This document shows positions 1 through 34,714 of a stretch of DNA of 34,714 nucleotides, piece after piece. The DNA is from Wohlfahrtiimonas larvae (GTDB lineage Bacteria > Pseudomonadota > Gammaproteobacteria > Cardiobacteriales > Wohlfahrtiimonadaceae). The stretch's first letter is position 1. Each line of letters begins with the position of its first letter. A model generated the notes under the pieces. That model saw nothing but the letters and a program-made list of their open reading frames with translations. It ran no database searches and was not told the DNA's origin. The position numbers were made by a program, and so were the translations under genes. The stretch lies in contig NZ_MVDO01000018.1 in the NCBI RefSeq assembly GCF_002006755.1, positions 1 through 34,714 of the forward strand. Direction: 5' to 3'.

Positions 1-1
1 A

Positions 2-169
2 ATCCGTGCCATGTATAACTTAGAGCCATTAACATTGGAGCAGTATAAAAATGAAGATGGCACTCACACAAAATTGTTGAAAGATACAACGCCAGATATT
101 TTATTGGATGAAAGTGTGAACATCATGAGTGATTACATCGAGCTTTTGAAACAGCCAAAAGCGAAGTAA
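2..169 (+). CDS. C-terminal fragment of an unrecognised protein (5' end outside window)
   Basis: An open frame enters from the left edge and ends at TAA 167-169, giving the last 55 residues. The tail is hydrophilic and includes the stretch TPDILLDESVNIMSDYIELL. This vaguely resembles the C-terminal helix of S41 (C-terminal processing) peptidases, but the match is too weak for a call. A strong intrinsic terminator follows 28 bases after the stop, which supports this as the true end of a plus-strand gene. Confidence 0.5.
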   Translation: MRAMYNLEPLTLEQYKNEDGTHTKLLKDTTPDILLDESVNIMSDYIELLKQPKAK

Positions 170-196
170 TCCACAAATTCAGATTCAAAAAAAATA

Positions 197-218
197 GCCT
201 CGGAAACGAGGCTTTTTT
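197..218. terminator. Bidirectional intrinsic terminator
   Basis: A perfect 6-bp stem (GCCTCG / CGAGGC) with a GAAA loop is followed by TTTTTT on the plus strand. On the minus strand the same stem is followed by TATTTTTTTT. It sits between the convergent ends of the plus-strand fragment and the minus-strand SieB-like gene and can serve both. Confidence 0.9.
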
Positions 219-228
219 GATTGTTATT

Positions 229-1110
229 TTAATTATCTAAGTTGTTGATGAATTCAGCATAAAGATTTGGGAATCTATCAAAAAGATTATAAACCTTTTC
301 AGCTAATTCATATTCATAGGCTTGTGATGATGTACTCATAGCAACAATTTGTTGCTGGTACAGCATATGGAGAGCACTTATTTTTAATATTTTATCTTCC
401 ATGTCTGTCAGTAGTATTCTAAATTTTCGATCTCTTTCTATATTTTTATAGAGAAAGTTAATTTGATTTTTTTCTTCTTTAGATAAATTGATTATGAAAT
501 CAAACAAATCTTGGGCTGCAATTTTTATTTTTCTGTCGAATTCTTCAATAAATTCATTAGGAATGCTTGCTCTAATTTTCTTGTATATCTTATTTTGATT
601 TTTGGATAGTAATGTATATATATCAGGGCTGATCCAGTAATGATCACCGCCATAACTTGCACGATGAGAGATTTTAGAGTGATGGCAACACAAAATATTA
701 TTTTCTACTAATTCATTTAAAAAGTTCTGATATTGATTGTTTTGATATGAGCAATAAATTTCATTACCTTTAGGATGGTTTGTAAAAAAATCACATAATA
801 CATATTTGGCAGTATTTGTGCGATCCATTAGCTTTTTAATAAGGATATTTTTTTCGTTATTTTTTATACGATATTCTCTTGCTTTGCTATTTATCCACTT
901 ATAAATATTTATGAATCCATATATTAGAAGTAATATAAATGAGAATGTGCTACTTAACCAAAGCCAATCTTCTTCTAAAAATTTTGATAAGCTGGGTATT
1001 ATTTTTTGAATAAATGGAATTGACAAGATCCAAGGAAAAACAAAAATAGCTCCTAAAATGGGCTTGGATGATGCTTTTACAGCATTAATAATAGATATTA
1101 AAATTTCCAT
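229..1110 (-). CDS. SieB-like (superinfection exclusion B) membrane protein
   Basis: A 293-residue protein with two hydrophobic N-terminal segments (about residues 17-37 and 50-70). A charged linker and a cytoplasmic C-terminal region follow. Residues about 95-170 have the look of the SieB family: a helix ending in a short aromatic stretch, a 'NNxxxxFLNELVENNIL' helix, then an aromatic 'Y-x-I-S-P-x-x-x-x-LL' end. Known SieB proteins are phage or prophage inner-membrane proteins that abort infection by other phages; bacterial copies are of unknown function. GAGG lies 5 bases before the ATG. The gene starts 16 bases after the GTPase stop, so it is probably cotranscribed with the upstream membrane cluster. 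It is visibly more AT-rich than its neighbours, which suggests later acquisition. It could instead be an unrelated two-TM protein; the family call is from memory of motifs only. Confidence 0.6.
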   Translation of the reverse strand: MEILISIINAVKASSKPILGAIFVFPWILSIPFIQKIIPSLSKFLEEDWLWLSSTFSFILLLIYGFINIYKWINSKAREYRIKNNEKNILIKKLMDRTNTAKYVLCDFFTNHPKGNEIYCSYQNNQYQNFLNELVENNILCCHHSKISHRASYGGDHYWISPDIYTLLSKNQNKIYKKIRASIPNEFIEEFDRKIKIAAQDLFDFIINLSKEEKNQINFLYKNIERDRKFRILLTDMEDKILKISALHMLYQQQIVAMSTSSQAYEYELAEKVYNLFDRFPNLYAEFINNLDN

Positions 1111-1126
1111 TGAACCTCATCTGTCT

Positions 1127-2482
1127 TTAGTTTAAAAAGGATGACTGTATTGCTTTTACCGCTTTCTGCAAGAGCTTATCCTTTTTAGAATCACTCTTTT
1201 GGTGCAATTCAGGATAAGCGCGTAAGTTTTCAGTTTGTTTCATAAAGTTGGTAATATCTGCTGAGTTTTCTGTTTCATCATTGATAATGATTGGATTCAA
1301 ATCCGCATGAGAACGATCATTCAAGCGCTCGATGATGTATAAAAGATTCAGCATTAACTTCACAGCCGTTGGCTGATCAATGTAGAAATATTCAATGTCA
1401 CGCCATTTATCGATGATGCGTTCGCCATAATTCCATAATGAACTGAAAACGCCGCCAATCACAGCGCCAGTTGCAGAAGCAATGCCAAGTGTCGTCATAC
1501 CGCTCACTAAATCAACGCCCACCATCATAGTAGCACCAGCAGCCGCACCTTTGCCAAATTGGATAGAGAATTGCCCAAATTCATCCAATGTAAACATATC
1601 TTGCGTGGTTGCACTGGCTTCTGTGTGCAAAGTGATGTACTGAATATCTTCACGATTGAAATTATAAAGCGCTAACAATTGATCAATGAATTGCTTTTCA
1701 AGCTTTGCAATTGCTGCAGCAATTTGTGCATTGATGCTTTGCGTATCAATTTGCTTGGTATCCGCTTTAACACGCAATGTCATTAGATCAAAATAGAAAT
1801 CAGCGAGCAAAGTAAAGGCTTGTTCCATGCGTTCATTATCCAATGCATTTTGCGCTGTAATGAATGACTGAATGCTTTGATAATGTTCAGGGAACATAAT
1901 GGCAATCTGTTCATATAAGCGCTGTTTACGTGGCAATAAAATTGTATCGAATTCTAGATAATGATGTAAGCCATTTGCTTTGAGTTCACGCTTCCAATCA
2001 TCAATATATTGTGCGTTTTGCGTAAAATTCAAAATTGGCAAAATTGGAATATGTGTTTTGAGAAGTAGAATCAATTCATAATGATAGCGCGGTAAAAAAG
2101 GCTGACGAACATCGATGACATAAAAAGCAATGTCGCTTTTGAGCATTTGATTCAGCACTTTAAATTCTTGATCAAAATCTGCTTTGTAATGCGGATTTTG
2201 CATTAGTTCTAATAGAGCTTTTTTCTCATCAGATTTAGATGTTTGTAGGGAAGCACTTGGCATTAATTCCAAAATGCTCATGGCATCTTCAATACCCGGC
2301 GTATCCACAAAGTTGAAAGTGAAATCAAAAGATTGCAAAGAGATATTTGTGACATCAATCGTAGTTGCAGGCGCATTTTTAACTTCACCAAAATTGCGTT
2401 GTCGTGTCAAAGCGCGTACTAGCGATGTTTTGCCAGTATTTGTGTGGCCAACAATGGCAATGGTGATGTTATTGGATTTCAT
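1127..2482 (-). CDS. GTPase with DUF3482 domain
   Basis: A 451-residue TRAFAC-type GTPase. G1/P-loop is GHTNTGKT (residues 12-19), G3 is DTPG (60-63), and a candidate G2 Thr lies at 40-41. The usual NKxD (G4) is not evident: after the beta-strand 'ILPIL' comes NFTQN, so base specificity may be relaxed. Downstream is a long alpha-helical region and a Gly/Ala-rich hydrophobic stretch (about 310-350) resembling an amphipathic or membrane-inserting hairpin. This architecture is GTPase/DUF3482, normally encoded next to a DUF2868 membrane protein, as here. The start overlaps the DUF2868 stop by 14 bases, implying translational coupling. The function of the pair is not established; membrane association and a dynamin- or Era-like switching role are inferences. 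Confidence 0.85.
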   Translation of the reverse strand: MKSNNITIAIVGHTNTGKTSLVRALTRQRNFGEVKNAPATTIDVTNISLQSFDFTFNFVDTPGIEDAMSILELMPSASLQTSKSDEKKALLELMQNPHYKADFDQEFKVLNQMLKSDIAFYVIDVRQPFLPRYHYELILLLKTHIPILPILNFTQNAQYIDDWKRELKANGLHHYLEFDTILLPRKQRLYEQIAIMFPEHYQSIQSFITAQNALDNERMEQAFTLLADFYFDLMTLRVKADTKQIDTQSINAQIAAAIAKLEKQFIDQLLALYNFNREDIQYITLHTEASATTQDMFTLDEFGQFSIQFGKGAAAGATMMVGVDLVSGMTTLGIASATGAVIGGVFSSLWNYGERIIDKWRDIEYFYIDQPTAVKLMLNLLYIIERLNDRSHADLNPIIINDETENSADITNFMKQTENLRAYPELHQKSDSKKDKLLQKAVKAIQSSFLN

Positions 2483-3539
2483 AATTTGCTGCTTCGCCTT
2501 CCACTAAAACGGATGATAAATGTTTGTGCCACATGGATTTTTGATAGTCATCCTGCGTTAATACATGAATGGTTGCATGTTCTGCTAAATTCAATAGGCG
2601 GATCATTCTTCTTAATAACCCACGATCTGGCATTAAGTTACCATCCACAAAGATATCTATTGTTTCAATGGGATCAGCTTTATGTTTGAGTTCAAACTGT
2701 TGAAATGTTTCAATGTCATTGAGCTTAATCACATCAGGGCTTAAACGAATCTGATCTGTAATATCTAAGGCTACTTGATAATTACCTTGACCATGTACTT
2801 CAACTTTGGGGGCGCGAATTACCAAAGGTTTTTCAATGGCTTGATCTAAAATGGTGGGCTGGCTGATGATTGGTGTTTGTGGTACTGAATGTAATAAACT
2901 ACGTACAACGTAATAACCAAATACTAGAATGCGTGGTAATAAACCATGGAATAGAATCATGATAATTATCCATTTTGCCCATAACGAACGGGCAGCATCA
3001 TCTAATCCATCTTTGATAAAACTTGCTTCAATGATTTTGTAATCAAAGTTGATTAATCCTAATTTTTCAGGGAAGAAATTCAAATAACGGATCACAGATT
3101 CTGTGATCTCTTTGCTTTCTGTGAATGTATTACCTAAATAGAAATCCACATGTTGAAAGGTAAATTTGAAGAAGAGTACAGCAATACTTGTGAGTAAAAT
3201 TGTGATCCAAGTTGTGTTAGAAATCAATTGCACAATGTAACGAATTGGTAATTTACTTTGGAAAGTAACAGCTGAATCATTTTTAAAGATGAGATTTTTT
3301 AAACCAATGAATAGCTGGCTGAAAATAGAATGTGCTGTAGCTAAAGAAAAGATCAAAAATAGGGTAGATGGTAAAATTGCCACAAGCACAAAATAGATGG
3401 GATGCATTGGAGAAGTAATCATTGCACTGATCCCAAAGCTACTCGTGAAAATAGTTAAAATAATCCATAGGAAAAAGATAATGCGCCAGTGGCGCATTAT
3501 TGGCTGGAGTTGCTGATTGTTCATGGATTTAAAAGCCAT
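2469..3539 (-). CDS. DUF2868 family membrane protein
   Basis: About 356 residues from the ATG at 3539, which lies one base beyond the nfeD stop (TAA-T-ATG). An upstream in-frame TTG at 3548 is possible but less likely. Four hydrophobic segments are visible (about residues 20-40, 50-75, 110-130 and 190-215), then a soluble C-terminal domain of about 130 residues. A periplasmic or luminal loop follows TM3 (HVDFYLGNTFTES), and the motif 'HGLLPRILV' near TM4 fits DUF2868. In other proteobacteria this family is paired with DUF3482 GTPases; here the GTPase start overlaps this gene's end. The likely role is as inner-membrane partner of the GTPase. No enzymatic motif was seen. Confidence 0.8.
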   Translation of the reverse strand: MAFKSMNNQQLQPIMRHWRIIFFLWIILTIFTSSFGISAMITSPMHPIYFVLVAILPSTLFLIFSLATAHSIFSQLFIGLKNLIFKNDSAVTFQSKLPIRYIVQLISNTTWITILLTSIAVLFFKFTFQHVDFYLGNTFTESKEITESVIRYLNFFPEKLGLINFDYKIIEASFIKDGLDDAARSLWAKWIIIMILFHGLLPRILVFGYYVVRSLLHSVPQTPIISQPTILDQAIEKPLVIRAPKVEVHGQGNYQVALDITDQIRLSPDVIKLNDIETFQQFELKHKADPIETIDIFVDGNLMPDRGLLRRMIRLLNLAEHATIHVLTQDDYQKSMWHKHLSSVLVEGEAANYEIQ

Positions 3540-3540
3540 A

Positions 3541-3981
3541 TTAGTCAATTATCTTAAAAATTAAAGTATTGTTTTCAACATGTGTTATCTCGATGTGAGC
3601 GCCTGCTTCAGCATCAGGTCCCTTGATGAGCCATGCGGTATCACCAATATTGAGTTTGCCATCATTATTCATAACTTTTGAATCTAACGTGAATGTCATG
3701 CCGATAAATTCTGAACCACGTGCTTGGTTGAGATTGTGTGTGATAGTGGATTGTGTGTTCGGGGAAACTTTTCTCATAATGAGAATCACGGTGATCACAG
3801 ACAATACAGAAGTGATGGCGAAAAGAATTAATTCTGAATTTATGCTCATAGAGATAATCAAGGTGATCACGCCAACGAGCAAAGCACTGACGCCAAACCA
3901 CATTAAGAACATCCCTGGTAAAAGCATTTCTAAAATGATTAGAATAATACCTACAGTGAACCAATTGACTAAAAATGCCAT
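3541..3981 (-). CDS. nfeD: NfeD family membrane protein
   Basis: 146 residues: an N-terminal hydrophobic region (residues 8-70) with three closely packed membrane segments, then a C-terminal OB-fold-like domain (about 80-146) containing the pattern 'G-x-A-x-x-x-x-x-(G)-x-x-x-I-G-D-T-A-W'. This is the short NfeD1b type that partners SPFH/stomatin proteins such as QmcA. It lies 19 bases downstream of the SPFH gene. GGAG precedes the ATG by about 10 bases. NfeD proteins are thought to work with SPFH oligomers in membrane microdomains; the molecular role is unresolved. Confidence 0.9.
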   Translation of the reverse strand: MAFLVNWFTVGIILIILEMLLPGMFLMWFGVSALLVGVITLIISMSINSELILFAITSVLSVITVILIMRKVSPNTQSTITHNLNQARGSEFIGMTFTLDSKVMNNDGKLNIGDTAWLIKGPDAEAGAHIEITHVENNTLIFKIID

Positions 3982-4000
3982 CGCTTGTGTTTCTCCAATA

Positions 4001-4915
4001 TTATTTGCTAGAAGTTGATTTCACTAAATCTGCAATGCCTGCTAATGAGCTCACAACGCTTGTTGCTTCCATTGGCATCATGATAATTTTGCCATTATCA
4101 CTTTCAGCGATTTTACCAAAAGCTTCGACATATTTTTGTGCAACAAAATAGTTGATGGCTTGAATGTTGCCTTCCGAGATTGCTTCAGAAACCATACGCG
4201 TTGCCGTAGCTTCTGCTTCTGCTAGACGCTCACGCGCTTCAGCTTCCATGAATGCAGCAGCTTTTTTAGCTTCTGCATCTAAAATGATACCTTGTTTTTC
4301 ACCTTCAGCTTTCAAGATTTCAGCTTGGCGAAAACCTTCAGCTTCTAAAATGTTGGCGCGCTTTTCACGTTCTGCCTTCATTTGCCTTGCCATTGCATCC
4401 ACAAGATCACGCGGTGGTGCAATGTCTTTAATTTCAATGCGGGTCACTTTTACGCCCCAAGGTGCGGTGGCGTGATCCACTACAGATAACAAGCGAGCAT
4501 TAATGTCATCACGTTTGGATAATAATTCATCCAAATCCATGGAGCCCATCACTGTACGAATATTCGTCATAATGAGATTCACAATGGATAATGTTAAGTT
4601 ATTCACTTGGTACGCAGCTTGTGCGGCATCGTTGATCTGAAAGAATGCAACACCATCTACACGTACCATAGCGTTATCACGAGTGATTACTTCTTGTGAA
4701 GGCACATCCATTACTTGTTCCATCATGTTCAGACGGCGCCCAATACGATCAAATACTGGCATGATGATGTTAATACCAGGATGTAATGTACGAGAATAAC
4801 GACCAAAACGTTCAACCGTTGCTTGTTGTCCTTGAGGAATAATTTTTACGCCCATGAAAATAACAACGATGACTGCAACAACAATTGACAGAATAACAAT
4901 GGACAGACCAGACAT
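4001..4915 (-). CDS. qmcA: SPFH/band 7 (stomatin-like) protein, QmcA type
   Basis: 304 residues: a single N-terminal transmembrane segment (about 4-24), then the SPFH domain (about 25-190) beginning with the typical '[21 protein letters not shown]-x-PGIN' stretch. An Ala/Glu/Lys-rich coiled coil (about 195-250) and a C-terminal segment follow. Length matches the QmcA/YbbK and stomatin-like family. AGGAG lies 7 bases before the ATG. It is the first gene of the run into nfeD and the DUF2868/GTPase pair, and starts 39 bases after erpA. SPFH proteins form large membrane cages that organise lipids and hold partner proteases or NfeD. Confidence 0.92.
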
Positions 4916-4954
4916 TAATGCTCCTTTTTTATTATTAAAATTTATTGAAGATGA

Positions 4955-5290
4955 TTAAGCGCTGAATGAGTTCCCACAACCACAGGTTGTTGTCGCATTA
5001 GGGTTACGAATCACGAATTGCTCACCTTGAAGGTTTTGAACATAATCGATATCTGCACCTACTAAATATTGGTAGCTCAATGGATCCACCAATAATTTTA
5101 CGCCTTGATTTTCAACTTCCACATCACCTGCTTCTAACTCTTCCGCAAAGGTAAATCCATATTGGAAACCAGAGCAACCGCCACCTTGAATATAAACGCG
5201 TAACATCAAGTTTGGATTCTCTTCATCATCAATCAATGATTTAACTTTCAATGCTGCTGCATCTGTGAAATTGATACCTGTATCTGACAT
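4955..5290 (-). CDS. erpA: Iron-sulfur cluster insertion protein ErpA
   Basis: 111 residues of the A-type Fe-S carrier family, very close to E. coli ErpA along its length ('NPNL[20 protein letters not shown]', 'STCGCG-like' end). Cluster-binding cysteines are C39, C103 and C105. ErpA delivers [4Fe-4S]/[2Fe-2S] clusters to apo-enzymes, including those of isoprenoid synthesis. The start at 5290 is preferred because GGAGG lies 7 bases upstream; an in-frame ATG at 5308 would place that Shine-Dalgarno inside the coding sequence. A TATAAT hexamer lies at 5322-5317 on the minus strand. Confidence 0.96.
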
Positions 5291-5316
5291 TTTTAAGCCT
5301 CCATGCAAATAATACT

Positions 5317-5322
5317 ATTATA
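5317..5322 (-). promoter_or_regulatory. Candidate -10 box for erpA
   Basis: A perfect TATAAT on the minus strand, 27 bases upstream of the erpA ATG. No convincing -35 is seen (best GTGTAA at 17-bp spacing). No IscR-type site was recognised. Confidence 0.5.
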
Positions 5323-5368
5323 GGAGAAAACAGCACTGATTACACGGAGAGATATTTGACGATGGCGA

Positions 5369-5797
5369 TTATCTTTTTTTATCTAAGAAATCTTGCCACA
5401 GTGGTAGGATTTTTTCTTCCACTAATGGCGCAAATTGTAGGGCAGGGATGTGATTGGGTTCTAACCAAATGATCTCTTCAATTTCTGCTTGTGGCTCTAT
5501 GATTGTATTGGCAGGTAGTATTACGTGAAAGAGTTGTGATTGAATTCTGTAATCAGGCTCATTGGCAGCAGCTGCTTCATATTCTTGAATGAAAGTTGCA
5601 TCACTTTCTTGAATATTTAGATCAATTTCTTCCTGTAATTCACGCACCAAAGCTTCTATTGCATTTTCACCTTGATCTATTTTTCCACCCGGCAACATGA
5701 ATTTGGCAGTATTACGTTTACGTACAAGTAATAAGCGATCATCACTATCAATGATCATCGCGGCAGATAGGTAAAAATAGTTGGGTTTGCGTTCCAT
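5369..5797 (-). CDS. Nudix hydrolase
   Basis: 142 residues from the ATG at 5797. A longer open frame extends to 5920, but its extra 41 residues look non-coding and would run into the divergent small gene. The Nudix box spans residues 38-60: G38, E44, R52-E53-L54, E56-E57, with D59 where the consensus has Gly. That set binds Mg2+ and the diphosphate. A MutT-like single domain that cleaves nucleoside diphosphates linked to some other moiety (X); substrate not predictable, but the 'LVRKRNTAKFMLPGGKI' start is common in housecleaning (oxidised NTP) enzymes. The Shine-Dalgarno is weak. Confidence 0.85.
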   Translation of the reverse strand: MERKPNYFYLSAAMIIDSDDRLLLVRKRNTAKFMLPGGKIDQGENAIEALVRELQEEIDLNIQESDATFIQEYEAAAANEPDYRIQSQLFHVILPANTIIEPQAEIEEIIWLEPNHIPALQFAPLVEEKILPLWQDFLDKKR

Positions 5798-5869
5798 GAT
5801 AAAATCCAATGCAATTTGAAAAAGACTATAAATGTTACGAAGAATACCAAAGAAATTAAAGGGCGAATT

Positions 5870-6108
5870 ATGAGCGATGAGATGCAAAAAATTATTGATG
5901 AGTGTTATCAATACTTTCAATTATTTTAATCATCGTGATTATGATCATTGGCTTTGGCATGCAATTTTTATCTACAAAAGATAGCGTTGCTGAAGTTGAA
6001 AGCAGTGAACAGCTCAGTAACTACATTGATGAAGTAACTAAATGCCAAACACAAGCAGATAATAAGTAAGAGCTGTCAAAAGAGTGCCAAAAGATTATGA
6101 AGAAATAA
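5870..6108 (+). pseudogene. Decayed small single-pass membrane protein gene
   Basis: An ATG at 5870 with AGGG 7 bases upstream begins a frame reading MSDEMQKIIDE and stopping at 5927. In the -1 frame, starting exactly at GTG 5902, comes a strongly hydrophobic segment (LSILSIILIIVIMIIGFG) and a charged tail to TAA 6067. The same frame continues after that stop for 12 more codons (ELSKECQKIMKK) to TAA 6106. The pieces would join to a protein of about 78 residues with one TM helix, interrupted by one frameshift and one nonsense codon. Alternatively the GTG-start 55-residue ORF (5902-6069) is a live small gene. The family was not recognised. Confidence 0.4.
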
Positions 6109-6185
6109 TTTATTGCAGGATAAATTGACTGATTTGTAAACCTTAAAATTCTTAGCTATAGTCATTCTTTTTAGAGGGAATGACT

Positions 6186-6908
6186 ATGAAAGCGTTATAC
6201 ATCATTACAGGGGCATCAAAAGGCATTGGCGAAGCTTTAGCGAATCAGTTAGAGCAAGATAGTAATAATGAAGTATTACGCTTAGCACGTACCAATCCTA
6301 ATGCATTGCCAAACTTAATTACTGTGGATTTAACGGATGAAACAGCAAGCGTTAAAGTGATGACTGATTGGTTAAAGCCTCGTTTAGAAATAGCAAAATC
6401 TGTAACTTTAATTAACAATGCAGGCACAGTTGAACCAATGGGCATTGTGGGTAAAATCAACGCTAGCCAATTATTACAAGCTTTGATGCTTAATGTTGGT
6501 GTTGTCATTGCATTAACAAGCGCATTTGTTACTTTGACAGATAATTTCGATGGTCAAAAGTTTGTGATGAATATTTCATCGGGTGCAGGGCGCAATGCTT
6601 ATGAAGGTTGGGGTGTTTATTGCGCCACAAAAGCAGCAGTGGATCGCTTCACAGAAGTACTCATGAAAGAGCAATCTATCAAAGCAAATCCTGTGAAAGT
6701 GACTTCAATTGCGCCTGGTATTATTGATACTGGTATGCAATCCATAATTCGTAGTCATTCAGAAGAATATTTTCCAAATGTTGATCGATTCATTGATTAT
6801 AAAAATACAGGAAAATTGAGCTCGCCAGAAGCAACTGCGGCAGCATTAATTAACTATTTGCATTCAGAAAAAATGGGAACTTTTGCAATTACTGACATCA
6901 GAGATTAA
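6186..6908 (+). CDS. Short-chain dehydrogenase/reductase, YueD/sepiapterin-reductase-like
   Basis: 240 residues from the ATG at 6186 (AGGGA at proper spacing; the ATG at 6180 abuts the Shine-Dalgarno). Classical SDR signatures: cofactor loop TGASKGIG (residues 8-15), NNAG (77-80), and catalytic S132-Y145-K149 (YCATK). The opening 'YIITGASKGIGEAL' and the 'SIAPGIIDTGMQ' region resemble Bacillus YueD (benzil reductase) and sepiapterin-reductase-like proteins, so NADPH-dependent carbonyl reduction is expected; the physiological substrate is unknown. It stands alone, transcribed toward aspartokinase. Confidence 0.88.
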   Translation: MKALYIITGASKGIGEALANQLEQDSNNEVLRLARTNPNALPNLITVDLTDETASVKVMTDWLKPRLEIAKSVTLINNAGTVEPMGIVGKINASQLLQALMLNVGVVIALTSAFVTLTDNFDGQKFVMNISSGAGRNAYEGWGVYCATKAAVDRFTEVLMKEQSIKANPVKVTSIAPGIIDTGMQSIIRSHSEEYFPNVDRFIDYKNTGKLSSPEATAAALINYLHSEKMGTFAITDIRD

Positions 6909-7017
6909 AAAGTATTTGTATTTGTAATTTGTCCTTGCTATTTTGCTAGGGTTGCGTTTTTTACACAGCAGGTTTATTTAACATTTTATAACATTATATT
7001 TTAGAGTAGAGATCTTT

Positions 7018-8250
7018 ATGAGTTTATTAGTGCAAAAATTTGGTGGGTCATCGGTCGCAAACCTTGAAAGAATTCGTAACGTTGCTAATAAAATCAAAAA
7101 ATTCAAAGACAAGGGGGATGATCTCATAATCGTTTTATCAGCAATGTCTGGTGAAACAGATCGCTTACTCAATTTAGCTAAGTCTATTGACCAGTTTCCG
7201 AATCAACGTGAGATGGATGTAATTTTATCCACGGGCGAACAAGTAACAGTTGCTTTATTGAGTATGACATTGAACGCAATGGGCATCAAAGCAAAATCTT
7301 ATACGGGTACGCAAGCTGGTATTTTGACGAATAATGTGCACACTAAAGCAAAAATACAAAGCATTGCTGAGGATAGAATTCGTAAAGATTTAGATGATGG
7401 TTATGTAGTGGTAGTTGCAGGCTTCCAAGGCGTAACAATAGACGGTGAGATTACCACTTTAGGGCGTGGTGGCTCGGATACTACAGCTGTAGCATTAGCT
7501 GCACAATTTAAAGCAGATGAATGTCAGATTTATACAGATGTGGATGGTGTTTACACAACTGACCCAAGAATTGAAAAGAAAGCAAGAAAATTAGATACGA
7601 TCACTTTTGAAGAAATGCTTGAATTGGCAAGTTTAGGTTCAAAAGTGTTACAAATTCGTTCAGTGGAATTAGCAGGAAAATATAACGTTCCTCTACGTGT
7701 TTTATCTTCTTTGTTAGAAGAGCCGGGGAATGGTACATTAATTACGTTTGAAGAAAAGGAACATTACGTGGAATCTGAAATTATTACAGGCATTGCGCTA
7801 AATCGTGACGAAACACAAATTACAGTTTTAGGTGTGCCAGATACTCCTGGCATTGCGTTTAATATTTTGGATGCCATCGGCCAAGAAAATATAGATGTTG
7901 ATTTGATTGTGCAAAATATTAGCGAAGATGGCACAACAGATTTCACATTCACTGTGAATGCACCAGATTATGATCGCGCTTTAATGATTACGCAAAAAGT
8001 TGCTGATTCTATGAATGCAAGACAAGTTTTTGGCCGTACAGATATTGCTAAATTATCTATCGTAGGCGTTGGTATGCGTTCAAATAGTGGTGTTGCTAGT
8101 AGAATGTTTCATGCTTTAGCACAAGAAAAAATTAATATCCTAATGATATCTACCTCAGAAATTAAAGTTTCTGTCATCATTGAAAGCAAATATGCAGAAT
8201 TAGCTGTTCGTGTATTGCATGATGAATTCAACTTACACATTGAACCATAA
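7018..8250 (+). CDS. lysC: Aspartate kinase (monofunctional, ACT-regulated)
   Basis: 410 residues. It catalyses ATP-dependent phosphorylation of aspartate, the first step to lysine, threonine, methionine and diaminopimelate. The amino-acid kinase domain (about 1-245) starts with KFGGSSV (residues 7-13) and includes 'LSAMSGETDRLL', 'LGRGGSDTTAVALAA' and 'CQIYTDVDGVYTTDPR'. Two ACT domains follow (about 265-405), including 'VPDTPGIAFNILDAIGQENI' and 'GVASRMFHALAQEKINI', indicating end-product feedback control. It is a separate transcription unit; a good terminator follows. The Shine-Dalgarno is weak (GAGTAGAG). Confidence 0.97.
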   Translation: MSLLVQKFGGSSVANLERIRNVANKIKKFKDKGDDLIIVLSAMSGETDRLLNLAKSIDQFPNQREMDVILSTGEQVTVALLSMTLNAMGIKAKSYTGTQAGILTNNVHTKAKIQSIAEDRIRKDLDDGYVVVVAGFQGVTIDGEITTLGRGGSDTTAVALAAQFKADECQIYTDVDGVYTTDPRIEKKARKLDTITFEEMLELASLGSKVLQIRSVELAGKYNVPLRVLSSLLEEPGNGTLITFEEKEHYVESEIITGIALNRDETQITVLGVPDTPGIAFNILDAIGQENIDVDLIVQNISEDGTTDFTFTVNAPDYDRALMITQKVADSMNARQVFGRTDIAKLSIVGVGMRSNSGVASRMFHALAQEKINILMISTSEIKVSVIIESKYAELAVRVLHDEFNLHIEP

Positions 8251-8269
8251 ATATTAAATGAATCGAGAA

Positions 8270-8308
8270 GCGCACTTTCCATTATAATTGGTCAGTGTGC
8301 TTTTTTTT
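8270..8308 (+). terminator. Intrinsic terminator after aspartokinase gene
   Basis: GCGCACT pairs with AGTGTGC (one G-T) across a 17-base loop and is followed by eight T residues. Confidence 0.85.
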
Positions 8309-8338
8309 ACCCACCATTTTATTCAATAGATATTTTCC

Positions 8339-9619
8339 ATGGCTTTTCTTAAAAATTATTTGTCGTCATTAACCATTATCATTGGCATCATCATTGGTGG
8401 GCTTGTGGGTTATTTGCTGGGCCCTGAAGGTGTTATTTTGTCATTTTTTGGGCAAGCTTGGCAGATTACCTCGGCATCTTTTAAACCTATTGGGCAAATA
8501 TTTTTGAATATGATGTTTGTCACAATTGTACCTTTAGTGTTTTTCAGTATTACATCATCCATCACTAAAACGAATCAAACTGTACGATTGAAAAAAATAC
8601 TATTCAGCGCACTCTTTGTGTTTGTTGGCACAGCAACGGTGATGGGGGTTATTAGTTATTTTGGTTTTTTATGGTATGAACCTGTGAAGGGTTTTAACTT
8701 ACAAGAATTAATGGAATTATCAGGTAAGGCTGTAGATATTCAGGCTGTGAGTTTGAGTGAAATGTTTGTCAGAACATTAACGGCTGGCGATTTCTTGGAT
8801 CTATTCAGAAGAAATAATTTATTAGCGCTGATCATTTTCTCGATTTTCTTAGGTATTGCTATTGTTTTAGTGGGCGAAAAAGCAAAACCAATTGCCGCTT
8901 TATTAGAATCAGGCATGGAAGTGATTTTAAAGCTCGTTAAAATCATTATGTATGCAGCACCTATTGGCTTGGGTTGTTACTTTGCTGATATTGTCGGTGA
9001 ATTGGGGCCAAGAATTGTGGGTGCTTATGCACAAGTTTTGGTGCTTTATATAATCCTCACAATTGTAGCTTTTTTTGGCTTAAATACAATTTATGCTTGG
9101 TTAGCAGCAGGTAAAGCAGGCGTTAAAGCATTCTGGTCAACGGCATTAACACCAGCATTGACAGCAATTGCAACCACATCAAGCGCTGCTTGTATCCCTG
9201 TAAATTTAATTGCAACGAAACAGATGAATGTGCCAAATGACATCGCTGAAACGGTGATTCCATTGGGTGCAAATACACATAAAGATGGCTCTGTCATGGG
9301 CGGCGTTTTTAAAATTTTATTTTTGCTCACATTGTTAGGTATTTCATTTGATACGCCAATGATGTTTCTAGCCGTGATTTTGGTTGCACTCTTGGTTGGC
9401 ATTGTGATTGGTGCAATTCCAAGTGGTGGGATGACAGCAGAAGTTTTAATTTGTACTTTATTTGGTGTGCCGGTTGAATATGTTGGCATTATCTTAGTGA
9501 TTAGTATTATCATCGATATCCCTGCAACACTTTTGAACTCCACAGGAAACAATGTATGTGCTATGTTAATTACCCGAATGGTTGAAGGTAAAAACTGGTT
9601 GCAGAAATCATTTTCATAG
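8339..9619 (+). CDS. Dicarboxylate/amino acid:cation symporter (DAACS/GltP fold)
   Basis: 426 residues with the GltPh-type elevator fold. Early TMs are followed by HP1 with 'ATTSSAACIP', the TM7 region 'GANTHKDGSVMGG' (cf. NMDGT), HP2 'IPSGGMTAE', and TM8 'DIPATLLNSTGN'. By alignment to GltPh TM8, the aspartate equivalent to D394 is kept (D393). The arginine that binds acidic side chains (R397) is alanine (A396), and the sodium-site Asp405 is asparagine (N404). A Na+-coupled uptake role is likely, but glutamate/aspartate is not assured; a neutral amino acid or another solute is plausible. The gene lies 33 bases before aroC, so the three-gene run to hemB may share a transcript. Confidence 0.9.
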   Translation: MAFLKNYLSSLTIIIGIIIGGLVGYLLGPEGVILSFFGQAWQITSASFKPIGQIFLNMMFVTIVPLVFFSITSSITKTNQTVRLKKILFSALFVFVGTATVMGVISYFGFLWYEPVKGFNLQELMELSGKAVDIQAVSLSEMFVRTLTAGDFLDLFRRNNLLALIIFSIFLGIAIVLVGEKAKPIAALLESGMEVILKLVKIIMYAAPIGLGCYFADIVGELGPRIVGAYAQVLVLYIILTIVAFFGLNTIYAWLAAGKAGVKAFWSTALTPALTAIATTSSAACIPVNLIATKQMNVPNDIAETVIPLGANTHKDGSVMGGVFKILFLLTLLGISFDTPMMFLAVILVALLVGIVIGAIPSGGMTAEVLICTLFGVPVEYVGIILVISIIIDIPATLLNSTGNNVCAMLITRMVEGKNWLQKSFS

Positions 9620-9652
9620 TTTTTTATTATATATTTAGCATCAAAGGTCATT

Positions 9653-10720
9653 ATGTCAGGAAACAGCATTGGTAAGTTATTTACCGTCTCAACGGCTGGC
9701 GAAAGCCATGGCCCGGGCTTGGTTGCCATCATTGATGGTTGCCCGCCAAACATTGAATTAACAGCGGAAGATCTACAGTTTGATTTGGATCGCCGTAAAC
9801 CAGGTACTTCACGCCATACAACGCAGCGCCGTGAAGCGGATTTAGTGGAGATTTTATCAGGAGTTTTTGAAGGTAAAACAACAGGCACACCGATTGCATT
9901 ATTGATTCGCAATGAAGATCAGCGTTCTAAAGATTATGGCAACATTGCAGATCAATTTAGACCAGGTCATGCGGATTATACTTATCATGCGAAATATGGT
10001 ATTCGCGATTATCGTGGTGGCGGTCGTTCTAGCGCGCGTGAAACTGCGATGCGCGTTGCAGCTGGTGCGATTGCAAAGAAAGTATTGGCAGAACAATTTG
10101 GTGTGAAAATCTTCGGCTATTTATCACAATTGGGGCCAAACAAGCCAACAGCATTTGAGCAATCTGTGATTGAAACAAATCCTTTCTTTTGGCCGTGCGA
10201 GGCGGATGTAGAAAATCTAGAAAACTACATGGATGCACTCCGTAAATCAGGTGATTCAGTGGGTGCTGAAGTGACTGTGATTGCTGAAAATGTACCCGCA
10301 GGATTCGGTGAGCCAATCTTTGATCGATTGGATGCAGAATTAGCACATTCACTTATGAGCATTAATGCGGTGAAAGGCGTAGAAATCGGCGATGGTTTTG
10401 ATTGTGTTGAAGCATTAGGCACAGAGTTTCGTGATGAAATCACAAGTGATAATGGCTTCTTAAGCAATCATGCAGGCGGAATTTTAGGTGGCATCTCCTC
10501 AGGACAGCCAATTATTGCTAAAATAGCATTGAAGCCAACATCAAGTTTGCGTTTAGAAGGACGTAGTGTGAATGTGCATGGTGAGGATGTAACGGTAGTA
10601 ACGAAAGGCCGTCATGATCCTTGCGTCGGCATTCGTGCAACGCCCATTGCAGAAGCAATGATGGCGATTACATTATTGGATCATGCACTTCGTCATCGTG
10701 CACAAAATCAAAAATTTTAG
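9653..10720 (+). CDS. aroC: Chorismate synthase
   Basis: 355 residues, normal length. It converts 5-enolpyruvylshikimate-3-phosphate to chorismate using reduced FMN, the last common step of aromatic amino-acid and folate synthesis. Family signatures are clear: 'GESHGPGL' near the N-terminus, the '[22 protein letters not shown]' region, and '[17 protein letters not shown]' near the C-terminus. AAAGG precedes the ATG. hemB follows after 9 bases, so the two are cotranscribed. Confidence 0.98.
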
Positions 10721-10729
10721 GAGAAAAAA

Positions 10730-11734
10730 ATGACAACCGTTAATCCTTTGTATCGTCCTCGTCGTTTGCGTCGTAATACGGCGATTCGTCAATTGGTACA
10801 GGAGAACTTTTTTTCATTGAACGATTTAATTCACCCGATTTTCATCGAGGAAGGATTAACAGAAGCGATTCAGTTGAAAACATTACCGGGCGTTTATCGT
10901 TATCCTGAGTCACAACTAGAAGCAGAAGTGAAAGAACTTGCTGCGCTTGGCATTAAATACATCATGCCTTTTGGTATTTCTCATCATAAAGATTCTATCG
11001 GTAGCGATACTTGGAGTGATGAAGGTTTATTGGCGCGTATGATCAAAACGATTCGCAAAGCAGCGCCAGATATGATCATCATTCCTGACATCTGTTTCTG
11101 TGAATATACAGATCATGGTCATTGTGGGGTTTTGTGTGAACATGGCTATGTAAACAATGATGAAACGATTGCAAACTTAGGCAAACAAGCTGTAACAGCC
11201 GCAAGAGCAGGTGCGGATATGTTAGCGCCATCAGCAATGATGGATGGGCAAATCACAGCGATTCGTGAAGCATTGGATGAAGCAGGCTTTGAACATGTGA
11301 GCATTTTGGCGCACGCAATTAAATTCTCATCAGCGTTTTATGGTCCATTCAGAGAAGCAGTCAACTCAGAATTATCAGGCAATCGTAATGCTTACCAAGC
11401 GGACTATGCAAATGGTCGCCAAGCTATGATCGAAGCTGAATTGGATGAAGCAGAAGGCGCGGATATCTTAATGGTTAAACCAGGCACGCCATATTTGGAT
11501 TTAGTTGCTCGTTTACGCCAACAAACAAACTTGCCTGTAGCTGTTTATCAAGTGGGCGGTGAATATGCGGCGATTAAATTTGCAGCATTGGCTGGCGCAT
11601 TAGATGAAAAAGCAGTGGTTAAAGAAACGATGATCGGCTTTAAACGCGCAGGCGCAGATATCATTGTAAGCTACTACACAAAACAGATCGCAGAGTGGTT
11701 GCGTGATGGCGAAATTGATAGCTTGAGTAAGTAA
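10730..11734 (+). CDS. hemB: Delta-aminolevulinic acid dehydratase (porphobilinogen synthase)
   Basis: 334 residues. It condenses two 5-aminolevulinate molecules to porphobilinogen in haem synthesis. The zinc-type cysteines are present (C122, C124, C132 in 'CFCEYTDHGHCGVLC'), as are both Schiff-base lysines, K198 ('AIKFSSAFYGPFREA') and K250 ('MVKPGTPYLD'). AGGAG lies 7 bases before the ATG, and aroC ends 9 bases upstream. A strong terminator follows. Confidence 0.98.
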   Translation: MTTVNPLYRPRRLRRNTAIRQLVQENFFSLNDLIHPIFIEEGLTEAIQLKTLPGVYRYPESQLEAEVKELAALGIKYIMPFGISHHKDSIGSDTWSDEGLLARMIKTIRKAAPDMIIIPDICFCEYTDHGHCGVLCEHGYVNNDETIANLGKQAVTAARAGADMLAPSAMMDGQITAIREALDEAGFEHVSILAHAIKFSSAFYGPFREAVNSELSGNRNAYQADYANGRQAMIEAELDEAEGADILMVKPGTPYLDLVARLRQQTNLPVAVYQVGGEYAAIKFAALAGALDEKAVVKETMIGFKRAGADIIVSYYTKQIAEWLRDGEIDSLSK

Positions 11735-11760
11735 TTTTATTCAGGCATTAAAATCAAAGA

Positions 11761-11786
11761 AGCCCAATCATTGATTGGGCTTTTTG
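11761..11786. terminator. Intrinsic terminator after hemB
   Basis: A perfect 9-bp stem AGCCCAATC / GATTGGGCT with a 3-base loop and a T-run on the plus strand. It also lies directly after the stop of the convergent minus-strand gene, where a broken T-run (TTCTTTGATTTT) could let it work in both directions. Confidence 0.88.
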
Positions 11787-12191
11787 TTAATTATGAGAAG
11801 AAGGAGCTAAAGTATTTAAAGTTTTAATTGCACTGTTAATTAACGGAATACAATCGATTAATTGATTGTATGTGTTAATAGCTTCTTTTAGTTGTGGTTG
11901 GTAATGAGCTTTAATAGGCATTGCTTGCCAATCTAAAACACTTTTAAAATTTTCATAAGAATCTAGATATTCAGTATTCCGATATCCATTTAAATAATCA
12001 GTAGAAATTGCTAAAAGGCAACCTGCTAAAATTGAATGTTGATAGACATCATCACTGATTGATCTATTTTCTTCAGGAAACCACATACCATCGCCAAAGC
12101 CACCATGCTTAAAATGCGAAAAAAATTGTTGAGCTGATTGTGCTACAGCACATACAGTTGTTAATGTTTGGTTTGCTTCATTAATATTCAT
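11787..12191 (-). CDS. Hypothetical protein, 134 aa
   Basis: I do not recognise this protein. It is soluble, probably all-helical, with no signal peptide or TM helix. It includes a 'FKHGGFGDGMWFPEENRSISDDVYQHS' segment and a C-terminal amphipathic helix (about residues 95-125). AGGT lies 8 bases before the ATG, and a terminator follows the stop, so it looks like a real single-gene unit. It is convergent with hemB and divergent from the RNA ligase operon. Confidence 0.6.
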   Translation of the reverse strand: MNINEANQTLTTVCAVAQSAQQFFSHFKHGGFGDGMWFPEENRSISDDVYQHSILAGCLLAISTDYLNGYRNTEYLDSYENFKSVLDWQAMPIKAHYQPQLKEAINTYNQLIDCIPLINSAIKTLNTLAPSSHN

Positions 12192-12280
12192 TACAGATAC
12201 CTATGTAAGTTATACAGATAATTGATTGCAGAGTATATGGTGGTAGTTTTTTTGATTTCAAGATCAATTATTGAAAATAT

Positions 12281-12309
12281 TTGACAGCCAACCCCCAGAT
12301 GTGAATAAT
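12281..12309 (+). promoter_or_regulatory. Sigma70-type promoter for the RNA-repair operon
   Basis: TTGACA (12281-12286), a 17-base spacer, and AATAAT (12304-12309). Transcription from about 12316 would give a leader of about 200 nt before the ligase ATG. Confidence 0.7.
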
Positions 12310-12315
12310 GCGCTC

Positions 12316-12515
12316 TCTTATTTATTCAACGTATCTTCACCAAGAAGAACCAACTAAAAAGGTGATACCAATGCTCGTGGCTTTAATCAACGCATAATAC
12401 CGACAGCAATTTATTCAAATTGATTGTAAAAAATCTAATATCTATCGATACATTCAAATTTTACGTTTGAAGGTGAATTGTTGTCATTTTTATTCCATAT
12501 CATTGGAGAATAAAT
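12316..12515 (+). promoter_or_regulatory. Structured 5' leader upstream of the RNA ligase gene
   Basis: This non-coding stretch has several short inverted repeats: TCACC...GGTGA (around 12339-12364), CAATTT-ATTC-AAATTG (around 12409-12424) and TTCAAA-TTTTACG-TTTGAA (around 12453-12471). A tiny ORF MLVALINA (12371-12397) follows an AAGGTG sequence at ribosome-binding distance. I saw no tRNA or Y-RNA consensus. A regulatory leader or an embedded small RNA is possible; nothing here proves it. Confidence 0.35.
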
Positions 12516-13400
12516 ATGAGACACAATCATAATTCAGACGATTTTCAATCAGATTTCATCAAATATCCACGCACAAAACATTTAGAAAGCTCGCGCCTGC
12601 AAAATGGTGACACTGATCATGATCAAATGGCTTATCGAAGCTTGATCGGTCAATGGATCATTGTGGAAGAGAAGCTCGATGGTGGCAATGCTGCCATTAG
12701 TTTTTCCAAGCAAGGGGAATTGCGCTTGCAATCCCGAGGGCATTATCTAACAGGTGGTGGACGAGAGCGCCAGTTTAATCTATTTAAGCAATGGGCAGTT
12801 GCGCACGAGTTGTGGTTATTGGATCGATTGGAAGATCGTTATATTTTATTTGGGGAATGGTTACATAAAAAGCACTCAATGTTTTATGACCATTTACCTC
12901 ATTATTTCTGTGAGTTCGATATTTGGGATCGTAAGCAACAATGCTTTTTATCCACTTATGAACGCGCACTATTATTAAAAGATGGCCCAGTTTTATCTGT
13001 GCCTGTGTTATATGCTGGCTTTGCACCAAAATCTTTAAAGGATTTATTGGAAAATGTGACGCAATCCTTAGCAAAGACAGCAGAATGCCAAACTGTGTTT
13101 GAAAGCATTGTGAAAAGGGAAGGCTTTGACCTTGCTCGCTCACAATCGCAATGTGATCCATCTTTGTTGATGGAAGGTTTATATCTCAAAGTGGAAACGG
13201 CAAAAGAAACGATTGATCGCATTAAATGGGTTCGTCATGACTTTGTGCAAGCGATCATAGATTCCAAGCAACATCATGCTTTGCAGGATTTTATCCCGAA
13301 TCAATTGCGTAGCAATGTAGATATTTTTGCGCCACAAATTACAGAGTTTTGGCAACACCATATTTCTATGGAGGAGCTTTTATGTCCTTGCTCACAGTAA
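12516..13400 (+). CDS. ATP-dependent RNA ligase (partner of HD-Pnk)
   Basis: 294 residues of the nucleotidyltransferase ligase fold (RNA_ligase family). Motif I is K53-L-D-G56, whose lysine takes AMP. Motif III-like 'FGEWLHKKHSMFYD' and 'YFCEFDIWD' follow. Motif IV is 'EGLYLKVE' and motif V 'RIKWVRHDF', with a conserved N-terminal 'KYPRTKHLE' cap. The enzyme should seal 3'-OH and 5'-phosphate RNA ends. GGAG lies 7 bases before the ATG. The gene overlaps the start of the HD-Pnk gene by 19 bases. Bacterial HD-Pnk genes are known to be often encoded with a putative ATP-dependent polynucleotide ligase, which is this arrangement. No separate OB domain is evident, so it is a minimal ligase. RNA versus DNA preference is inferred. 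Confidence 0.88.
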   Translation: MRHNHNSDDFQSDFIKYPRTKHLESSRLQNGDTDHDQMAYRSLIGQWIIVEEKLDGGNAAISFSKQGELRLQSRGHYLTGGGRERQFNLFKQWAVAHELWLLDRLEDRYILFGEWLHKKHSMFYDHLPHYFCEFDIWDRKQQCFLSTYERALLLKDGPVLSVPVLYAGFAPKSLKDLLENVTQSLAKTAECQTVFESIVKREGFDLARSQSQCDPSLLMEGLYLKVETAKETIDRIKWVRHDFVQAIIDSKQHHALQDFIPNQLRSNVDIFAPQITEFWQHHISMEELLCPCSQ

Positions 13401-14542
13401 AAGGCAGTTATAAAAATCTGTATCAATTGGTAAGAACTGCGATTGATACAGCATTTAATTTGGATGATTTTGCAGAAATCATTCCTGATTTATATGCGCT
13501 GAAAGATTGCCCGCAAGATCCTTATTTTCATGGCGAAGGCAATGTTTGGATTCATACAGAATTAGTGGTGAAAGCTTTATTGCATGATGCAAATTTTCAA
13601 AAGGAATCGGAAGAAGCACAGTTCATCTTATTCATGGCGGCACTTTTACATGACATTGCAAAACCAGATACAACGGTGATTGATCCTGATTCTGGGCGCA
13701 TTCGCCAACCGGGGCATTCTAAACGTGGCATGTTGGATGCTCGGATTATTTTGTGGCGCTTGCAAGTGCCATTTGTAATCCGAGAGGCGATTTGCAATCT
13801 TATTGAAGTGCATCAATTGCCATTTTGGTTGTTGAGTGATGATCAACGAGAAGATCCTATTTTTGTGATCAATCGCTTATCTTGGGATGTTTCCTTGTGG
13901 CATTTGTATCTATTGGCAAAAGCGGATATGCATGGCAGGGATTATGAGCATAAAGCACAAATGTTGGATGAAATAGAGCTGTTTCGCCTATTTTGTGAAG
14001 AGCATGATGTATTACATCAACCAAAGCAATTTGTGGATAATCATACGCGTGTACATTATTTCCGTGGAGCGAATGTTCAGCCTGATTTTCCATTGTTTAA
14101 CGAAGGCGGTAGCGAAGTCATTTTAATGGCAGGCTTGCCTGCGAGTGGGAAAAATCATTGGGTGGAAAAGCATTGCAAAGGTTTACCTGTGGCTTCGTAT
14201 GATGATGCGCGTGCACATTTGAAACTGCGCCATGGTGAAAATGAAGGCATGGTGACGCATTATGTGCAAGATCAAGTGAAAGCCTGGCTTCGTAAAAAAG
14301 AACCATTTGTATGGAATGCCACGCATTTATCGAAAGAGATGCGAGAGAAAGCCTTAAATTTGCTCTATTCTTATAATGCGAGCGTTAAAATTGTCTATTT
14401 AGAAGCGGATGAAAAAACGATTCTTTCACGGAATCAAAAGCGCGACAGCACATTGAGCAATGATCGCTTATTGAAGATGCTGTTTAAATGGTCAGTACCA
14501 AAACGAATCGAGGCGAATGAAGTGATTTATTGGGAAAATTAA
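13382..14542 (+). CDS. HD-Pnk: HD-domain 2',3'-phosphoesterase fused to 5'-OH polynucleotide kinase
   Basis: 386 residues from the ATG at 13382, which has GGAGGAG 5 bases upstream; an upstream in-frame ATG at 13349 lacks one. The N-terminal HD domain (about 45-200) has H58, H90-D91 ('LLHDIAKP'), H112 ('GHSKRG'), H144 and D182 ('KADMHGRD') as candidate metal ligands. The C-terminal P-loop kinase (about 245-386) starts with GLPASGKN (251-258), where Asn replaces the usual Ser/Thr. It matches the Runella slithyformis HD-Pnk architecture, an enzyme shown to remove 2',3'-cyclic and 3' phosphates and to phosphorylate 5'-OH ends. Together with the overlapping ligase it would heal and seal broken RNA. 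Confidence 0.9.
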   Translation: MSLLTVKGSYKNLYQLVRTAIDTAFNLDDFAEIIPDLYALKDCPQDPYFHGEGNVWIHTELVVKALLHDANFQKESEEAQFILFMAALLHDIAKPDTTVIDPDSGRIRQPGHSKRGMLDARIILWRLQVPFVIREAICNLIEVHQLPFWLLSDDQREDPIFVINRLSWDVSLWHLYLLAKADMHGRDYEHKAQMLDEIELFRLFCEEHDVLHQPKQFVDNHTRVHYFRGANVQPDFPLFNEGGSEVILMAGLPASGKNHWVEKHCKGLPVASYDDARAHLKLRHGENEGMVTHYVQDQVKAWLRKKEPFVWNATHLSKEMREKALNLLYSYNASVKIVYLEADEKTILSRNQKRDSTLSNDRLLKMLFKWSVPKRIEANEVIYWEN

Positions 14543-14571
14543 TTGAAAATACACTTTAATATTAATCGGCG

Positions 14572-14577
14572 TATAAT
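14572..14577 (+). promoter_or_regulatory. Candidate -10 box for the SMI1/KNR4 gene
   Basis: A perfect TATAAT followed by AGCCCGCC lies 30 bases after the HD-Pnk stop. A TTGAAA is present at 14543 but too far away (23 bases), so the -35 is weak or absent. The SUKH gene may therefore have its own promoter in addition to read-through. Confidence 0.45.
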
Positions 14578-14622
14578 AGCCCGCCATTAATTTAATCAGA
14601 AACATAAGGTTTATATTTTAAA

Positions 14623-15330
14623 ATGGATATTCAGCATCTGGAATCGGTCGAAGCAATTTATGGCGTGCAATTGCCAGAAGTGTATTTGAGATTATGCCAA
14701 GATGGTTTATTGGAAACAGGCAAATATGGTTCCATGTGGTACGGCACATATTATGCAGAGCGTTTAAAACATCCAACATTGTTATTTTTGAGCAATGAAT
14801 TTGAATTGATCGAGGATAACGGCATTGCAGAAGTGGCTGAATGGGTGAATGATGATTTTTCCCCTGAAGAATTCACATGCATTCCTTTTGCGATGAGCGG
14901 CGCCGGTGATTACTATTGTATGGCTTATCCAAAAGAAGATAGTGATGGTGTTGATCCTGTTGTGATTTATCTCCCACATGATTACAATGAATATACGTAT
15001 TTAGCGAAAAATTTTGTGGATTTTATTTTTAGACATTTTCTAGAAGCCTTAACAGATTTAAGTTTCTTTGATTTAGAAGGTGAAAAGTTCTCCATTAAAG
15101 AATCTTTGCATCAATCACTATTAGCGCATCAGCCTTATTTGTCAGAAGAGCAATTTGAAAAACTTAAAGAAACCTTAACACGTGAAATTCAAACATTTGA
15201 AGATATTCATGTGTTACCAAAGCATACGATTGTTAATGAATATGTAGGTTATCTCAGCAAAGAAGAATTTAAAACCATCATTGAATCGATGATTCCATTT
15301 GAGTTTTTGGATCAAGAAGTTAGTTTTTAA
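14623..15330 (+). CDS. SMI1/KNR4 (SUKH) family protein
   Basis: 235 residues. The N-terminal about 140 residues fit the SMI1/KNR4 fold: 'IEAxYGVQLPEVYLRL', then a glycine-rich 'GAGDYYCMAYP' turn and 'VVIYLPHD'. A helical C-terminal extension of about 95 residues follows. SUKH proteins in bacteria are often immunity proteins of contact-dependent or polymorphic toxins, many of them nucleases. No toxin gene is seen next to it, so it may be an orphan immunity gene or have another adaptor role. It is convergent with tetR, overlapping it by 11 bases. The Shine-Dalgarno is weak. Confidence 0.75.
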   Translation: MDIQHLESVEAIYGVQLPEVYLRLCQDGLLETGKYGSMWYGTYYAERLKHPTLLFLSNEFELIEDNGIAEVAEWVNDDFSPEEFTCIPFAMSGAGDYYCMAYPKEDSDGVDPVVIYLPHDYNEYTYLAKNFVDFIFRHFLEALTDLSFFDLEGEKFSIKESLHQSLLAHQPYLSEEQFEKLKETLTREIQTFEDIHVLPKHTIVNEYVGYLSKEEFKTIIESMIPFEFLDQEVSF

Positions 15331-15916
15331 CTTTTAAACCATTCATTAAAGTTGTCCAACAATTAATCGCCTCAGGCAAACGTGCTTGGGGCTTTTCATC
15401 ATTGGCGATCCAAAAAGCAGCTTCCGTTAACGCACCATTAATGAATACAGCGAGTGCATTGGCGTTAGTTTTTTGAATGTAACCTTCCATCATCCCTTTA
15501 CATAATAATTGCTCGACAGATTCAATACATTGCATTTGTATATGGGTTAATTCACTGCCCAAAACAGATTTAGCATCAATTAATAATATTTGCTGGATTT
15601 CATGGTCGAGCACCATTTCTAAATAAGCTTTGCCACGATTATATAAACCGAGCCATGGATTTTCAGCTTCATCAGAAATTTGTAACAATTCCACATCAAT
15701 TTCAGCATCGATCTGTTTTACAACTTCTGCAAATAAGCCTTTTTTACTCCCAAAATGATGATACAAAGCACCACGGGTTAAACCGACAGAAGCAGTAAAT
15801 TCATCCATGGAAGTATTGGCATAGCCTTGCTCTGAAAATGCAATTCGTGCCGCAGATAGCAATTTTAGCTGTGTTTCTTCCATCATCTGTGTGCGCTTAT
15901 TGGTGGCTTTTTTCAT
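15320..15916 (-). CDS. TetR family transcriptional repressor
   Basis: 198 residues from the ATG at 15916; the open frame extends upstream to 15991, but that stretch overlaps the operator/promoter. The N-terminal helix-turn-helix (about 15-60) has the typical 'LLSAARIAFSEQGYANTSMDEFTASVGLTRGALYHHFGSKKGLF' pattern (positions approximate). The C-terminal ligand domain is helical. It is divergent from an MFS transporter, with two perfect palindromic operators between them, so it likely represses the pump and itself and is released by a substrate of the pump. Its 3' end overlaps the SUKH gene's 3' end. Confidence 0.92.
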   Translation of the reverse strand: MKKATNKRTQMMEETQLKLLSAARIAFSEQGYANTSMDEFTASVGLTRGALYHHFGSKKGLFAEVVKQIDAEIDVELLQISDEAENPWLGLYNRGKAYLEMVLDHEIQQILLIDAKSVLGSELTHIQMQCIESVEQLLCKGMMEGYIQKTNANALAVFINGALTEAAFWIANDEKPQARLPEAINCWTTLMNGLKVKN

Positions 15917-15951
15917 TCCTGATCCATCTAAAAAAATTAATAACATTGTAA

Positions 15952-15980
15952 TTGACATACATCGCGTATGCAAATACAAT
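15952..15980 (+). promoter_or_regulatory. Promoter of the MFS efflux gene
   Basis: TTGACA (15952-15957), a 17-base spacer and TACAAT (15975-15980), close to the sigma70 consensus. The left TetR operator arm lies inside its -35/spacer and the right arm just after the expected start site, so bound repressor would block initiation. Confidence 0.8.
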
Positions 15981-16006
15981 TCGCAAATCACATACGCGAT
16001 GTATGT
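15955..16006. promoter_or_regulatory. Paired TetR operators
   Basis: Two 16-base arms, ACATACATCGCGTATG (15955-15970) and its exact reverse complement (15991-16006), are separated by 20 bases. Each arm is itself a palindrome (CATAC-ATCGC-GTATG), so the region offers two complete dimer sites in mirror orientation in the tetR/MFS intergenic space. Confidence 0.85.
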
Positions 16007-16033
16007 GAGTAAAACATTATTGAGGATTCGCTT

Positions 16034-17209
16034 ATGGCTTCGTACGCCACTTTATTGAGAACCCCGGGCGCCAAGGGGTTTGTATTGGCAGGATTATTGG
16101 CAAGATTGCCTGTTTCGATGACAGCGATTGGCATCATTACAATGCTTTCTGAAATGAATGCGAGCTACACATTAGCAGGTGGTGTTGCAGCAGTATTCAC
16201 ATTGAGCTGCGCCATTATTGCGCCACGTATTTCACGTTTAGTGGATCGCTATGGGCAGAGCAAGGTTTTACCTTATGCAGCAATCATTGCATTATTGAGC
16301 ATATTGAGTTTACTCGCGGTAGCACATTGGCAATTGCCATCATGGTTATTGTTTGTTTTTGCCGTATTGGGCGGATTTACACCAAATATGTCTGCAATGG
16401 TGCGCGCACGTTGGACGGAAATTTATCGTGGCAAACCTGAATTACAAACGGCTTATGCATTAGAAAGTGTATTGGATGAATTGTGTTTCATAGTTGGTCC
16501 ACCATTATCAGTGGGATTATGTGTGGGATTGTTTCCGCAAGCAGGTCCATTATTAGCTATGTTATTTTTAGCTTTGGGTGTAACAGCATTTGTAGTACAG
16601 AAAAAAACTGAGCCTGCAGTGAATGATGTAGAAGTTTATAATGCTTCAGTGTTCCGTTTAACGATGGTGAAAGCACTAACATTATTGATGATTTTTTTGG
16701 GCATTATTGTAGGTACAATTGATGTGGCAAGCGTTGCATTTGCTAAGGCACAAGAAATGCCAGCAACAGCCAGCTTAGTTCTATCATTTTATGCCGTGAG
16801 TTCATGTGCTGCGGGTTTAATTTTTGGCATGATGCAATTTAAAATATCTCTCGCTAAGTGCTTAATGATGGCTTCCATTGCAACAATGTTATCGAGCATT
16901 CCTTTATTGATTGTATGGAACATTACATCATTATCCATCACTGTATTTGTGGCAGGTTTTTTCTTCTCACCAACCATGATCACAGCAATGAGTTTAATAG
17001 AAGAAAATGTACCAGATGAACAATTAACCGAAGGTTTAACTTGGTTATTATCAGGTTTAGGTATTGGTGTTGCGCTAGGTGCTGCAATGGCGGGCTTTGT
17101 GATTGATCTTTATAGTGTGAGCGCAGGCTTTGCAGTTGCTTTATTGTCTAGTATATCTGTCCTATGTACGGCGGTTTATATTTGTAGATTTCAAAACCGC
17201 CATATATAG
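16034..17209 (+). CDS. MFS transporter under TetR control
   Basis: 391 residues with about twelve hydrophobic segments. A signature A-like loop between TM2 and TM3 (PRISRLVDRYGQSKVL, about residues 64-79) is typical of the major facilitator superfamily. GAGG lies 8 bases before the ATG. The divergent TetR gene and double operator suggest an inducible drug or metabolite exporter; the substrate cannot be told from sequence. It ends 4 bases from the convergent pilin gene. No intrinsic terminator is visible between them. Confidence 0.88.
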   Translation: MASYATLLRTPGAKGFVLAGLLARLPVSMTAIGIITMLSEMNASYTLAGGVAAVFTLSCAIIAPRISRLVDRYGQSKVLPYAAIIALLSILSLLAVAHWQLPSWLLFVFAVLGGFTPNMSAMVRARWTEIYRGKPELQTAYALESVLDELCFIVGPPLSVGLCVGLFPQAGPLLAMLFLALGVTAFVVQKKTEPAVNDVEVYNASVFRLTMVKALTLLMIFLGIIVGTIDVASVAFAKAQEMPATASLVLSFYAVSSCAAGLIFGMMQFKISLAKCLMMASIATMLSSIPLLIVWNITSLSITVFVAGFFFSPTMITAMSLIEENVPDEQLTEGLTWLLSGLGIGVALGAAMAGFVIDLYSVSAGFAVALLSSISVLCTAVYICRFQNRHI

Positions 17210-17213
17210 ATAA

Positions 17214-17765
17214 CTATTTTGCACGGCATTCGGCAGGTAAATATTTATCACGAATGCTGTTTGTGCCCCACACAGTTGTTGCTATGGTTGGATATTGTCG
17301 TACCGCCTCAGCACCACATATCCATGTAATTGATCCATCACCCATAATTGGCATAATTGGAACTTCTGCGGGCATTCTAGCATTTGGTTTTTCTTGTATA
17401 TCTTCCGTTACATACAGGTATAATACGCCACCATATTTATCTGCTAAGGTTAGATCACCTCGAATGTTCTTATAGATTTGAACAAATGTTTTCGGAGAGG
17501 TTTCATAAACACCTGCTTGAATTCCTGAAGAATGTTGATAATTAACATCTACAACAGGGCCTAACTCACGAAAATTATTTGGCATACGTCCATGATTATT
17601 ATAGAAATCAATTAATGCTGATTTAAGAGGGCCAAGATTCGCAAAACCTTCAGTGACATACGTTCTTTTAACATAGTCACTATAAAAGGGCATCGCCATC
17701 ATAGTTAATATGCCAACAATAGCTACAACAATCATCAGTTCTATTAATGTAAATCCTTTTTTCAC
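17214..17765 (-). CDS. Type IV pilin-like protein (orphan)
   Basis: 183 residues with a classical class III prepilin start: [20 protein letters not shown], cleaved after Gly4 by prepilin peptidase, with Glu at +5 of the mature protein. One hydrophobic N-terminal helix is followed by a globular C-terminal domain with two cysteines (C150 and C180) spaced to form the usual C-terminal D-region disulfide. No pilus assembly genes are in the window, so it is an orphan major pilin or a DNA-uptake pilin. Upstream 17766-18047 is AT-rich spacer shared with the divergent antiporter gene. Confidence 0.9.
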
Positions 17766-18007
17766 TATCTGCCCTTAATTTTTAATTGATATTTATGTTA
17801 TCTATTTAAGTATAGATATATTTTAACATTACCAATTATTTTTTCTTATGATTTAAGTTAATGTTTATGGAATTGCTAAATTCAATATTAAGAGTGAGAT
17901 CAATGTATATAGTGATCGTAATCAGATAAGTTATGGTATTGAAATCATTGTGGAGAAATTTTTTATATTTTTTAAAAAATTGTTTATGCAGTTAGCCAGC
18001 CAACGAT

Positions 18008-18013
18008 TATAAT
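18008..18013 (+). promoter_or_regulatory. Candidate -10 box for the antiporter gene
   Basis: TATAAT 35 bases before the antiporter ATG. No good -35 at 16-18 bases. Confidence 0.4.
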
Positions 18014-18047
18014 TATTTTATTTTAAAACTATAGGCAATTTATAATA

Positions 18048-19568
18048 ATGGGCAGTTTCTATTTTTTACAGATTTTTACAGTGGTTTTTCTGCTGTCTAT
18101 CGCAACTACGCTATTCAATAAAAGAATACTTGGGTTGCCTGCGGCGATTGGTGTTCCAATTGTTTCAGCAATTTTTGTATTTTTATTGCAATGGACTGTA
18201 AGTTTATTTGGGAATAATAATTATATTCAAATCAATATTGTAGAGATTGAAGCAGCGGTTCGTAGCATTGATTTCTATGACTTTTTAATCAATGGTGTGA
18301 TCTGTTTTATTTTGACATCATCAGCGCTGAAGTTTCGTTTATCAGATTTAAGAACATACTTTAAGCCAATCGCAATTTTAGCAAGTATTGCTTTGATCTT
18401 ATGTGCTTTTTTCTTCGGAGCAGCATTATATGGTTATCAAATATTGGTAGGTACACCAGTGAGCTTTTTAATTTTATTATTATTAGGTTCAGCGCTTGGT
18501 GCAACAGATCCGATTGGTATTAAAGGTGTTTTAAGTTCTGTTAAAGCGCCTCGTCATTTAATGATTAAGCTAGAAGGTGAGTCATTATTCAATGATGCAG
18601 TGTGTATTGCATTATTTATGAGTATTTTAGCGATTGTCAAAGGTGGGGATTTTACTATTGAGGGATTCTTTGCAGATTTAGCTTATGAAATTGTGGTTGC
18701 CATCATCATTGGTGTTGCTTTTGGGCTATTTGTATTGCGTTTATTAAAAGGCAAACATGAAATGGAATCATTGATTTTATCGACAGCATTTCTCGCAACA
18801 GGTTCTTATTTAGTAGCATTGTATGCACATGCATCAGGCCCGATCGCTTGTGTGGTTGGCGGTTTAATCGTGGGTAATCGTTGGCAGGATATTTTAGATG
18901 AGCAAGAAGTCAATGAGGTTAACCATTTTTGGCATACTGTTGAAGGGATTATTAACTCATTTTTATTCACATTGATCGGTATGGAATTATTTATCATTGA
19001 TTTTAATACAGATCTATTATTTGGCGGTATAGTTGCATTTATTATTCTGCATTTATCACGTTTTGCAGGCAACTTTTTAGCATTTGTGCCTTTCAGATCG
19101 GTGAGAAGAAAAAGTTATCATGGTAGTTTAGCTATTCTGTCTTGGGGTGGTGTTCGCGGTGGTATTTCATTAGCATTGATTTTGGCTGTGGCAAATATCC
19201 CACAATTATCTGAATATAGTAGTATTTTGATTGGCTATACATTCACATGTGTATTGTTATCGGGTGTTGTTTGTGGTTTAGGTCTACCAGGTGTCATGAA
19301 TGCTTATTACCATAATCCTAATGAACCAAAGACAGGTTTTGCAGGTTGGTATCAAAGAATGTGCCATAAAATGAACTATAGTGGCATGAAATATGTTGTT
19401 ACTGAAGATAACAATGGGCAAGAAGTGATTTCTATCTATAATCCTGAGTGTTTAGTGGATGAGTCAAAATTAGAAGAAGCCGAAGAAGAAAATCCAGAGT
19501 TAGCTGAAGAGATTCAAGCAGAATTGGATTCTAAAGTAAAACAATTAGAAAACTCAGAGAATTTCTAA
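18048..19568 (+). CDS. CPA1 family Na+/H+ antiporter (NhaP type)
   Basis: 506 residues with about twelve TM segments and a hydrophilic acidic tail (about 425-506, rich in Glu, probably coiled). CPA1 signatures: 'GATDPIG' with A152-T153-D154-P155, and 'EGESLFNDAV' with N182-D183, the ion-binding pair of electroneutral antiporters. It exchanges cytoplasmic Na+ (or K+) for protons. The acidic tail may sense pH or salt. The Shine-Dalgarno is weak. A strong terminator follows. Confidence 0.92.
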   Translation: MGSFYFLQIFTVVFLLSIATTLFNKRILGLPAAIGVPIVSAIFVFLLQWTVSLFGNNNYIQINIVEIEAAVRSIDFYDFLINGVICFILTSSALKFRLSDLRTYFKPIAILASIALILCAFFFGAALYGYQILVGTPVSFLILLLLGSALGATDPIGIKGVLSSVKAPRHLMIKLEGESLFNDAVCIALFMSILAIVKGGDFTIEGFFADLAYEIVVAIIIGVAFGLFVLRLLKGKHEMESLILSTAFLATGSYLVALYAHASGPIACVVGGLIVGNRWQDILDEQEVNEVNHFWHTVEGIINSFLFTLIGMELFIIDFNTDLLFGGIVAFIILHLSRFAGNFLAFVPFRSVRRKSYHGSLAILSWGGVRGGISLALILAVANIPQLSEYSSILIGYTFTCVLLSGVVCGLGLPGVMNAYYHNPNEPKTGFAGWYQRMCHKMNYSGMKYVVTEDNNGQEVISIYNPECLVDESKLEEAEEENPELAEEIQAELDSKVKQLENSENF

Positions 19569-19591
19569 ACGATTACTATACAGTTAGATTG

Positions 19592-19626
19592 AAAAACCTC
19601 AAAAGCATAAAGCTTTTGAGGTTTTT
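19592..19626. terminator. Bidirectional terminator between antiporter and TonB receptor genes
   Basis: A perfect 15-base stem, AAAAACCTCAAAAGC / GCTTTTGAGGTTTTT, with a 5-base loop and T-runs on both strands, lies between two convergent genes. Confidence 0.93.
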
Positions 19627-19632
19627 ATATTG

Positions 19633-21828
19633 CTAGAATATATATTTAGCAGTGACCCAATAACGGCGACCTTCTTCATTTCGACGATAACGATTTGCAA
19701 AATCTGTTGCTGTTTTATTCGTTAAGGATGGCTGCATATCCATAAAATTCTTATTAAATACATTATAAATACCTGCACTGAAACTTAGATTATCATTCAT
19801 AGTGTATTTAGCTCCAAGATTCATTAAAGCATATGATCTGTAATAAACCTTTTCTTTATTCCAATTTAAGTTATTAAATTGTTTGCCTCTGTATTCAGTT
19901 TCAGCCCAAGTATTCCATGAGTCTTGTATTTGCCAATCTACTTTGACATTTGCCATATGTCTAGGTGTTTCGCTGAATGGGCGTTTGACATCGTCTTTTG
20001 TGAATGAGCTTTCAGTATATGTGTAGTTGAATTTTAAGCCTATTTGATCAGTGAGTTGATAACGGACACCTAGTTCAAGGCCATATAATTTTGCATTATC
20101 TGCATTATAATATTTTGCAAGTTGGCCACCGCTATCAGGCCAAAAAGTACCATTTACTTCACAGATAGGGGTTACACAGTTTTCAACTGAGGATTGAATT
20201 TTATCTTTAAATTTTGTATAGAATATAGTTGTATTTGCAGAAAAATTAGTATTATTAAAATAAAGTCCCAATTCTCCTGACGTTGCAGTTTCTGGATCTA
20301 AATCTGCATTCCCGACAATGGGTAATCTACCTTGGCGGCCAACACCAACAACATCATTTTGCATCAAGTGAACATCAGGAGTTTTAAATGCACGACTCAC
20401 CCCTCCCTTGACCTGCCATGAATCATCAATGTTCCAAGTTAAATATAATCTTGGACTAAAATTGCTACCAAAATCTTGGTTTTTATCAAAACGTAGACCA
20501 AAGGTTGCAATAAAATTTTCTAGAATAGACCACTCATCTTCTGCGAATAATGCCCATTGCCACTGTTTTTTATTTACAGGGGATGTGGCTAATGTATCGT
20601 TTAATTCTTGTTGTCTATATTGCATACCTACGCTGATAAAATGATCATTCAGTGCAAACATCCATTTATTATCCAAGATAATATTGGTGTATTTAATGTC
20701 ACGATTTGTGCTATCTACTAGTTTTGGTGGTCTTGATACAGGATTTAATCTACCAATTGTTTTGGTTTGATCCCACAATAATGATGTATCAATCGTTACA
20801 GAGTCATAGCGACCTTGATGAGAAAGGGATGCTCTGTCACGGGTAAATTTTAATTTATCAGAATAACCACCACCAGCAAGGCCAGGACGAACATTTGTAT
20901 TAAGAGTGCCTAGTTGTTCATTGGAATTATCATAACGTTGAATACCGCGATCATAATTGAAAATGATGTCATTTTCACTATTTGGGGTAAAAGATAATTT
21001 ACCACTCATATTGTAATTATTTTTTTTGCCCATACCTGAAAAATAGCTGTATCTACCCGTATGAATGCCAGATGATCGTTCAGATTGATTTTTTGCATAA
21101 GTACCTTTAGCATTGGATGAGTGGTCATATCCACCCATCAGCGCTATACCTAATGTATCTTGAATTAAAGGGCCTGAAATGTATAAGCTTGTATTTAAAT
21201 GCTTGCTAAATTTACTGTTTCCGGGCTGGATAAATCCAACATTCATTTCGCCACTCCATTGATTAGGGACTTTTTTAGTAATAATGTTTACAACACCGCC
21301 AATAGCATCCGAGCCATATAATGTTGACATTGGTCCGCGCACAACTTCGATCTGTTCAATAGCAGACATAGGTGGAATAAAATTAGTATCAATATCACCA
21401 AAGCCATTAGGCCTGGCACCTGAAGAGTTTTGACTTAAGCGTTTACCATCAATTAAAATTAATGTGTAATCACTTGGCATACCGCGGATGCTGACGTTAT
21501 ATCCGCCTGATTTTCCACCGCGCTCAACATTCACCCCTTCAATATTTTTTAATGCCAATCCCAATCCGGAAATAGGCTTATCTGTTAATTCTTGACCAGA
21601 AATTACGGAAATGCTGGCAGGCGCATCTTTGACTGCTTGACTAAAACCTGAGGCGGTGACTACAACTTTAGATAAATCTATCGCTGTTTTTTCTGTTTCA
21701 ATATGATTATCCAATTCTGCTGATTCTTCTGCATAAGTGTATGAAAATATGCCCATAATTAATATGGATAATATGCTTTTATGTAGTGTAATATTTTGAT
21801 TATTTCTGTTCTTGCAGAATTTCATCAT
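19633..21828 (-). CDS. TonB-dependent outer-membrane receptor (siderophore-receptor-like)
   Basis: 731 residues. A signal peptide is predicted with cleavage after A33 (YTYA|EES). A TonB box-like 'KVVVTASG' (about 54-61), a plug domain (about 65-180, with 'SIRGMPSDYTLILIDGKRL' and 'VEVVRGPMSTLYGSDAIGGVVNIIT'-type motifs) and a beta-barrel ending in 'TAKYIF' with the terminal Phe needed for BAM insertion follow. It resembles CirA/FepA-type ferric siderophore receptors. Upstream lie a TTGACA-17-AATAAT promoter and Fur-like sites, consistent with iron repression. No transport operon is adjacent. The ligand cannot be assigned. Confidence 0.9.
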   Translation of the reverse strand: MMKFCKNRNNQNITLHKSILSILIMGIFSYTYAEESAELDNHIETEKTAIDLSKVVVTASGFSQAVKDAPASISVISGQELTDKPISGLGLALKNIEGVNVERGGKSGGYNVSIRGMPSDYTLILIDGKRLSQNSSGARPNGFGDIDTNFIPPMSAIEQIEVVRGPMSTLYGSDAIGGVVNIITKKVPNQWSGEMNVGFIQPGNSKFSKHLNTSLYISGPLIQDTLGIALMGGYDHSSNAKGTYAKNQSERSSGIHTGRYSYFSGMGKKNNYNMSGKLSFTPNSENDIIFNYDRGIQRYDNSNEQLGTLNTNVRPGLAGGGYSDKLKFTRDRASLSHQGRYDSVTIDTSLLWDQTKTIGRLNPVSRPPKLVDSTNRDIKYTNIILDNKWMFALNDHFISVGMQYRQQELNDTLATSPVNKKQWQWALFAEDEWSILENFIATFGLRFDKNQDFGSNFSPRLYLTWNIDDSWQVKGGVSRAFKTPDVHLMQNDVVGVGRQGRLPIVGNADLDPETATSGELGLYFNNTNFSANTTIFYTKFKDKIQSSVENCVTPICEVNGTFWPDSGGQLAKYYNADNAKLYGLELGVRYQLTDQIGLKFNYTYTESSFTKDDVKRPFSETPRHMANVKVDWQIQDSWNTWAETEYRGKQFNNLNWNKEKVYYRSYALMNLGAKYTMNDNLSFSAGIYNVFNKNFMDMQPSLTNKTATDFANRYRRNEEGRRYWVTAKYIF

Positions 21829-21900
21829 AGTTATTTTTTTCCTTATTATTTTTAAAATTTAACCTTAAAGAAAATTTATCATTCATTTTCTTAGGTGTAG

Positions 21901-21930
21901 AATTATTATCATTTGTAATTGATATGTCAA
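21901..21930 (-). promoter_or_regulatory. Receptor promoter with overlapping Fur-like box
   Basis: On the minus strand TTGACA (21930-21925), a 17-base spacer and AATAAT (21907-21902). The stretch 21901-21919 (minus: ATTACAAATGATAATAATT) contains an exact GATAAT hexamer within a partial Fur box covering the -10. A second weaker match (ATTCTCATT core) lies at 21941-21959. Confidence 0.6.
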
Positions 21931-22114
21931 TACAAATAGAAGTTATTCTCATTTAATAATATTAATTTATAATATCTCAATAAAATTTTTGATTTTTTAA
22001 AAAATATTTTATTTTCAATTGCTTATAATGTTATTGGAATTTTAACTTATGTTGATATTGATTAAAATTATGAATGCTTACGTGTACACAAGGGAAAAAT
22101 TGCTATCTAATAAA

Positions 22115-22147
22115 AAAGCTGAATCTGATAATTTCAGATTCAGCTTT
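22115..22147 (-). terminator. Intrinsic terminator of hslVU
   Basis: A perfect 14-base stem (AAAGCTGAATCTGA / TCAGATTCAGCTTT) with a 5-base loop; on the minus strand it continues into TTTTTT. It lies about 95 bases after the hslU stop. Confidence 0.85.
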
Positions 22148-22187
22148 GCGTTTATGTATAGTGGGATCGGTTTAAAATTATTGATCT

Positions 22188-22214
22188 AATATCTCGTCCT
22201 GCGGGCGAGATATT
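22188..22214. repeat. Intergenic palindrome AATATCTCG...CGAGATATT
   Basis: AATATCTCGTCC pairs with GGGCGAGATATT (one T-G) around TGC. It has no clear T-run. It resembles in form the palindromes at 27970-27989 and 28015-28051, all in short gaps after genes. Confidence 0.6.
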
Positions 22215-22243
22215 AATTTCTAATTTGAATATAAAGCAGGGAA

Positions 22244-23587
22244 TTAGAGAATAAATCTGCTTAAATCTTCATTGTCAGACAATTCGCCCAATGAGTTTTT
22301 AACCATTTCTTCGTCAATTGTTACATTTTCACCGCTCTTATCAGATGCTGTGAAAGAGATTTCCTCTAATAAATGCTCTAAGATTGTGTGTAAACGGCGA
22401 GCACCGATATTTTCAGTTTTCTCATTCACGTTGTAAGCAATTTTTGCAATTTCAGCAATTGCACCATCTGTGAATTCTAAGTTAACGTCTTCAGTTTGTA
22501 GCAATGCTTTGTATTGCTTGATCAAAGCAGAAGATGGCTCTTTCAAAATGCGCTCGAAATCATTTGCTGTTAACGCATTTAATTCCACACGAATTGGTAA
22601 ACGACCTTGTAATTCAGGAATCAAATCAGAAGGGCGAGCCAAGTGGAAAGCACCTGATGCGATGAATAAAATATGATCTGTTTTTACAGGACCATATTTA
22701 GTTGAAATCGTGCTGCCTTCAATGATCGGCAATAAATCGCGCTGAACACCTTCGCGTGAAACATCAGTACCTGAGCTTTCGCCGCGGCGGCAAACTTTAT
22801 CGATTTCATCAATGAATACGATACCAGTGTTTTCAGCAGCCTCAATCGCAGCTTTTTTCACTTCTTCTTCATTCACTAAACGGCGTGCTTCTTCATCTTG
22901 AACCAATTTCAAAGCATCTTTGATTTTCAATTTTTGCTTATGTTTTGGTTCATTACCTGTTTGGCTAAATAGCGATTGCAATTGTTCAGCCATTTCTTCC
23001 ATGCCAGGCGGTGTCATGATGTTCATGCTTGATGCATGTTTTTGCGTCAATTCAATTTCGATCTCTTTATCATCGAGCTCGCCACGAACTAATTTTTCAC
23101 GGAATTTTTGGCGTGTAGTTGAGTTGTCTGTGCTTGGTGCATCAGGTTCATTATCAAAGCCAACTGATTTAGGGCGTGGAATCAATACATCTAAAATGCG
23201 GTTGATTGCAGCTTCCTCAGCTTTAGGATGAGATAACTTGATGGCTTCTTCACGTGCTTTTTTAATGGCAGCTTCTACCAAGTCACGAATGATTGAATCC
23301 ACTTCTCGGCCAACATAACCCACTTCTGTGAACTTTGTTGCTTCTACTTTAATAAATGGAGCGTTGGCTAAGCTTGCTAAACGGCGTGCGATTTCTGTTT
23401 TACCAACACCTGTTGGTCCAATCATTAAAATATTTTTAGGTGTGATTTCTTTGCGTAAATCACCTGTCACTTGCTGACGTCTCCAACGATTACGCAAAGC
23501 AATCGCTACAGCGCGTTTTGCATCATTTTGTCCAACAATATAGCGATCCAATTCTTGGACAATTTCTCTAGGTGTCATTTCACTCAT
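22244..23587 (-). CDS. hslU: ATP-dependent protease ATPase subunit HslU
   Basis: 447 residues. A AAA+ unfoldase that feeds proteins to HslV. Walker A is GPTGVGKT (57-64), Walker B 'VFIDEIDKV' lies in the middle, a sensor/arginine-rich '[13 protein letters not shown]' sits near the C-terminus, and the chain ends in 'LSRFIL', the tail that docks into and activates HslV. The I-domain lies between the Walker motifs (about 110-240). AGGA lies 8 bases before the ATG. It starts 9 bases after hslV, so they form one operon. Confidence 0.98.
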
Positions 23588-23596
23588 GATAAATTC

Positions 23597-24136
23597 CTAA
23601 AACGTTAATTTTTCAATCGTTTGATTGTGATTTGTGTAAATACAGATATCTGCTGCGATGTCTAAGCTTTTGCGCACAATAGATTCTGCATCTAATTCAG
23701 TATTATCTAACAAGGCAAGGGCAGCACTCTGTGCAAATGCACCACCAGAACCGATGGTTGCCATGTCATGTTCAGGCTCGATCACATCACCATTACCTGA
23801 AATTACAAGAATAGCCGTGGGGTCAGCAACAATTAATAATGCTTCTAAACGGCGCAATTGACGATCAGTCCGCCAATCTTTTGCCAATTCAACAGCAGCG
23901 CGTGTTAATTGGCCGTTGTGCTGTTCTAATTTAGCCTCGAAACGTTCAAACAGTGTGAATGCATCTGCTGTACCGCCTGCAAAGCCAGCGATGACTTTGC
24001 CATTGTATAAACGGCGAACTTTACGGGCATTGCCTTTCATTACAGTATTGCCTAAAGAGACTTGTCCATCGCCGCCGATGACAACTTCATTGCCACGTCT
24101 AACAGCACAGATCGTGGTGCCACGATATTGTTCCAT
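23597..24136 (-). CDS. hslV: ATP-dependent protease peptidase subunit HslV
   Basis: 179 residues, an N-terminal-nucleophile threonine peptidase. The catalytic threonine is T7 in '[14 protein letters not shown]', so a six-residue propeptide must be removed, unlike E. coli, where only Met precedes it. Conserved '[25 protein letters not shown]' and '[18 protein letters not shown]' regions follow. AAGGAG is correctly spaced before the ATG. The operon is driven by a sigma32-like promoter. Confidence 0.98.
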
Positions 24137-24174
24137 TTGAACTCCTTGTTCATTGTTTCAGTTACGTCCTTTTA

Positions 24175-24202
24175 AAATGCGGATGAATTTTATGATTTCA
24201 AG
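24175..24202 (-). promoter_or_regulatory. Sigma32 heat-shock promoter of hslVU
   Basis: On the minus strand CTTGAAA (24202-24196), a 13-base spacer and CCGCATTT (24182-24175), against the RpoH consensus CTTGAAA-N(13-17)-CCCCATnT; only one base differs in the -10. The expected transcript starts about 32 bases before the hslV ATG. Confidence 0.85.
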
Positions 24203-24228
24203 GTATTCAATCGTAGTATGGTAATTTT

Positions 24229-24924
24229 CTACTCAGATATATTGCGTTGATGGTTAAGGTTTTGTACTAAGCTTGTGATATAAACGGTGAAAATAGGGAA
24301 GATGGTAATCCCTGTAATGGCTAGTATTACTGTACTAATTTTCCCAGCAGTTGTGATGGGGATGATATTTGAGCCTAATGTTGTGGCTGTCATGGAAGCC
24401 CACCAAAGAACATCGCCATAAGTTTTAACATCAGGATTGATGCCATTTTCAAAGATGAAAAAGATCAAAGTTTGTAAGTAGGCAATGGAGAAAAATAGTG
24501 CAATATAAGAGACAAATAACCCTGTGATTTTGTTGTTAATCAATAGCTTTGCTAATAGGAATAAACCGATTGTACCTCGTAAAATTGGTAAGAATTTCAA
24601 TAGATAAAAGCTTTGATGAGAGATATTAATATTATAATATTCAAAAATATTGATGTAGGGAATAGATATTAAGATCAAAATGCCATAGCGCTTCAAATAG
24701 CTATATTTATGATCTGATAATAAGAAGAGTAAAAAGAAATCAAATAAGAAATAAATACAAATCCAAAATTGTAATTGGTTTTGGCGAATTAAAGGATTTT
24801 GATTGATGTTTGGAATATCGAATAGCGTTATATCCATTACTAAAACTAGTGATGCAACAATGGTGGATGCATAAATAAATTTCAGCAATGATTTTTTAAA
24901 GTTGGGATTTAATTGAAAGCTCAT
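24229..24924 (-). CDS. Potassium-channel-like membrane protein with degenerate filter
   Basis: 231 residues with about six hydrophobic segments. The last two flank a pore-helix-like 'DVLWWASMTATTLGSNIIPITTAGK'. Where K+ channels have T-V-G-Y-G this protein has T182-L183-G184-S185-N186. The fold and the 'WWA..T.TT.G' pore helix fit the voltage-gated/two-TM channel superfamily without a charged S4. The altered filter suggests a non-selective or non-potassium pore, or a channel-derived sensor. No regulatory C-terminal domain. It lies 92 bases from hslV, same strand, with hslV's heat-shock promoter between them. The Shine-Dalgarno is weak. AT-rich. Confidence 0.75.
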   Translation of the reverse strand: MSFQLNPNFKKSLLKFIYASTIVASLVLVMDITLFDIPNINQNPLIRQNQLQFWICIYFLFDFFLLFLLSDHKYSYLKRYGILILISIPYINIFEYYNINISHQSFYLLKFLPILRGTIGLFLLAKLLINNKITGLFVSYIALFFSIAYLQTLIFFIFENGINPDVKTYGDVLWWASMTATTLGSNIIPITTAGKISTVILAITGITIFPIFTVYITSLVQNLNHQRNISE

Positions 24925-25025
24925 AATTTATTGAATCTTATTGTTTGGGTCAATCATGTGGTATTCCTAAGTTTTGCTGGTACTTTATATAATACAAAGA
25001 ATCAATATTATTTGGGTAAAATACT

Positions 25026-25171
25026 ATGAGTTTTATAACAGATCCATTAAACGCACATTAATTCCCAGAAAACTATATGAATGAATGCTTCGATGAAGTT
25101 GATTGGCAGTGATTCAAGGGCATCTTGAATATTATGATATCGAAGATATCTTGACTCAGCACAGATCATAA
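25026..25171 (+). pseudogene. Remnant of a small gene
   Basis: From ATG 25026 one frame reads MSFITDPLNAH-stop-FPENYMNECFDEVDWQ-stop. A shifted frame then continues as GHLEYYDIEDILTQHRS to TAA 25169-25171. The acidic, protein-like composition across the breaks and a strong terminator 24 bases later suggest a former gene of about 47 codons with a nonsense codon and a frameshift. The family was not recognised. The rest of 24925-25265 shows nothing else. Confidence 0.35.
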
Positions 25172-25194
25172 AGTGATCAAATGAAGGATAATGG

Positions 25195-25231
25195 CGTATT
25201 CTAATAAATAATAGATTAGAATACGTTTTTT
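25195..25231 (+). terminator. Intrinsic terminator after the gene remnant
   Basis: A perfect 11-base stem CGTATTCTAAT / ATTAGAATACG with a 9-base loop and TTTTTT, placed before the Na/Pi cotransporter. Confidence 0.85.
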
Positions 25232-25265
25232 ATTTCATCTTTTGTACTCATTCTTGGGGTCTTAC

Positions 25266-26897
25266 ATGGATTGGCAACAGATACTTTTCCATTTTTTGGG
25301 TGGTTTAGGTTTATTTCTTTTCTCCATAAAATTTATGGGTGATGGTTTACAAAAATCTGCGGGTAATCGTTTACGCACAATTTTGGATCGTTTTACCACT
25401 AATCCATTGATGGGAATTTTGGCAGGTATTTTTGTCACTGTGCTGATTCAATCAAGTTCAGGAACAACAGTAATTACAGTTGGGCTTGTTAGTGCAGGAT
25501 TGATGACATTGCGCCAAGCTATTGGTGTTATTATGGGTGCAAATATTGGTACAACTGTGACAGCATTTATTATAGGCATTGACATTGGTGAATATGCTTA
25601 TCCCATTCTACTAATGGGTTCTGTGATGCTATTCTTCTTTAAAGCTGCAAAAGTTCAAAATTTTGGGCAGATTTTATTTGGATTTGGCGGTTTATTCATC
25701 GGTTTGGATTTAATGAGTAGCGGTTTAGCACCACTTCGTCATTTGCCAGTTTTTACATCATTGATTGTAGAAATGAGCCACAGCCCGATTCTTAGCGTTG
25801 TTGTGGGTACGGTATTTACTTTAATTGTTCAATCATCGAGTGCTACAATTGGTATTTTGCAAGGCTTATATGCTGAAAATTTAATCTCATTAGATGCAGC
25901 GCTCCCAGTATTATTTGGTGATAATATTGGTACAACGATTACAGCAGTGTTAGCAGCAATTGGTGCAAGCATTGTGGCAAAGAGGGCAGCTGCGGTTCAT
26001 GTGTTGTTCAATGTTGCAGGTACTATTATATTTCTAATATTGTTAGGACCATTTACAGAATTTATGCTCTGGATCACAAGTTGGCTAGGGCTAGAGCCAA
26101 AAATGCAGATTGCATTTGCGCATGGCACATTTAATGTTGCAAACACACTTATTCAGCTACCTTTTATTGGATTGTGGGCATATTTAGTCACTAAGTTATT
26201 ACCTGAGCGAGAAAAACCTATTAAAAAAGTTGCATTATATTTGGATGAAACTTTAATCGAAAAATCACCATCCATTGCAATTGGTCAAGCGAAAAAAGAA
26301 GTGGTGCACATGGGGAATTTAAGTTTAGATGGTTTAAAATCAGCATTATCATATTTGAAAACTAATAATCCTGAAGATGCAAACTTATCAGAAGTTTTAG
26401 AAAAAAATATTAATTTATTAGATGAAGAGATTACCAAATATTTAGTTAAAATTTTCCCTCATTCAATTACACCTAGAGATTCAAATGATTTACAAGCAAT
26501 GCTGAATTTAGTTTGTGACATTGAACGCATTGGTGATCACTCTGAAAATATCATTGAACAAATTAACTTTATGAACGAGCGTAATATCGAATTGAGTGAG
26601 CTAGCACGGAATGAAGTTTATGAAATGTTTGAGCTTACTATTCGCTCTGTAGCATTATCAATTGAAGCATTGGATCAAGTTGATTTGTCAAAAGCTAAGC
26701 AGGTATATGTGTTAGAAGATGAAATTGATGAAATGGAACGTTATTTAAGAAAGCAACATATCCATCGTTTGAATCATGGTGAATGTACTGCAAAATCAGG
26801 TTTAACTTATACGGATTTATTGTCAAATTTAGAAAGAATTGGCGATCATGCGCATAACATTGCAGAGATGCTTTTTGAAAAAGCTAACAATAAATAA
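25266..26897 (+). CDS. Na/Pi cotransporter family protein with C-terminal PhoU domain
   Basis: 543 residues from the ATG at 25266; a TTG at 25242 also keeps the frame but is not needed. Two inverted Na/Pi repeats carry the QSSS signatures at 62-65 (QSSSGTT) and 189-192 (QSSSATI), within about eight TM segments. The C-terminal third (about 340-543) is a PhoU-like helical bundle with 'DIERIGDHSENI' and 'LERIGDHAHNIAEM' metal-binding motifs. It resembles YjbB/NptA-type sodium-coupled phosphate transporters; whether it imports or exports phosphate is uncertain. Confidence 0.92.
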   Translation: MDWQQILFHFLGGLGLFLFSIKFMGDGLQKSAGNRLRTILDRFTTNPLMGILAGIFVTVLIQSSSGTTVITVGLVSAGLMTLRQAIGVIMGANIGTTVTAFIIGIDIGEYAYPILLMGSVMLFFFKAAKVQNFGQILFGFGGLFIGLDLMSSGLAPLRHLPVFTSLIVEMSHSPILSVVVGTVFTLIVQSSSATIGILQGLYAENLISLDAALPVLFGDNIGTTITAVLAAIGASIVAKRAAAVHVLFNVAGTIIFLILLGPFTEFMLWITSWLGLEPKMQIAFAHGTFNVANTLIQLPFIGLWAYLVTKLLPEREKPIKKVALYLDETLIEKSPSIAIGQAKKEVVHMGNLSLDGLKSALSYLKTNNPEDANLSEVLEKNINLLDEEITKYLVKIFPHSITPRDSNDLQAMLNLVCDIERIGDHSENIIEQINFMNERNIELSELARNEVYEMFELTIRSVALSIEALDQVDLSKAKQVYVLEDEIDEMERYLRKQHIHRLNHGECTAKSGLTYTDLLSNLERIGDHAHNIAEMLFEKANNK

Positions 26898-26921
26898 AAT
26901 TTACAATTTTTACAAAATTCT

Positions 26922-26946
26922 AAAAGGCTTGATAATTGAGCCTTTT
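26922..26946 (+). terminator. Weak terminator after the Na/Pi cotransporter
   Basis: An 8-base stem AAAAGGCT / AGCCTTTT with a 9-base loop but only four T residues. Confidence 0.5.
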
Positions 26947-27052
26947 AAATCATAATAAGATTGATCTTAGTTATTCATTGTTAGATAAAAATGCTCATTT
27001 GAGTGAAATTAGGTATCTTAGAGTTTCGTATCACACTTTGATAGGAGATTTT

Positions 27053-27271
27053 ATGCTACATGAATTTAAAGATGTAATTTCAAAATTGAAAGCAGAAAAT
27101 AGTCGTTTTGCTAGTCTGTTTGCAAAGCATAGCGCGCTAGATCAAAAAATTTCACAAGCTAGTAAAGATCGAATGGATTATGTTGTGTTAGATGCCTTGA
27201 AGAAGGAGAAGCTGTATCTTAAGGATGAAATATATGCTATGTGCGTTGCTTATCAAAAAGCACAAGTATAA
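27053..27271 (+). CDS. YdcH family (DUF465) small protein
   Basis: 72 residues from the ATG at 27053, with AGGAG 7 bases upstream; the frame is open further upstream, but that part spans the preceding terminator-like hairpin and does not look coded. It is a short helical hairpin: 'LHEFKDVISKLKAENSRFASLFAKHSALDQKI' and 'LKKEKLYLKDEIYAM', the DUF465/YdcH pattern. Function unknown in the family; likely a coiled-coil dimer. A terminator follows. Confidence 0.85.
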   Translation: MLHEFKDVISKLKAENSRFASLFAKHSALDQKISQASKDRMDYVVLDALKKEKLYLKDEIYAMCVAYQKAQV

Positions 27272-27296
27272 TTTTAATTCATCTCAGAATAAATGT

Positions 27297-27329
27297 AAGG
27301 GGGCGCAATATGTGCTCCCTTTTGATTTT
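27297..27329 (+). terminator. Intrinsic terminator after ydcH-like gene
   Basis: A 10-base stem AAGGGGGCGC / GTGCTCCCTT (two G-T) with a 5-base loop, then a T-rich run. Confidence 0.8.
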
Positions 27330-27423
27330 ATATATTGATCATCATGCACGCAACGTTGCAGAAATGTTTGGTATTTTGCGATATCATCTATGATTATTTA
27401 ATTTTAAGAGAAAGGAGCTGATT

Positions 27424-27909
27424 ATGCCTTCATTTGATATTGTCATGGAACCAGATATGGTAGAAGTTCGCAATGCCATGGATCAATCAATCAAAGAGAT
27501 TGAAACACGTTTTGATTTTAAAGGCACAGAAGCAAAGTGTGAATTGAATGATAAAACTGTGGTGCTTTATGGCGACAGTGATTTCCAATTAGAACAAGTG
27601 CTGAATGTTGTGGTTTCTAAAATGGCACGTCGCAATGTGGATATTCGTTTTTTAGATTTGAATGCAAAATCAGAAAAATCAGGGAAGATCGTTAAGCAAA
27701 ACATTGCGATTAAATTTGGTCTTGAAACTGAGCAAGCTAAAAAAATCGTAAAAGTGATCAAAGATGAAAAAATGAAAGTACAAGCTGCAATCCAAGGCGA
27801 TAGCGTTCGTGTGAGTGGTAAAAAACGCGATGATCTACAAGAAACGATGGCGGTATTGAGAGAAAAAATTAAAGATTTGCCATTGGCATTCAATAATTTT
27901 AGAGATTAA
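27424..27909 (+). CDS. yajQ: YajQ family nucleotide-binding protein
   Basis: 161 residues, normal length. It begins '[34 protein letters not shown]' (positions 1-34), a YajQ/DUF520 hallmark. Two ferredoxin-like half domains and a conserved '[14 protein letters not shown]' near the C-terminus follow. Homologues bind nucleotides, and in Xanthomonas/Pseudomonas bind cyclic-di-GMP and a transcription factor; which applies here is unknown. AAAGGAG is well placed before the ATG. Confidence 0.95.
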
Positions 27910-27925
27910 GCTAAACATATACATT

Positions 27926-27953
27926 AAAAGGGAGCTAATTAAAGCCCTTTTTT
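27926..27953 (+). terminator. Intrinsic terminator after yajQ
   Basis: AAAAGGG / CCCTTTT stem with a 12-base loop, followed by T residues, 17 bases after the stop. Confidence 0.75.
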
Positions 27954-27969
27954 ATATGGCTAAATAAAA

Positions 27970-27989
27970 ATCTCGCTCGAAGGCGAGAT
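27970..27989. repeat. Small intergenic palindrome ATCTCGC...GCGAGAT
   Basis: A 7-base perfect stem, loop TCGAAG, no T-run. It shares the ATCTCG/CGAGAT core with the palindrome at 22188-22214. Confidence 0.55.
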
Positions 27990-28014
27990 ATATTCTGTCA
28001 TCAATACCAAACAT

Positions 28015-28051
28015 CAATTAATATTGCTCCCGTAGGGAGCAATATTAATTG
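28015..28051. repeat. Long perfect palindrome between yajQ and the oxidoreductase gene
   Basis: CAATTAATATTGCTCCC and its exact reverse complement (17 bases each) around GTA. There is no T-run on either strand, so it is not a standard terminator. It lies 13 bases after the minus-strand gene's stop and may act as a 3' stabilising hairpin or protein-binding site. Confidence 0.7.
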
Positions 28052-28063
28052 TAAAAGATATTT

Positions 28064-31000
28064 TTATTGATCAGCTTTGGTTAAGATTCTATTGAACCAA
28101 GCAACGTTGATCACATCCAATAATCTATTTTGGCTTGTACGTGCGGTTAGGTTATCCAAGTCAATTTCTTTAACATTCTGATCTTGGCCTGCACAAGTGA
28201 ATACAGCTTTTGTGCGCTGTTTTGTTACAGGATCAATCTGCCATTGTAAGCATTGACCGCAAACACCTTTCATCATACATTGCATAGGGCTACCAACAGT
28301 TCCCATCACTTCAACATCAGGTTTAAAGATATCAATTAAGCGGCCATTAGGTGATAATTCTTTTTGTAAGCCTTTTAATAAACCTGTAGAGCCTAATGCC
28401 AACATACGATCAATCCTAGATAAATCCACAACGCCATCATTGTTTAGATTTTCAAGTAATTCGATCATATCGGTTGCGACTACTGATGAATCCTGAGGGC
28501 GACGGGCCTCTAATTTATCGCCTTTTTGCACGCACCAAATGATCTGATCTGTACTCGCTTCCAATTCATCCATTTTATCCATTTCAGAAGCTTGAGCAAG
28601 CGTTGCGATATAAGTAATCTTATTACCAGCTTCACGCAATACAGGTGCTAAATCCAACATGATTGCTGTACCCCAACGACCTGCCATGATTAAGATATTC
28701 TTATTCGTTGGAATATCTGTTGGCGCACCTGTTGGGCCTGCCAATACTAAACAATCTCCTGGTTTCAAGCGAGAGATTAAACGTGGTGCAACACCCCATT
28801 GGAACACCATCAAACGGATTGCACCATCTTTAGAGCCTGTACCTGATGCTGTAAACAATGGAATCTGCATGCGTGTATCTTCAATGATCTGACCATCCAC
28901 TTCATATGTTTGTAAGCGGAAGAATTGACCAGGCTGGAAGTTTTTCGCAACAAATGGTGCTTTTACCCAAACTTCAGCAACCGCAGGGTTATCACGATTC
29001 ACAGATTGAACAGTCACTGTTAAACCTTCAGTCATTGTTGCGCTCAATTCATCATTGGATAAATGGTTCGCAGGTAATGCCTTCATGGATTCAATCACTT
29101 GATCCGCTGTACGTTTTGCACTTGTGATGGCTTTAACAACGTTACCGTTGAATGTTGGATGTGTATCGCCGATGTATGAAACACGATGATCTTTATGCTC
29201 AAAAGATGTGAAAGGTGCAAAGTCATCTTTCACATTCTTCTCACGATCATATTCAACTTTGTTGCCGAGTAGATCATAACCTTGGAAATGGTGTTTATCT
29301 TCAATTTCGATCGTGCCATGTTCAGTTGCATAGATCGTATTCGGTGAAGTACCAGCAGCTACTAATACTGTACGTGCTGGAATGGTCACTTCCTCGCCAT
29401 CTTTTGTAAAGGTAATGGTTTCAATATGGCCATATTTATCTAAGTTTACGCCTTTAGGGTTTAAAGATTCGCCATAGAAAATACCTTCTTCAAATGCTTT
29501 TGTGATCTCTTCATGGTTTAAAGTATAAGCAGGGGATTCTTGCATTGTACGGCGATATGCTAATAAAACGCCGCCCCATTTGTGCAATAAAGGTGTAAAG
29601 TTAGGAGCTTCGCCAGCGGCAGCTGCACGTTCACGCTCTGCTTTTACTTCACGACCATGAGTGATGAATTCATCTAGGATTTCATGATCTTCAGGTGTGA
29701 ATAGCGCACCACGAACAGCTTCTTCACCCAAGGTATCCACACGATGTAAAACTTTTTCTACTTGTTTAATATAGTAAGCTTGCATTTCTGTTGCAGCATC
29801 TACAGCTGTTAAACCACCACCAATGACAACAGCAGGCATACGCACTTGTAATGTAGATAGGGAAGTTTGCTTAGCAGCACCTGTCAATTGCATTGCCATT
29901 AAGAAGTCAGAAGCTTGGCGCATACCACGAGCCAATGAGTTCTCAATGTTCAATACGCGTGGTAAACCTGCGCCAACTGCCATTGAAACGTGATCAAAGC
30001 CTAATTCAAAGGCATCTTCTAACATCAATGTACCGCCTAAGCGCACACCACCAAAGATCTGTACATTGTTACGACGAGCTAATACCAAATAGATCAAACG
30101 AAGGAAGTTTTTATCCCAACGAACTGTAATACCGTATTCAGCAACGCCACCAAAACCATATAAAATACGGTTTGCTAAATCTTCTTCTAAAGATGACCAA
30201 TGTTCAACAGGGCCATTGATAATGGCTTCAGGCAATGGTTCAATCTTTAAACCATCTACAGCCACAACATGACAACCTGCTTGAGATAAATAATGTGTCA
30301 TCGTGAAACCAGCAGGGCCTAAACCTGATACTAATACTTTGCGATTATTGCCATCTGTTGGTAAGTAAGCTGATTGCTTTAATGGGTTCCAACGAGTAAA
30401 AATATCATAAATCTCAATACCCCAAGGCAATTCTAAAACACTTGTTAATACGTTTGTTTCGATTTGAGGAATATTAACAGGCTCAGTTTTCTGATAGATA
30501 CATGCCTTCATACAGTCATTACAAATACGATGACCTGTTGCAGGAACCATTGGATTTTCGATCATGATCATTGCTAATGCACCGATTACATGACCTGATT
30601 TGCGCAATGTGATCATCTCGGAGATTTTTTCATCCAAAGGACAACCTGTTTGTGTATTGCCAAATGTATCTTTCTTTAAACCCAATTCAGGTTGAGCTTT
30701 TTTAACAGGGAAGCCTTTACTACAGAAATCACCTTCATGATCGTGGCAATATTTACAGTAATCCACTTCGCCTGCGATGTCATGATCACACATGCGGTTA
30801 TCTGTTAAATGAAATCCGTCACGGCGGCGCTCTTTACCATTGCCTTGGCGAACAGGAATACCTTTAAAGATTACTTCTTCATTATTGACTAAGTTTTGAG
30901 GATCAACACGCTCTGGGAATTTAAAAGAAACCCAACCTTTTGTGACTGCTTGACCTTCTTCCGTATTTAAAGCTAAAGCGCCCCATTCGATGATCTCTTT

Positions 31001-31465
31001 TTCTTCATCAGAGCCTGCTTCTAATGTTACGGCATATTTGGCTAAATCAAATTCAAATGTTTCTGCCGTTGCATTGCTTTTTGCCATTAAACGATCGGTT
31101 AATGTATCGAAAGTTTCAGTAATCTCTTGTTTATAACGTTTTGCACCACGTTGAATATAGCGATCTTTAAACTGCAATACAGTCGCTTCATCCTTAGCTT
31201 GTGTGAAATAAAATTCAGTATCTTTTTGAATTTGTAATGTATTTGAGATAAATTGATTCAGCGCCTCAGCAATTTGTATTTGTAATTCTGAAGTTTCAAT
31301 TTTATTTAAGGTTAATGTTTGGTTACGCCAAGACTCAATTTGAGTTTTTAATTCGGGTGATAAACTATTTAAAAATAGTTGGTCAAGCGACTCTAATCCT
31401 TCTTTGGTTTTAAGGGCATCAAATGAAAGCGCAAAAGGCTTCCAGAGTTCGTCAAAGTTGGTCAT
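28064..31465 (-). CDS. GltD-PyrK fusion FAD/NAD(P) iron-sulfur oxidoreductase (NfnAB-like single chain)
   Basis: 1133 residues from the ATG at 31465 (AGGA 8 bases upstream; an ATG at 31474 abuts the AGG). Residues 1 to about 215 are helical and unrecognised. Cysteines follow at 226, 237, 240, 248 and 275, then 315, 318 and 322 ('RICNDCMKACIYQ'), as in GltD-type [4Fe-4S] domains. The FAD motif GLGPAG is at 381-386 and the NAD(P) motif GGGLTA at 549-554. From about 830 a ferredoxin-reductase-like part begins: 'FQPGQFFRL' for flavin, 'LAGPTGAPTDI' and 'ILIMAGRWGTA' for nucleotide, then C1063-x5-C1069-x2-C1072...C1091 for a [2Fe-2S] cluster as in PyrK/HydG. These are the modules of the NfnB and NfnA subunits of electron-bifurcating NADH-dependent ferredoxin:NADP+ oxidoreductase. 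Here they are fused. Bifurcation is an inference only. Confidence 0.8.
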   Translation of the reverse strand: MTNFDELWKPFALSFDALKTKEGLESLDQLFLNSLSPELKTQIESWRNQTLTLNKIETSELQIQIAEALNQFISNTLQIQKDTEFYFTQAKDEATVLQFKDRYIQRGAKRYKQEITETFDTLTDRLMAKSNATAETFEFDLAKYAVTLEAGSDEEKEIIEWGALALNTEEGQAVTKGWVSFKFPERVDPQNLVNNEEVIFKGIPVRQGNGKERRRDGFHLTDNRMCDHDIAGEVDYCKYCHDHEGDFCSKGFPVKKAQPELGLKKDTFGNTQTGCPLDEKISEMITLRKSGHVIGALAMIMIENPMVPATGHRICNDCMKACIYQKTEPVNIPQIETNVLTSVLELPWGIEIYDIFTRWNPLKQSAYLPTDGNNRKVLVSGLGPAGFTMTHYLSQAGCHVVAVDGLKIEPLPEAIINGPVEHWSSLEEDLANRILYGFGGVAEYGITVRWDKNFLRLIYLVLARRNNVQIFGGVRLGGTLMLEDAFELGFDHVSMAVGAGLPRVLNIENSLARGMRQASDFLMAMQLTGAAKQTSLSTLQVRMPAVVIGGGLTAVDAATEMQAYYIKQVEKVLHRVDTLGEEAVRGALFTPEDHEILDEFITHGREVKAERERAAAAGEAPNFTPLLHKWGGVLLAYRRTMQESPAYTLNHEEITKAFEEGIFYGESLNPKGVNLDKYGHIETITFTKDGEEVTIPARTVLVAAGTSPNTIYATEHGTIEIEDKHHFQGYDLLGNKVEYDREKNVKDDFAPFTSFEHKDHRVSYIGDTHPTFNGNVVKAITSAKRTADQVIESMKALPANHLSNDELSATMTEGLTVTVQSVNRDNPAVAEVWVKAPFVAKNFQPGQFFRLQTYEVDGQIIEDTRMQIPLFTASGTGSKDGAIRLMVFQWGVAPRLISRLKPGDCLVLAGPTGAPTDIPTNKNILIMAGRWGTAIMLDLAPVLREAGNKITYIATLAQASEMDKMDELEASTDQIIWCVQKGDKLEARRPQDSSVVATDMIELLENLNNDGVVDLSRIDRMLALGSTGLLKGLQKELSPNGRLIDIFKPDVEVMGTVGSPMQCMMKGVCGQCLQWQIDPVTKQRTKAVFTCAGQDQNVKEIDLDNLTARTSQNRLLDVINVAWFNRILTKADQ

Positions 31466-31661
31466 TTCAGTCATCCTACACTAAAGTGGTCATTCATTTT
31501 GAAATATTAAATAGGGCGCTATTGTAACGAATATTTCAATTTTTTGTTGCGATGTAAATCATCATTTTATTATGTAGTATTGCTTATTTGCAAAATAGGT
31601 ATAGATTATTGTCTCTAATGAGCTACATTTATAGTACATTCACTAAATCATGGAGGATATG

Positions 31662-33056
31662 ATGTCAAACGAGTTTCGTATTGAGAAGGATACAATGGGT
31701 GATGTTAAGGTGCCAGCAGAAAAGCTCTGGGGTGCACAAACCCAACGTTCTTTAGAAAATTTTAAGATCTCGACAGAAAAAATGCCAAAAGATTTAATTA
31801 CAGCGATGGCAATAGTGAAGCGTTCAGCTGCAATTGTGAATAATGAAGCGGGTTTATTAGATGATCAAAAAACAAAAGTTATTTTAGAGGCATGTGATGA
31901 GATCATTGAAGGCAAACACGCGACAGAATTCCCATTGGCAATTTGGCAAACTGGTTCTGGCACACAAACCAATATGAACTTGAATGAAGTGATCGCTAAC
32001 CGTGCAAGTGAATTATTAGGCGGTGAACGTGGCGAAGCACGTTTGATCCATCCAAATGATGATGTGAATAAATCACAAAGCTCAAATGATACATTCCCAA
32101 CAGCGATGCATATCTCTGCTGTGGTTGCAATCCAAACACATTTATTGCCTGAATTAGAATCTTTAACAAAAGTTTTAGAGAAGAAATCTAATGATTTTAA
32201 AATGATCGTTAAAATTGGCCGCACACATTTACAAGATGCAACGCCATTAACATTGGGGCAAGAAATCTCTGGTTGGGTTGAGATGTTGAAAAATGCTCAT
32301 CGTCATATTAAAGGTTCATTGCCACATTTATCAGAATTGGCATTGGGCGGTACAGCAGTTGGTACTGGCTTAAATACGCCACCAAAATATTCTGAAAATG
32401 TTGCACGTGTGATTGCTGAATTCACCAAACAAGATTTTGTGACATCACCCAATAAATTTGAAGCACTCGGCACAACAGATGCATTAGTTTATACGCACGG
32501 TACATTGAAAGGTTTAGCAGCATCATTGATGAAGATTGCAAACGATGTTCGTTGGTTAGCTTCTGGCCCACGTTGTGGCATTGGCGAAATCCGTATTCCT
32601 GAAAATGAACCAGGTAGCTCAATCATGCCAGGTAAAGTTAACCCAACACAAAGCGAAGCATTAACAATGGCGTGTGCGCAAGTGATGGGCAATGATGTTG
32701 CTGTGAATATTGGCGGTATGAATGGTAACTTTGAGTTAAACGTATTCCGCCCGATGATCATTAATAATTTCTTACAATCTGTGCGTTTATTGGCGGATGG
32801 GATGAATAGCTTTAATATTCACTGTGCTGAAGGTATTGAACCAAACTTAGAACGTATTGATGATCTATTGAATAACTCATTAATGTTGGTAACAGCATTA
32901 AATCCGCACATCGGTTATGATAAAGCAGCGAAAATTGCAAAAAATGCTTATCAGAAAAATCTAACATTGAAAGCATCAGCATTAGAATTAGGCTTTTTAA
33001 CTGAAGCTGAGTTTGATGAATGGGTGATTCCAACCAAAATGGTGGGTAATATTTAA
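31662..33056 (+). CDS. fumC: Class II fumarate hydratase
   Basis: 464 residues. It interconverts fumarate and malate in the TCA cycle without an iron-sulfur cluster. The signature [11 protein letters not shown] is at 318-328; '[18 protein letters not shown]' and '[17 protein letters not shown]' are the other two conserved regions. The start at 31662 is chosen because GGAGG lies 5 bases upstream; in-frame ATGs at 31650 and 31659 overlap or crowd that site. It is divergent from the oxidoreductase gene and followed by a terminator. Confidence 0.97.
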
Positions 33057-33093
33057 TATGATTCGATAATCATTTAAATGTATTGAGAAATTT

Positions 33094-33119
33094 AAGCCAT
33101 TCGTGAGAGTGGCTTTTTT
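33094..33119 (+). terminator. Intrinsic terminator after fumC
   Basis: AAGCCATTC / GAGTGGCTT stem (one T-G) with loop GTGA, followed by a T-run. Confidence 0.85.
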
Positions 33120-33152
33120 ATAATAAACCTATAATTAATGATAAATATCAAT

Positions 33153-33171
33153 AATAACGATTCTCATTAAC
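33153..33171 (+). promoter_or_regulatory. Fur-box-like site upstream of the dehydrogenase
   Basis: AATAACGATTCTCATTAAC matches the 19-base Fur consensus GATAATGATAATCATTATC at 14 positions by eye. It lies 69 bases before the dehydrogenase start, in the promoter region. Confidence 0.6.
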
Positions 33172-33240
33172 CTTGCTTTACATGCATATCTGCTATTGTA
33201 GAACCATGATTTATATTTTTTATCCAGCAGGAGAATAATG

Positions 33241-34290
33241 ATGAAAGCAGCTGTTTGGCATGGTCGTGAAGACATTCGTATTGAAGATCGTGAATTGAAA
33301 TCTTTAAAAGATAATGAAGTGACAATCCGTGTTGCTTGGGCGGGAATTTGTGGTAGTGATCTCCATGAATTTGAAGAAGGCCCTGTATTCATTCCAACAA
33401 AAGCCAATGACCTATTAACGGGTGGCATTGCGCCATTAACAATGGGTCATGAGTTTTCTGGCATAGTAGAAGCGATTGGTAAAGATGTTACAAAATATAA
33501 AGTGGGCGATCGCGTTTCTGTTAACCCAACAATCACGCATGGTAAACGCAGCGAATACGATGATATTTATGATGGTTTTAGCTTCATTGGCTTACACTGT
33601 GATGGCGGCTTTGCGGACTTTGTGAATGTACCTGAATCTGCGGTTTATCACTTACCTGATAATTTGTCCTTAGAAACAGCCGCATTGATTGAGCCAACGG
33701 CAGTTGCAGTACAAGCTGTGAAAGAAGGTGGATTACGCTTTGGTGATACTGTGGCAGTCTTTGGTGCAGGCCCAATTGGTTTAGTGACAATCGCTGCTGC
33801 AAAAGCAGGTGGTGCAACTAAGATCATTGCACTGGATTTATCAGATTCACGTTTAGCAATGGCGAAAGAAATTGGTGCAACGCACATCATCAATTCAGGT
33901 AAAGAAGATGCAGTAGAAGCGATTCGCAAAATTGTTCCGCGCGGTGTGGATGTTTCTTTTGAAGTGGCGGGCGTACAAAAAACGGTCGAGCAATCCATTT
34001 ATGCAACTAAACCTCGTGGCACAATGGTAATCATTTCTATTTTTGCTAATCCAATTTCATGGCATCCGATGCAATTGATCAATACAGGTGTGAAAGTAAC
34101 ATCTTCGATTGCATATTCACCTTCAAGCTTCCAAGAAACAATTGATTTAATGGCATCTGGGCAATTAGATGTAACATCAATCATTACGAAAAAAATTGAG
34201 TTTAAAGATATTGTGGAAGAAGGTTTTAAAACATTAGTGTCTGATAAAACTCAATCAAAAATCCTAGTAACATTGAGTGGTGAAAAATAA
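33241..34290 (+). CDS. Zinc-dependent alcohol dehydrogenase, (R,R)-butanediol dehydrogenase-like
   Basis: 349 residues from the second of two adjacent ATGs (AGGAG 7 bases upstream; the ATG at 33238 is equally possible by sequence). Medium-chain dehydrogenase fold. Catalytic zinc ligands are C37 ('GICGSD'), H70-E71 ('MGHE') and E151 ('IEPTAVA'). The NAD(H) loop GAGPIG is at 175-180. The four-cysteine structural-zinc lobe is missing, replaced by 'THGKRSEYDDIYDG', as in Bacillus BdhA-type butanediol dehydrogenases. It would interconvert acetoin and 2,3-butanediol or a similar diol. A Fur-like site lies upstream. A strong terminator follows. Confidence 0.87.
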   Translation: MKAAVWHGREDIRIEDRELKSLKDNEVTIRVAWAGICGSDLHEFEEGPVFIPTKANDLLTGGIAPLTMGHEFSGIVEAIGKDVTKYKVGDRVSVNPTITHGKRSEYDDIYDGFSFIGLHCDGGFADFVNVPESAVYHLPDNLSLETAALIEPTAVAVQAVKEGGLRFGDTVAVFGAGPIGLVTIAAAKAGGATKIIALDLSDSRLAMAKEIGATHIINSGKEDAVEAIRKIVPRGVDVSFEVAGVQKTVEQSIYATKPRGTMVIISIFANPISWHPMQLINTGVKVTSSIAYSPSSFQETIDLMASGQLDVTSIITKKIEFKDIVEEGFKTLVSDKTQSKILVTLSGEK

Positions 34291-34324
34291 TCCCTAAATG
34301 CTAGATATTGAAATTTGTTATTTG

Positions 34325-34357
34325 AATCCTCTGAAATAATCATTCAGAGGATTTTTT
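34325..34357 (+). terminator. Intrinsic terminator after the dehydrogenase
   Basis: A perfect 11-base stem AATCCTCTGAA / TTCAGAGGATT with a 7-base loop and T-run. Confidence 0.9.
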
Positions 34358-34405
34358 ATTGGATTAAAATGTTGATATCAGATGATGGTATCAAAGGATA
34401 TAAAA

Positions 34406-34714
34406 GTGAAACAGGCGCAAGAAAATTTTCATATTAATACAGCTTGGTTGTGTGTTATTAGCTTGGCATTTGCGGCCTTTGTTTTTAATACAACAGAGTT
34501 CATTCCTATTGCATTATTAAGTGATATTGGTCGTGACTTTGGAATGTCTGCCGCTGAAGCTGGGATTATGATCACTATTTATGCCTGGATTGTTGCTTTA
34601 GCATCATTGCCATTATTGTTAATGGTGGGCAATGTGGAGCGTAAGAGATTGCTATTGTTCATTTTTATCATATTTATTATTAGCCATGTTATTTGCTTTT
34701 TTGCTAATTCTTTT
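34406..34714 (+). CDS. sotB: Sugar efflux transporter SotB-like, N-terminal part (runs off window)
   Basis: 103 residues are seen before the window ends. The sequence tracks E. coli SotB/YdeA closely: '[17 protein letters not shown]', '[22 protein letters not shown]' and 'VERKRLLL' are in the same order and spacing. SotB is an MFS exporter of arabinose and other sugars or IPTG. The GTG at 34406 is preferred (AAAGGA 6 bases upstream, and it matches the SotB N-terminal length); an in-frame ATG at 34385 has no Shine-Dalgarno. About three TM segments are visible. Confidence 0.9.

Follow-up and report, generated by a model that had tools for sequence, protein, structure and literature searches.

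An Nfn-like fusion flavoprotein of Wohlfahrtiimonas larvae and related bacteria: architecture, conserved cofactor sites and a possible role in ferredoxin reduction

The window, by which we mean the whole analysed stretch of 34,714 nucleotides of contig NZ_MVDO01000018.1 from W. larvae, contains one open reading frame for a protein in which a helical N-terminal domain is followed first by an NfnB/GltD-like and then by an NfnA/PyrK-like half (Table 1). The two halves have the fold of the subunits of Nfn, a ferredoxin-linked, electron-splitting enzyme found mostly in anaerobes, and their cysteines, the glutamate cluster ligand and the N5 arginine are conserved in all 74 sequences compared. From our point of view, the protein may be an Nfn-like NADPH:ferredoxin enzyme, probably a bifurcating one, that acts in the role of Fpr, a reading that we favour tentatively and to which we give somewhat less than an even chance.

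Table 1. Positions of the fusion gene, its domains and its flanking elements in the window
Feature	Position	Strand	Basis or remark
Whole open reading frame	28064..31474	minus	1136 aa + stop from ATG 31474; 1133 aa from ATG 31465
Residues 1-205, all-helical domain	30860..31474	minus	AlphaFold pLDDT mostly >90; no conserved Cys/His set
Residues 206-372, NfnB-type helical domain, two [4Fe-4S] sites	30359..30859	minus	Fer4_20 match, invariant residues, PfNfnL alignment
Residues 373-803, NfnB/GltD-type FAD and NADPH Rossmann domains	29066..30358	minus	Pyr_redox_2, VIA-align 5jfc_L, conservation
Residues 811-1136, NfnA/PyrK-type FAD, pyridine-nucleotide and [2Fe-2S] domains, C-terminal helix	28067..29044	minus	VIA-align 5jca_S
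E339 codon	30458..30460	minus	aligned with PfNfnL E126, Glu ligand of the proximal [4Fe-4S] cluster (PMC9503767)
R452 codon	30119..30121	minus	aligned with Arg201 of PfNfnL / Arg187 of TmNfnB (PMC6405883)
[2Fe-2S] site C1066-x5-C1072-x2-C1075-x18-C1094	28193..28279	minus	invariant in 74; last gap only x17 or x18
Shine-Dalgarno AGGA	31474..31477	minus	7 nt before ATG 31465; equal spacing in L005/L006
17-bp terminator-like hairpin	28015..28051	minus	directly past the stop codon
Intergenic region common with divergent fumC-like gene	31475..31649	.	block TTACATC.CAACA kept in six congeners

Architecture and relation to known enzymes

A preliminary description of this DNA had proposed that a GltD-like half with two cysteine sets and FAD and NAD(P) motifs is joined to a PyrK-like half with flavin and [2Fe-2S] motifs, and that the two correspond to NfnB followed by NfnA. 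This assignment was borne out by sequence, fold and cofactor residues, among them the invariant cysteines of both halves (four of them in the PyrK-like half), the arginine at flavin N5 and the glutamate cluster ligand. The Pfam models Fer4_20 and Pyr_redox_2 matched the GltD-like half, and searches of the PDB sequences, for which both the protein itself and a profile of 60 members were used, returned P. furiosus NfnI, Xfn and T. maritima NfnAB, with the large subunit preceding the small one. In VIA-align, the full-length AlphaFold model (mean pLDDT 90.7, pTM 0.91) superimposed on the small subunit of P. furiosus NfnI (5jca_S) with a Z of 31.8 and 2.0 Å over 275 of 279 residues, and on the large subunit (5jfc_L) with a Z of 27.7 and 2.4 Å over 435 of 463 residues, while GltD (25.0), PyrK (24.6) and dihydropyrimidine dehydrogenase (23.7) gave lower Z values. 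The Foldseek ranking agreed, and the structural comparison that had been suggested earlier thus found NfnI to be the best fit for both halves among solved structures.

The likeness to Nfn (P. furiosus NfnSL, 5jca/5jfc; T. maritima NfnAB, 4ylf) comprises the folds of both halves, the two [4Fe-4S] sites with their glutamate, the N5 arginine, the FAD and NADPH domains, the position of the [2Fe-2S] site and the C-terminal helix, whereas the fusion differs by its single chain in B-then-A order, its extra helical N-terminal domain, insertions and the aerobic lineages among its hosts. PyrK (DHODB), GltD (GOGAT) and dihydropyrimidine dehydrogenase share the fold of single halves, but none of them has both, and the partners PyrD and GltB are not joined here. 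PyrK is moreover a stand-alone subunit with the [2Fe-2S] spacing C-x4-C-x2-C, whereas the site of the fusion reads C-x5-C-x2-C and is joined to a GltD-like half. The fused enzymes PRK12779 and PRK12778 also combine GltD-like and PyrK-like halves but matched the window with no more than 88 and 128 bits, and in PRK12778 the halves stand in A-then-B order. Both subunits of P. furiosus Xfn (5vj7) were among the best fold matches; Xfn consists of two subunits, and the substrate of its small subunit is unknown.

The suggestion that the fusion might be novel is not supported. The NCBIfam model PRK06567 (NF005128) has the same architecture, from the N-terminal domain through the NfnA-like half, and was by far the best family match of the window (635 bits, profile positions 5-925 of 1031 in the best stretch) and likewise of seven other members (583-786 bits), all of which, the window included, stay below the equivalog cut-off of 1072 bits. 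Uncharacterised Nfn homologues fused in B-then-A order were described in Actinobacteria and Proteobacteria by Liang et al. 2019 (PMC6405883). The 'Pattern C' fused Nfn of Mobiluncus curtisii and some Proteobacteria is, going by its description, likewise a single chain with the a-FAD, NAD and [2Fe-2S] domains at the C-terminus, but its length, about 200 aa above that of the clostridial fusion (PMC6405883), falls short of the present family. Since both the model and the study by Liang et al. precede our analysis, the fusion as such cannot count as a new finding.

NCBIfam calls PRK06567 'bifunctional glutamate synthase subunit beta/2-polyprenylphenol hydroxylase', a misleading name, as nothing supports the functions that it implies. 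Our literature search for PRK06567 found no paper that mentions the accession; a Neorickettsia genome paper takes the name at face value and assigns glutamine conversion to the protein in its metabolic reconstruction (PMC5481527). Read literally, the automatic name and this reconstruction make the protein a fusion of the small glutamate synthase subunit with a polyprenylphenol hydroxylase. Although the NCBIfam names and the similarity to the GltD fold speak for such an enzyme, we regard it as extremely improbable. The C-terminal half is NfnA-like and not a hydroxylase, and no GltB (PF04898) was detected in the W. larvae genome (99.8% complete), in five family members or in 5 other carriers (the control matched 13 of 14 genomes), which excludes the glutamate synthase reading in practice.

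Cofactor sites and the N-terminal domain

Conservation was assessed in 74 sequences, namely the window protein and 73 homologues from a scan of genome contigs in which loci were picked by either of the short motifs RICNDCM and GFGGVAEY. Conservation within these motifs is partly given by construction, as they selected the loci; the [2Fe-2S] cysteines as well as C240, C243, C251, C278, C325, E339 and R452 (numbered, as all residues here, from the ATG at 31474) lie outside of them. The first cysteine set of the GltD-like half reads C240-x2-C243-x7-C251-x26-C278 (C-x2-C-x7-C-x(22-35)-CP across the family), and the second reads C318-x2-C321-x3-C325 and is accompanied by E339. The Nfn motif RCx2Cx4Cx3CPV (PMC6405883) differs in its spacings, which are longer in the fusion at an equal number of cysteines. 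No exchange occurs at any of the 11 cysteines, at E339 or at R452 (74/74), and Y640-R641 of the NADPH site is likewise invariant and followed by R or K at position 642. Mean identity to the window protein is 56% in the NfnB-like half, 41% in the NfnA-like half and 25% in the N-terminal domain.

In Nfn, Arg201 of PfNfnL (Arg187 of TmNfnB) forms a hydrogen bond to N5 of the bifurcating FAD (PMC6405883), and E126 of NfnL is the glutamate ligand of the proximal [4Fe-4S] cluster, the exchange of which (E126C) uncouples the two branches (PMC9503767). Since this glutamate is kept throughout the family, coupling would seem to be under selection, and judged from the sequences, the conserved Glu and Arg together favour bifurcation.

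The high-potential side is less Nfn-like. The [2Fe-2S] motif of Nfn, DGTGMCGxCRx10CV, contains an Asp ligand that has been linked to high potential (PMC6405883), whereas in the fusion it is replaced by Cys and the site is all-Cys, with C-x5-C-x2-C-x(17-18)-C and no Asp in 74 of 74 sequences. The unusual C-x5-C-x2-C spacing had been pointed out before and proved invariant; it is indeed one residue longer than in PyrK, but Nfn is the better comparison, with an Asp in place of the first Cys, which here stands one residue further away. Similarly, the a-FAD motif ERxPxT of Nfn, with its Thr at N5, is kept only in part: the window has QIPLFT and so retains Pro and a Thr, while across the 74 sequences the Thr position is taken by Ala in 50 and the Pro position by Glu in 51, and the members that keep Pro lie together on one side of a branch of the tree. 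The pyridine-nucleotide loop reads AGRWG in the window versus GGGVG in NfnA. Because the Fe-S motifs differ and the a-FAD motif has diverged, we call the protein Nfn-like rather than Nfn proper, and the high-potential branch may for the same reasons (the exchanged Asp and, in most members, the a-FAD motif) differ from that of Nfn or not bifurcate.

Two further readings build on these divergences. The all-Cys [2Fe-2S] site and the a-FAD motif of most members, together with the general argument that oxygen-using hosts have less need of bifurcation (PMC6085437), would suit a non-bifurcating oxidoreductase between NADPH and ferredoxin (or NAD+ or another acceptor), in which both electrons leave by one and the same energetic route, as they do in PyrK or GltD. 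We consider this possible but doubtful, with the Glu ligand and the N5 arginine, which are tied to coupling in Nfn and present in all 74 sequences, speaking against it. The loose pyridine-nucleotide loop, the diverged a-FAD motif and the rank of Xfn among the fold matches could also point to an Nfn-like enzyme with a different second substrate, comparable to Xfn, perhaps held by the N-terminal domain. Such an enzyme seems unlikely to us, as the gene neighbours hint at no substrate and a conserved Cys/His set is missing from the N-terminal domain.

This lack of a Cys/His set also means that no metal site is suggested for the N-terminal domain. The preliminary description had found nothing recognisable in the first ~215 residues, which holds true, for about 205 residues, with respect to Pfam (no family passed the cut-off in the window, and 58 relatives gave no consistent match), PDB sequences (no credible solved chain) and Foldseek (no usable match, best E 4.4). 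VIA-align gave a best Z of 5.9 over 64 residues, which is in the range expected for helical bundles. The statement does not extend to NCBIfam, where the PRK06567 profile covers the domain from profile position 5, and the domain is thus already on record.

Gene, hosts and the association with Fpr

The gene start given previously, ATG 31465, comes second among the in-frame ATGs (residue 4) and is the likelier of the two. It is probably the true start, as AGGA precedes it by 7 nt and two congeners with the same AGGA spacing, L005 and L006, lack the upstream in-frame ATG. With a terminator-like hairpin after the stop codon and a divergent gene upstream, the fusion gene looks monocistronic. Adjacency to fumC is confined to the genus of the window, and ORF clustering around 80 loci revealed no neighbour that more than seven loci share and none that keeps a fixed position throughout the family. 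The FNR/ANR box TTGAT-N4-ATCAA was no more frequent in the window (61 matches) than in shuffles (57), and the upstream site was not among the matches.

One scan of genome contigs yielded more than 560 confirmed stretches of the family, and 42 of 219 sampled Gammaproteobacteria carry the fusion. Homologues occur in several classes of Pseudomonadota and in Myxococcota, Acidobacteriota, Planctomycetota, Nitrospirota and Chlorobiota, although single taxon placements need care because many of the records are metagenome-assembled. The tree places Ignatzschineria nearest to the window protein, followed by Acidithiobacillus and other Gammaproteobacteria. Among the carriers are genera generally regarded as aerobic, such as Myxococcus, Methylococcus, Acidithiobacillus and Ignatzschineria.

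In the W. larvae genome, no POR/KOR (POR_N) was found above cut-off, RnfC was detected neither there nor in five family members, and PntB is present. This bears on the canonical direction of Nfn, in which NADH and reduced ferredoxin reduce 2 NADP+. While the fold and the cofactor set match NfnI, we judge this direction improbable here: POR/KOR and RnfC, which could make the reduced ferredoxin, were not found, PntB is available for NADPH, and carriers are not enriched in POR, so that a canonical role fed by POR is unlikely. No stand-alone plant-type FNR was seen in the genome, a result that concerns this type and not the TrxR-type FNR. Only two ORFs match FAD_binding_6, and by eye they appear to be a flavohaemoglobin and a membrane ferric-reductase-like protein. 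Two small ferredoxins of the 2[4Fe-4S] type are present, which we named by eye as YfhL-like (83 aa) and FdxA-like (107 aa).

Across the 219 Gammaproteobacteria, Fpr (a match to E. coli Fpr with E <= 1e-20) is rarer in carriers of the fusion, with 2 of 42 versus 62 of 177 non-carriers (Fisher p 4e-5, kinship ignored). A second, phylum-wide sample of 299 genomes, which has a few genomes in common with the first and in which eight of the 15 carriers belong to one family, gave 1 of 15 carriers versus 157 of 284 others (p 2e-4, kinship ignored). The link between the fusion and the absence of Fpr is a correlation only, and there must be other ferredoxin reductases, given the many genomes, G019 among them, in which both the fusion and Fpr are missing. 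Neither POR (13/42 carriers, 75/177 non-carriers) nor PntB (29/42 and 95/177) was significantly associated with the fusion; a dependence on POR/KOR and a replacement of PntAB were rejected on these grounds. The Fpr, POR and PntB counts were transcribed by hand from tables.

Proposed electron flow and implications

Our preferred reading is that of a soluble, single-chain Nfn-type flavoenzyme, in which NADPH would be oxidised at the FAD of the GltD/NfnB-like half. One electron would then pass via the Glu-ligated proximal and the distal [4Fe-4S] cluster to a low-potential ferredoxin, and the other via the all-Cys [2Fe-2S] cluster and the second FAD to NAD+ or to a different higher-potential acceptor. 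The direction of this flow, its bifurcation and the identity of the ferredoxin are what we infer; candidate partners are the YfhL-like and the FdxA-like protein, and the N-terminal helical domain might serve in partner docking. The reduced ferredoxin could supply biosynthetic enzymes in W. larvae and many aerobic relatives, a task that falls to Fpr elsewhere.

In favour of this NADPH:ferredoxin enzyme we counted NfnI as the best fit, the residues kept in 74 of 74 sequences, the NfnB-like half as the best conserved part, the missing GltB, RnfC and POR_N, the presence of ferredoxins and the rarity of Fpr. On the other side stand the Fpr association uncorrected for kinship, non-carriers without Fpr, the [2Fe-2S] Cys, the diverged a-FAD motif and the lack of a pathway neighbour. 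The stronger claim of a bifurcating NADPH:ferredoxin oxidoreductase that is widespread among aerobes, with one chain, an all-Cys [2Fe-2S] cluster leading into the high-potential branch, a helical domain of its own and Fpr replaced by it, is one that we would currently rather doubt than support. It would run counter to the published picture, in which aerobes have hardly any Nfn.

Surveys have found Nfn in essentially one aerobe (PMC6085437, PMC6405883), and the present family has the residues of the Nfn bifurcation site in genera known as aerobes. Should the fusion bifurcate, flavin-based bifurcation in aerobic cells would not be mostly a matter of Fix. Should it not do so, nature would have provided a test of the residues on which bifurcation depends, since the native protein has Cys where the [2Fe-2S] Asp of Nfn stands. 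In both cases, the automatic name, which misleads and has already entered a metabolic reconstruction (PMC5481527), is to be corrected. In aerobic lineages, the fusion may supply low-potential electrons that normally come from another enzyme.

Surroundings of the fusion gene

Upstream of the fusion gene, the window holds a block, TTACATC.CAACA (within 31475-31600), that is kept in six congeners, and a divergent fumC-like gene adjoins this region. Downstream of the fusion, paired ORFs of ~190 and ~348 aa are found in one gammaproteobacterial clade (loci L050, L053, L054, L055 and L098).

Host ferredoxin genes

The two ferredoxin genes of the host (stretch L137) are spaced by ~2.2 kb. This interval contains two further ORFs, both named by eye: one of 330 aa resembles an L,D-transpeptidase, and the other resembles a tyrosyl-tRNA synthetase.

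Interrupted and duplicated fusion copies

The stop-bearing copies in the genomes G167 and G081 are possibly decaying genes or assembly errors. In the gammaproteobacterial genome G057, the fusion is present twice, one copy carrying an in-frame TAA; we contrast this two-copy state with a 2019 review, according to which the fused nfn is never duplicated (Liang et al., 2019; PMC6405883).

Coordinates of ferredoxin genes and fusion copies
Feature	Location	Remark
YfhL-like ferredoxin gene	L137:1359-1610	named by eye
FdxA-like ferredoxin gene	L137:3836-4159	named by eye
Fusion copy	G167:C1:861428-865081	single in-frame stop TAG
Fusion copy	G081:C41:24078-27479	single in-frame stop TAA
Fusion copy	G057:C1:325097-328513	
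Fusion copy	G057:C9:102789-106247
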